A stretch of 46,081 nt of DNA, taken from assembly GCA_026692735.1 (NCBI GenBank), contig JAPLOD010000051.1, positions 1 through 46,081 of the forward strand. The letters are read 5' to 3'. Below, piece by piece: positions 1 to 46,081 of the stretch. Below the pieces are notes generated by a model. That model was not told the origin of the DNA. It worked only from the letters and a program-made list of their open reading frames with translations, and searched no databases. Source of the DNA: Planctomycetota bacterium. Its GTDB lineage: Bacteria > Planctomycetota > SZUA-567 > H5-PLA8. Within the stretch, counting starts at the first letter, position 1. Each line of letters begins with the position of its first letter. Position numbers and translations under genes: made by a program.

Positions 1-1
1 G

Positions 2-1708
2 TCCGCGGGCTGGGCCCTGGCCTGTCACAGCCGTGTCACCGGCGACGTCACCGTCCGCGTGCCGGACTCCTCCGAAGAAGGCGCGCGGATCGTCACCGAA
101 GCCGCGCCCGCCCAGACGAGCGCCGAGCCCCTCGAGCCGCTCGTGATCAGAACGTGCGTTGAGGTCGAGCCGCCCTCTTTGGAGAACTCCTTCAGCGATT
201 GTGACCGTCTCGCGCGCGCGTTGCGGCGCAACCTGGCAGGTCGCGCCACGCTCACCTGCGGACTTGGCGTCCTCCGCGCCCTGGCCGCTGCTCTGCGCAG
301 CGGGAATGACCGCGTCACCGTCACCGTAGGTCAGGCTTTTCAGCCCGACGCCGCGCCGGCCGAAATTCTGCGCGTTGAACCCGGCGACCAAGCCGCACGG
401 TCTTGGGGCTTGGCCATTGACATCGGCACCACCACCTGCGCGGTGCAGTTGGTGGACCTGGTCCGCGGCCACGTTGTGGACACGGCCTGCGACTACAACG
501 GCCAGACCGCCCGCGGCCTCGACGTCATCAGTCGTATCAACTACGCCAAGGTTCCCGCGCGGCGCGAGGAGTTGCGCACGCTCGTTCTCCAGACGCTCAC
601 CCCTCTCATCGAACAGCTCTGCCGGGCGCACGGCTTGCAGCCCACCGAGCTGGATTGCGCCGCCGTCGCGGGCAACACGACGATGATCCATCTCCTGCTG
701 GGGCTCGACCCGGAGTACATCCGGTTGGAACCATACACGCCGACGGTCAACCGGACGCCGCCGCTCCGCGCGCGCGAGGTCGGCTTGCCGATCAACCCGG
801 ATGGCCTCGTGGTCTTCGCGCCGGGCGTCGGCAGCTACGTTGGGGGAGACATCACGGCTGGATTGCTGCGCACCGCGCTGGCCGGCGACAGCGACGCGGT
901 GCGCCTGTTTCTGGACATCGGGACCAACGGCGAGATCGTCCTCGGCAGCCGCGAATGGCTCATGGCCTGCGCCTGTTCGGCGGGGCCGGCCTTCGAGGGC
1001 GGCGGCATCCGCTGTGGCATGCGAGCCGCGCACGGGGCCATTGAGCGCTTCCGCCTGGACCCGGCCACGGGCCAGGCCGCGTTCTGCGTGATAGGCGGCG
1101 GCAAGCCGAAGGGCATTTGCGGCTCGGGCATGGTTGATCTGCTGGCCGAGCTCTGGGCCGGCAAGCGCCTCGAACCTTCGGGCCGCTTCAACCCCGCTCG
1201 TTGCGGCGCGCTGCTCCGGCCGGCCGGCGCAGGCACGCGCGATCTGGCGTACGTGGTCGTCCCCGGCGCGCTGACGGAGAACGGGCAGGACCTGGTTATC
1301 GCGGAGAGCGACATCCAGAACCTGCTGCGGACGAAGGCTGCGGTCTACAGCGCCTGCGCCCTCATGCTCAAGCACGCGGGCCTGGCAACCACTGACCTCG
1401 CTCAGGTCTACGTCGCGGGCGGCTTCGGACGTTTCCTGGACCTGCGCAAGAGCATCCTCATCGGCATGTTGCCCGACGTGCCGCTCGAACGCTTCACGTA
1501 CCTGGGCAACTCCGCGCTTGCCGGAGCCCGCGAGATGCTGCTGAAGCGCGGGGCGCGCCGCAGAGTTCAGGAACTCGCGGACCGCGTTACGTATCTGGAG
1601 CTGAACGTCGTCCCATCGTACATGGAGGAGTACACGGCGGCCCTGTTTCTGCCGCATACCGACCTGAGCCGCTTTCCGTCGGCCCGTGCCGTGGGCGCCG
1701 GACCGTAG
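2..1708 (+). CDS. Corrinoid protein reductive activase, RACo/RamA-like ASKHA ATPase (5' partial; enters window in frame)
   Basis: Frame 2 open from window start (SAGWALACHSRVTGDVTVRVPDSS, end of a 2Fe-2S ferredoxin domain), then ASKHA motifs LAIDIGTTTCAVQLVD, VAGNTTMIHLLLG, FLDIGTNGEIVLG. Confidence 0.88.
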   Translation, partial: SAGWALACHSRVTGDVTVRVPDSSEEGARIVTEAAPAQTSAEPLEPLVIRTCVEVEPPSLENSFSDCDRLARALRRNLAGRATLTCGLGVLRALAAALRSGNDRVTVTVGQAFQPDAAPAEILRVEPGDQAARSWGLAIDIGTTTCAVQLVDLVRGHVVDTACDYNGQTARGLDVISRINYAKVPARREELRTLVLQTLTPLIEQLCRAHGLQPTELDCAAVAGNTTMIHLLLGLDPEYIRLEPYTPTVNRTPPLRAREVGLPINPDGLVVFAPGVGSYVGGDITAGLLRTALAGDSDAVRLFLDIGTNGEIVLGSREWLMACACSAGPAFEGGGIRCGMRAAHGAIERFRLDPATGQAAFCVIGGGKPKGICGSGMVDLLAELWAGKRLEPSGRFNPARCGALLRPAGAGTRDLAYVVVPGALTENGQDLVIAESDIQNLLRTKAAVYSACALMLKHAGLATTDLAQVYVAGGFGRFLDLRKSILIGMLPDVPLERFTYLGNSALAGAREMLLKRGARRRVQELADRVTYLELNVVPSYMEEYTAALFLPHTDLSRFPSARAVGAGP

Positions 1709-1730
1709 GGGAAGCTTTCCAGCTTGCCCC
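1706..1730. repeat. Small hairpin repeat directly at the activase stop codon
   Basis: ggggaagctttccagcttgcccc. Confidence 0.45.
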
Positions 1731-1744
1731 GTTTTGCGTCACAC

Positions 1745-2002
1745 ATGGGCGAGGAACTCACCGTGGATACGCCGCACTGCCCGGGGCAGGACCAGCGCTA
1801 CTGGAAACCTGAGGACATTTCGTTGCTGAAGTGTCCCGGCTGCGGCAGAGAGATTGAGATCTGGAAGGATGAGCCGACGCGCGTCTGCCCGGGCTGCGGC
1901 AAGGAGGTTCGCAATCCGCAGTTGGACCTCGCGTGCGCCCAGTGGTGTCTCTTCGGCAAGGATTGCCTTGAGCGCCTCGGACAGGAACCCGGGAAGAAAT
2001 AG
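1745..2002 (+). CDS. Small zinc-ribbon protein, probably co-transcribed with the activase
   Basis: LKCPGCGREIEIWKDEPTRVCPGCGKEV double CxxC; ATG at 1745 preferred over TTG at 1724. Confidence 0.65.
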   Translation: MGEELTVDTPHCPGQDQRYWKPEDISLLKCPGCGREIEIWKDEPTRVCPGCGKEVRNPQLDLACAQWCLFGKDCLERLGQEPGKK

Positions 2003-2032
2003 CCCCCGCGTGCACAGGCAGACGGTCGCGTG

Positions 2033-2108
2033 AACCACGAAGAACACGAAGACAGGACAAGAAATCACACAACTTCGGTGTATCCTGTTCTTCGTGGCCT
2101 TCGTGGTT
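2033..2108. repeat. Palindromic 9-mer family (CCACGAAGA-type), copy A
   Basis: aaccacgaagaacacgaag ... ttcttcgtggccttcgtggtt inverted arms; close copy at 23327. Confidence 0.9.
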
Positions 2109-3360
2109 ATCTGTACGGGCCGCGGCGGCGCCGGCTCGCCCGGCGGAGCGCCTGGTCCAGATCGGCCATGATGTCTTCCGGATCCTCAACCCCCACGGCG
2201 AGGCGGATCAGGGTGTCGGTGATGCCCAGCGCGTACCGTTCCTTCCGCGTGTCCCGGTAATAGGTGACGGTGGCCGGATGGGTTATCAGCGTCTCGACGC
2301 CGCCGAGACTGGGGGCGATGTAGCAGAGCTTCAGGTGATCGAGGAACCGCTTGGCTGCCGCCAGGCCGCCCTTGATGTCGAACGTGACCACGCCCCCGAA
2401 GCCGGACATCTGCCGCCTGGCGATCTCGTAGTGCGGATGGCTCTTCAGGCCCGGGTAGTACACGCGCTGGATGAGCGGATGGCCTTCCAGGTATTCCGCC
2501 ACGCGCATCGCCGTCTCATTCTGCTGCCGGACGCGCAGGACGAAGGTCTTCAGCCCGCGCAGCAGCAGGTAGCAGCAGTGCGGGTCAATCACGCCGCCCA
2601 TGGCCTTGTGCAGGGCGCGAATCTCCTCCACCAGCGCTTTCCGTCCCAGCACCGCCCCGGCGAGGATATCGTTGTGCCCGGCCAGATACTTGGTGCCGCT
2701 CTGGAGGACCAGGTCCACGCCCAATTCCAGCGGCCGCTGGTTGTACGGCGTGGCGAAGGTGCTGTCTATCAGCGTCAGCACGCGATGCTTCTTCGCGATG
2801 GCCTGCAGCTTCTCCAGGTCGAAAATGTTCAAGTACGGATTCGTGGGCGATTCGGAGAAGATGAACCGTGTGTTCTTCCGCACTGCCCGGTCGAGGACAG
2901 CGTAGTCGCCGAACGGCACGATGGTGCACGTGACCCCAAACCGCTGCAGATACGCCGAACAGAACTCCAGCGTCTTCTTGTAGGCGTCGTCGGTGATGAC
3001 GATGTGGTCGCCCGAGCGCACCAGGGCCAGGATCGTCGTCGTGACCGCGCTCATCCCCGAGGCGAACACCACGCAGTCCTCCGCCCCCTCCAGCGCCGCC
3101 AGCCGGCGGGACGCGACCAGCTCGGTCGGGTTCCCGTACCGCCCGTACTCGAACCGCTCCTTGCCGTGGTGCGTGTACGCGTCAATCTCGCGGCTGTCCT
3201 TGAAGGCGTACGTGGAGGTCTGCACGATCGGCGTGGTAATGGAATCCGCGTAGCGCAGCCGGTCCTCGCCTGCGTGGATGGCGCGCGTCGAAAGGCCGTG
3301 CAGCGCAGGCATCGAGCCTGCATGGCGAGTGTGGTGATCCGTCTTCGGCGTTGACTTCAT
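2107..3360 (-). CDS. Trans-sulfuration PLP enzyme (cystathionine gamma-synthase / methionine gamma-lyase family)
   Basis: LQSGTKYLAGHNDILAG PLP-lysine motif, YGRYGNPTE, SLGGVETLITHPA; start MKSTPK preferred over the 3642 start, which runs through a repeat. Confidence 0.88.
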   Translation of the reverse strand: MKSTPKTDHHTRHAGSMPALHGLSTRAIHAGEDRLRYADSITTPIVQTSTYAFKDSREIDAYTHHGKERFEYGRYGNPTELVASRRLAALEGAEDCVVFASGMSAVTTTILALVRSGDHIVITDDAYKKTLEFCSAYLQRFGVTCTIVPFGDYAVLDRAVRKNTRFIFSESPTNPYLNIFDLEKLQAIAKKHRVLTLIDSTFATPYNQRPLELGVDLVLQSGTKYLAGHNDILAGAVLGRKALVEEIRALHKAMGGVIDPHCCYLLLRGLKTFVLRVRQQNETAMRVAEYLEGHPLIQRVYYPGLKSHPHYEIARRQMSGFGGVVTFDIKGGLAAAKRFLDHLKLCYIAPSLGGVETLITHPATVTYYRDTRKERYALGITDTLIRLAVGVEDPEDIMADLDQALRRASRRRRGPYR

Positions 3361-3432
3361 CGTTGCTCCGGTTTCCTTTGTCTCAGGCTGGCCAAGCTCC
3401 AGTGTGGGTCGAGCGACTCGGCAGTGCAAGTG

Positions 3433-3512
3433 AACCACGAAGAGCACGAAGGACCGGACGTGGCGAGAGGGGTGTGTGGATGTCTTCTTCCATTCTTCGT
3501 GTTCTTCGTGGT
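3433..3512. repeat. Palindromic 9-mer family, copy B
   Basis: aaccacgaagagcacgaag ... ttcttcgtgttcttcgtggt. Confidence 0.88.
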
Positions 3513-3536
3513 GCGCGTTCCGCGTCACAGGCCAAC

Positions 3537-3561
3537 TGGCGGAGCGTGAGGGATTCGAACC
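3537..3561 (-). other. tRNA 3'-end remnant with encoded CCA
   Basis: Minus strand ggttcgaatccctcacgctccgcca; 22 bp identical to the 3' end of tRNA-Ser at 5021-5106; no matching 5' half. Confidence 0.72.
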
Positions 3562-3687
3562 ATCGGCAGCCAATCTGCTTCCCCGGTGCACGTTGCGGCA
3601 AAACAGGCTTCCGTATCCCAGCCCGTATCCCAATCCAGCCACACCTTGTCCGCCGTCATCCTTTTGCTCCTTCCACCGCGGTGGACA

Positions 3688-4788
3688 TCAACGGCGAGGA
3701 TAGATTGTCGGGTTCTGGCGCTGGCACGCCTCGATGACCGCGATCTGGCGGCGCACCTGTTCTGGCGTGATCTCGAGCGGCCTGCCCTGTGTGAGGGTGC
3801 GGTAGAGCATGCCGTACACGGCCGCCGTCATAACCGTGCCCGGTGCGCTGGGGGTGTAGCCGCTCTTCGCCGGCGCGACGGTCTGTGCCGCGGGCCAACG
3901 CGCGGTCTGCCACGGCAGCGTCTCCTGGCAGTAGGCCGGCGTACCGTCAGGCTTCGCGATCGGCTTGCGGATCAGCCGCTGCCGCGGGGCATCGCCCGGC
4001 TTGAACCAGCGCCACTCGACGCTGTCGGCGGTCGCCGTAAGTCCGCCACGGGTGCCGTACACGCGGTAGAGGCTCGTCGGGTACGCGCAACAGGAGGAGA
4101 TCTCGATGTCGATCGTCGGATGCCCCGCGCCGCTCAGGATTAGTTTGACGTGGTTCTCGGCGTCGCCCCAGGTCCCTTCCCGCGTATGGTCCATCCGGCA
4201 CCAGACGTCGGGCATGCCCTCGCCAAAGAGCGCCAGCGCTTGATCGAGCGGGTGCGGGCCGGTGTTGAGCAGGTTGCCGCCCTTGCGGGCGCGCAGCGTC
4301 TGCCAGTCCCAGCGGCGGCTGAAGCCGCTGAAAGCGACCGAGATCTGGACAATGCGGCCCAGCAGGCCGGAACCGATCACGCGCTGGATCTCAATGAAGT
4401 AGGGCGCGTAGCGCGACTGCTGGAACACGGCCAGCACTTTGCCGGCACGCCGGGCGGCGAGGATCATCCGGTCCACGTCGCGCACGGAACCGGCCAGGGG
4501 TTTCTCGCACAGCACGTGGTGGCCGGCGCGCAGCGCGGCCAGCGTCAGCGGCGCGTGCTGGTGGCTGAACGAGGAGTTGACGACGAGGTCGAGGTCGCGG
4601 CGGCTGATGAGCGCCTTGGCATCGGCGTGCGCCTCGCACCCGTATTCCTGCACGGCCCGCGCGCGGCGGTCGGCCAATGCGTCGGCAACGGCGACGATGG
4701 TGTAGCGGGGATCAGTGGCGAGGTAGACGCCATGGATGTCGCGCCCGCTGCGTCCCTGTCCGATGATGCCCAGACGGATCGGTTTCAT
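3688..4788 (-). CDS. Gfo/Idh/MocA family oxidoreductase
   Basis: N-terminal GIIGQGRSGRDIHG Rossmann motif, HVLCEKPLAGS. Confidence 0.88.
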   Translation of the reverse strand: MKPIRLGIIGQGRSGRDIHGVYLATDPRYTIVAVADALADRRARAVQEYGCEAHADAKALISRRDLDLVVNSSFSHQHAPLTLAALRAGHHVLCEKPLAGSVRDVDRMILAARRAGKVLAVFQQSRYAPYFIEIQRVIGSGLLGRIVQISVAFSGFSRRWDWQTLRARKGGNLLNTGPHPLDQALALFGEGMPDVWCRMDHTREGTWGDAENHVKLILSGAGHPTIDIEISSCCAYPTSLYRVYGTRGGLTATADSVEWRWFKPGDAPRQRLIRKPIAKPDGTPAYCQETLPWQTARWPAAQTVAPAKSGYTPSAPGTVMTAAVYGMLYRTLTQGRPLEITPEQVRRQIAVIEACQRQNPTIYPRR

Positions 4789-5020
4789 AAGGCTCCTTCG
4801 TATCGCATCGCGCGGCGCCCCCATCGCGTAAGGTGTGGTAAAATACCTCGCTCGAACGGTGGAGTCAATTCGGTTAGTCCTGCGCGCAGCCCCATACCGC
4901 GCGCGCCAGCGCCACCTCGCCGTGGTGCTCCGCGGCCAGGCGCACGCTCAGCTTTCGCCGCAAACCTGGCCCTAAGCCGTAAGTCCTTCTCCGCTCGGAG
5001 AAGGCATCTGAAAGGGCAAC

Positions 5021-5106
5021 GGAGCGTGAGGGATTCGAACCCCCGAGGCACTTGCGTGCCTAGTAGTTTTCAAGACTACCGCCATAGACCACTCGGCCAA
5101 CGCTCC
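5021..5106 (-). tRNA. tRNA-Ser(TGA)
   Basis: ggagcgttggccgagtggtct...gtagtcttgaaaactac...ggggttcgaatccctcacgctcc; acceptor ends pair, long variable arm, TGA anticodon, no encoded CCA. Confidence 0.93.
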
Positions 5107-5251
5107 TGATTGCACACAGTCTCACCCGCCATCAGCGTTCAGTGCAATCGTAATCATACTCTTTGACCGGTGTGTCTGCAACAAGCCGGATAACGGAGAA
5201 GTGTGGTGTAGGTCACTATGGAGATACAACGGAACCGCGTAACGCAAGTTG

Positions 5252-5322
5252 CCAAGGTACGCCACGGATGACCGCAGATGCGTGAACGGAACTGATCGGC
5301 GTGTCCGCGTTCATCTGCGGTT
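5252..5322. repeat. Palindromic repeat with CACGGATGACCGCAGATG / GTTCATCTGCGG arms
   Basis: cacggatgaccgcagatgcgtgaacggaac...gttcatctgcggttcc. Confidence 0.6.
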
Positions 5323-5480
5323 CCTGTTCTCTCGTTCGGGAGAGCAGCGCCCGGTGTCCTTCGAGGAAGGGGGTGCGCAGTGGGAAGTCCGGACGACAGG
5401 GACGAACGGCCCCGGCCGCGCCCTTCCTGGCCGATTCCCGTGGGCGTCGTAGCCGTGGCCCTGGTAGCCCTCTGCGCCAT

Positions 5481-5512
5481 CGGCTTCGCCCGTAGGGCGA
5501 ACGAGGGTACGC
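5481..5512. repeat. Hairpin repeat in frame in the heparinase-like N-terminus
   Basis: ggcttcgcccgtagggcgaacgagggtacgcg encodes GFARRANEGTR. Confidence 0.45.
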
Positions 5513-5610
5513 GCAAGCCGGAAGGACCCACCGAGCCACCGCCCCAAGAGACCGCGAACGACAAGCGCTCCCCGGACAAGACGGCGGAGCCGCCCCGCGC
5601 TACGGAAGGG

Positions 5611-5640
5611 AAGGATCGGGCCGAGCTGGCAAAGGCCCGG
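5611..5640 (+). repeat. DRAELA(Q/K)AR coding repeat, copy 1
   Basis: aaggatcgggccgagctggcaaaggcccgg; copies at 5869 and 6307. Confidence 0.85.
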
Positions 5641-5868
5641 GTGGCGCAGATGCTCGCCCAGAAGCCCGTCCACCCCCACCTTGTGCTATCCAAGGACGAT
5701 CTGCCCGGCATTCGAGAACGCGTCAAGGCGGGTCTGCCCAAGGAGGCGTGGGAGAGGATCAGGAAAGAGACCGAGGCGGATCTGGGTGACGACCTGGAAG
5801 CGGTGGTTGGGCAGGCCAAGGAGAAGAAGACCGTACTAGGGAGGTTCCTGGCGGAGCTCAAAGCGCGC

Positions 5869-5898
5869 AAGGATCGGGCCGAGCTGGCACAGGCCCGC
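5869..5898 (+). repeat. DRAELAQAR coding repeat, copy 2
   Basis: aaggatcgggccgagctggcacaggcccgc. Confidence 0.85.
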
Positions 5899-6306
5899 TT
5901 GGCCAAGAAGATTCCCCCTCCGCTGAACAAAGGGTGCGGCGGCGAGGCCATGACGGCGCTGTACCAGACTGCCTTCGCGTGGCTGGTGAGCGGGGAGGAG
6001 CAGTATGCGGGGAACTTCCGCCGGATCGCTAAGGCCATGCATGAGGCGTTTCCCCAGGGCATCGCGACGGACGATTGTCCCATTCAGTTGGCGCTGGCGT
6101 ATGACTTGGGGTACGAACTCCTGACGGACGAGCAGCGGCAGGCCTTCCGCACCGGTTTTCTCCCGGCCAAGCCCGACGAGCTGAAGAAGGGCGCGGAATG
6201 GGATCGGGACTTCAACGGCGCTGGCGTCTACGGCAACCTGGCCCATCCCGGCCATTTCTGGGTCCTGCTGCAACTGCTGGCCGTGGTGGGGGAGCCGGGC
6301 TTTCCG

Positions 6307-6331
6307 CAGGATCGGGCCGAGCTGGCGCAGG
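6307..6331 (+). repeat. DRAELAQ coding repeat, copy 3
   Basis: caggatcgggccgagctggcgcagg. Confidence 0.8.
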
Positions 6332-8747
6332 ACGCGGCCGCCGCGGCCATCCGTTCCGCGCAGGAGTTTCTCGACGTCTTCTTCGGTGCGGACGGCGATT
6401 ACCCGGAGCACCTCAACTACCTCCACTACGGTGTGCAGTGCGATCTCGGCCCGCTCGCGCTCTGCGCGCTGCAGAGGAAGGGGATCAACGTCCTCGGCAA
6501 GGGATCGTCCTACGAGCGGTTCCTCACGTGGGTGCCCTACGAGCTTATGCCGGGGACGAACGTCGGCCTCGGCATGGGAGACGCCGGTCTCGCCCCCACG
6601 ACGGACCCGGATCTGTACAAGCTTCTTCTTTGGGCCAACCCGGAGAACCCCTACGCGAACTGGCTGGCCGACCGGATCGGCGGGGGCGTGGGCATCCCGG
6701 TGGGCGCGATCCTGTGGTATCGGAAGCCGCAGGAGGTTGACATCGCGCCCTTGATGTCGCCGGTCAAGCACGGCCGGTACATGGGCACGGTGTACTTCCG
6801 GGCCGGTTGGGGGCTGGGGGAACCGGCGCTGACCTTTGACGTGCGCTCCTTCGTTGGGATCCACGAGCAAGGCGATATCGGCAATTTCACACTGCATGCC
6901 TAGGGCGAGTGGTTCGCGGCCGATTCGGGATATGGAAGCTGGGACGCGACGCACCTGGGCAACCGCAGCGGCCGCGCGCACAACCTGGTGCTGATTGACG
7001 GCCGCGGCCAGGACGTGCAGATGTGGAGATGCAATTACCTGAAGCTCGGCCGCCCTTTGTGCGGGGACATCCAGTACGTGCTGGACGACCCCTTCGCCGC
7101 CGCGACGACGGCGGACCTCCGGGACGCCTACAGCCTGGGGTTCCACGGCTACCAGGATTTTCTCCATGACCAGGTGCTGGCGCTGGATCCCGTAGGCGTG
7201 GCCCGGCGATCCCTGGTCTGGGTGCGTCCGGATCCTGCGGCGGGTGTCCCGGCGTACTACGTCGTGAGCGATGACATCGAGAAGGACGACAAGGAGCATG
7301 ACTACGACTGGCTCCTGCAACTGGCCCCGGACAACATCGCGGAACTGCAGGCCAATTCGTTCACTGTGTCCAAGAATCCCGCAACGCCCGAGACGTTTCT
7401 CGAAGGGCCGGCCGAGCGGGACAAGAACGGCACCTTCGTCGGCAATGCCCGAGTCGCCGTCGAGACGCCCAAAGACGGACGCTACTGGCTGTATGTCCTG
7501 GCGGGCTGTTCCGACCGCACGGGCATGGGGTTCCGCTACTACAGCGCCGCGGTTGACGGCCGTTCGACCGGCTATGCCGCCGTGGGATGGTCTGAATCCG
7601 TCTGGGACTGGCACGGGCTGAACAACCAGGCGGCGGACGGCATGGAGCTCAAGGCGGGAAAGCACGAGATCGCGATCAACGAGGGCGGCCACGGCCCGCC
7701 GGGGGCCGCTCTGCGCGTGGGGGCGGTCGCGCTCTCTTCCGTCCGCGACGTCGCGCCGTCCTTCCTGGGCGTCCGTGGTTACGCGCGGAGAGAGGATAAG
7801 CCGGAGGACGCGACGCCCCTGCCCAACCCCTACGTCCCGCCCGCGGTGCCGGAGGGCGTCGTCTGCGTGCCCGTGACGAAGGACAACACCGCTCTCAGCG
7901 ACGGGTGGACCTGGAAGACGGAGAAGCGGGCACAGATGGACGTTCATTTCATCTGCGCCGAGCCGCTGCAGACGATGCGGCTCGAGCAGGACGTCCTCCG
8001 CGTGAGGTCCGGCCACGGCTTCTGGATCGTGCACCCGCGCGTCCACGCCCATAGCGTGTGGAAAGACATCGAGGCATTCCGGAGCCTCCACGCGCCCACT
8101 CAGATCAGGGGCCGCAATCCGCATTTCACCGCGCTCTTGTACCCGCGTCGGGCCGACATGGAGCGGCCGACGATCGAGCTGCTGAAAGAGGATCCGCCGA
8201 TCAACCTGGATGGCGAAGTGATGCCCGTCCCGGCCGTGAAGGTGACGTGGCAGAACGCCGTGGATTACATCGGCGCCTACCAGGCGCGAAGTTCGCGCCC
8301 GCTGGTTACGCAGGATCTCTCCATCGTCCGGCTGCCGCGAGCGGACGAGAACCTGGCGAAGGTCAAGTACCTGCTGGTCTGTGGCAACCGCCTCACGTTC
8401 CGGCCGAAGAACGCGCGCAAGGAGGACCCGCCGAAGGAATTGCTCAAGGTCGAGGACCCGCGCAACATCACCTCTGTGACCGTCGCCTGCAGCGGCTCCG
8501 TCCTGCACATCGCCGCCTATCCCCGGCCGACCTCGTTCTGGAAGCTCTGCGTCCCCGTGAACCTGAAGGCGTACGGCCCGGACGTGAAGGAGGTCTATGT
8601 GAACGGGACCAAGACCGCTTTCAAGCGCGAGGGCGATGAGGTCTCCGTCACGGTCACACCGGAGCGGCACGAATCCGTCAAGGAGAGGATCGAAAAGCGC
8701 CGGGAACGCTACTATTCCCGGATGTCTCCATAGAGCGCGATCGCCGG

Positions 8748-8772
8748 GTGCCACGGCATCCTTGCCGTGCGC
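8748..8772. terminator. Hairpin between two + strand genes (repeat-like)
   Basis: gtgccacggcatccttgccgtg, flanked by agagcgcg/cgcgctc. Confidence 0.45.
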
Positions 8773-8819
8773 GCTCCATACCCCCAAAGGGACGCATATC
8801 CGGCAGAGAGGAGCGGGAC

Positions 8820-9839
8820 ATGGATGCGGGAAGGATCGTCGTCCGAGGATTCGCGGCGGGCGTGGCGGGCATCCTCTTGGCGGCCGGATGTGCGGCGGGC
8901 GTGGAGGCGACACCCGACGTCGTCCAGGAGCCGGAAAGCGGCAAGTCCCCCGACCCGGCGGAAGTGGCCAGCCTCCTTGGGCCGGACGCGGCCAGAGACA
9001 TCGCCTACCCGTGGGTCCGCCGCGGCTATGAGGCCGCGTGCGATCTGACAGCCCTCTCCCCAGCCAACGTGGAGATCGCCGCCAAGCCCTTCACCGCGGT
9101 AACCCACTGGACCCATGTCCACAAGCGCCCCGGCATTGGCGCCCGCTGCGTCTCCATCAGCGCCAAGAGCGTGCGCCCGAATTTCATCATCATGCTGTAC
9201 CCGCACCGCGACGAGATCCTTCCGCAACCGAAAAAGGCGCCGGTACCGGCGTGCCGCCCATCGGCCGTCCCGGGGTTCGAGCAGGAGGTGAAGTGGCCGG
9301 ACTGCGTGGACTTCATCGGGCTGGCGCAGGCGAAGACATCGGCGCTGAAGCCGTTCGAGTCCTACAGCGAGCCGGCCGCCAAAGCGGAGACCGGCACGGC
9401 CAAAGCGGAGACCGGCACCGCCGGCGACAAGCCCGTGCTGTTCCTGTCGCACTTCGCCCGGGACCTGGAGTTTAAGGGCCGCAAGCTCGTGACGGTGGAG
9501 GGTGGGAACCCCGGGGGAGCTTTCACCGTCCTGATGTCCGGCGACACGGTCAACCTGAGCGCGTTGGTGCATCCGGACATGGAGTACCAGGTCCGCGCGC
9601 CGGCGCGGCTGACGATCTGGGCGCCGGAGGCGAAGCGCGTGCTGCTGGAAGGCCGGCCGGTTGAGTTCGCGCGGCGGGGCGAGTCGGTGGTAGTGACGGT
9701 GACGACGCGGAAAGTCAGGTATCGCGTGGACGGGATCGCCGAACGGATCGAGAGAAAGGCCGCGTATCAACTGGGCGGGACCTGGAGCTTCCTGGGGGTG
9801 CCGGAGGAGCGCCAGGGGCCTGCGGCGCCGGGGAGATGA
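8820..9839 (+). CDS. Putative lipoprotein resembling the C-terminal domain of the preceding heparinase-like protein
   Basis: Lipobox-like GILLAAGCAAG; FIIMLYPHRDE...VKWPDCVDFIGLAQAK resembles FTALLYPRRAD...VTWQNAVDYIGAYQAR. Confidence 0.65.
   Translation: MDAGRIVVRGFAAGVAGILLAAGCAAGVEATPDVVQEPESGKSPDPAEVASLLGPDAARDIAYPWVRRGYEAACDLTALSPANVEIAAKPFTAVTHWTHVHKRPGIGARCVSISAKSVRPNFIIMLYPHRDEILPQPKKAPVPACRPSAVPGFEQEVKWPDCVDFIGLAQAKTSALKPFESYSEPAAKAETGTAKAETGTAGDKPVLFLSHFARDLEFKGRKLVTVEGGNPGGAFTVLMSGDTVNLSALVHPDMEYQVRAPARLTIWAPEAKRVLLEGRPVEFARRGESVVVTVTTRKVRYRVDGIAERIERKAAYQLGGTWSFLGVPEERQGPAAPGR
9378..9425 (+). repeat. Tandem 21-bp coding repeat (AKAETGT)x2
   Basis: gccaaagcggagaccggcacg / gccaaagcggagaccggcacc. 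Confidence 0.9.
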
Positions 9840-9860
9840 CGTGGAAGGTTCAATCTTCTA

Positions 9861-9975
9861 TAGTTCGTAGTTTGTGGTTCGTGGTTCTTGGTTCTTGCGT
9901 CGGCGGCGTTGAAAACTGGGCGGGGCGGCTGCAAACGCGGGAAACTACGAACCACGAACGCCGAACCAAGAACTA
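9861..9975. repeat. Inverted heptamer arrays
   Basis: tagttcgtagtttgtggttcgtggttcttggttctt ... aactacgaaccacgaacgccgaaccaagaacta. Confidence 0.85.
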
Positions 9976-10009
9976 TCTGGCGCGCGGATGACTGGCCTGG
10001 AGGGCCCAC

Positions 10010-11236
10010 ATGAGGAAGGTAATCGCAGCACTCGCACTGGCCACGTGGGTGGCTTCCGCCGCTTTTGCCGGCCAGACGTTCTATGCGGCAACGAATGGCG
10101 ACGATGGCGCGCCGGGGTCGCAGGAGAAGCCGTGGAAGACTCTCTCGGCCGCGGCGGAGACACTGAAGGCCGGCGACACGCTCGTCGTGGCGCCGGGCAC
10201 CTATGGCCCGGCGACGCTGACCAGGGGCGGCTCCGCGGGGGCGCCCGTCACGATTCGCGCAGCAGAAAAGCTCAAGGCCATTGTTGACGGCAAAGGCGGC
10301 ACCGCCAAAGTGGAGACCGGCACCGCCGGCTTTGCGTTCAAAGGGCCGGAGTGCCGTCATGTGGTGCTCGAGGGCTTCGAGATCGTGCGCTCCTCGTGGG
10401 GCGTGCTGGTGGACGGCGGGGCGAGCTTCATCGAGGTCACAGACTGCGACATCCACGGCTGCCGCATGGGAGTCAAGGTGGCTGCGGGCACTGACTGCGT
10501 TTTTCGCCGCCTCAAGCTCCACGACAACAAGTACGGCATGCACCTCGGCGACAAAGACAAGAACCGCCCGCATCGCATGCTCGTCGAGGACTGCGAGGCG
10601 CGGAACAATCACAACAAAACGCAATCGGCCGGCGACCCCATCAGCAAGGACAATTGCGACGGCTTCTGCGTCGAGTGCGGTGACGCACAGAACATCGTCT
10701 TCCGGCGCTGCTTCGCCTCAGGCAGCACCGATGCCGCGTACGACCTCAAACCCGACGACGTGGTGTTGGAGAACTGCATCGCGGGCGGCGACTGCGCGGA
10801 GGGGTTCAAGCTGTGGCGCGGGGCGAGACTCGCCAACTGCCTCTCGTATGGCAACTCAAGGTGGGCCGTGCAGACGTCGGGTGGCAGCAATAAGCCGGTG
10901 GAGATGATCAACTGCACCCTCGTTGTGGGCAAGCGCTCTGCCGTAGAGGTCCGCGGCCAGGTGCGGATGGTGAACTGCATCGTCGTGGGCGCGGTTCAAG
11001 GGGCTGTGGAAGAAGACTACAGCCTGCTATCCGAGGGGGCTGAGTCCGCCAGGAAAGGGCAGCACAGCCTTACTGGCGACCCGAAGTTCAAGGACCCCGC
11101 CAAGGGCGATTTCCATCTTCACGACGGCTCGCCCGCCGTTGACTCAGGGACCTCCGCAGGCGCCCCGCAGACCGACCTCGATGGCTCGCCCCGCCCCAAA
11201 GGAAAAGGTCCGGACATGGGCGCCTATGAGCGCTGA
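10010..11236 (+). CDS. Secreted right-handed parallel beta-helix protein
   Basis: Signal peptide MRKVIAALALATWVASAAFA; YAATNGDDGAPGSQEKPWKTLSAA; CxIxG-type coils; C-terminal SPAVDSGTSAGAPQTDLDGSPRPKGKGPDMGAYE. Confidence 0.88.
   Translation: MRKVIAALALATWVASAAFAGQTFYAATNGDDGAPGSQEKPWKTLSAAAETLKAGDTLVVAPGTYGPATLTRGGSAGAPVTIRAAEKLKAIVDGKGGTAKVETGTAGFAFKGPECRHVVLEGFEIVRSSWGVLVDGGASFIEVTDCDIHGCRMGVKVAAGTDCVFRRLKLHDNKYGMHLGDKDKNRPHRMLVEDCEARNNHNKTQSAGDPISKDNCDGFCVECGDAQNIVFRRCFASGSTDAAYDLKPDDVVLENCIAGGDCAEGFKLWRGARLANCLSYGNSRWAVQTSGGSNKPVEMINCTLVVGKRSAVEVRGQVRMVNCIVVGAVQGAVEEDYSLLSEGAESARKGQHSLTGDPKFKDPAKGDFHLHDGSPAVDSGTSAGAPQTDLDGSPRPKGKGPDMGAYER
10304..10330 (+). repeat. AKVETGTAG copy of the 21-bp coding repeat
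   Basis: gccaaagtggagaccggcaccgccggc. Confidence 0.85.
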
Positions 11237-11296
11237 GGCGTTATGCGCTTTCTCCCGCTTGCTTGCCAGCTAGGATGGAACACAAAATGAAGAACC

Positions 11297-11337
11297 CAAC
11301 ATCAACAATCCACAATCCAAAATCCAAAATCCCCAAT
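11297..11337. repeat. Heptamer array (CAATCCA-type)
   Basis: caacaatccacaatccaaaatccaaaatccccaat. Confidence 0.85.
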
Positions 11338-11346
11338 GGGACGCTC

Positions 11347-11414
11347 ACCACGAAGAACACAAATAACAATTCGCACAACCGCTGCCGTACAATGTTCTTC
11401 GTGCTCTTCGTGGT
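11347..11414. repeat. Palindromic 9-mer family, copy C, overlapping the signal peptide of the downstream gene
   Basis: accacgaagaacac ... ttcttcgtgctcttcgtggt. Confidence 0.85.
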
Positions 11415-14400
11415 CCATTTTGCACTTTGCATTCCGCTCAGCGGCATGCTCCGCGCCGGTGAGCCGGCAGTGCCGGCCTCCGCTGTGCGGGTGGAAGCGG
11501 CGGAGAACAAGGTGACCGTCTCTCGCGGCCCGCTCACACTGGTCTTCGATCCGTCCGGAAAGGGCTTCGTCACGTCAGCAAAGCTGGGCGATGTCGAGGT
11601 CTGCGGCGCGCCCGAGGCCGGCAGTGCCGGCATCCCCCTTTGCGGACTGTTCGCGTCGCTGGCTGTTCATGGCGAAGGGGCCGGCCCGCTGGAACCGTTA
11701 CGAGGCAAGGAGACTGTCGGCCAGACGTTGGCGACTCGCATTACAGGCAGCGTGGTGGATAGACCGCCGGGCGCGCGCGTCGAGATCGCCGGGACGGTTG
11801 CCTTCGAAGGCATCGGCGTTGCCCCGTTCACCGTCCGCATTGTGGTTCCAGAGAGCGGCCCCGCGATCGTGGCTTCAGCCGAGATGGAGCTGCCCGAGCG
11901 CGCGAAGAGCGCGTGCCTCACCGCATTCGGTCTTGCGCTCCCGCTCCGGCTCAATCTCCACCCGGACTCCGGGATGCAATCCAAGCGGGACAGTAAGACG
12001 GCTGCCGCCGCGATATTGCCGCGTGCCGGAACGACGATCCCCGAGATTCGCTGGCTGGTCTGTCAGCAGGACCAGACGAGCGTGTGGGGCCCCATGCTCT
12101 GGTCGCTGGCGGGGATTCGCCAGGCGACGCCCACCTCCTGTCAGGTCTGGGAGGCATGGAGCACGCAGAACCCGCCCTTCATTCTCCAACATCACACCGT
12201 CCACCCCGGCTGGATGGCCGTGGCGGACGGCCGCGTTGCTGTTGCGGCGGGGATGCCGGTCGTGCCGGTTTCCGCTTTGGTTATCGAGACAGTCGCACCC
12301 AAGGAAATCTATGTGGACAGCCGCGCCAAAGTCTTGCGCGTCTGTTTCCAGTCTCCGTACTGCCGTCCGCTGGACCTGTCCTCAGCCCCGGCGAAGCTCT
12401 CCGCGGGCCCCGCCTATCTCTTCGTCGAAGCCGCTCAGGGAAACACACGGAACGCGGATGACTACCGCGCCCCCCGCAAACGGCCGGCGCTTGCAGCCAC
12501 CGGCGAAGCGCTCGCCAAACTGCCGCCGACGCAGTGCAACTTCGGCACCATGAAGTCCCTGCCACCGGAGGTGAAAAAGGACCCGCCGCTGGCTCCCGCC
12601 GATCCGGAGTTCGCGTCCCACGAGCCGGGTTCCGCGACCGAGATCGGGATCTGGGTGGATGAGCCGTGTGGCGTCGGCCTCGAGTCATTCCCTGTTACCC
12701 GGGGCATCCCGCTCAAGCGCGGTGTTCTCAAGGACGAGAAGCCGGCAGTGCCGGTTTCCGCTAAAGCCGCGCTCTTGGATGCGGCGGGAAAGCCGGTGCC
12801 CTGTGTTTCCAGGGCGGTTGCCTTCTGGCCGGACCGCAGCATCAAGTGGCTCCTGCTGGACTTTCAGACGACCTTGAAGGCCGGCGAGGGCGCCAAGCTG
12901 AAGCTTGTGGTAGGTGACAACGCGGCGCCCGGCCCCGTTGCGAATCCCCTCAAAGTCTCGGAAACCCCCGCGAACGTCTCCGTTGACACCGGAAAGCTCA
13001 AGGCGACCTTCGCCAACCAGGGCGGAAAGCTTAGTCTGACGATTGGCCTCGACCTCAACGGCGACGGCAAGGTGACGGAAGACGAGACCATCATCAAGCC
13101 GGGGCCCGAGGTCTTCGGCTGCACGTTCAGCCACATTGCCGATTCTGAGCATTATCCTTCGAGCACCTGGCTGGACCCGGGCGAGCCCGACCCGGGCGTC
13201 CCGGAGGTGACGGAGCTGAAGGTCGAGGAGCAATCGCCCCTCCGCGCAGTGGTGCTCGTGCGCGCGAATCTCAAGCATCGGCTGCTCGCCTCGACCATTG
13301 AGCAGAAGCATCGGCCCCAAGTGGGTACGCCGGTGACGTTACGTTTTCACCTCTACGCGAACTCCGCGATGGTCAGGCTCCAGCACACCTTCATGTTCGC
13401 CGGCGACGTGAGATTCGATTTCCTCCGCGAGCTCGGCGTCCGGCTGCCGCTTGCGGCGTCAGGCGCTCAGAAGGTTCGCACCTCGCTGAACGGCGTGGCC
13501 TTGGAGCGGGCGCGCGACGGCGAGAGCGGCGTGCTGCAGGAAAACGCGGACTCAGCCGTCGCCTGGCCGGCAACGGGGTGGGGTGGGGCGCAGACGAATC
13601 CACGCGGGCACGTCGCCGATGGCTGGCTGGATGTCTCAGGCGAACGCTGGGGCGTCACGGTCGGGGCAGCGCACATGCGGGAGCGGTTCCCTCAGGAAAT
13701 CCATGTGGACAAGGACGGCATCTGGACGCATTTCTACTCGCCACGCTCACCGCCGATGGACGTGCGGCGCTATGCCTTCAAGTACGGCGACGGCGAATCC
13801 ACATCCACCGGTTTTGGCTCCGCCTTTGGCGCGCTCCGGACCCACGAAGCGTACTGGTTCTTCCACCCTGGCGGCGAGCAGGCGGCGAGAGGCGCACTTC
13901 ACGTCCAGGAAATGCTCCACCCTCCGCTCGCCCGCGCGCGTCCGCGCTACGTTGCCGACACGCTCGCTCTGGGCCATGTTGCGGAGCATGGTGCCGCTAC
14001 CAACGATCAGCATTACGACAACGTCCTCTACCATCTTCCGCGCATGCACCGCCACAACCGCGACTTCTGGCGCTGGTTCGGTTTCTGGGACTTCGGCGAC
14101 GAGGTGCAGGTGTACAACGCCGGCCGCCAGCGCTGGGACTTGGACGACGGCCGCTACGGCTGGTACAACAACGAACCGGTCCGCGACTACAACTACCACC
14201 TTGCGTTCCTGATGACGGGGAATCGCCGCATCTGGGAGGCTGCGGAGCCGATGTCCTACCATGTCTATGAGGTGGACGTGCGGCACGCCAATCCCCAGCC
14301 CTTCATGAGCGCCGCCGGCAGCTTGAGCAAGCAGGTATACGACCATTCGACCACCGGCGGCATTGACCTCTGCGGCCGCCGCCACAACTGCCAGCATTGG

Positions 14401-15168
14401 TCCGACGGCTACTTCGGTCCCCGCGTCGGCTCGCCGCCCGGCTTTCGCCTCTGTTACTACCAGAACGGCGACCCTGTGATGCGCGAGTACCTTGAGCGCA
14501 TCCTGGCCGCCGCCATGAAGACACGCCGCAGTCAGTACATGAGCGCGGACGGGGACGAGGCGGTCCTGTGGGCCATGCTGATGGGCTACGAGATGACCCT
14601 CGACCAGAAGTACCTCGACCGCATCAACGGTTACGTCAACTGCGAAGTGGAATTCGCCAAGACGCACAACGGCATCCCTGCCGCCAAGGCCAACTGGGAC
14701 TGGGCCACGAACACACCCGGCGCGCCGCCCGAAGAGCCCAGCGATGGCTTGTGGATCTGGTCGTTCGGCGGCCATCTGGCCTTCATCGAGATCGCTGATC
14801 TCTTCGGCGACCCGGCTCTGAACGCAATGCTCCAGAACTGGCTGCTCACGCTGGAGGGCTTCGGCCCCGACAAGAAGCGGCGCGAAGAATGGTCCAACCA
14901 CATGGCTGCCTGCCCGTTGCTGGCTCACTACTACCGCACCACGGGGGACAAACGGGCGCTGGAGTGGTTCCAGAAGCGCGCCAAGGGCTTCCACTCCGGC
15001 ATCCCCAAGGATGCGCCCGCAACCGACCTGGCGACGCAGGTCATGGAGGACAGCCTTCCCGCCTACACTCCGAACGACGGCTACGGCTGGGTCTACACGA
15101 CGACCACCTTCTGGTACGTCGGTATCCCGGCGTGGCAGGGCGCACTCCGGCAGCAGGCGGGGAAATGA
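11392..15168 (+). CDS. Large secreted PcRGLX/YetA-like (PL26, exo-rhamnogalacturonan lyase-like) protein
   Basis: FPVTRGIPLKRGVL...AVAFWPDRSIKWLLLDF RIFT-barrel-type N-region; (a/a)n-type C-region with WSDGYFGPRVGSPPGFRLCYY, HMAACPLLAHYY. ATG at 11392 gives a signal peptide; track start is 11263. Confidence 0.68.
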   Translation: MFFVLFVVHFALCIPLSGMLRAGEPAVPASAVRVEAAENKVTVSRGPLTLVFDPSGKGFVTSAKLGDVEVCGAPEAGSAGIPLCGLFASLAVHGEGAGPLEPLRGKETVGQTLATRITGSVVDRPPGARVEIAGTVAFEGIGVAPFTVRIVVPESGPAIVASAEMELPERAKSACLTAFGLALPLRLNLHPDSGMQSKRDSKTAAAAILPRAGTTIPEIRWLVCQQDQTSVWGPMLWSLAGIRQATPTSCQVWEAWSTQNPPFILQHHTVHPGWMAVADGRVAVAAGMPVVPVSALVIETVAPKEIYVDSRAKVLRVCFQSPYCRPLDLSSAPAKLSAGPAYLFVEAAQGNTRNADDYRAPRKRPALAATGEALAKLPPTQCNFGTMKSLPPEVKKDPPLAPADPEFASHEPGSATEIGIWVDEPCGVGLESFPVTRGIPLKRGVLKDEKPAVPVSAKAALLDAAGKPVPCVSRAVAFWPDRSIKWLLLDFQTTLKAGEGAKLKLVVGDNAAPGPVANPLKVSETPANVSVDTGKLKATFANQGGKLSLTIGLDLNGDGKVTEDETIIKPGPEVFGCTFSHIADSEHYPSSTWLDPGEPDPGVPEVTELKVEEQSPLRAVVLVRANLKHRLLASTIEQKHRPQVGTPVTLRFHLYANSAMVRLQHTFMFAGDVRFDFLRELGVRLPLAASGAQKVRTSLNGVALERARDGESGVLQENADSAVAWPATGWGGAQTNPRGHVADGWLDVSGERWGVTVGAAHMRERFPQEIHVDKDGIWTHFYSPRSPPMDVRRYAFKYGDGESTSTGFGSAFGALRTHEAYWFFHPGGEQAARGALHVQEMLHPPLARARPRYVADTLALGHVAEHGAATNDQHYDNVLYHLPRMHRHNRDFWRWFGFWDFGDEVQVYNAGRQRWDLDDGRYGWYNNEPVRDYNYHLAFLMTGNRRIWEAAEPMSYHVYEVDVRHANPQPFMSAAGSLSKQVYDHSTTGGIDLCGRRHNCQHWSDGYFGPRVGSPPGFRLCYYQNGDPVMREYLERILAAAMKTRRSQYMSADGDEAVLWAMLMGYEMTLDQKYLDRINGYVNCEVEFAKTHNGIPAAKANWDWATNTPGAPPEEPSDGLWIWSFGGHLAFIEIADLFGDPALNAMLQNWLLTLEGFGPDKKRREEWSNHMAACPLLAHYYRTTGDKRALEWFQKRAKGFHSGIPKDAPATDLATQVMEDSLPAYTPNDGYGWVYTTTTFWYVGIPAWQGALRQQAGK
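12255..12280 (-). repeat. Reverse-orientation copy of the 21-bp coding repeat (VVPVSAL)
   Basis: gccggtcgtgccggtttccgctttgg. Confidence 0.78.
12741..12768 (-). repeat. Reverse-orientation copy of the 21-bp coding repeat (AVPVSAKA)
   Basis: gccggcagtgccggtttccgctaaagcc. Confidence 0.82.
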
Positions 15169-15194
15169 GTAGCACGGGCGTCCCCGCCCGTGGC
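15169..15194. repeat. CACGGGC hairpin
   Basis: gtagcacgggcgtccccgcccgtggc right after the stop codon at 15166-15168. Confidence 0.6.
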
Positions 15195-15212
15195 GGAAAG
15201 GGGCAGGCAGTC

Positions 15213-18200
15213 ATGAACACAGGTACTATGGCGTTGAGGAGAGGCCTTCGTAAGACAATTTGCCAAATTGTCCTACAGATCGGGGTGAGTTGTCTGGCCG
15301 CGCTCGCGGCCCATGCCGAAGAGTATTTCGTGTCTCCGAAAGGGGCGGATACGAATCCCGGCACGCTGGAGCGGCCCTTCGCGACGCTGCAGCGGGCTCA
15401 ACAGGCGGCGCGGCAGAAATCGGGGGACACGATCCCAATTCGGTCATCCGCGGGTGTCACTGAGACGGACCGAATTGGGAATCGTGTCCCCCGATTTCCC
15501 GTCACGGTGTTCCTGCGGGAAGGGACGCACTACCTGCCTGAGACGTTGGTGCTCACCGCCGAGGATTCGGGGACCAAGGTGGCTCCGGTCGTGTACCAGG
15601 CTTACCAGAAGGAACAGGCCGTCATCAGCGGCGGCATGAAGCTGGAGAACCTGAAATGGGAGCCGTACCAGAACGGCATTATGCTGGCGTTGGTGCCGGC
15701 CGGTACGGCATTCGACCAGTTGTTCGTCAACGGCGAACGCCAGCACATGGCGCGCTACCCCAACTTCAACCCGACCGTGCGGCACTTCAACGGTTACGCG
15801 GCCGATGCCATCAGCCCCCAGCGCGCGGCGCGCTGGAAAGATCCCGCCGGCGGTTTCATCCACGCCATGCATTCGGCCGAATGGGGCGGCATGCACTACG
15901 TCATCACCGGCAAGGGGCCGGACAACAAGATCGCCTACCAGGGCGGCTGGCAGAACAACCGCCCGTCCGGCATGCACGGGCAGTTCCGCATGGTGGAGAA
16001 CATCTTCGAGGAACTCGACGCTCCAGGCGAATGGTTCCTCGACGGCAAGACCGCCACGCTCTACTTCTACCCGCCCGAAGGCGTGAACCTCGCCACGGCG
16101 GCCATCGAAGTAGTCCGCCTGCGCCACCTCTTCGAGTTCCGCGGCGCCGAGCAGGCCCCGGTGCGGTTCGTCACGCTCAAGGGGCTTACGTTTCGACATG
16201 CCGCGCGCACGTTCATGGACAACAAGGAACCCCTGGTGCGCAGCGACTGGACGACCTATCGCGGCGGCGCCCTCTTCTACACGGGCACCGAAGACTGCGT
16301 GCTGGAGGACTGCTTCATTGACCAGGTCGGCGGCAACGCGGTCTTCGTGAACAACTATAACCGCCGCCTGACCGTGCGCGGCTGCCACATCGCCAAGGCC
16401 GGCGGCAACGGCGTGGCTTTCATCGGCGATCGCGACGCGGCCCGCGTGCCTCGCGACTGGAAGGATAACTCCCAGAAGTTCGCCACGCTGGACCGCACGC
16501 CCGGCCCGAAGACCAACAACTATCCCGCCGGCTGCCTCGTCGAGGACTGCCTGATCTACCTCTCCGGCCGCGTCGAGAAGCAGACCGCGCCCGTGCAGAT
16601 CGAGTTGTCCCAGAGCATCACCGTTCGTCACTGCTCCCTGTACGACGTGCCGCGTGCGGGCATCAACATTGGCGACGGCTGCTGGGGCGGCCACGTCATC
16701 GAGTTCTGCGACATCTTCGACACGGTCAAGGAAACCGGCGACCACGGCTCGTTCAACTCGTGGGGCCGCGACCGCTTCTGGGGCCTCAACGGCCTGGATC
16801 TCAACAACGATAAGGTCTGGGAAGCCGAGAAGGACGTCCCGCTGCTGGATGCCGTCAAGACCGTCATCCTGCGCAACAACCGCTGGCGCTGCGACCACGG
16901 CTGGGACATTGACCTCGACGACGGCTCCACGAACTACGAGCTGCGCAACAACCTCTGCCTCAACGGCGGCATCAAGAACCGCGAAGGGTTCTACCGCGTG
17001 GTCGAGAACAACATCATGGTCAACAACGGCTTCCACCCGCACGTGTGGTACAAGCACAGCCAGGATGCCGTCCGGCGCAACATCATGTGGACCGACCACT
17101 ACCTGCCTGCCGGCGGCATGCCGTCCACGCCGTGGGGCAAAGAGATGGACTACAACCTCGTCCACCGCGCGGGCGTCACGGAGCCCAAGCCCGCGACGAA
17201 ACTCGCCGAACAGTCGAAGCGTGACGCCAACTCGATCGTCGCCGACGCGCTGTTCATGGATGCGGCCAACGGCGACTTCCGCGTGAAGGACGGCTCGCCG
17301 GCACTCTCGCTCGGCTTCGTCAACTTCCCCATGGACCAGTTCGGCGTGCAGAAGCCGGAGCTGAAGGCCATCGCCCGGGCGCCGCAGATGCCTGCGGCGC
17401 GCGGGGACATGTTCGCTGTTGAACGTGTCCCCGGACGCGCCGCACGCTGCGTCTGGCAGGCCAAGGTCCGTGACATCTCGGGTCTGGGCGACCGTTCCGC
17501 GTACGGATTGCCCGAGGAGTCCGGCGTGCTGATGCTGCATGTGCCCGCGGAAAGCCCCGCCGCCAGGGCCGGCCTGCAGAAAGACGACGTGGTCCTCGCC
17601 TGCAACGGCAAGCCGGTGCGGACGGTGAGCAACCTGCTGGAAATCCAGGAGGAGGCCGCGGGCAAGAAGCTCACGGTCTCAGTCGTCCGCAAGCAGCAGG
17701 CGTTGTCCCTTGACGTAGCGGACTACGCGTTTGTGGTCACCGAGTATCAGGCCACGCCCGACTTCAAGACGATTCCGCTCGCCCCCGCCCCCGCCACGGC
17801 GGTCCTGCCCGCGAAGATTCTGGCCGGCGCGCCGGGAACCATGAACGAGCCCGTCGCCGTGCTTACTGACGGCAAGCTCGGCAAGAACTACGGGCCCGTA
17901 TTCGGCAACGGCTGTGCCGATGGCATGTACAAGCTCGATCTCGGCGCGGCCAAGAGCGTCGCGCAGGTGAACACGTTCTCGTACAACCAGAACGGCAACC
18001 GCGGCCGGCAGCGCTTCGTGCTGTACGGCAGCAACGCCGCGGCTGATCCAGGCTGGAACGTCGAGGACCCCCGCGTCTTCACGCCGCTTGCCGACGTTGA
18101 CACAAGGAAGCCGCCCACGGCTGACTTCGTTGCCACCAGCATCCGCCAGAGCGACGGCAAGCCGCTGGGTTCGTACCGCTGGCTCATCTGGGCCATCGCC

Positions 18201-18263
18201 CCGGTCACCACGAACGCCGGCGGCGAGAACACGTCCTTCCAGGAGTTTCAGGTGCTGGAGTAA
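15213..18263 (+). CDS. Secreted parallel beta-helix protein with C-terminal PDZ and a discoidin-like terminal region
   Basis: Signal peptide CLAALAAHAEE; YFVSPKGADTNPGTLERPFATLQRAQ; PDZ-like PAESPAARAGLQKDDVVLACNGKPVRTVSNLLEIQ; terminal DLGAAKSVAQVNTFSYNQNGNRGRQRFVLYGS. Confidence 0.82.
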   Translation: MNTGTMALRRGLRKTICQIVLQIGVSCLAALAAHAEEYFVSPKGADTNPGTLERPFATLQRAQQAARQKSGDTIPIRSSAGVTETDRIGNRVPRFPVTVFLREGTHYLPETLVLTAEDSGTKVAPVVYQAYQKEQAVISGGMKLENLKWEPYQNGIMLALVPAGTAFDQLFVNGERQHMARYPNFNPTVRHFNGYAADAISPQRAARWKDPAGGFIHAMHSAEWGGMHYVITGKGPDNKIAYQGGWQNNRPSGMHGQFRMVENIFEELDAPGEWFLDGKTATLYFYPPEGVNLATAAIEVVRLRHLFEFRGAEQAPVRFVTLKGLTFRHAARTFMDNKEPLVRSDWTTYRGGALFYTGTEDCVLEDCFIDQVGGNAVFVNNYNRRLTVRGCHIAKAGGNGVAFIGDRDAARVPRDWKDNSQKFATLDRTPGPKTNNYPAGCLVEDCLIYLSGRVEKQTAPVQIELSQSITVRHCSLYDVPRAGINIGDGCWGGHVIEFCDIFDTVKETGDHGSFNSWGRDRFWGLNGLDLNNDKVWEAEKDVPLLDAVKTVILRNNRWRCDHGWDIDLDDGSTNYELRNNLCLNGGIKNREGFYRVVENNIMVNNGFHPHVWYKHSQDAVRRNIMWTDHYLPAGGMPSTPWGKEMDYNLVHRAGVTEPKPATKLAEQSKRDANSIVADALFMDAANGDFRVKDGSPALSLGFVNFPMDQFGVQKPELKAIARAPQMPAARGDMFAVERVPGRAARCVWQAKVRDISGLGDRSAYGLPEESGVLMLHVPAESPAARAGLQKDDVVLACNGKPVRTVSNLLEIQEEAAGKKLTVSVVRKQQALSLDVADYAFVVTEYQATPDFKTIPLAPAPATAVLPAKILAGAPGTMNEPVAVLTDGKLGKNYGPVFGNGCADGMYKLDLGAAKSVAQVNTFSYNQNGNRGRQRFVLYGSNAAADPGWNVEDPRVFTPLADVDTRKPPTADFVATSIRQSDGKPLGSYRWLIWAIAPVTTNAGGENTSFQEFQVLE
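15251..15278. repeat. GGACAATTTGGCAAATTGTCC palindrome, copy 1
   Basis: taagacaatttgccaaattgtcctacag; reverse copy at 24060. Confidence 0.82.
15417..15497. repeat. Long inverted repeat in frame inside the beta-helix gene
   Basis: aaatcgggggacacgatcccaattcggtc ... gaccgaattgggaatcgtgtcccccgattt; arms match except one inserted base. Confidence 0.93.
17402..17434. repeat. GGGGACATGTTCG/GAACGTGTCCCC palindrome, copy 1, in frame
   Basis: cggggacatgttcgctgttgaacgtgtccccgg; 31/33 identical to 46048-46080. Confidence 0.9.
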
Positions 18264-18391
18264 CGGGGGACAGCGGCGCTGGCTCTTTCAGGTCAGCCCG
18301 CTGGCCCGTTGAGATCGCGCTGTGCGCGACACTGCTGGGCTGCTGAACTGGCCTATCGTCGCCGCGCGCCGCCCCGCCCCTATGTATATAG

Positions 18392-18600
18392 CCGGATGAA
18401 ATTGCGTCTTCGGACATAGGGTTGTGTGGAATTGCGATCAGTAGCGATAAGTAGCGATCAACGGCTATCCGCCACAATCCGCCGCGATATGCATGCTCAC
18501 CGGATATACGACACGCGAATTCGCGTTTTCGGACATAGGGTTGCGTAGAATTGCGAACAGTAGCGATCAGTAGCGAACAGTAGCGAACACTAGCGATCCG
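18392..18600. repeat. Duplicated intergenic element with 10-mer (CAGTAGCGAA-type) units
   Basis: ttcggacatagggttgtgtggaattgcgatcagtagcgat at 18409 and ttcggacatagggttgcgtagaattgcgaacagtagcgat at 18528. Confidence 0.88.
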
Positions 18601-18620
18601 TCGTCTTCCTCCAGGCAATG

Positions 18621-20162
18621 TCACACTTTGACCCGCGCCCAGCCGCCGCGCAGGAAGCTGGCCAGGAAGAGCCCCCCGCGGAACATCAGCTCGAAACACA
18701 TCGCGTACCAGATGCCCTTCAGGCCGAGGCCCAGGTGCACGCCCAGGAGGTACACCAGCGGCAAGCGCACCAGGAAGGTCGAGCCGTACGTCAGCGCCAT
18801 CGCCGTCAGCGTGTCGCCCGCCCCTCGATGCACCGCGCTGAAGACGATGGCCGTCCCGAAGCCGGCCTGCACGAACCCGGCCAGGCGCAGCAGTTCCGGC
18901 GACGTATCGAGAAACACCTGCTTGTCGGTCACAATCCCCACCAGTTGCTCCGCCAGCAACACGAAGAGCAGCCCGCACAGCGTCATCATCCCCACGCCGT
19001 ACCCCCAGCACCACCATGCCGCGCGCCGGGCGGTCTTCGGATCGCCGGCGCCGAGGTACTGGCCGGTGAGCGTCGCGGCGGCGATGCCGAGCGCGAAGCC
19101 GGGCATGTAGCTGAGCGCCTCAATGCGCACGGCCACGAAATGCGCGCCGATCGCCGCCGTATTCGGCAGCCGTCCGACAATCATGATCACCAGGAAGTTG
19201 CCGATCCACATGCCGCCGCCTTCGAGCAGGTTCGGCAGGCCCACGCGGACGATGCGCGCGATCACGGCCCACCGCGCCACGAGGTTCCGGTAGCGCAGGT
19301 GGAGGTCCTTCTGCGAGAAACCCAGCGAACTGAGCAGCAGCACCGCGCCGACGAACCACGCCAGCGACGTCCCCAGCGCCAGTCCCCTGATGCCATGGCC
19401 GCCGATGGGCGACCACGCGGCCACCAGCAGCACGCACGCGTGCATGTTGATGAGGTTCACGACGATCATCGCCAGGAACGGCCGGCGCGTGTTGCCGGAG
19501 CCGCGCAGACAGGCCGCGCTCACGGCCAGCAGCGTGCTGAACGGCGCCGCGACGGCCATGATGTGCAGATACCGGATGCACAGGACGAGCCCTTCGCCGC
19601 GCAGGCCGGTCAAGCGGGCGATCAGCGGCGCCGCGAAGTAGAAGAACACTCCCACGCACACGCCCCAAACCGCGCCGAACGCGACGGCCTGCCCCAGGAT
19701 CTGGTTCGCGCGCCGCCACCGTCCCGCCCCGACCGCGCGCGCGACCAGCGCGGTCGCGCCCACGGCGGCCGAGCCCATGATGAGGTGCATCAGCCACAGG
19801 ACGTACACGGCCGCGCCCACTGCCGATGTCGCTTCGGTGCTCAGCAGCCGCCCCGCGACCACCGTGTCCACGAAGCCGACGAGGAAGCCAAGGAGCTGCT
19901 CAAGGAAAGGCCAGATCGCCAGCGCGGCCACTTGCCGCGGCAAGCTCAAGTCCGTGCGCAGGCCCGCCGGCACGCGCGGCGAGGCGATTACGACTTCTTC
20001 ATCGAGTTCCGTGGGCGGCTCGGGCGGCGGTGGCGGCGTAGGGGCAGCCCCATGTGGCTGCCCTGACGTCGTTGTCGGCGGCGCGGGAGGCAACGAGTGG
20101 AGTTCGACTGGTGTTTTCACGGCCGGAAATGATTGTGCCTGCCAGGCGCGGCCTTTCAACAC
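18621..20162 (-). CDS. MATE family efflux transporter
   Basis: Multi-TM protein with VDTVVAGRLLSTEATSAVG, AVHRGAGDTLTAM and two-fold MATE architecture; the true start may be downstream of the Pro-rich N-terminus. Confidence 0.86.
   Translation of the reverse strand: MLKGRAWQAQSFPAVKTPVELHSLPPAPPTTTSGQPHGAAPTPPPPPEPPTELDEEVVIASPRVPAGLRTDLSLPRQVAALAIWPFLEQLLGFLVGFVDTVVAGRLLSTEATSAVGAAVYVLWLMHLIMGSAAVGATALVARAVGAGRWRRANQILGQAVAFGAVWGVCVGVFFYFAAPLIARLTGLRGEGLVLCIRYLHIMAVAAPFSTLLAVSAACLRGSGNTRRPFLAMIVVNLINMHACVLLVAAWSPIGGHGIRGLALGTSLAWFVGAVLLLSSLGFSQKDLHLRYRNLVARWAVIARIVRVGLPNLLEGGGMWIGNFLVIMIVGRLPNTAAIGAHFVAVRIEALSYMPGFALGIAAATLTGQYLGAGDPKTARRAAWWCWGYGVGMMTLCGLLFVLLAEQLVGIVTDKQVFLDTSPELLRLAGFVQAGFGTAIVFSAVHRGAGDTLTAMALTYGSTFLVRLPLVYLLGVHLGLGLKGIWYAMCFELMFRGGLFLASFLRGGWARVKV
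20038..20065. repeat. GGGGCAGCCCCATGTGGCTGCCC hairpin in the MATE N-terminal coding region
   Basis: gtaggggcagccccatgtggctgccct; minus frame encodes SGQPHGAAP. Confidence 0.5.
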
Positions 20163-20221
20163 AAAGAGACGAGCGGGCCGGCTCTTGGCTCTTGGACTCG
20201 CGGCGGCAGCGAAAAAGTGCT

Positions 20222-20695
20222 ATGGAAGCGGCCATGGACGAGAAGCCCAAGAAGCGGCCCTGGTTCCAGTTTCATTTGTCCACGGCGGTCGTGCTCATGT
20301 TCGTGGTCGGCGGGTTGGTGTGGCTCAACACCCGCAAGATTAGACCGTATCCTCCGCTTGGCGAGTTGCCGCCTCCGGCATCGGATGAACTGGTGGAGCA
20401 CAATTGGTCTATATTCGTCGGTGGTACTATTGCCTTCCCTCCTGGCAGCGGTGGGCCTATCCAGTGCGAAGACTTTCGCGGCTGGCCGTGGCATTATTAC
20501 GTTGATCAGAGCCTGCCATGTTGGCGTTCCGGGTCTGAGTGGAAACTGGTACACAAGCACGTGCTGTCTTATCTGGTCCTGATCGCCGACATTCTTGTCG
20601 CGCTGGTAATCCTTTCCTTTGTCGCCTTCCTCTGCGAGTGGCGCATTCGCCGCCAGTCGGCGCAGGCGGAGCCGCCGAAGGACGGGAGAACATAG
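20222..20695 (+). CDS. Small membrane protein of unknown function
   Basis: MDEKPKKRPWFQFHLSTAVVLMFVVGGLVWLN plus a second C-terminal TM segment. Confidence 0.7.
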   Translation: MEAAMDEKPKKRPWFQFHLSTAVVLMFVVGGLVWLNTRKIRPYPPLGELPPPASDELVEHNWSIFVGGTIAFPPGSGGPIQCEDFRGWPWHYYVDQSLPCWRSGSEWKLVHKHVLSYLVLIADILVALVILSFVAFLCEWRIRRQSAQAEPPKDGRT

Positions 20696-20757
20696 CCATT
20701 CGCGTGGCCTCCCGGGCCAGCCATGAGCATGTTGGGGCCCGCGCTCGCCCCGTGCGC

Positions 20758-20785
20758 CAATCCCCAATCCGCAATCCGCAATCGC
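20758..20785. repeat. Heptamer array
   Basis: caatccccaatccgcaatccgcaatcgc. Confidence 0.85.
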
Positions 20786-20794
20786 TACAGCTCG

Positions 20795-21187
20795 CCGCCC
20801 GATCACGGTGCCTACACGGATGGTCCACGAACGGGCCTTCTTCAGCTTGCCAGAACATGGGTCCACGGCCAGGCCCAGGGCTTCAAGCGTTTCAGCGCCG
20901 AGTATGGGTTCTTCAACCGCGCCGATCAGAACGGTCGAGGGGACCTCACGCCCCATCACGCGGATGCCAAGGATGCTCGCGTCCATCGTGATGAAGCGCC
21001 TGTCGGCCAACTGCACGCGGTGCTTGATCCCCGTTAACGCCACGCCCAAGTAGCGGGCCAGCGCCGGCGGGATAATCGAGTAGGTGGCGCCAGTATCCAC
21101 GAACATGCGGACCCTCTTGGCTCTTTTCGCATACAACTGAACCTGGTGATAGACGTGTCCCATGTTCGCGCTCTCCTTCTCTCTCAT
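20795..21187 (-). CDS. Retropepsin-like aspartyl protease family protein (domain boundary given; frame stays open to 20156)
   Basis: VRMFVDTGATYSIIP, VPSTVLIGAVEEPILGAETLEALGLAVDP; the frame then runs through a heptamer array. Confidence 0.72.
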
Positions 21188-21242
21188 ACCTTAACCTGCG
21201 CGGGCAGCTTCGGCAACACGCGCGGCGTCAAGCCCCGTGCGC

Positions 21243-21283
21243 CAATCCCCAATCGCTACAGGCTGTACCCCTGCCGGTACGGC
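21243..21283. repeat. Partial duplicate of heptamer array plus 3' end of the Gfo/Idh/MocA gene
   Basis: caatccccaatcgctacaggctgtacccctgccggtacggcg; one mismatch to 21923-21963. Confidence 0.85.
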
Positions 21284-21390
21284 GCTGGTATCACCGGGGA
21301 ATGCGGTGCCACGGGTACGCCCGCGCCGGTTTTCTGGCACCGGCGTAACCGTGCCGAAGCCTGCGCGTGGCGGCGAAGACACCAACACCC

Positions 21391-21594
21391 CTACTTAGCG
21401 CCGGCCAGCGCAAACTCGACGGAATCGGGCGCCTTGACCTGCTCGGAAGCATCGAGCAACTCGAGTGACACAATCCGGCCACCGCGGTCGTAATCCAGAA
21501 TCAGCCCCTCGCGCACCTCATCGCTCTCACAGACCTTCCCCGCGCGCAGGATGATGGACAACGTGTCAGTTTCCCTGTCGTAGATGACTTTCAT
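21391..21594 (-). CDS. DUF2283 domain protein
   Basis: MKVIYDRETDTLSIILRAG...GLILDYDRGGRIVSLELLDAS. Confidence 0.85.
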   Translation of the reverse strand: MKVIYDRETDTLSIILRAGKVCESDEVREGLILDYDRGGRIVSLELLDASEQVKAPDSVEFALAGAK

Positions 21595-21854
21595 GGCGTG
21601 CTCCAGTACTTACCGACCTTGCTCGTCTTGTACGCCGTCACTACATGATATGCGGCAGCGCTCTCCTTTACCACAACACGCAGCAACAAACGGCCCGCTA
21701 CGCCCAGCCTTACCTGGCAGATGTGGCGGCCTTTGACAGAAGGCACAACCTGTCCCGGATCACGGACAGCGGCGACAACGTCCCCTGGCAAAATGCCGCG
21801 GCGCTGCATTTCAAAGCGCGCATGACCGCTGATGATAACTGGCTTTGCCGCCAC
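21591..21854 (-). CDS. DUF4258 domain protein, ATGA overlap with DUF2283
   Basis: SGHARFEMQRRGILPGDVVAAVRDPGQV...LLRVVVKESAAAYHVVTAY; GTG start preferred over an ATG inside the heptamer array. Confidence 0.72.
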   Translation of the reverse strand: MAAKPVIISGHARFEMQRRGILPGDVVAAVRDPGQVVPSVKGRHICQVRLGVAGRLLLRVVVKESAAAYHVVTAYKTSKVGKYWSTP

Positions 21855-21887
21855 ATTGGCCTCGCCACGACCGCCGGGACGCTCCAG

Positions 21888-21936
21888 CAATCCCCAATCC
21901 GCAATCCCCAATCGTCAATGCGCAATCCCCAATCGC
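21888..21936. repeat. Heptamer array abutting the Gfo/Idh/MocA stop codon
   Basis: caatccccaatccgcaatccccaatcgtcaatgcgcaatccccaatcgc. Confidence 0.88.
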
Positions 21937-23273
21937 TACAGGCTGTAGCCCTGCCGGTACGGCGGGTTGATCAGCGCGTTGGCTTTCTCGTTATTGGTGA
22001 ACTTGAGGTTCTCCGCATCCCACATCAGCCGCCCCGGCGTGCGGAGGGCGATGTTGCCCAGCAAGACCACTTCGGCCAGGTGCGCGGAGTGCTTCGCAAA
22101 GTCCGCCCCGGCAGGCTTGCCGCCGCGGCACGCGGCGAAGAACTCCTGCCAGTGGCCGGGCGAACGCTCGAGCGTGCGCGGCGGCCTGCCGATCTCCTTC
22201 TGTTTCGATTCCGGGATGATGCGGTGGCCGTATATCTTGGCCTTGTCGCCCACGATGTACGTCCAGTCGTTCTCGCCGAACTCGCGGTCCGGTTCCAGCT
22301 CCTCCGGCCGCTGCGGCCGCAGCCCGCCATCCCACCAGTAGAGCATCAGCGCCTCGCGGTCGCCCTCCTTCGGGAAGTACCAGCGCGTGATGGATGCCAG
22401 CGGCGCGGATTCGTTGGCAATCTCCTTGCCCAGGGAATGGTTCGACGAGCAGGCTTCGACCCACGCCGGGTGGCCGAGCTTGAGAGCCTTGAAGACTTTG
22501 GAGAACTCGTGGCAGCCGATGTCGCCGAGGCAGCCGGTGCCGAAATCCCACCAGCCGCGCCACGCGAACGGGTGGTAGCACGGATGATAGGGCCGTTCAG
22601 GCGACGGGCCCAGCCACAGGTCCCAGTTGAGCTTGGGCGGGCAGGGCGGCTTGTCCTTGGGGCGCGGGATGCCGCGCGGCGAGATGCCGCCGGGGCGATT
22701 CGAGCCGCCGTGGATTTCGCGCACCGTGCCGATCATGCCGGACTGGATGTACTCGCAAACCAGACGTGCCTCTTCACCCGCTTGGCCGAAGTTGCCCATC
22801 TGCGTGGCCACCTTGGCTTCCGCCGCCGCCTTGCCGATCATGCGCGCCTCGTAGACCGAATGAGTCAGCGGCTTCTGGCAGTGGACGTGCTTGCCCATCT
22901 TGAGCGCCATCATGGTCGCGACGGCGTGGCAGTGGTCGGGCGTGGCGATGAAGACCACGTCAATGTCCTTCTGTTCTTCGAGCATCTTGCGGAAGTCGGC
23001 GAACTGCTTCGCATTCGGGAACTTCTTGCCCATGCGTTCAAGCGCGCCCTGGTCCACGTCGCAGAGCGCGACGATATTTTCGCTGCCGCCGCAGCTTTGG
23101 GTGTCGCCGGAGCCCATGCCGCCAATGCCGATCCCGGCGATGTTCAGTTTCTCGCTCGGCGCCTTCTGGCCCGGCCCGCCCAGCACGTGCCGCGGCACAA
23201 TCATCACGGACGCCGCGGCCGTGACGCTCGCGGCGATCATCTCACGGCGGTTCATCGTGTTTGTCGTTTTCAT
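21936..23273 (-). CDS. Tat-signal Gfo/Idh/MocA family oxidoreductase
   Basis: MNRREMIAASVTAAASVMIVPRHVLGG; GIGIGGMGSGD; HVHCQKPLTHSVYEARM. Confidence 0.9.
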   Translation of the reverse strand: MKTTNTMNRREMIAASVTAAASVMIVPRHVLGGPGQKAPSEKLNIAGIGIGGMGSGDTQSCGGSENIVALCDVDQGALERMGKKFPNAKQFADFRKMLEEQKDIDVVFIATPDHCHAVATMMALKMGKHVHCQKPLTHSVYEARMIGKAAAEAKVATQMGNFGQAGEEARLVCEYIQSGMIGTVREIHGGSNRPGGISPRGIPRPKDKPPCPPKLNWDLWLGPSPERPYHPCYHPFAWRGWWDFGTGCLGDIGCHEFSKVFKALKLGHPAWVEACSSNHSLGKEIANESAPLASITRWYFPKEGDREALMLYWWDGGLRPQRPEELEPDREFGENDWTYIVGDKAKIYGHRIIPESKQKEIGRPPRTLERSPGHWQEFFAACRGGKPAGADFAKHSAHLAEVVLLGNIALRTPGRLMWDAENLKFTNNEKANALINPPYRQGYSL

Positions 23274-23321
23274 GCGTTGGTCTCCTGGTCCCTCAGTTCT
23301 GAATACACCGCAGCGGGCGGT

Positions 23322-23405
23322 CGCGTGAACCACGAAGAACACGAAGGCAGGACAAGGAGTCACACAACGAAAGGTGTATCCTGTTCTTCGTGGCCTTCGT
23401 GGTTA
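23322..23405. repeat. Palindromic 9-mer family, copy D
   Basis: gcgtgaaccacgaagaacacgaaggcaggacaaggagtcacacaacgaaaggtgtatcctgttcttcgtggccttcgtggtta, close to copy A. Confidence 0.92.
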
Positions 23406-23468
23406 TCTGTCCGGGCGAAAGCGATACGTTCTTGCCCCGACGAGCTGATGGGGCATGATTGTGCAACG

Positions 23469-23570
23469 ATTGGCTCTTAGCTATTGGCTCTTGGCTATTG
23501 GCTCTTGGCTATTGGCCGCTGACGCGCCGTGGCGCCAATAGCCAGTAGCCCATAGCCAGTAGCCGCCAGG
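23469..23570. repeat. Inverted heptamer arrays (TTGGCTC/TTGGCTA vs CCAATAG/CCAGTAG)
   Basis: ttggctcttagctattggctcttggctattggctcttggctattgg ... ccaatagccagtagcccatagccagtagcc. Confidence 0.9.
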
Positions 23571-23596
23571 TTTCACCTTCTGGAAAGGATAACCCC

Positions 23597-26500
23597 ATGA
23601 ACAGGCTGATCGTAGTCGCCCTGGCTCTGCTGCTGGCCGCGCGAGCGTGGTCGGCCGACTACGTGTGGCTCGAAGGTGAAGCCCCAACCACGAAGCCCGC
23701 GGATGCGAAGTCCGCCGGCGCCGGAAACGCGCAGTACCTGTCGCAGCAGAAATGGCTGGACATCAACATCGAGGCGGCAAAGGTCGAGAAGGCTGTGCCG
23801 AAGGACGGCATCCTCGTTGGCTACGAGTTCGAGGCCCCAACGGCTGGCAAGTATGAAGTGTGGAACCGCGTGGGCATGGAGTTTGTCCGCGCGCCGTTCG
23901 ACTGGCGGATTGACCAGGGCGCGTGGCAGACCATCCAGCCGGCGGACCTCACAACCGACCTGATGGAACTGTCCCTGTGGACCGAGGTGGCGTGGATCAA
24001 GATGGGCGAGTCCGACCTGACGGCGGGCAAGCACGTCCTCGAGATCCGGCTCCTGCCCACTGTAGGACAATTTGGCAAACTGTCCAACGTGGAGGAAAAG
24101 GACAAGAAGCAGAGCTTCCGCAACATCCTGTACCGCTCAGACGTGTTGTGCCTGTACAAGGGCAGCTTCCGGCCCAACGGCAGGCACAAACCCGACGCCG
24201 AGTGGCAGGCCGACGACGACAAGAAGGCCGCCGCGAACGTCTTCGAGGTCCGCGCCGCTGCAGACCCGGCCGACCGCGTGGAGGTGCCGCTGAACGGGCT
24301 GTGGCAGGTGTGCCGCTACGATGAGCAGGAGATCGTTGACCGCGACGGCCCCACCAAGACCTTGCCGGATGCGAGCAAAAGCGACTGGATGGCCATCCAG
24401 GTTCCAGGCGACAAGTTCAAGGTCAAGCCGGAGCTGGCCTTCTGCCACCGCTTCGTCTACCGCACCAGGTTGAACGTGCCGGCGGAAATGGCGGGCCGGT
24501 CCTTCTTCCTGCGCTTTCCCTCAATCAACATGATCGCCAGCCTGCACGTAAACGGGCAGTTCTGCGGCTGGACCAAGGCCCCTTACGCGCCGTGGGAGTG
24601 CGACGCGACCAAGGCGGTCAAGCCCGGGCAGAGCAACGAAATCTGCCTGGTCGTCAAGGACGCCTACTACGCCACCACGCCGAAGAAGTCGGGCAAGAGC
24701 TGCCGTATGAGCTTCAACGTGCCGACGGAATGGATCGGGTCGAAGAACTGGATCTGGCAGCATTTCGATTTCCCCGTCGGCGCGGACTACGCCGCGCACG
24801 CGGGCATCCTGGAGCAACCCAGCCTGTTCGTCGCCGGCACGGTGTACGCCTCCGATGTCTTCGCGGCGCCTTCAGTGAAGAACAAACAGCTCGGCCTGGA
24901 GATCACCGTCCTCAACCCGACAGCGGCGGAGAAGAAGGTGCAGATTGCCTGCGAGATCGTGCCGGCCTCGGGCGGAGCGCCAGAGAAGAGCATCGCGGCC
25001 AAAGAGGTCACTGTGCCGGCGGGGCAGGAGCAGGTCCTGAAACTCGCTGAGCCCTGGGAGAACCCGAAGCTGTGGTGGCCCGATGAGCCGAACCTCTACA
25101 CCATCGTGACCAGGATCAGCCTCGATGGGAAAGTCGTGGATGTCCGCAGGACCGCGTTCGGCTTCCGCGAATGGGAATGGAACGGCCCGCAGTTCAAGCT
25201 GAACGGTGTGCCGTGGCAGTTGTGGGCCGACACCTCGTTCAGCGACGGCGGGAAGGATCGCAAGTCGGCCGAAGAGGCCGTCGCGTTCTGGCGCAAGAGC
25301 GGCCACAACATGTGGCGCTTTTGGGGCCGGCAGTTCGGCGGCATGAACAGCGACGAGGCCCTCTCGTTCATGGATTCCCACGGCGTCATCGTCCGCCGCA
25401 GCGGCATCTTCGACGGCGAGGGCGCAAACTACCTGCATGGCTTGGCCAATAACACGGAACTCTTCGATAACTGGATCGTGCAGCTCAAAGCCGCGGTCAA
25501 GGCTGAACGCAACCATCCGTCGGTGCTGATCTGGTCCGTGGAAAACGAGATCACGTTCATCAACTCGCGCAACCTGGGGCTGATAAAGTCTGTCGAACCG
25601 GAGATCGCTCGTGCCGCACGCGAAGTGATGGCGCTCGATCCCACGCGCCCGGTGATGGTGGACGGCGGCAACTGCCTGGTGGACAGGTCGCTGCCGGTCA
25701 ACGGCGTGCACTACCAGGAGAGCTTCTGGCGCGATTACCCCGATGAGGCCTACACGCTGGAGAAGGCCTACAGCGCTCACGAGAAACCCGTCCTCGGTTG
25801 GGGCAAGGTTCCCTGGCAACTGCTGCCGGACCGCCCGATCTTCATGGGCGAATCCTACTACTTGCGGGGCTCCAACCCGTCGGCGTATTCGCAGTTCGGG
25901 GGCGAAGGTTGCTTCGGCGGGCGCGGTGCCGCCACGCGCCTCGGCGGAGGGCTCCTGGCCAAGATGCTTGCCGAAGGCTATCGCTGGCACGGCGTAGCGG
26001 CGCACCATTTCTGGCTTGGGTCGGAAGATGCCGACCTGCACTACAACTCATGGAAACCGGTCTGCGTCTTCTGCCGCCAGTGGAACTGGACCTTCGCCGG
26101 CGGCAGCGAAGTCAAACGCACGCTGAAGGTCTTCAACGACACGCACGCCGGCGACCCCATCGAGATGGCGTGGGAGCTGAAGCTCGATGGCCGCAGCGTC
26201 GCCGCCAAGAAGGAGACCTGCAACCTCGCCCCCGGCGCTCACCAGGAAACCGAGATCGCTGTCAGCGTCCCTGCCATCACCAGGCGGACGGCAGGCGAGT
26301 TCGTCCTTACGTGCAGCCGCGGCGGCAAGGAGGTGTTCCGCGAGGTCAAGCTGGTGGCGGCGATTGACCCGAACGGCCCCAAACCGGCGGCAGGCAAGGA
26401 AGACCTGGTCGTGCTGGACCCGTTCGGATCGGTCAAGGCGCGCCTGCAAAGCCGCGGCATTGCATTCACGGAAGCCGCCAAGGTCGCGGACATCTCTGGC

Positions 26501-28693
26501 AAGGCCAAGGTCGTCGTGATCGGCAAGGATGCGCTCTCGCCTCGCGAGGCCACCGACACCAAGTGGCTGGCGCTGGCGGCGCGAGGCACGCGCCTGCTGG
26601 TTCTCGACCAGCAGAACCCCCTGCACTACATGGCCGTGCCTGCCGATCTCGTCCCGACGGTTCACGCGGGCCGCATCGCCTTCTCCGAGAACCTGGAGCA
26701 CCCGATCTTCGACGGACTGGCACAGCAGGACTTCTTCACCTGGTCCAAGGACCACATCGTCTACCGCAACGTCTATCGCAAAGCCACACGGGGAGCGATG
26801 TCCCTGGCGCACTGCGATGAAGAGCTCGGCTGTTCAGCCGTGTCGCAGTGTCCGGTCAACGACGGCCTGCTGCTGCTGTGCCAACTGGTCGTCGGCGAGA
26901 AGCTGGCCTTCGATCCCGTTGCTCAGCGGCTCTTCGACAACATGCTGGCGTACTGCGCGTCGTACGCGCCGGTGCGCAAGAGCACCGCCGTCGTCATGGA
27001 CCCGAACACTCCCGCCGGCAAGCTGCTGGCCGAATCCGGCCTGAAGTGCGACGCGGTGGACAACCTGCTTCCGGCCATCAGCGGCGGCAAACACCAGATC
27101 GTGGTCTTCGACGCCAACCCGGCCAACCTGAAGGCGCTCGCGGGCGCTGCGGACGCGGTGAAAGCGTTCACGGATGGCGGAGGTTGGCTGAGGGCCTGGA
27201 ATCGCACGCCCGAGGGACTCGCCGACTTCAACAAAGCGGTCGGCGTGGAGCACGTCATCCGTCCGTTCGAGCTGGAGCGCGTGATCCCGGCGGCCGTGCG
27301 CGATCCGCTGCTTTCAGGACTGACCGGCCGCGACGTGGCGATGGAATCCGGCGAGCAGATCTTCCCGTGGTCCGGCGACAAGTACCTCGTCCATGACGAG
27401 TTCGCCTATGTCGTGGACCTGGACGACATCGCTCCCTTCTGCGAATTCCCCGCCGCCAAGGCCGGCGATCACGCCGCCGCCCGCAAGGCGGCGGCCGGCT
27501 GGCAGCGCAACATGGTCAACGGTTTCACCAGCGCCGACGCCTGGAAGCTCATCTACTACATGCAGTACGCCAACCCCAGGATCACGCTGAAACTGCCGCG
27601 GCAGGAGGAGATCACCAATTTTGCGATCGTCCCCAACACGCACTACGCCAAGCCGACCAAGGTTAATCTCTACTTCGACGATGACCCCAAGCCGCTCTCG
27701 CTGGTCACCAAGCCGCTCAACGAGCGCCAGGAGTTCCCGATCGAGCCGCACCCAGCCGGCAAGCTCACCATCGAGCTGGCTGAGTTCGACGCGCCGGGCG
27801 TCACGACGGGCATTGACAACGTGTGGATCAAGGTGAAGCGCTCCGACCAGTGGCCCGCGTTGGTGAAGCCGCTGCTCAACATCGGCGCGCTGGTCAAGTA
27901 CCCCATGGGCAAGGGGGGCGGGGGGCTGCTGCTGTGCCAGTTGAACATCCTGCCGCGCGAAAGCGTGCCGGAGAACGCGCAGAAAAAGAAGAACATCGCC
28001 ACCACGCTGCTGCGGAACCTGGGCGCGGTCTTCGCGGGCTCGAAGATCCTCGTGCCCGGCGAGGGGCTGAAGTATGAGCCGGTCGCGCTGGAAGAACGCT
28101 GCAACGGCTTCCTCACTCGCGACCGCGGCTGGTTCGCTGGCTCGCGCGACCTGAAGCACCTGCCCATCGGGCAGGTCACGTTCGCCGGCGTGCAGTACCT
28201 GATCCGCGACTTCAGGACCTCGCCGCTGCCTTCCTGCGTGATGCTCTCCGGCCCCGGCGCGAAGGGCAATCTCGCGCTTGAGGTCAAGGACCTGCGCGTG
28301 GGCAAGACGGCCGAGTTGCTCTTCTTCCTGCACACGCTCAACCGCGCGAAAGAATGGCGGCCGGGCAAGCCGGAAGACCAGCCCCCGGTCGTCTTCAAGT
28401 ACGTCGTGCACTACGCCGATGGACAGACGGCCGACGTGCCTGTGCGTTACGGTGAAGGCGTGGACCATTGGATCGGCGCTCAGCCGAAGGGACTGCAGAG
28501 CGCTTCGGTGGCGTGGGCCGCGCCGTTCCCGGACGAAAAGTCCGACGATCAGGCAGTGCTCTACCAGTTCCAGTGGGCCAATCCGCGGCCACAGGTGCAG
28601 ATACAGAGCATTGACATGCTGTACGGCCCGCAGGGGAGCCAGTTCGGTACGCCTGTGCTGCTGGCGGTCACGGCGGCCACGGAGGCGAAGTAG
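23597..28693 (+). CDS. Large secreted glycoside hydrolase family 2-type protein
   Basis: Signal peptide MNRLIVVALALLLAARAWS; sugar-binding fold RSFFLRFPSINMIASLHVNGQ; catalytic-region-like NHPSVLIWSVENE. Confidence 0.85.
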   Translation: MNRLIVVALALLLAARAWSADYVWLEGEAPTTKPADAKSAGAGNAQYLSQQKWLDINIEAAKVEKAVPKDGILVGYEFEAPTAGKYEVWNRVGMEFVRAPFDWRIDQGAWQTIQPADLTTDLMELSLWTEVAWIKMGESDLTAGKHVLEIRLLPTVGQFGKLSNVEEKDKKQSFRNILYRSDVLCLYKGSFRPNGRHKPDAEWQADDDKKAAANVFEVRAAADPADRVEVPLNGLWQVCRYDEQEIVDRDGPTKTLPDASKSDWMAIQVPGDKFKVKPELAFCHRFVYRTRLNVPAEMAGRSFFLRFPSINMIASLHVNGQFCGWTKAPYAPWECDATKAVKPGQSNEICLVVKDAYYATTPKKSGKSCRMSFNVPTEWIGSKNWIWQHFDFPVGADYAAHAGILEQPSLFVAGTVYASDVFAAPSVKNKQLGLEITVLNPTAAEKKVQIACEIVPASGGAPEKSIAAKEVTVPAGQEQVLKLAEPWENPKLWWPDEPNLYTIVTRISLDGKVVDVRRTAFGFREWEWNGPQFKLNGVPWQLWADTSFSDGGKDRKSAEEAVAFWRKSGHNMWRFWGRQFGGMNSDEALSFMDSHGVIVRRSGIFDGEGANYLHGLANNTELFDNWIVQLKAAVKAERNHPSVLIWSVENEITFINSRNLGLIKSVEPEIARAAREVMALDPTRPVMVDGGNCLVDRSLPVNGVHYQESFWRDYPDEAYTLEKAYSAHEKPVLGWGKVPWQLLPDRPIFMGESYYLRGSNPSAYSQFGGEGCFGGRGAATRLGGGLLAKMLAEGYRWHGVAAHHFWLGSEDADLHYNSWKPVCVFCRQWNWTFAGGSEVKRTLKVFNDTHAGDPIEMAWELKLDGRSVAAKKETCNLAPGAHQETEIAVSVPAITRRTAGEFVLTCSRGGKEVFREVKLVAAIDPNGPKPAAGKEDLVVLDPFGSVKARLQSRGIAFTEAAKVADISGKAKVVVIGKDALSPREATDTKWLALAARGTRLLVLDQQNPLHYMAVPADLVPTVHAGRIAFSENLEHPIFDGLAQQDFFTWSKDHIVYRNVYRKATRGAMSLAHCDEELGCSAVSQCPVNDGLLLLCQLVVGEKLAFDPVAQRLFDNMLAYCASYAPVRKSTAVVMDPNTPAGKLLAESGLKCDAVDNLLPAISGGKHQIVVFDANPANLKALAGAADAVKAFTDGGGWLRAWNRTPEGLADFNKAVGVEHVIRPFELERVIPAAVRDPLLSGLTGRDVAMESGEQIFPWSGDKYLVHDEFAYVVDLDDIAPFCEFPAAKAGDHAAARKAAAGWQRNMVNGFTSADAWKLIYYMQYANPRITLKLPRQEEITNFAIVPNTHYAKPTKVNLYFDDDPKPLSLVTKPLNERQEFPIEPHPAGKLTIELAEFDAPGVTTGIDNVWIKVKRSDQWPALVKPLLNIGALVKYPMGKGGGGLLLCQLNILPRESVPENAQKKKNIATTLLRNLGAVFAGSKILVPGEGLKYEPVALEERCNGFLTRDRGWFAGSRDLKHLPIGQVTFAGVQYLIRDFRTSPLPSCVMLSGPGAKGNLALEVKDLRVGKTAELLFFLHTLNRAKEWRPGKPEDQPPVVFKYVVHYADGQTADVPVRYGEGVDHWIGAQPKGLQSASVAWAAPFPDEKSDDQAVLYQFQWANPRPQVQIQSIDMLYGPQGSQFGTPVLLAVTAATEAK
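24060..24087. repeat. GGACAATTTGGCAAA palindrome, copy 2, in frame in GH2
   Basis: ctgtaggacaatttggcaaactgtccaa, encodes TVGQFGKLSN. Confidence 0.82.
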
Positions 28694-28702
28694 CGACCGG
28701 TC

Positions 28703-28759
28703 AACCACGAAGCACACGAAGCACAGAACAGTCTCCTGTTCCTTCGTGTTCTTCGTGGT
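28703..28759. repeat. Palindromic 9-mer family, copy E, between convergent genes
   Basis: aaccacgaagcacacgaag ... ccttcgtgttcttcgtggt. Confidence 0.88.
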
Positions 28760-28765
28760 ACGCGC

Positions 28766-29983
28766 TTACTCGTACCGCAGGGCGTCAATCGGGTTCAGGA
28801 TCGCGGCGCGGTAGGCCGGGTAGAAGCCGAAGAAGATGCCTACGGCTGCCGCAAAGGAAATGGATATGACGACGCTGGAGGGCGTGACGATCGTCATGAA
28901 TGTAGTGAAGCCCGGTATGAGCGGCACGATCCTTGCCGCGCCGATTCCCGCGCCCACACCGATGATCCCGCCGATGCCGCTCATCAGAATGGCTTCGATG
29001 AGGAACTGGCCGAGGATGTCCCGGTCTTTGGCTCCGATTGCCTTGCGCACGCCAATCTCGCGCGTGCGCTCGGTGACGGTCACGAGCATGATGTTCATGA
29101 TGCCGATGCCGCCGACCAGCAGCGAGATGCTGGCGATGCCGCCCAAGAGGAGGTTGAAGGTACTGGCCATGGCCGATGCGGTCTCAAGCATTTCAGCCTG
29201 GTTCCGGATGTTGAAATCGTCGGCCGCGTCTGTCTGCAGGCGGTGGCGTTTGCGCAACAGCGCGGTGGTGTCCTTCTGCAACTGCGTGATGTCCGCGCCG
29301 TCAGAAGCCTGGATATCGAATTCCCTCAGGTAATCCACGCCGAACACCTGCTTCATGGCCGTCGAGTAGGGGATGAGCACCTGGTCGTCCGGGTTGGCGT
29401 ATCCCTGGTCGCCCTTGGCCTTCGTGACGCCGATGACCGTGAAGTTCACGCCATTCAGTTTGATGGCCTGGCCCAGCGGCTCGTCGGTGTCGAAGAGGGT
29501 TTCGGCGGTGGTCGGACCGATCACGGCCACGCGCGCCAGCCGTTCGGCTTCGCTGTCCGTGAAAGGCCGGCCGCGCTCGACGCTGAAGCTGCGGATGGCG
29601 AAGTAGGTGGGCGCGGTGCCGGTGATGCTCACCCGGTTGTTCTTGCTCATGTACTTCACCTGAGCGTTCCCGCCGACGACGGGCGCGACGCTGCCGATTC
29701 CGGCCAGGCTGCTCGCGGCGGCCTGAGCGTCTTCGAGCGTCAGGTTCTGCTGCGTGCCGGACATGACGCCGCCCGTGCCGCGATTGCCCGGACGCACGAT
29801 CAGCAGGTTCGTGCCCATCGCCGTCATGCGGTCCAGCACCTGCTTCTGCGCGCCGGCGCCAAGGGCGAGCATGGCGATGACGGCGCCGACGCCGATGATG
29901 ATGCCGAGCATGGCGAGGAAGGAGCGCAGCTTGTTCGCCAGCAGGCTCTTCAGCGCCACCTTGATGATGTTCCAGAAGAGCAT
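28766..29983 (-). CDS. ABC transporter permease (MacB/FtsX type)
   Basis: ALKSLLANKLRSFLAMLGIIIGVGAVIAMLALGAGAQ; TERTREIGVRKAIGAK. Confidence 0.93.
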   Translation of the reverse strand: MLFWNIIKVALKSLLANKLRSFLAMLGIIIGVGAVIAMLALGAGAQKQVLDRMTAMGTNLLIVRPGNRGTGGVMSGTQQNLTLEDAQAAASSLAGIGSVAPVVGGNAQVKYMSKNNRVSITGTAPTYFAIRSFSVERGRPFTDSEAERLARVAVIGPTTAETLFDTDEPLGQAIKLNGVNFTVIGVTKAKGDQGYANPDDQVLIPYSTAMKQVFGVDYLREFDIQASDGADITQLQKDTTALLRKRHRLQTDAADDFNIRNQAEMLETASAMASTFNLLLGGIASISLLVGGIGIMNIMLVTVTERTREIGVRKAIGAKDRDILGQFLIEAILMSGIGGIIGVGAGIGAARIVPLIPGFTTFMTIVTPSSVVISISFAAAVGIFFGFYPAYRAAILNPIDALRYE

Positions 29984-29985
29984 GG

Positions 29986-30654
29986 TCAGGTCCCTCGCCG
30001 TTCCACGATTTGGCCGTCGCGCATGTGGAGTTCGTTCGAGCAGTGCTGCGCGATGTCCGGGTCATGCGTGACGATGATGATGGTGCGTTTCTGTTCGTGC
30101 AGGGCCTTGAGCAGCGCCATGATTTCCACGCCGGTCTTGCTGTCCAAATTGCCGGTGGGTTCGTCGGCCAGGACAATGTCCGGGTTCGAGACGATCGCGC
30201 GCGCGATGGAGACGCGCTGCCGCTGCCCTCCCGAAAGCTGGTTCGGTTCGTGGTACATCCTGTCACCCAGGCCAACGGTGCGGAGCGCCGCTTCGGCGGC
30301 GGCCTGCGCTTCCGAGCGTCCCGCGTACAGCAGCGGCAACTCGACGTTCTCGAGCGCGCTCATGCGCGGCAGCAGGTTGAACGTCTGGAAGATGAACCCG
30401 ATGCGCCGGTTGCGGATTTCGGCCAGCCGGTCCTTGCCCAGCTTGGAGACGTCTTCGCCGCCGAGCGTATAGGTTCCGGAATCGGGCTGATCCAGGCAGC
30501 CGAGGACGTTCATCAGGGTGGACTTGCCGCTGCCCGACGCGCCGGTGATGGCCGTCATGGTACCGTCTTTGATCTCGAAGCTGACGTCGTCCAGCGCGCG
30601 GATGATGCTGCCGCCGAGATTGTAGGTCTTGACGAGGTGTTCCGCGCTGATCAT
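29986..30654 (-). CDS. ABC transporter ATP-binding protein (MacB/LolD type)
   Basis: GASGSGKST Walker A, LSGGQRQRVSIARA signature, ILADEPTGNLD-like Walker B. Confidence 0.95.
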   Translation of the reverse strand: MISAEHLVKTYNLGGSIIRALDDVSFEIKDGTMTAITGASGSGKSTLMNVLGCLDQPDSGTYTLGGEDVSKLGKDRLAEIRNRRIGFIFQTFNLLPRMSALENVELPLLYAGRSEAQAAAEAALRTVGLGDRMYHEPNQLSGGQRQRVSIARAIVSNPDIVLADEPTGNLDSKTGVEIMALLKALHEQKRTIIIVTHDPDIAQHCSNELHMRDGQIVERRGT

Positions 30655-31982
30655 CGCCGGCCTCCCGCCCCCATCATCTGCATGGGATTCGGGGCACGTC
30701 CCTGGCCCTGGAAGCGGCTGTCGGCGCCGCTCTTCTTCAGAACGAGCGTTTCGCCTTCCTGCGCGCCGTCGAGGATCTCGGTCTTGACGCGGTCGGACGC
30801 GCCGATCTCGACGGGGCGCTCCTCTTTGGTGCCGTCGTCCTTCTGCACGGTGACGTAGCTCTTGTCCTGCTTGCGGCTGAGCGCTTCGACGGGCACCAGC
30901 AGCGCTTCCTTCTTCTGCGCCACGATGATCTCGATGTCCGTGGTCATCTCGGGCTTGAGCATGGTCTTCTTCTCGTCCACGATCTCGATCTTCACTTCGA
31001 ACGAGACGACGTTGGAGACGTTCACGCCGCGCGTCGCGATGCGCACCACTTTGCCGCGAAAACGCCGGCCGGGAAAGGCGTCCACCTTCACCATCACGGG
31101 CTGGTCCAGCTTGACGTCGCCGATGAGGCTCTCATCCATTGACCCGAGCGTATAGATGTGCGAAAGATCCGAGAGCGTCAAAACCGTGCTGCCGCCGCCC
31201 ACATTCGTAACAGCCGAGGCGATGATCTGGCCCGCCTGCACGAGGCGCGAGACGACGACGCCGTCCATGGGCGCCATGACCTTGGTCTCAATGAGACGCT
31301 GCTTGGCGTTGTCCAGGGCGATCTGGTCGGACTTCACTTCCGCCTCGGCAAGCTTGATGTCCTGCCGCTTGACCTCGAGCCCCGCCTCTTCGGTCTTCAG
31401 TTCCTCGATCTGCGCCTTGGCGATATCCCGCTCGGCGAGCGCCTGAGTCGCCTCGGTCTCCGCCGTGTCGTAGTCCTCCTGCGTAGCGGCGTTGCTGGCC
31501 AAAGCCCCCTTCAGACGATCAGCCTTGATGCGCGCGCGTTCGGCCTTGGCCTGCGCGGACTTCAGATTGGGGTCGGCGCGCATCTTGTCCGTGACAAGCT
31601 TCTGCTCCGCAATCACCAGGTTCTGCTTCGCGGAAGCGAGGTGCGCGGACGACGATGCCAGCGCGACGTCGGCCAGGTCAACCGCGCGCTTCTGGTCCAC
31701 CGGGTCAACCTCCAGCATCAGTTCGCCCTTCTTGACCGTGTCGCTGATGTCAAAGGGCAGCTTGACGATCTCGCCGCTGGCCTTGCACTTGATGTCCACA
31801 TCGAGGTTGGAAACGACCCGGCCGTTGGCGGCCACAGATACTTTCAGTGGCCCACGCTCCACCTTCGCGGTGACAACTTGGGGGACCGCTGCCTGCTGCA
31901 GCGCGGCCTGCCTTTGCCGCCAGTAGTAGTACCCGCCGGCGCCGCCGGCCGCTAAGACCAGAAGAACAATGACTGTTCGCAC
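30651..31982 (-). CDS. Periplasmic adaptor (MacA/HlyD-like) subunit
   Basis: N-terminal TM, VAANGRVVSNLDVDIKCKASGEIVKL lipoyl-like motif, coiled coil, MAPMDGVVVSRLVQAGQI. Confidence 0.9.
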   Translation of the reverse strand: MRTVIVLLVLAAGGAGGYYYWRQRQAALQQAAVPQVVTAKVERGPLKVSVAANGRVVSNLDVDIKCKASGEIVKLPFDISDTVKKGELMLEVDPVDQKRAVDLADVALASSSAHLASAKQNLVIAEQKLVTDKMRADPNLKSAQAKAERARIKADRLKGALASNAATQEDYDTAETEATQALAERDIAKAQIEELKTEEAGLEVKRQDIKLAEAEVKSDQIALDNAKQRLIETKVMAPMDGVVVSRLVQAGQIIASAVTNVGGGSTVLTLSDLSHIYTLGSMDESLIGDVKLDQPVMVKVDAFPGRRFRGKVVRIATRGVNVSNVVSFEVKIEIVDEKKTMLKPEMTTDIEIIVAQKKEALLVPVEALSRKQDKSYVTVQKDDGTKEERPVEIGASDRVKTEILDGAQEGETLVLKKSGADSRFQGQGRAPNPMQMMGAGGRR

Positions 31983-32057
31983 AGCGTTCTCCCTCCTGTG
32001 GTTCGCAGCGCGGCCGGCGCCATGACAGGCGCACCTGACCTCGCATTGGAAATGGCG

Positions 32058-32513
32058 TTACCTCTGCTGTGCTGCCTGTTCGCTGGCGGCAACGACTTCC
32101 CTCAAGTTTCGCATGGCATTGACGACGCCCGCCCGGTCGCTGGCGGACAGCGGCCTCAGGATTTCGGCCAACCGTGCTCGCGCGGCTCTGCGCGCGACCA
32201 TGAAGAGCGACTTCCCTGCGGCGGTAAGAGTCAGCCCCAGGCGGCGGCGGTCCTCCGGGCAGGTCTCCCGCGCCACCAGCCCGCGCTCCACCAATCCGTC
32301 CACGATCTTGGACATGGACGGCAGCATCAGCCCCACGAACTCCGCGACCTGAGACAGCGACGCGCCGGGCTCGTGATAGAGGAACGCCAACGTGCGGAAC
32401 TGCGGCACCGACAGGTCAGGCTTGTGCTCCCGTCGCACCTCGCGGCGGATCGTCCGCATGATCAGCGGGATCGTCGCGAGCACTTCCTGCGAGCATTCTT
32501 CAGGGGACGCCAT
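32058..32513 (-). CDS. MarR family transcriptional regulator
   Basis: LSVPQFRTLAFLYHEPGASLSQVAEFVGLMLPSMSKIVDGLVERGLVARETCPEDRRRLGLTLTAAG. Confidence 0.92.
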   Translation of the reverse strand: MASPEECSQEVLATIPLIMRTIRREVRREHKPDLSVPQFRTLAFLYHEPGASLSQVAEFVGLMLPSMSKIVDGLVERGLVARETCPEDRRRLGLTLTAAGKSLFMVARRAARARLAEILRPLSASDRAGVVNAMRNLREVVAASEQAAQQR

Positions 32514-32529
32514 TTACTTTCCTCCTGAA

Positions 32530-32575
32530 ATAGTTGCACTAGATAACTATTATCACGCGAGGCGCGCCAAGTCAA
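32530..32575 (-). promoter_or_regulatory. Putative promoter with overlapping MarR operator
   Basis: Minus strand TTGACT-N17-TAATAG (or GATAAT), ATAGTT-N9-AACTAT inverted repeat, then AGGAGG before ATG. Confidence 0.55.
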
Positions 32576-32880
32576 GTCCTTTGCGAGAATCCGGCAAGCC
32601 AGGAACGGAGCCCTGAGCGCCTGGGCGCTGCCGTGCCTGCGGCCCTGCGGAGCAGGCACATGCTGTGTTGGATTTCCCGCCCCATGCGGATTACCCCCAC
32701 ACTCTAGGTGCCGTTCCCGGCTACAGCGGGCGGATGACACCATTCCCGCAAGTTCTGGACTGGCGATAGGATAAAAGATACCAGGGCAGTTCCCTTGCTT
32801 TGGCATTGGCCTTGCCATCAGAGCATTAGGGCTTCGGGGGTACGCAACAGTCCGGGCGAGGTCAAAGGGGGTAAAGAGCC

Positions 32881-33363
32881 ATGACAAACACAACGGTTTC
32901 CCAATGGTCTGTGGCGGCAATCTGCGTGGCGGCTTTGCTGCTCACCGCGCCTGTCTGGGCCGCCGGCGCCGGCAACGCTCGCCAGGGGCAGGGAAGAGGA
33001 GAGCCGGGCCAGCGTATTGATCAGGCGCTTGAACGCATCAGTGAGAGGATCAAGGACGCGCAAGAGCGTCTCGCCAAGCATCCGAACTCTCCCGAGGCGG
33101 TGAAGACTGCCGCCGGGAAGCTCATCTCCGACCTGAACGCGGCCAAAGCGCTGCTCGAAAAGGCGAAGGCCGCCGTGCAGAGCCACGACAGGAACAGCGT
33201 CCAGGGCGTGTTCGCCGAACTGAAGGCTCTGCATGAGACCATCCGCGCGGACTTCGAGACCCTGAAGTCGGCCGTCGAGGCCGCCAGGCAGCAGATGGGC
33301 CGGGGTGGCCCGCAGGGGAATCCGAAGGCCCCATTCCATCCGAAGGACGGAGCGGCGTTCTAA
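32881..33363 (+). CDS. Secreted helical protein of unknown function
   Basis: Signal peptide SVAAICVAALLLTAPVWAAG; Ala/Lys/Glu-rich helical body. Confidence 0.68.
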   Translation: MTNTTVSQWSVAAICVAALLLTAPVWAAGAGNARQGQGRGEPGQRIDQALERISERIKDAQERLAKHPNSPEAVKTAAGKLISDLNAAKALLEKAKAAVQSHDRNSVQGVFAELKALHETIRADFETLKSAVEAARQQMGRGGPQGNPKAPFHPKDGAAF

Positions 33364-33389
33364 CCTGTATCCGTCCCCATCGCCGGCGC

Positions 33390-33427
33390 GCACGGGCAGC
33401 CAACGGCGGACGGAGGCTGCCCGTGGC
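33390..33427. terminator. Hairpin (repeat-like) between convergent genes
   Basis: cacgggcagcc ... ggctgcccgtg 11-bp stem. Confidence 0.5.
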
Positions 33428-33438
33428 ACAGCCACTCA

Positions 33439-34395
33439 TCATGCCAGGCGCGGGATCAGGTTGGGCGCGCCCTGCAGATGCGCGGCGGCAATGCGAGCAC
33501 ACTCCTGTAAGCGCTCGCGCAGCGGCAGGCCGTCGAGCAGCATGAACGCCGCGCTGAACACGTCGCCCGGGCCGGTCTCGCAGACGACCTTCGTAACCGG
33601 TGTTGCCGGGACTTCCAGCCAGCCCTCCCTGGCCGTGAATGCCGCCGCTCCCCTGGCGCCGCGGTGCACAATGACGCCGCCGCAACCGCGGTCAACCAGA
33701 AAACGACATGCATCCGGAGCATCGCTTTCCCCGGTGAACAACGCCAGCTCGCGTTGGTTGCCATGAGCCCACGAAACGTGCGGCAGGATATCCACGACCT
33801 GTGCCTTCCGAATGCGGACGCGTTCGGCGCTGTCCGCCCTGCTCCACTCCGGGTCCCAGTTTATGTCGAGCGACGTCTCGATGGCCAACTCCCGCGCGCT
33901 CGTAAGCACCGCCGCGTTGCCGCCCGCCAGCATCGCTTCGGCAAACCAGATATCGGCGCGATAGAGATGGCGGCAGCCGGCGCGAGCCAGTTCGGGCACG
34001 TCTATATCCGCCGCGGTCATCTCACGGTTGTTGGGCAGGCTGCTGAGGAAGTGGCGGTGGTGATTGTCCCAGGTCAGCGCTATCGAGCGACCCGTGGCGA
34101 CCGGCTTGCGCCGCAGATGGGCCACGATGCCGAAGTGGCCCAGGGCCTGTTCGAGACGGTCCCCCAGCGCATCCTGGCCGACGCAGCCGCAGAAATGGAC
34201 GCGCCCGCCGAGTTGGGAAGCGGCAACGGCCGTGTTCGCCCCGCCGCCGCCGAGGCTCTCGTAGATCTCCGCCACGCTCGTCTCGCCGTCGGCGAAAAGC
34301 GTGGACGATGCCGGCAAGACGCTGGTCTTGATATCCAGGTTGATGTTGCCGACCACGGCGATAGGCGGCGCAGAGATTGTGCTGCGTGTGCTCAT
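33439..34395 (-). CDS. PfkB family carbohydrate kinase
   Basis: VVGNINLDIKTSVLP...SLGGGGANTAVAASQLGG; CETGPGDVFSAAFMLLD. Confidence 0.9.
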   Translation of the reverse strand: MSTRSTISAPPIAVVGNINLDIKTSVLPASSTLFADGETSVAEIYESLGGGGANTAVAASQLGGRVHFCGCVGQDALGDRLEQALGHFGIVAHLRRKPVATGRSIALTWDNHHRHFLSSLPNNREMTAADIDVPELARAGCRHLYRADIWFAEAMLAGGNAAVLTSARELAIETSLDINWDPEWSRADSAERVRIRKAQVVDILPHVSWAHGNQRELALFTGESDAPDACRFLVDRGCGGVIVHRGARGAAAFTAREGWLEVPATPVTKVVCETGPGDVFSAAFMLLDGLPLRERLQECARIAAAHLQGAPNLIPRLA

Positions 34396-34446
34396 CCGCG
34401 CGCACTGTAGCGCAATCCGCCGGATTGCGCCACTCCGGCGAGGCCC

Positions 34447-36870
34447 CTACTTCGCCACCTCGGCGCGCTTGCGTAGCATCTCGCGCTGGCGCTTCAGCTC
34501 CTCGTCCTTGCGCGCCTTGCGCGTGGCGAGCATGTCCTCTTCGCTCACGAGCTTCGTCAGCGCCTCGATTGTGTCGCCGAGGTCCTTGTGGGCCTTGAGG
34601 AGGACCGCGGGCTCCCACGTCCAACTGATGAAATCCATGCCGGTGACCTCATCGGGTATCCGCAGGACGGCCTTGGCCTTGTCGAGAAGGTCCTTGGCCT
34701 TGTCGGCGAGCGCGGCGTCCGTCTTGCGCTTCGCTTCGAGCGTCTCCACGTAGTCGCGCAGGACGTAGTGGCTCTCCCAGTCTTCGATGCCGTCGCGGAT
34801 GTTCTCAAGACGCACGGAACTGAACGGACCGTCAGGCCCCGGGTAAAAAAGGTTCCCGTCGCCGTTGTAGACCATGCTGCTGCCGAATGCGCCCGGCGAG
34901 TGCGGTGTCTCCGGCCACTTCTTGCCGTTCTTGGGCTGGTTGAACTTCCAGATGTTGTAGCAGTAGTACTCGAAACCCGTCGGGCCGAACTTCCAGGTGA
35001 GCCAGAACAGAACGCGCGACGCGACCAGCGGGTCCTCCATCTGGACGTTTGGGCAGGGGAGCATCGGCCCCGCGGCCACGTACCAGAAGAACTTCTCGCC
35101 TTTCTCGCGGCAGCGCTGGATCATGGCCGGCGTGTCCTCAGCCGAAATGGCATAGGTGTGGCCTTTGCCCGCCTTGTAGTCAATCTGGGGATCGAAGATG
35201 TCTATGATGCCTTCCAGCTCCGGCCGCGGGTAGCTGCCGCCGATCATGATCAGCAGCTCCGGGCACGTCTTGCGGATGCTGTCCGACCGCCGCCGCATCT
35301 CGTCCCACTTGTTGGTTTCGTCGCCGATGTAGACGAGCGCCTTGTCAATCAGCCCCAGTTCCTTGACCTTGTCGTACCGTTCCTTGAGCTTGGCCGGATC
35401 GCCCTTGTAGTTGCCGGAAAGGTAGATCGTCTGCGCGCCGCGCTTGACGCAATACGGGATGTCCTCGAGTGACGGCGAGAGCGTGTCAGCATACTGCTCG
35501 GTCGGCGTGAAACGGTGGTCCAGGAGAAAGTCCACGTACTTGCGTTTCAGCTCAGGCGTGACCGTTCCGTAGTATTTCCGGATCTCGTCCCAGCAGGTCT
35601 GCCCCATTGTCTCGAAGTTCCACTGCTCCGGGATTCTGTAGTTCCAGACACGGACGGTCAGCGTGAGGTCGCGGGGCGGCGCGTTCTTGGCTTTGACATT
35701 GATCGTTCCCGCGTACGAGCCGCCGGGCGTTTCCGGCTTCGTGCGTACAGTGAACCAGAAGGGCGTGGACATCTGGAGCGGGCAGTCCATGGGCTTGTCC
35801 CACACCAGCGGGTCCGGCAGGACGAAGTTCTTCCCGTGGAAGTACCAGTCCTTGATCTTCGGGTTGGGGACCATCTGGAACATCTCTTCGCCGTGGCATG
35901 CGATGTCTTCCTTGGGGATCTTCGCGCCGCTCTTCGCGTCCACGAGGTCCGTCCATTCGAAGCAGACTTCCTGCAGCGGTTCGACAGTCGGATAGACCAC
36001 GACCTGGAAGCCTTCGAACTCGTTCCGCGCCATGCAGAGCGCGTAGCTTTCCTCGAACGGGCCCCGGAAGCGGAAGCGTGTGCTCTGGTCGCAGATCCGC
36101 TCGAGCGTGTGGGTCATGCCAACGAGGTACGGCTTGTCGAGCGGCGCGAAGTCGAGCACCAGCCGGGGCCGCTTGTCCTTGTCCGCATGCTGCGCCGACG
36201 GGATGTCAATCTCGGCGGTGTTCGGGAAGCGCGTGTCACCGAGAGCCATGCCCTGCAGAGCCAAACCGTGATTGGCTGACGCGTCGGCGAGCCATTTCCT
36301 CGCGGCCGAAGTCACGTTGAAGTCCATCCATTTCCCGCCATCGGGCACGCCGAGGAACTTGTACTTGTGCGGAAAGTACTGGCCGTTGAACTCCCAGAGT
36401 TCGTAGGAGTCCAGCACGCCGCGAGGGCGTCCGCGGCCGGAGTCGCTCGTCGTGTCGAGCGTTCCGCCCGGCTCTTTCCACGGTTTGCCGGCCGACGCGT
36501 TCGTCCAATCCGCGTCCGCACCCCAGGGCTCCAGGACTTCGCGACAGGCGGTCTCCGCGATCATCCGCAGCTTCTGCGCGGCAGGCACGAAGACCTCCAG
36601 GCGCGCCTGCGCCAGTTTCTTGGTCTTCAGCGCCTCGGGGATCTCGAACCGGATGAGGATGCTGTTGCTTGTCCCGCGCAGCGCCAAGGCCCCGGCGTCC
36701 GTCTGCTTCGGCTTCTGCGCTTTCCCGCCCCACAACGTCACGGCGCGGCAACCGGCGTACCCCTGGTTGCCTTCCTGCAGAACGACCGTCTCCGCCCATG
36801 CTGCCGACACGCAGACGCTCGCCATCGCCAGCAGTAGCGCGCCAAATGGTTTCACCACGAAGAACACGAA
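34447..36870 (-). CDS. Secreted DUF4091-type glycoside hydrolase-like protein with DNRLRE-like N-terminal domain
   Basis: GALLLAMASVCVSAAWA signal region; SILIRFEIPEALKTKKLAQARLEVFV; C-terminal NLFYPGPDGPFSSVRLENIRDGIEDWESHYVL; 5' boundary approximate (track start 37098). Confidence 0.75.
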   Translation of the reverse strand, partial: FVFFVVKPFGALLLAMASVCVSAAWAETVVLQEGNQGYAGCRAVTLWGGKAQKPKQTDAGALALRGTSNSILIRFEIPEALKTKKLAQARLEVFVPAAQKLRMIAETACREVLEPWGADADWTNASAGKPWKEPGGTLDTTSDSGRGRPRGVLDSYELWEFNGQYFPHKYKFLGVPDGGKWMDFNVTSAARKWLADASANHGLALQGMALGDTRFPNTAEIDIPSAQHADKDKRPRLVLDFAPLDKPYLVGMTHTLERICDQSTRFRFRGPFEESYALCMARNEFEGFQVVVYPTVEPLQEVCFEWTDLVDAKSGAKIPKEDIACHGEEMFQMVPNPKIKDWYFHGKNFVLPDPLVWDKPMDCPLQMSTPFWFTVRTKPETPGGSYAGTINVKAKNAPPRDLTLTVRVWNYRIPEQWNFETMGQTCWDEIRKYYGTVTPELKRKYVDFLLDHRFTPTEQYADTLSPSLEDIPYCVKRGAQTIYLSGNYKGDPAKLKERYDKVKELGLIDKALVYIGDETNKWDEMRRRSDSIRKTCPELLIMIGGSYPRPELEGIIDIFDPQIDYKAGKGHTYAISAEDTPAMIQRCREKGEKFFWYVAAGPMLPCPNVQMEDPLVASRVLFWLTWKFGPTGFEYYCYNIWKFNQPKNGKKWPETPHSPGAFGSSMVYNGDGNLFYPGPDGPFSSVRLENIRDGIEDWESHYVLRDYVETLEAKRKTDAALADKAKDLLDKAKAVLRIPDEVTGMDFISWTWEPAVLLKAHKDLGDTIEALTKLVSEEDMLATRKARKDEELKRQREMLRKRAEVAK

Positions 36871-36927
36871 GACAGGACATGAATTCAAGAAACGTTGGTC
36901 ATCCTTTTCTTCGTGGCCTTCGTGGTT
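36853..36927. repeat. Palindromic 9-mer family, copy F, overlapping the start/signal region of the DUF4091 gene
   Basis: caccacgaagaacacgaagacaggacatg ... ttcttcgtggccttcgtggtt. Confidence 0.9.
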
Positions 36928-37160
36928 CGCCTTGCCGGTCGCGGTGTAACGCTTGCGCTCCCTTGACATGCGTGGCGGCATCGCAGGGCAGTAGCGCATA
37001 ACGCCCTCCTCGTGAGAGACCCTTCTTACGTACACCGGGGTACGGAGCTCATCCGGGAAGCCCATGAGACCCATAGCGACAAGCTGGCCGTAGCGCACAG
37101 TCTTGGCGAGAATTCGTGCGCCGTCTGCGCTTGTGCGTGACCGGCTTCAGTGGCGGTCTG

Positions 37161-37604
37161 TCAGTTCAGTGGCGATATCTTCAGCAGCGCCGTGCCGACC
37201 CTCACGCAGATACGGTTGTTGCCTTTCTTCGTGGTCAGCAGGTCGAGCAGCTTCGGCTTGCAGACAATGGCCTGCGGGCCAATCTCGCCGAGTGCCTCGG
37301 TGGCCGCTTCGCAGAGCTGGTCGTTGTCCTTCTCCAGGCACTCCTCCAGCACCTTGATCGCTTCCTTGACGATGCCTGACTTGAAGACTTTCCCTTCGGA
37401 GAACGCCTGCCCGAGCGCCTGCACGGCCTGGAGCTTGCAGTCGAGGCTGTTGCTGGGCTCGTTAACCACGTCCACGATTCGCGCCAGGCCGTCGAGGCCC
37501 AGTCCGATCAGGCAGTGAAACGCTTCTTTACGGACGTCTGCGGACGCGTCCTTCAGCGTTTCGGTGATGGCGTCAACGACCTGGAGTTGTTCTTCGGGAC
37601 TCAT
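37161..37604 (-). CDS. HEAT-repeat-like protein
   Basis: ASADVRKEAFHCLIGLGLDGLARIVDVV...KLQAVQALGQA...LCEAATEALGEIGPQ. Confidence 0.72.
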   Translation of the reverse strand: MSPEEQLQVVDAITETLKDASADVRKEAFHCLIGLGLDGLARIVDVVNEPSNSLDCKLQAVQALGQAFSEGKVFKSGIVKEAIKVLEECLEKDNDQLCEAATEALGEIGPQAIVCKPKLLDLLTTKKGNNRICVRVGTALLKISPLN

Positions 37605-37721
37605 GGCTCTTCCTTTCCCACCCGACGACAGGAATGTAGCCGTAGTCCCGATAGTGTAGCGCGCTTTCCGCGGCGCGCCGCTGATTTTTCGGGAATCTTG
37701 CCCGCCGCAGCGTATGCCCGT

Positions 37722-37773
37722 TCACTTCCTGCTGCGGTACTCGTACATCCCGTAGCCCACCTCGCGAACGGCG
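37722..37773 (-). pseudogene. 3' remnant of the agarase-like GH gene at 39109
   Basis: Minus strand encodes PAVREVGYGMYEYRSRK-stop vs AAVREVGYGMYEYRLGKK-stop. Confidence 0.75.
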
Positions 37774-37774
37774 G

Positions 37775-37814
37775 GGTGGCCCAGCCCAGAGCGCAGCGGT
37801 TGGGCTGGGTGGCC
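37775..37814. repeat. GGCCCAGCCCA/TGGGCTGGGTGGCC palindrome
   Basis: ggtggcccagcccagagcgcagcggttgggctgggtggcc. Confidence 0.78.
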
Positions 37815-37925
37815 GAAAGCCACAAGAAGCCCCTCCCTGCTCCTGCGCCGTCACCCCGCGCTTATGTGGAAGTGACGAAGACGCCGTAGCCCGCCGTCCC
37901 GTGAAAACCGTGGTACAATCCCGCC

Positions 37926-39038
37926 ATGTGCCGGACCCTGGCCTGCCTCTTTCTCGCGTGCGCGTGGGCCCGCGCCGCTGACGCACCGCCGGCGCCGTAT
38001 CCTCTCTGGGACGGCCAGGAATCCATCGAGCAATACGCCAAGCGCGTGAACCTGCCGCCGACGAAGACGCTGGACCTCGGCGGCGGCGTCAACCTCGAAC
38101 TCGTGCTGATACCGGCGGGGAAGTTTATCATGGCGACGCCGGAACCGAAGCCCGTGGACGAGGACGGCTTCCACAAAAAGATCATCGTCGGTAAGTGTGT
38201 CTTCGCCGTGGGTGTCGGCGTGTTGTTGGTCCTCATCGCGACGATCATCGCCCGCGCCATCCGCCACCGCCACAGGCCCCAATACTCGCTCGCGCTGTTC
38301 ACCGTGATGACCCTCGTCGCTGGCGTCGCCGTCCTCGGCGGCATGCACTGGTGGTTCTCGACGAAGGCGCTGGCCCAGGCCCAGGCCGACTACAAAGCGG
38401 CCCTGACGCGTTACCAGAGTTCATACGATTGGGAGAAGCCCGCGCATGACGTGACGCTCAGCGCGCCGTTCCACATGGGCAAATACGAGGTGACGCAGGC
38501 GCAGTACGCGGCGGTAATGGGCACGAACCCGAGCCACTTCAGAGGTGCGAACCTGCCCGTGGAGCAGGTGTCGTGGAACGACGCGGCGGAGTTTTGCAGG
38601 AAGGTCAGCGAGAAGGCTGGCTTGGTCGTGCGACTGCCCACGGACGCGGAGCGGGAGTATGCCTGCCGCGCCGGAACAACGACGACGTACTACACAGGTG
38701 ATACTGAGGCCGACCTGGGGCGAGCGGCTTGGTACAGCGCCAACAGCGGCGGCAAAACGCACCCCGTTGGTCAGAAGGAACCGAACGCATTCGGATTGTA
38801 CGACATGCACGGCAATGTCTGGGAATGGTGTCAGGACTGGTACGAGGGATACAAGCCGGGAGCGGTTGTTGACCCGCAGGGGCCGCCCGAAGGCCAGCTC
38901 CGCGTGTTGCGGGGCGGCTCCTGGGGCAACCGTGCCGGGTACTGCCGGTCGGCGTACCGTCTCCGGGGCTTCCCCGATTACCGCTTCGACTTCATCGGTT
39001 TTCGGGTTGTGGTGGTTGTGGCTCCCAGCACGCCGTAG
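37926..39038 (+). CDS. Formylglycine-generating enzyme (SUMF1/FGE-sulfatase) family protein with a TM segment inside the domain
   Basis: LVLIPAGKFIMATPEP, two hydrophobic helices, then FHMGKYEVTQAQYAAVMGTNPSHF, NVWEWCQDWY, LRGGSW. Confidence 0.88.
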   Translation: MCRTLACLFLACAWARAADAPPAPYPLWDGQESIEQYAKRVNLPPTKTLDLGGGVNLELVLIPAGKFIMATPEPKPVDEDGFHKKIIVGKCVFAVGVGVLLVLIATIIARAIRHRHRPQYSLALFTVMTLVAGVAVLGGMHWWFSTKALAQAQADYKAALTRYQSSYDWEKPAHDVTLSAPFHMGKYEVTQAQYAAVMGTNPSHFRGANLPVEQVSWNDAAEFCRKVSEKAGLVVRLPTDAEREYACRAGTTTTYYTGDTEADLGRAAWYSANSGGKTHPVGQKEPNAFGLYDMHGNVWEWCQDWYEGYKPGAVVDPQGPPEGQLRVLRGGSWGNRAGYCRSAYRLRGFPDYRFDFIGFRVVVVVAPSTP

Positions 39039-39060
39039 TTCCGCGGTGCCGCTTGCCGTT

Positions 39061-39094
39061 CAATCGCAAATCGAAAATCGCAAATCGAAAATCC
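39061..39094. repeat. Heptamer array (AAATCGA/AAATCGC)
   Basis: caatcgcaaatcgaaaatcgcaaatcgaaaatcc. Confidence 0.88.
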
Positions 39095-39108
39095 GCCCCC
39101 GTCACCCG

Positions 39109-40951
39109 TCACTTCTTGCCGAGCCTGTATTCGTACATCCCATACCCCACCTCCCGCACCGCCGCGATGGTCTCCACGTAGGGCGTATCGGCGTTGTCCA
39201 CGAGGCCGATCTGGTAGTTCTCCTCGTCGTAGGGGCGTCCCGTCGTGGACTCATCCCTGTACTGGAACCAGTGGGTGCCGACAAACTGCGGATGACGCAG
39301 CGCGCCCTGCACGTAATCCTTGTACGTCTTTGCGCGCTCGTCCTGGCTCTTCGTTGCCACCAGCCCGGTGTGGAACATGCCCCGGTCCAGGGCGCCGAAG
39401 TGGAACTCGCCGACAATCAGCGGCACGTCCGCCTTGGCCGGGCACCTGAAGCTCGCGATGCTTCGCTGGTACAGGTTGTAGCTGACCACGTCGCAGAACT
39501 TCGCCGCCGCTTCCACGGCGCGGGGGTTCACCCAGGCGAAGCGGCAGCCCAGGTAGAGCTGCTTGGGCGCGATCTCCTTCACCGCGTCGCGGATGACCCT
39601 GAAGTACTCCTCGGCCGTCTTCGTGTAGAACGCGCGGAGATCGTCCTTCATCGCGCCGGGCGCCTTCTTCACGTCAATGGCGCCGCGGTGCTGCAGGAGC
39701 GCGTCCCACGAGTCGTGCTTCGTGCCCCAGGCTTCGTTCAGCTTGCAGGTCGCCGCGCCCTTCCTGGGCCGCTCTGGCGATGTACGTATCGGACCAGTTG
39801 GCGATGGTGTTCATGCCCCAACTGCGCAGGCGCCTGTGCGCCAGTTCCGCGGCTTTCGGCTTCCATTCGGAACCGAACTTGCGCATCAGGTTCGCCTGCC
39901 CGAAGTCGAAGCATTGCACCGTCCGGCCCTTGTAGTAGCCGTGCAGCGCGTACTGCTTGCTCAGGCAGCTCTTGAACTCCGGCTGATCGCCGGGGAAGTC
40001 CTTGAACCACTCCTTGCGTTCCTCGATCGGCGTTGACGCGTAGGAGTTCACGCAGTCCACGCCGTGCGACCAGAAAAGCTTCCCCTCGGGGTCCACCAGC
40101 CACCACTTGCCCTCGTGCTTGGCGACGCGGAAGAACCCCGTCGCCTCCAGCGCCGGGCCGTTCTTCCAGCCGCCGTACTGGTCCCACTGCTCCGGGCCCG
40201 GCTTCTCCTTCAGCTCCTTCTCCTCGTCCTCGACGTGCTTCTTCAACTCCTCGAGCGAATGCGTCTTGCCGGGCCAATCCGCGTGGATGTACTGGCCGAA
40301 CGCGTCAATGAAGGGGAAGAAATCCTTCGCCTCTATTGGTGGCGGCGGCGTGTACGAACCGCCCGCGCGCGCGTTGTCAATCTCGAAGAGGTGGTCCTCC
40401 TTGGGCTTTGGCACGAAGATCAGGAACTGGGTCACGTTCGCGGCGTCAATCGTCCCGCTGCCGCCCTTGACGGCGGCCGGGACATCCCGCATCCCGAACA
40501 GCTTGACATCCGGCGCCCCCGGAGCGCGCCGCTTGAAGACCACCTTCAGCGTCCCCGCTTCGCCCGGTTTCAGCGTGAGGGACTCGGTGTTGCAGTTTTT
40601 CACGCCGTCCGCGCCGGGATTGTCCACGCGGCAACACACGGTGACTTCATTCGTGCTTGTGTTCTTCACCTCCAGCGCGAGGAATTCGTACTTCGCCAGG
40701 TCCCAGCGCCCCACCGCCCCCGGCGCTTTGAGCGTGATGCCGGGCCACTCTTCCGTGTGGCCGCTGGCGAGCTGCAAAGCGCTGCCGCCGGCGTTCTTGA
40801 CGACGGTCGCCTTTGTGTCGCGGGTGTCCACCTTGTCCGCATCGAAGTTGTTCTCGAAGTCGAACAGTACCTCCTCGCCCGCATCCGCCGTGACGGCGGC
40901 CGACACGGCGCAAACCACCAGCATTGCCAGCGGGAAATATGTTGCGCCCAT
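39109..40951 (-). pseudogene. Agarase-like secreted glycoside hydrolase, frameshifted with probable internal deletion
   Basis: ORF 39674..40951 leaves frame after SWGMNTIANWSDTYIA; homology resumes in another frame at KLNEAWGTKHDSWDALLQHRGAIDVKK and continues to 39109. Confidence 0.72.
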
Positions 40952-40975
40952 TGGAGTCCCCTATCCGGCGGCGGC

Positions 40976-41563
40976 TTACGTTAGAGCAGCGAAGGCGTCC
41001 GTCAGCGTCAGTGTGAAGCCCGGCAGCACATCCTCGCCGTCCAGGCTGTCGTTGCGCCCGACCACCCGCACTTCGCGGCCTTTACGGAAGACGTGAGCCT
41101 TGTGTGCTTGCGGGTCAACCACCCACACCAGCGTCACGCCGGCGGCGAGGAACATGTCCACCTTCTCGGTGATCTCGGACCAGCGGTCCGTGGGAGAAAC
41201 GATCTCGACGCAAAGGTCGGGCGGGGTTTCGAAGTACCCATCCTCCTCGCCCTGTGGCGGAAGGTGCTCCGTCCGAACAAAGCCCACGTCCGGGCCGCGA
41301 ACCGTGTCGGGGTCACGCTCGACGAGCACGCCGGCATCCCCGACGAAAACCCGGCCGAGTCCGCGTGACTCGGCGTAGCGGTCAAGAAGCTTGCCGAGGA
41401 CAAAGCAAAGGAATCCGTGCTTGCGCTTTGGCACCGTCATCGGAACCACCCTCCCGCGTATCAGTTCGCACGACCCCCATTCGGGGTGCTCGGCGTATTC
41501 TGCCGCTGTGACCAGCCTGTCCGTGGGCGGCGCGGGTCGAGCTTCCAATTGTGCAGTATCCAT
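40976..41563 (-). CDS. Uma2 family (DUF820) putative endonuclease
   Basis: CELIRGRVVPM, RGPDVGFV, PPDLCVEIVSPTDRWSEITEKVDMFLAAGVTLVWVVDP. Confidence 0.9.
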   Translation of the reverse strand: MDTAQLEARPAPPTDRLVTAAEYAEHPEWGSCELIRGRVVPMTVPKRKHGFLCFVLGKLLDRYAESRGLGRVFVGDAGVLVERDPDTVRGPDVGFVRTEHLPPQGEEDGYFETPPDLCVEIVSPTDRWSEITEKVDMFLAAGVTLVWVVDPQAHKAHVFRKGREVRVVGRNDSLDGEDVLPGFTLTLTDAFAALT

Positions 41564-41620
41564 AATCTCACCCCTTGCTCCACATATCATAACGCAAGCG
41601 GCCGGTAACTCAATGCCCCG

Positions 41621-42892
41621 TCACTCGCCTTCCGGCCATTTCCTCACCGCGTCCGCGGCCTGGTGCACCAAGCCATCTATCTCGCCGGCGAGATTCTTCC
41701 CCTTGGCATCGCTGTCTGAGTTGAACAACACTGCCCAGTTGATGCCATCATGCCGGCGAACCATGATCGTGGACGAACCGGACAGCAGACCATTGTGCCA
41801 GGTGTTCGCCTTGCCGGTGTTGCCGACGGGACGCACCGACCAGCCGCAGGCATAGTACGCGGCTTTCGGTTTGCCGTTGGTCTCATACCCCGCCGGCCCT
41901 TCCGGCCGTTCGAACATCGGCTTGATGCTTTCCGGTTTCAGAATCTTGCAGCGCGCCGGGTCGTCGAACGCCGCCGCGAAACGCACCAGGTCCACGGCCG
42001 ACGCGATCCAGCCGCCGTGAGCGTCCAGGGCTTCGAGGCAGAACGTCCCGTACGGCAATGGGACTTTCCGGCCGAGCGGCGCGCCCACCACAGCCGCGCC
42101 CGTGCGGCCCTTGCTGTCGAGATACTCCACTTCGCCCGCGGCCCGGCCCTCGGGCAGAGTCTTACCGATGCGCATGGCGGTGATACCCAGCGGCGCGAGG
42201 ACCTTTTCGCGCACGTACGTTTCGTAGGTCTCCCCGCTCGCCCGCTCGATGATCCGCCCGAGGATGCAGTAGCCGAAGTTCGAGTAGGCGTGGCGCGTGC
42301 CGGGATCGAAGTCGAGTTTCCGGCGCAGCATGTAGCGGATGATGTCCTCAGGCGCCGCCGGCGGGTCGGCCTTTTCGGCTTTCGCGATCTCCACGGAACG
42401 GAACATCGGATCGTACGACTTGGCGCTGTCCCAGCCGCCGGTGTGGTGGAGCAGTTGCCTGACCGTCACTTGCTCGAGGCGCGCGTCGCCGATGTTCGCC
42501 GGCCGCATGTCCGGCGAAAGCCGCTCAAGCATCTTGTCGTCGAGCCCGAACTTGCCCTGTTCCACCAACTGCAGGACCGCAACGCCCGTTATGGATTTCG
42601 ACAGGCTGGCGATCCTGAACAGGGACGTGGGCTGCACCGGCTCTTTCTTCTGCGCGTCGGCGAACCCGAAGCCGCGCGCATAGACCAGGCGGCTGTCTTT
42701 CGTAACCGCCAGCGCCGCGCCGGGGACATTGTGCTCCGTCATAAAGGAACGCATCAGCTTGTCGAAGCTAACGAGGTCGGCGTTCTCGGCGCCGGTTACT
42801 GGAAGCACGGCGGCTTCCCCAGCGTACACCGGCAGCAACGCAGCCAGCAGCAGGACCGGAGGAACACGCAGGACGCGCACAACGACGCTCAT
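41621..42892 (-). CDS. Serine hydrolase, beta-lactamase/penicillin-binding family
   Basis: FRIASLSKSITG SxxK motif, HAYSNFGYCILG YxN motif. Confidence 0.92.
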   Translation of the reverse strand: MSVVVRVLRVPPVLLLAALLPVYAGEAAVLPVTGAENADLVSFDKLMRSFMTEHNVPGAALAVTKDSRLVYARGFGFADAQKKEPVQPTSLFRIASLSKSITGVAVLQLVEQGKFGLDDKMLERLSPDMRPANIGDARLEQVTVRQLLHHTGGWDSAKSYDPMFRSVEIAKAEKADPPAAPEDIIRYMLRRKLDFDPGTRHAYSNFGYCILGRIIERASGETYETYVREKVLAPLGITAMRIGKTLPEGRAAGEVEYLDSKGRTGAAVVGAPLGRKVPLPYGTFCLEALDAHGGWIASAVDLVRFAAAFDDPARCKILKPESIKPMFERPEGPAGYETNGKPKAAYYACGWSVRPVGNTGKANTWHNGLLSGSSTIMVRRHDGINWAVLFNSDSDAKGKNLAGEIDGLVHQAADAVRKWPEGE

Positions 42893-43284
42893 GGGCCGCT
42901 GCCAAGCTTCCCCACATGCGTGACGAATTCCGTCACCCGCCGGAGGATGTCTGCGCGGTCCAAATCCTCGCCGAGCGTGTCAAACGCCTCGTAGCGGAAC
43001 TGCACCGCAAAATCGGTGAGCTGCTCCAAAGCGTGGAAGTCCGGCGGCACGGGCTGCGCGCTTTGGCTGAGCGACGAGAACAAGACGCCTAAGTCATGCG
43101 TTCTCGGGCAAGCCACGCCGGCGAACGAAAGCCACGCTTTCAGCGCCTTCTCCACAGCCTGTTGCGCGTGAAAGCCGAATATCTCCGTCGCGAACGCCTT
43201 GGTGTCGAGCATGCCTTCGAGGGCCTGGAGGTCCTTGGCTGCCAGCGCCAGCAAGCGGCGGGCGTTCTCACCGTCGCTCATAGA
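42889..43284 (-). CDS. HEPN domain protein
   Basis: FHAQQAVEKALKAWLSFAGVACPRTHDLGVLF. Confidence 0.85.
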   Translation of the reverse strand, partial: SMSDGENARRLLALAAKDLQALEGMLDTKAFATEIFGFHAQQAVEKALKAWLSFAGVACPRTHDLGVLFSSLSQSAQPVPPDFHALEQLTDFAVQFRYEAFDTLGEDLDRADILRRVTEFVTHVGKLGSGP

Positions 43285-43603
43285 GCAGTCTCCCCTCGCG
43301 CACACAGTGGCCGATGATATGGTTGAGGGAGCCTCGCCAGCGTTTCACCTCGTCCACGCTGTAGACGAGTATGTCCTTGGGCAGGCCGAACGCTGCCAGT
43401 GCGCGCCTGATGCGCCACAGCTCGCTCCAACGGCTGCGCCCCTCGCCGAACGGCGCGTCCTCGACGACGAGCAAGTCCACGTCCGAATCCGCCGTGGCCC
43501 GCCCTTGGGCGTAGGACCCGAAGAGATAGATGCGTTCCGGCTGGATGTCCTGCACCAGCGCCGCCACCATCTGTGCCAGGAGCTTCTCATCCGCCTGGAC
43601 CAT
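43268..43603 (-). CDS. MNT-type nucleotidyltransferase, overlaps HEPN gene
   Basis: IYLFGSYAQGRATADSDVDLLVV. Confidence 0.9.
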   Translation of the reverse strand: MVQADEKLLAQMVAALVQDIQPERIYLFGSYAQGRATADSDVDLLVVEDAPFGEGRSRWSELWRIRRALAAFGLPKDILVYSVDEVKRWRGSLNHIIGHCVREGRLLYERR

Positions 43604-43652
43604 ACTCGCATACCCCGCTGCCCCGCGGCCCACTCCACGATCAGGCATGGCA

Positions 43653-44795
43653 TCATAGCCCTTCTTGTGTTTTCCTCAACCCTCCGCCTGATGAATGTGG
43701 TTCGACCGTCTGTCCCTCCGCACGCTCAAGCACCACGTTCCCCACCTTGTCACCCTCGTCAATGCCGACTCCCCATCGCTGCAGGCTCCCCGGCGCCAGC
43801 ACCTTCGCCGCACTGGTGAATACACTGTCCGGCAAGCCCAGCGCGCGTTTGACCCGCACGTCCCGTTCGAGCAGGCTCGGGATCCGGTTCAGCTCGCGGG
43901 CCTTCTTCCAGCCGAGCGTGCCCAACGCGAACCACGCCGTCGGGGGCACGGGGTAATCGCTGCCGTGGAGCAGTTTCTCGACGACGCCTTCCTCGCGCAG
44001 GAACCGCGCGATCCAGCGCGTGCGGCCCGGCGTGCAGAAGGCTGAGGTGTCGCCCCAGCAGTTCGGGTACTTGCGCGCCAGCGCGCAGAACTGCGGCAGA
44101 AAGCTGTTGTCGAAGAGGCCGCTCTTCGTCCCGCTGTGAGCCATCACCACGGTGACGCCGCGGTCCAGTGCGGGCAGCATGACTTCCGGGTTGCCCAGTT
44201 CGGGCCGGGTCACGTTGACCGTGTGTTCTCCGGCGGTGTGCACGATCAGCGGCACTTTCTTCGCTGCCAGGAGATCGAAGACGGGCACGCAACGCTTGTC
44301 GCGCGGGTCCATCCCCTGCGAATTGGGCAGCCACTTCATCGCCACGGCGCCGCGTTCGATCCACCGCGCGGTTTCATCCAGAGCGTCACGGCGGTAGGGA
44401 TGGACGGACAGCGCCGGCATGTACTTGCCGCGCATCGCGTCGCGCTCGGCGCACGCGAACACGTACTCATTCGGCACGAACAGTTCCTGCCCCGTGGCCT
44501 GTGGCTCCCCCGCTTCCGTGTAGATGCGGTCGTGAGCGAAGACCACCACGGCGGCCAGCGCGCCGTTCGCGGCAGCCGTGGTGATCGCCCAATCGAGGCG
44601 TTCCAGGTACGCCTGGTCGAGCCGGCGGGCGTGATCGGCGGCGGTGATGCCCAGTTGCCAGCACATGAGCCGAAAGAAGAGCGAGTTGAACTTCGCGGGC
44701 GCGATGAAGCAGTTCGTCCCGCCATGGCCGACGCCAGCGAGGTGCGTATGGATGTCAACCACCACCGCGGCCGCGTTCTTCTCGGGTGTGTTCAC
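43653..44795 (-). CDS. Amidohydrolase family protein
   Basis: VVDIHTHLAGVGHGG, MPALSVHPYRRD, MKWLPNSQGMDP, VIVHTAGEH-like and MAHSG metal-ligand motifs; GTG start overlaps the upstream stop. Confidence 0.85.
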   Translation of the reverse strand: MNTPEKNAAAVVVDIHTHLAGVGHGGTNCFIAPAKFNSLFFRLMCWQLGITAADHARRLDQAYLERLDWAITTAAANGALAAVVVFAHDRIYTEAGEPQATGQELFVPNEYVFACAERDAMRGKYMPALSVHPYRRDALDETARWIERGAVAMKWLPNSQGMDPRDKRCVPVFDLLAAKKVPLIVHTAGEHTVNVTRPELGNPEVMLPALDRGVTVVMAHSGTKSGLFDNSFLPQFCALARKYPNCWGDTSAFCTPGRTRWIARFLREEGVVEKLLHGSDYPVPPTAWFALGTLGWKKARELNRIPSLLERDVRVKRALGLPDSVFTSAAKVLAPGSLQRWGVGIDEGDKVGNVVLERAEGQTVEPHSSGGGLRKTQEGL

Positions 44796-46081
44796 GACGG
44801 TGTCTCCGGAGAAGCGGCCAGGATCTGCCGCGCGCGCGCATACAGCAGCCCCAGAGAGAACCACAGCGGCAGCGCATAGGACGGCCCTTCCAGGGTCACG
44901 GTGAAGAACGCAAAAATGGCCGTATAGAAGAAGTACAGCAGGATGCCTTCCAGCAGCACGTCGCCGAATCCCTGCTTCACGGCCAGCGCCTTCCAGACAT
45001 AGAACAGTGCCGACAGCATGAGCGCCGCGAGTATGGCGAGCCCGACCACGCCGTAGCGATAGAGCATGTTCAGGTAACTGTTATGCGGGTTCAGGCCGCT
45101 GGGATCTTCCTCGTGGTGGAAATACGTCTCCTTAAGCACCTCGTTGAAATCCCAGGCCCGTCCCACGCCCGCCCCTAGCCAGGGACGGCCGGTGCGCCAA
45201 TCGTGGAGCATGCGCCGCCACATCAGCAGCCGCCACACGTTGTTCACGACGCTGGTCCCGCCGGCGAGCTGTCCCACGCGGGCAACGGCGTTCAGCTTGT
45301 AGACTTCCGGATTGGTGATGGGCTGGTACGGCGGGCGCGGCGATAGTTCGTAGTCCTTGGGATTGGCAGGCGCGTTCGTCTGGTCGTACACCTCAAACAG
45401 CTCCTGGTACGTCTTCGGCCGCCATGCGCTCAGTTCCGCAGCCTGCGCGGGCGTCACCTTCCGCATGCTTCGATAGGCGAAGAGCGCGACGCCGAACAGC
45501 ACGGCCAGCAGCACGGCGCGCTTCAGCGTCTCCGCCTGCCCGCGCAGAGACACGGCCCCGCTCATGACCAGGTGCAGCACGAGCGCTCCGCCAATGCCGA
45601 CCGGCACAACCGATTGCGGCACGCCCAGGCTCTGTCGCCACCCCACGAGCAGCAGGAGGACCAGGGCCAGCGCCCTCCAGAACCAGCTCCCGCTCCACAC
45701 CAGGAACAGGCCGAGTCCCAGAACGGCAATCGGCAGCGTCTGCTGGCCGAAGAGGCTTTCGCCAGGGTACAGACTGCCAGGCGCCGGTTTGGGCGTCAGA
45801 AGACCAACTGCATCCAGGCCGGCGCACGCCACCGACACCAGCACGCCGCATAACGCCGCCTGAAGAACGTATGTCTCCCGGTCGCCAAAAAGCAGAAACG
45901 CGTACAGGAAGACGGCAGCGTAGCCCACCATGGCGCTCTGACGGATGATCAGGTAGGCGTTGGGCGAACTCCCGCAGAACGCCGCCACGGCATGGCCCAC
46001 GCCCCACAGCAGGAAGGCCACGGCGATGGCGACGCTCGCCCAGATTCCGGGGACATGTTCGACGTTGAACGTGTCCCCGGA
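44792..46081 (-). CDS. O-antigen ligase/polymerase-like membrane protein (5' partial at window edge)
   Basis: Multi-TM; GAGVGRAWDFNEV...GLNPHNSYLNMLYRYGVVGLAILAALML; frame open to the window end (SGDTFNVEHVPGIWASVAIA). Confidence 0.8.
   Translation of the reverse strand, partial: SGDTFNVEHVPGIWASVAIAVAFLLWGVGHAVAAFCGSSPNAYLIIRQSAMVGYAAVFLYAFLLFGDRETYVLQAALCGVLVSVACAGLDAVGLLTPKPAPGSLYPGESLFGQQTLPIAVLGLGLFLVWSGSWFWRALALVLLLLVGWRQSLGVPQSVVPVGIGGALVLHLVMSGAVSLRGQAETLKRAVLLAVLFGVALFAYRSMRKVTPAQAAELSAWRPKTYQELFEVYDQTNAPANPKDYELSPRPPYQPITNPEVYKLNAVARVGQLAGGTSVVNNVWRLLMWRRMLHDWRTGRPWLGAGVGRAWDFNEVLKETYFHHEEDPSGLNPHNSYLNMLYRYGVVGLAILAALMLSALFYVWKALAVKQGFGDVLLEGILLYFFYTAIFAFFTVTLEGPSYALPLWFSLGLLYARARQILAASPETPS
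46048..46080. repeat. GGGGACATGTTCG/GAACGTGTCCCC palindrome, copy 2, in frame
   Basis: cggggacatgttcgacgttgaacgtgtccccgg. Confidence 0.9.

Follow-up and report, generated by a model that had tools for sequence, protein, structure and literature searches.

Rickettsia palindromic elements (RPE) are lineage-specific repeats that lie in frame in unrelated protein genes and are tolerated there (PMC10969869, PMC2229807). They are palindromes of 105–150 bp with terminal inverted repeats (PMC10969869, PMC2229807). REP elements of the GTAG/CGTC super-families are 20–40 bp long and consist of a small hairpin and an unpaired conserved end, and some of them lie in ORFs (PMC3733652). REPs bear a GTAG or CGTC tag at one end and are mostly intergenic; those found in genes form dimers or groups, encoding 20–30 amino acids, in more than half of the cases (PMC3733652). 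The small dispersed repeats (SDR) of cyanobacteria are about 20 bp long, dispersed, sometimes tandem, and possibly mobile (PMC3116915, PMC2884548).

The window, by which we mean the whole stretch of DNA analysed (46,081 nt, forward strand of contig JAPLOD010000051.1, assembly GCA_026692735.1), belongs to a Planctomycetota bacterium (H5-PLA8) whose genome assembly comprises 9.13 Mb in 1014 contigs and is 86% complete. A sequence-only reading of it had reported a 21-bp coding repeat in three consecutive secreted-protein genes. Every copy listed there is present, and the units, here called unit A, were redefined by alignment. The sites were right; inclusion of a GCC next to the unit, on one side or the other, had shifted the coordinates by 3 bp. 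The first host is a lipoprotein-like ORF without a Pfam match (8748–9839, + strand). It carries a tandem pair on the + strand at 9381–9401 (AAAGCGGAGACCGGCACGGCC, reading K-A-E-T-G-T-A) and 9402–9422, the latter followed by GGC. The second is a secreted right-handed beta-helix protein (Beta_helix, DUF1565; 10010–11236, +), in which the unit at 10307–10327 (+) reads KVETGTA. The third is a PcRGLX-like exo-rhamnogalacturonan-lyase-type protein (11263–15168, +), whose units all lie on the − strand: 11466–11486 near the N-terminus (PAVPASA on the coding strand), 12258–12278 (PVVPVSA), and 12744–12764 in the RIFT-barrel domain. A partial copy had also been placed at 11617. The place exists (11620–11640, −), but as unit A it is diverged or doubtful, with three mismatches, only the palindromic core GCCGGCACTGCCGGC, and no 5' half motif. 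The start of the same protein touches another repeat. A dispersed CCACGAAGAACACGAAG repeat occurs in direct and inverted pairs in the window (2030–2052, 3430–3517, 11345–11419, 23325–23347, 28700–28764, and 36850–36931), and its sequence at about 11392–11420 encodes MFFVLFVV, with which the signal peptide of the PcRGLX-like protein has its hydrophobic start.

Unit A is a discrete 21-bp repeat with the consensus NNTSCGGARRCCGGCACNGCC. Its edges are sharp: in an alignment of all copies from the fetched contigs of the genome, the information content is at background outside GCC-[NNTSCGGARRCCGGCACNGCC]-GGY. The three genes of the window do carry copies, but that account was incomplete, since about 40 insertion places were classified genome-wide (the palindromic place at 11608/11620 being counted twice). 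The exact copy number is uncertain by about 10 because a search with a shorter pattern found 46 sites and its loose control found 20. The genome search that the earlier reading had proposed was carried out with GCGGARACCGGCACNGCCGGC, allowing at most one mismatch. It gave 20 sites against one for a reversed-pattern control, and no site in six genomes of the same family. Among the other relatives searched, a few had single, chance-level matches. An exact GTDB-wide scan returned scattered single matches in unrelated bacteria only, and a scan of viral contigs returned two single matches only. Unit A is specific to this genome and was multiplied in one lineage. Contamination of the bin was considered and rejected, as the tetranucleotide profiles of unit A-bearing and other contigs correlate equally; the G+C content of the bearing contigs is slightly above that of the first 20 contigs.

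Comparison with homologs was informative for about ten unrelated proteins, which carry exact insertions of 7 or 14 amino acids. In the PcRGLX-like protein, the unit at 12744–12764 corresponds to an exact 7-residue gap in nearly all homologs, both paralogs from the same genome and proteins from other genera. Exact 7-residue gaps were likewise found for the inserts in an NPCBM protein encoded on C999, beta-helix proteins, and others. In a GH36-like protein encoded on C161 the insert is 14 amino acids long, made of two A units, and again matches an exact gap. Against homologs of the same family at 49–63% identity, further inserts appear as clean 7-residue gaps, and one more host shows a 14-residue gap. 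An empty site was also found at the nucleotide level. The filled site on contig C8, TTCGATGGCC[CAGGCGGAGACCGGCACGGCC]GGCAGTGG, faces TTCGACGGCC GGCAGTGG in a paralog on contig C138. The two are 92% identical over 758 bp and their alignment has a single gap, the 21 bp itself, so that GGCC^GGCAG is the empty form of GGCC[21 bp]GGCAG. Unit A is a precise 21-bp insertion. The sequence-only reading had argued for frame-neutral insertion of a DNA repeat, and both the exact protein gaps and the clean 21-bp empty site bear this out; the encoded peptide is not conserved in orthologs, and the homologs lack it. For the window copies at 9381–9422, 10307, 11466, and 12258, no homolog was close enough to show a gap, and they are called putative insertions from their identity with the proven ones. 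It is extremely improbable that the copies are chance or ordinary low-complexity repeats such as a GC-rich genome contains, or short linkers that arose by convergence. Some listed matches do look like chance (one in a Gfo/Idh protein on C687, another on C300) and were set aside. However, the search counts against the control and the same-family genomes speak against such an origin, and the empty site refutes it. An AlphaFold model of the N-terminal region of the PcRGLX-like protein, built on a 25-sequence alignment and with a mean pLDDT of 73, predicts that the insert at 12744, about residues 52–60, falls in a loop between strands 33–43 and 62–65, where the confidence dips. This agrees with the loop placement for which a model check had been suggested. 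In a search of solved structures for the GH36-like host, the matches did not span the insert.

The joined flanks of the copies read GCC|GGC in 13 cases, GCC|GGT in 6, and GCG|GGC in 4, with rarer variants. The preferred target is GCC^GGY, and some pre-insertion sites deviate from it. Independent support comes from reading frames. GCCGGC occurs in genes in frames 0, 2, and 1 at 194:97:37, and the inserts follow at 24:14:2 (chi-square p = 0.41). The GCC at the right end would be part of the unit rather than a target duplication, as indicated by an ACC|GGC site at which the insert is missing from homologs. GCCGGC is restored at the right junction, and therefore a second insertion there gives a head-to-tail array with a period of 21. 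The tandem arrays at 9381/9402, at 6916–6978 of contig C928, and on C161 probably arose by such re-insertion at the regenerated 3' GCCGGC. In the array at C928 (L061) 6916–6978, three tandem units directly follow the start codon (MKAHTHAETGTARRETGTAYRATGTAG), ahead of an apparent signal peptide.

Nearly all copies are intragenic and lie within protein genes. Genome-wide both orientations are found and five of the six reading frames are used: 22 are of the AETGTA type, 10 PAVPVS, 4 RKPAPPA, 2 AGGAG, and 2 GDRHGR, and the sixth frame has none. The claim that the same DNA gives two different peptides by orientation was correct in that orientation changes the peptide, but two are too few. The peptide itself could be the selected entity, with AETGTAG being a functional tag or linker spread by gene conversion among secreted carbohydrate-active proteins. 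More than half of the copies are AETGTA-like and in one frame, and many hosts resemble large secreted proteins acting on sugars. Nevertheless, we judge this explanation very unlikely. Unrelated peptides (PAVPVSA, GDRHGR, RKPAPPA, AGGAGLH) arise from five frames and both strands, the target-site frames match the expectation from DNA, the homologs do not have the peptide, and one copy (C928 6834) even precedes the likely start codon. Within a frame, equal orientations are expected because the target is nearly palindromic. One frame shows a strongly skewed ratio of 22:2 and another one of 4:10 (p = 1e-4 by Fisher's test, a value that is indicative only, since clustered copies are counted as independent). 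From this bias we infer that selection acts on the peptide that unit A encodes. Under insertion at the DNA level, unit A would be tolerated in surface loops because it is seven codons long and has no stop in any frame. Peptide selection would then remove unfavourable orientations and leave mainly AETGTA and PAVPVS inserts.

A second 21-bp family, unit B, is unrelated to unit A (GATCGGGCCGAGCTGGCACAG, DRAELAQ). Three B units had been missed upstream in the window, where the description of repeats was thus incomplete. They lie on the + strand at 5614–5634 (GATCGGGCCGAGCTGGCAAAG, DRAELAK), 5872–5892, and 6310–6330 (both DRAELAQ), in one ORF at 5380–6903 (+). Unit B is also specific to this genome. 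Most of its copies lie between genes, at varying positions within REP-like CCCTCTCCC...GGGTGAGGG repeats; in several genes it is read in frame and gives DRAELAQ or a variant of this peptide. One copy was verified as an exact insertion of 7 amino acids (C676). In both families an inverted repeat is completed by the 3' flank, RCCGGC-ACN-GCC|GGY for A and CGGGCC...G|GCCCG for B. Unit B behaves like unit A.

Other repeats were also seen. An 81-bp palindromic element with arms AAATCGGGGGACACGATYCC lies in frame in a beta-helix/PDZ protein at 15417–15497 of the window (KSGDTIP...NRVPRF), and arm pairs with a span of 78 or 81 bp, each divisible by 3, were seen at about ten genomic places, an RPE-like insertion. 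Varied heptamer arrays (CAATCCC, GCCAATA, TCCGGTA, and GAACCCT types) are present at 11296–11337, 20757–20790, 21888–21941, 23469–23564, and 39062–39093 and on many other contigs. Arrays of period 7 are commoner than those of periods 6 and 8 and resemble cyanobacterial STRR repeats. A 63-bp direct repeat with TAGCGATCAGTAGCGA lies at 18398–18579 with a start-to-start spacing of 119, and the perfect palindrome GTGGCACTGCGAGCTAGCTCGCAGTGCCAC is common to two contigs (L059 6248, L066 7615).

Copies of unit A are clustered, with six in 3.4 kb of the window and eight on a 12-kb contig (C566). Copies that share a contig resemble each other more than expected (p ~0.001 by permutation, tandem neighbours removed), and all clear window copies have the base A before SCGG, where T stands on most other contigs. 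Both observations support local copying, and hence a spread that is at least partly local. The main rival to transposition makes use of this and needs no transposase: unit A would be copied by replication template switching or micro-homology-mediated gene conversion. A nascent strand ending in GCC would jump to the GCC flank of a nearby unit, copy 21 nt to the next GCC, and return to GGC. Local relatedness and clustering fit such a route, as do the GCC and GGY micro-homology at both junctions and the common period of the tandem arrays. It also agrees with the search for a partner enzyme: none of the six Y1 transposase matches in the genome (86% complete) is flanked by A or B. On the other hand, the boundaries of unit A are unchanged where the 5' match is poor (ACC, CCA, GCG), donor flanks never travel along with it, and the second family, also of 21 bp but with different termini, suggests a length-setting process. 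We regard template switching as a serious contender, although on the whole a somewhat doubtful one.

The reading that we prefer, and consider probable, is that unit A (NNTSCGGARRCCGGCACNGCC) is a very small non-autonomous mobile 21-bp DNA repeat that inserts, in one orientation or the other, between the CC and GG of sites like GCC^GGY. A unit in the vicinity would be copied, most likely in single-stranded form, and a REP/IS200-type (Y1 HUH) transposase acting in trans would most likely move the copy. The single-strand transposition layout of the Y1 enzymes of IS200/IS605 resembles that of unit A. Three features suggest a Y1-type route: the same triplet (GCC) usually forms the left flank and the right end, an independent target duplication is lacking, and the right flank completes a small hairpin. 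The hairpin has a stem of 5–6 bp, RCCGGC-ACN-GCCGGY, and is weak, with DNA fold z-scores of –0.9 and –2.1. Covariation was looked for in its outer pair (position 6 with 20), and none was seen. Neither A nor B borders any of the six Y1 matches, so unit A has no enzyme linked to it, and RAYT flanks were rejected as its source. To our knowledge, 21 nt is shorter than the units mobilised by known HUH enzymes. Tentatively, and with rather more reserve than for mobility itself, we propose a trans-acting site-specific system that inserts units of a fixed 21-bp length, from two or more unrelated families, into CC^GG-like or similar sites.

Unit A seems to be among the smallest DNA repeats observed to spread in protein-coding genes and would bring the size limit down to 21 bp. 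If the trans-acting system exists, its units would be the shortest transposing DNA known, and the system would act as an inbuilt source of 7-residue insertions in protein loops. With one DNA in many proteins and several frames and with an empty site at the nucleotide level, unit A is a natural experiment on the entry of new 7-residue loops. Two families of equal length and a defined target, GCC^GGY, make the movement of tiny bacterial repeats directly testable.

In comparison with known systems, RPE are the precedent for in-frame mobile inserts. Like them, unit A lies in frame in unrelated protein genes and is missing from homologs, but it is 21 bp long and has no terminal inverted repeats. 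The same lack of terminal inverted repeats, together with the lack of a target-site duplication, sets it apart from MITEs; in most copies both ends carry GCC. Head-to-tail units in some genes recall minisatellites (VNTR), whereas most copies are single and dispersed over unrelated genes in both orientations. Unit A falls within the 20–40 bp of REPs, some of which also lie in ORFs. Compared with REPs, unit A is mostly intragenic, encodes 7 amino acids, and has no Y1 (RAYT) gene flanked by the repeat among the six matches examined. GTAG, CGTC, and their complements are absent from the six window units and from the consensus. Unit A shares with SDR a length of about 20 bp, dispersal, occasional tandem arrangement, and apparent mobility. 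The size of cyanobacterial SDR is reportedly 21–27 bp, a range ascribed to Elhai et al. in 2008. Unit A differs from SDR as described in that nearly all of its copies are intragenic and in its GCC^GGY target, and both A and B are exactly 21 bp. Unit A fits no known kind exactly, being a single unit of exactly 21 bp without a GTAG/CGTC tag. It is placed nearest to intragenic REPs and cyanobacterial small dispersed repeats, with RPE also among the closest kinds.

Follow-up and report, generated by a model that had tools for sequence, protein, structure and literature searches.

A dispersed palindromic repeat as the putative signal-peptide core of a PL26-like gene in a planctomycete

A PL26-like gene and the palindrome at its 5' end

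A palindromic repeat lies at the start of a long PL26-like gene in the window (the whole 46,081-nt stretch of DNA analysed here), raising the question of whether a repeat arm can act as the secretion signal of an enzyme. The initial annotation had proposed that it does, with one arm read from ATG 11392 as a ready-made hydrophobic core and the opposite arm as a charged peptide. From sequence comparisons, we read the palindrome as a REP/RPE-like element that has been repeatedly exapted into putative Sec signal peptides. The features that bear on this reading are collected in Table 1.

Table 1. Features of the PL26-like gene, its leader, and the family copy before the GH123-like gene (window positions)
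Feature	Positions	Strand	Evidence or remarks
PL26/PcRGLX-like gene, putatively exported enzyme	11287..15168	+	Pfam, PDB, gene calls, purifying pattern against L032
Likeliest start ATG	11287..11289	+	Weak AGGA at 11272-11275, 11 nt upstream
7-nt AATCCAA-type tandem array	11296..11337	+	Encodes PTSTIHNPKSKIPN, basic n-region
Palindrome left arm ACCACGAAGAACACAAATAACA	11347..11368	.	In-frame TTKNTNN(N), basic; one 9-nt unit shorter than 75-bp siblings
ATG, start proposed in the initial annotation	11392..11394	+	TTG at that site in the family consensus
Palindrome right arm TGTTCTTCGTGCTCTTCGTGGT	11393..11414	.	Consensus intact; in-frame FFVLFVV
Hydrophobic core FFVLFVVHFALCIPL of putative signal peptide	11395..11439	+	Hydropathy at 87th percentile among 152 N-termini
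PcRGLX N-terminal RIFT barrel domain (PF19501)	12691..12852	+	Pfam, above cut-off
PcRGLX central beta sandwich (PF21345)	12952..13458	+	Pfam, above cut-off
PcRGLX C-terminal alpha/alpha toroid (PF21346)	13921..14289	+	Pfam, above cut-off
Family copy before GH123-like gene	36854..36926	. (gene on -)	In frame FVFFVV; adjoins signal peptide KPFGALLLAMASVCVSAAWA

Three PcRGLX Pfam domains support the PL26-like identity, and in the PDB the enzyme matched nothing but PcRGLX structures (5xqo, E 1.9e-27). By its domains, the protein appears akin to the PL26 exo-rhamnogalacturonan lyase PcRGLX, which has the same three, but it carries about 430 additional N-terminal residues that are conserved in its two closest orthologues, L031 and L032, both from planctomycete MAGs. 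Against L032, 1216 codons were aligned at 74% identity, and the substitutions by codon position (210/170/550) suggest that the gene is under purifying selection.

The palindrome consists of two 22-nt arms that are 86% complementary around a loop of 24 nt, and its RNA fold was calculated at -20.4 kcal/mol (z = -3.95). The 9-mer TTCTTCGTG with up to one mismatch occurs 36 times in the window compared with 8.9 +/- 3.1 in shuffles, and of its clean units about 1.3 lie in the left arm and two in the right. Across the genome, CTTCGTGNTCTTCGTGG is matched exactly 77 times and its reversed control not once. The palindromic 9-mer repeat annotated at the start of this gene is indeed present. Its 9-nt units are stop-free in the frame of the gene, the 5' arm giving TKNT and the 3' arm FVLFVV, and the element in frame therefore codes for a basic and then a hydrophobic segment. 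The charge ascribed to the opposite arm holds for this TKNT-type basic peptide and not for the HEEHEE type, since the frame gives TTKNTNNN instead. ATG 11392 opens MFFVLFVVHFALCIPLSGMLRAG, in frame with the 1258-aa protein, and FFVLFVV makes up half of the sole hydrophobic stretch ahead of the conserved part. The remaining HFALCIPL was considered as a piece of a second repeat and rejected, as its heptamer TTTTGCACTTTGCA has no further copy in the 217 kb sampled; the annotated hydrophobic core is thus only partly repeat-coded.

In the leader, AATCC heptamers are followed by the palindrome and then by HFALCIPLSGMLRAG, and this AT-rich repeat DNA has a GC of 0.46 versus 0.66 in the gene. Read from ATG 11287, the leader is MKNPTSTIHNPKSKIPNGTLTTKNTNNNSHNRCRT-MFFVLFVVHFALCIPL-SGMLRAG, in which a core of 15 residues follows a long, basic n-region. 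The orthologues are built differently: L032 has the textbook signal peptide MNRLLAMAGVLILAAAGAGYAAG behind GGGAGGA, L031 has a hydrophobic N-terminus of its own, both are without the repeat, and exact CTTCGTGNTCTTCGTGG is absent from both genomes. Alignable homology begins directly after the repeat-coded stretch. Because the orthologues lack the repeat and homology starts only beyond it, we conclude that the leader in the source genome is different and repeat-built; the ordinary hydrophobic leaders that both orthologues carry at the same place agree with a secretion signal at this position.

A dispersed family and its recurrence at other N-termini

The source genome is a 9.1-Mb draft of 1014 contigs in which CTTCGTGNTCTTCGTGG with up to two mismatches matched 202 times, versus 16 for the control. 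The motif occurs in 41 of 399 genomes of the phylum, among which the source genome is richest by far. Arm pairing gave 48 two-armed copies, some of them overlapping pairings of one element, mostly 71-77 bp long within a family range of 54-100 bp. Genes called with a home-made finder based on codon usage placed 36 of 40 two-armed copies in intergenic regions. Alignment with flanks assigned the copy at the PL26-like gene to a 75-bp subfamily, with the left arm short of one 9-nt unit, and its hairpin is weaker than those of its siblings (-20 versus -27 to -36 kcal/mol). The same alignment, in a test for MITEs and target-site duplications, showed clear inverted arms and element ends too diffuse for duplications to be called. 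Four more intergenic copies of the family lie in the window, at 2034-2107, 3434-3512, 23329-23403, and 28704-28759.

We also detected a 75-bp copy in frame within a gene for a ManC-like mannose-1-phosphate guanylyltransferase (L046 1469-1543, G000:C387). This insertion is missing from all nine of nine relatives, and homology continues on both sides of it, so translation through a copy is tolerated in this family, a behaviour shared with Rickettsia palindromic elements (RPEs).

To find repeat-coded N-termini, arms were tested for downstream open frames, which were then compared with called gene starts. An arm in the FVxFVV frame was found in five called N-termini: the PL26-like gene, LptE (L047), ApbE (L068), L081, and a GH123-like gene (37098, -). 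In the sixth arm-containing N-terminus, L136, the arm is read in another frame and is followed by a Met. The F frame was thus used in 5/6 N-termini including the arm versus 15/47 with the start downstream (Fisher p = 0.024), though the sample is small and p rises to 0.12 once the two weaker cases are removed. The internal ManC copy was excluded from the six, and the 15/47, counted by hand, corresponds to the one third expected by chance. As judged from hydropathy and from the orthologues, three of these cases are firm: PL26-like, LptE, and ApbE.

LptE (PF04390) is the strongest case of a repeat-coded leader. This lipoprotein is encoded by a single copy in the source genome and was detected in 31 of the 41 genomes searched. 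Here its N-terminus reads MNTDERRSSIVNRQSSIIFVLFVLFVVDTGG followed by C, and all 19 relatives listed have ordinary, non-repeat leaders ending at a conserved Gly/Ala/Ser-Cys. REPs are known in Planctomycetes, sometimes at the N-termini of ORFs, and many of those at annotated N-termini may be untranslated (PMC3733652), which gives weight to a case such as LptE, where the Cys is fixed. Three types of repeat are pieced together in the leader (L047 1440-1560, G000:C415): one like GATGAACACAGA, GTCAATC heptamers, and three 9-mer units of the TTCGTGCTC type. The gene upstream encodes a C-terminal peptide nearly the same as in relatives, so misassembly does not account for this junction.

In ApbE (PF02424), RIPFLLGLFVFFVVNTAVA followed by GEPQRF takes the place of MIRIFSMTLAALAITASAAES followed by EFQRF in a relative with 52% identity; the arm supplies FLLGLFVFFVV ahead of NTAVA and GEP, and homology to that relative begins just after it. 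The FVxFVV arm is the sole candidate signal-peptide core in both LptE and ApbE, and no downstream start in either retains a signal peptide. In the glycosidase-like L081, the arm probably forms the signal-peptide core as well; this protein has a downstream Met and no Pfam or PDB matches. The coding arm alone is present in LptE and ApbE and alone intact in L081, and the loss of the hairpin in these three, like its weakening in the PL26-like gene, with the coding arm kept fits selection for the coding arm without proving it. The GH123-like gene was rejected as a full case: the last bases of the arm may supply its GTG start, from which an ordinary signal peptide, MKPFGALLLAMASVCVSAAWA, is read without the arm. 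Among the arm-carrying loci examined in other planctomycete genomes, there was no clear signal-peptide case, and several F-frame matches there were natural internal protein sequence.

Translation start and competing explanations

Upstream of ATG 11392, the frame stays open through TTG 11263, ATG 11275, and ATG 11287. Because ATG 11392 has neither a Shine-Dalgarno sequence nor a basic n-region and sits in the hairpin stem, the start proposed there is doubtful. Only ATG 11287 among the candidate starts has any Shine-Dalgarno match, though such 4-mers are common by chance and this one does not exceed the chance level; in the genome at large, a Shine-Dalgarno sequence is not recognisable for about half of the called genes. 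Inspection and hydropathy give a more normal n-h-c layout from ATG 11287, with an unusually long n-region, and we infer from these features that translation probably starts there rather than at 11392. The idea of a ready-made secretion signal is partly supported: the ordinary leaders of the orthologues and the recurrence in LptE and ApbE speak for it, the proposed start is doubtful, and part of the core is not repeat-coded.

We consider it likely that the palindrome is a dispersed REP/RPE-like copy that inserted into the PL26-like gene, took the place of its 5' end, and supplies a putative signal-peptide core. Under this scenario, translation would run from 11287, SecYEG would recognise the core FFVLFVVHFALCIPL, and signal peptidase would cleave near LRA/GE or ASA/VR. 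Such insertions may survive because signal peptides require hydrophobicity and not a given sequence, and the weaker hairpin beside an intact coding arm would fit selection for translation through the palindrome. That the family has repeatedly donated Sec signal peptides and replaced the ancestral leaders of several envelope genes, the widely conserved LptE among them, is a broader proposition from the same comparisons, to which we give an even chance.

The palindrome could instead be an untranslated 5' leader, with translation starting at GTG 11410 or ATG 11446, which would exclude the repeat, and the hairpin acting only on mRNA stability or initiation. The mostly intergenic two-armed copies, the reports that REPs at annotated N-termini are often untranslated (PMC3733652), and the frame across other copies, which is often open by chance, are all consistent with this explanation. 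The downstream starts, however, have no Shine-Dalgarno sequence and yield at best MVHFALCIPLSGM, whereas the orthologues have signal peptides, and in LptE and ApbE they leave none, so we regard an untranslated leader as unlikely.

It is less probable still, and in our view improbable, that the insertion broke the leader and left the enzyme cytoplasmic or poorly exported, as a recent step toward pseudogenisation. The lack of a good Shine-Dalgarno sequence and the AT-rich repeat DNA in place of the ancestral leader would suit such a loss, but the frame of 1258 codons is unbroken, its substitutions follow a purifying pattern, a strong hydrophobic segment persists, and the broadly conserved single-copy LptE has the same architecture. 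Unrelated contigs joined at a repeat would be the least probable origin, very improbable even though the draft is fragmented and repeats are common points of misassembly: the end of the gene upstream of LptE and the homology on either side of the ManC insertion indicate that those junctions, at least, are real.

Known elements and other repeats in the window

The family resembles RPEs in behaviour: both are short, dispersed palindromes found in frame in protein-coding genes, and here the palindrome is dispersed through the genome and the ManC copy is an in-frame insertion missing from homologues. Unlike RPEs, which measure about 150 bp (reviewed in PMC10969869), its copies are about 75 bp, mostly intergenic, and provide an arm as a putative signal-peptide core; a link between RPEs and signal peptides was not found in the open-licence literature. 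REPs and REPINs, tagged with GTAG or CGTC, are likewise short palindromes that lie between genes and number in the tens, but the arms described here are made of 9-nt units. No GTAG or CGTC end tag was conserved in the flanked family alignment, with GTAG in a minority only, and none of the six Y1 transposase genes (PF01797) in the genome is flanked by an intact copy. The family is therefore not a tagged REP, and mobilisation by a RAYT was rejected.

Whole signal peptides have been described as gained or lost through N-terminal insertion or deletion, with no transposable elements found near such N-termini by ISEScan and with random N-terminal additions judged unlikely to work (PMC5952966). In contrast to those cases, a dispersed repeat is here the visible source of the N-terminus, and we found no report of repeat-derived bacterial signal peptides in the open-licence literature. 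A repeat arm encoding a hydrophobic core offers a concrete, testable source for the gain or swap of signal peptides by insertion, and the pattern suggests that bacteria can build secretion signals from selfish-type repeats. It is also a warning against taking repeat-coded N-termini (FVFFVV, TKNTKN) for annotation errors and trimming them by default.

Other short repeats were observed in the window. At 23469-23564, (ATTGGCT)n is followed by (AGCCAATA)n, in the layout of the 9-mer family with a different, 7-mer unit, and an inverted pair of 7-mers, TGGTTCG and CGAACCA, lies at 9863-9973. Tandem arrays of 10-mers, GCGATAAGTA and GCGAACAGTA, occupy 18434-18458 and 18553-18596.
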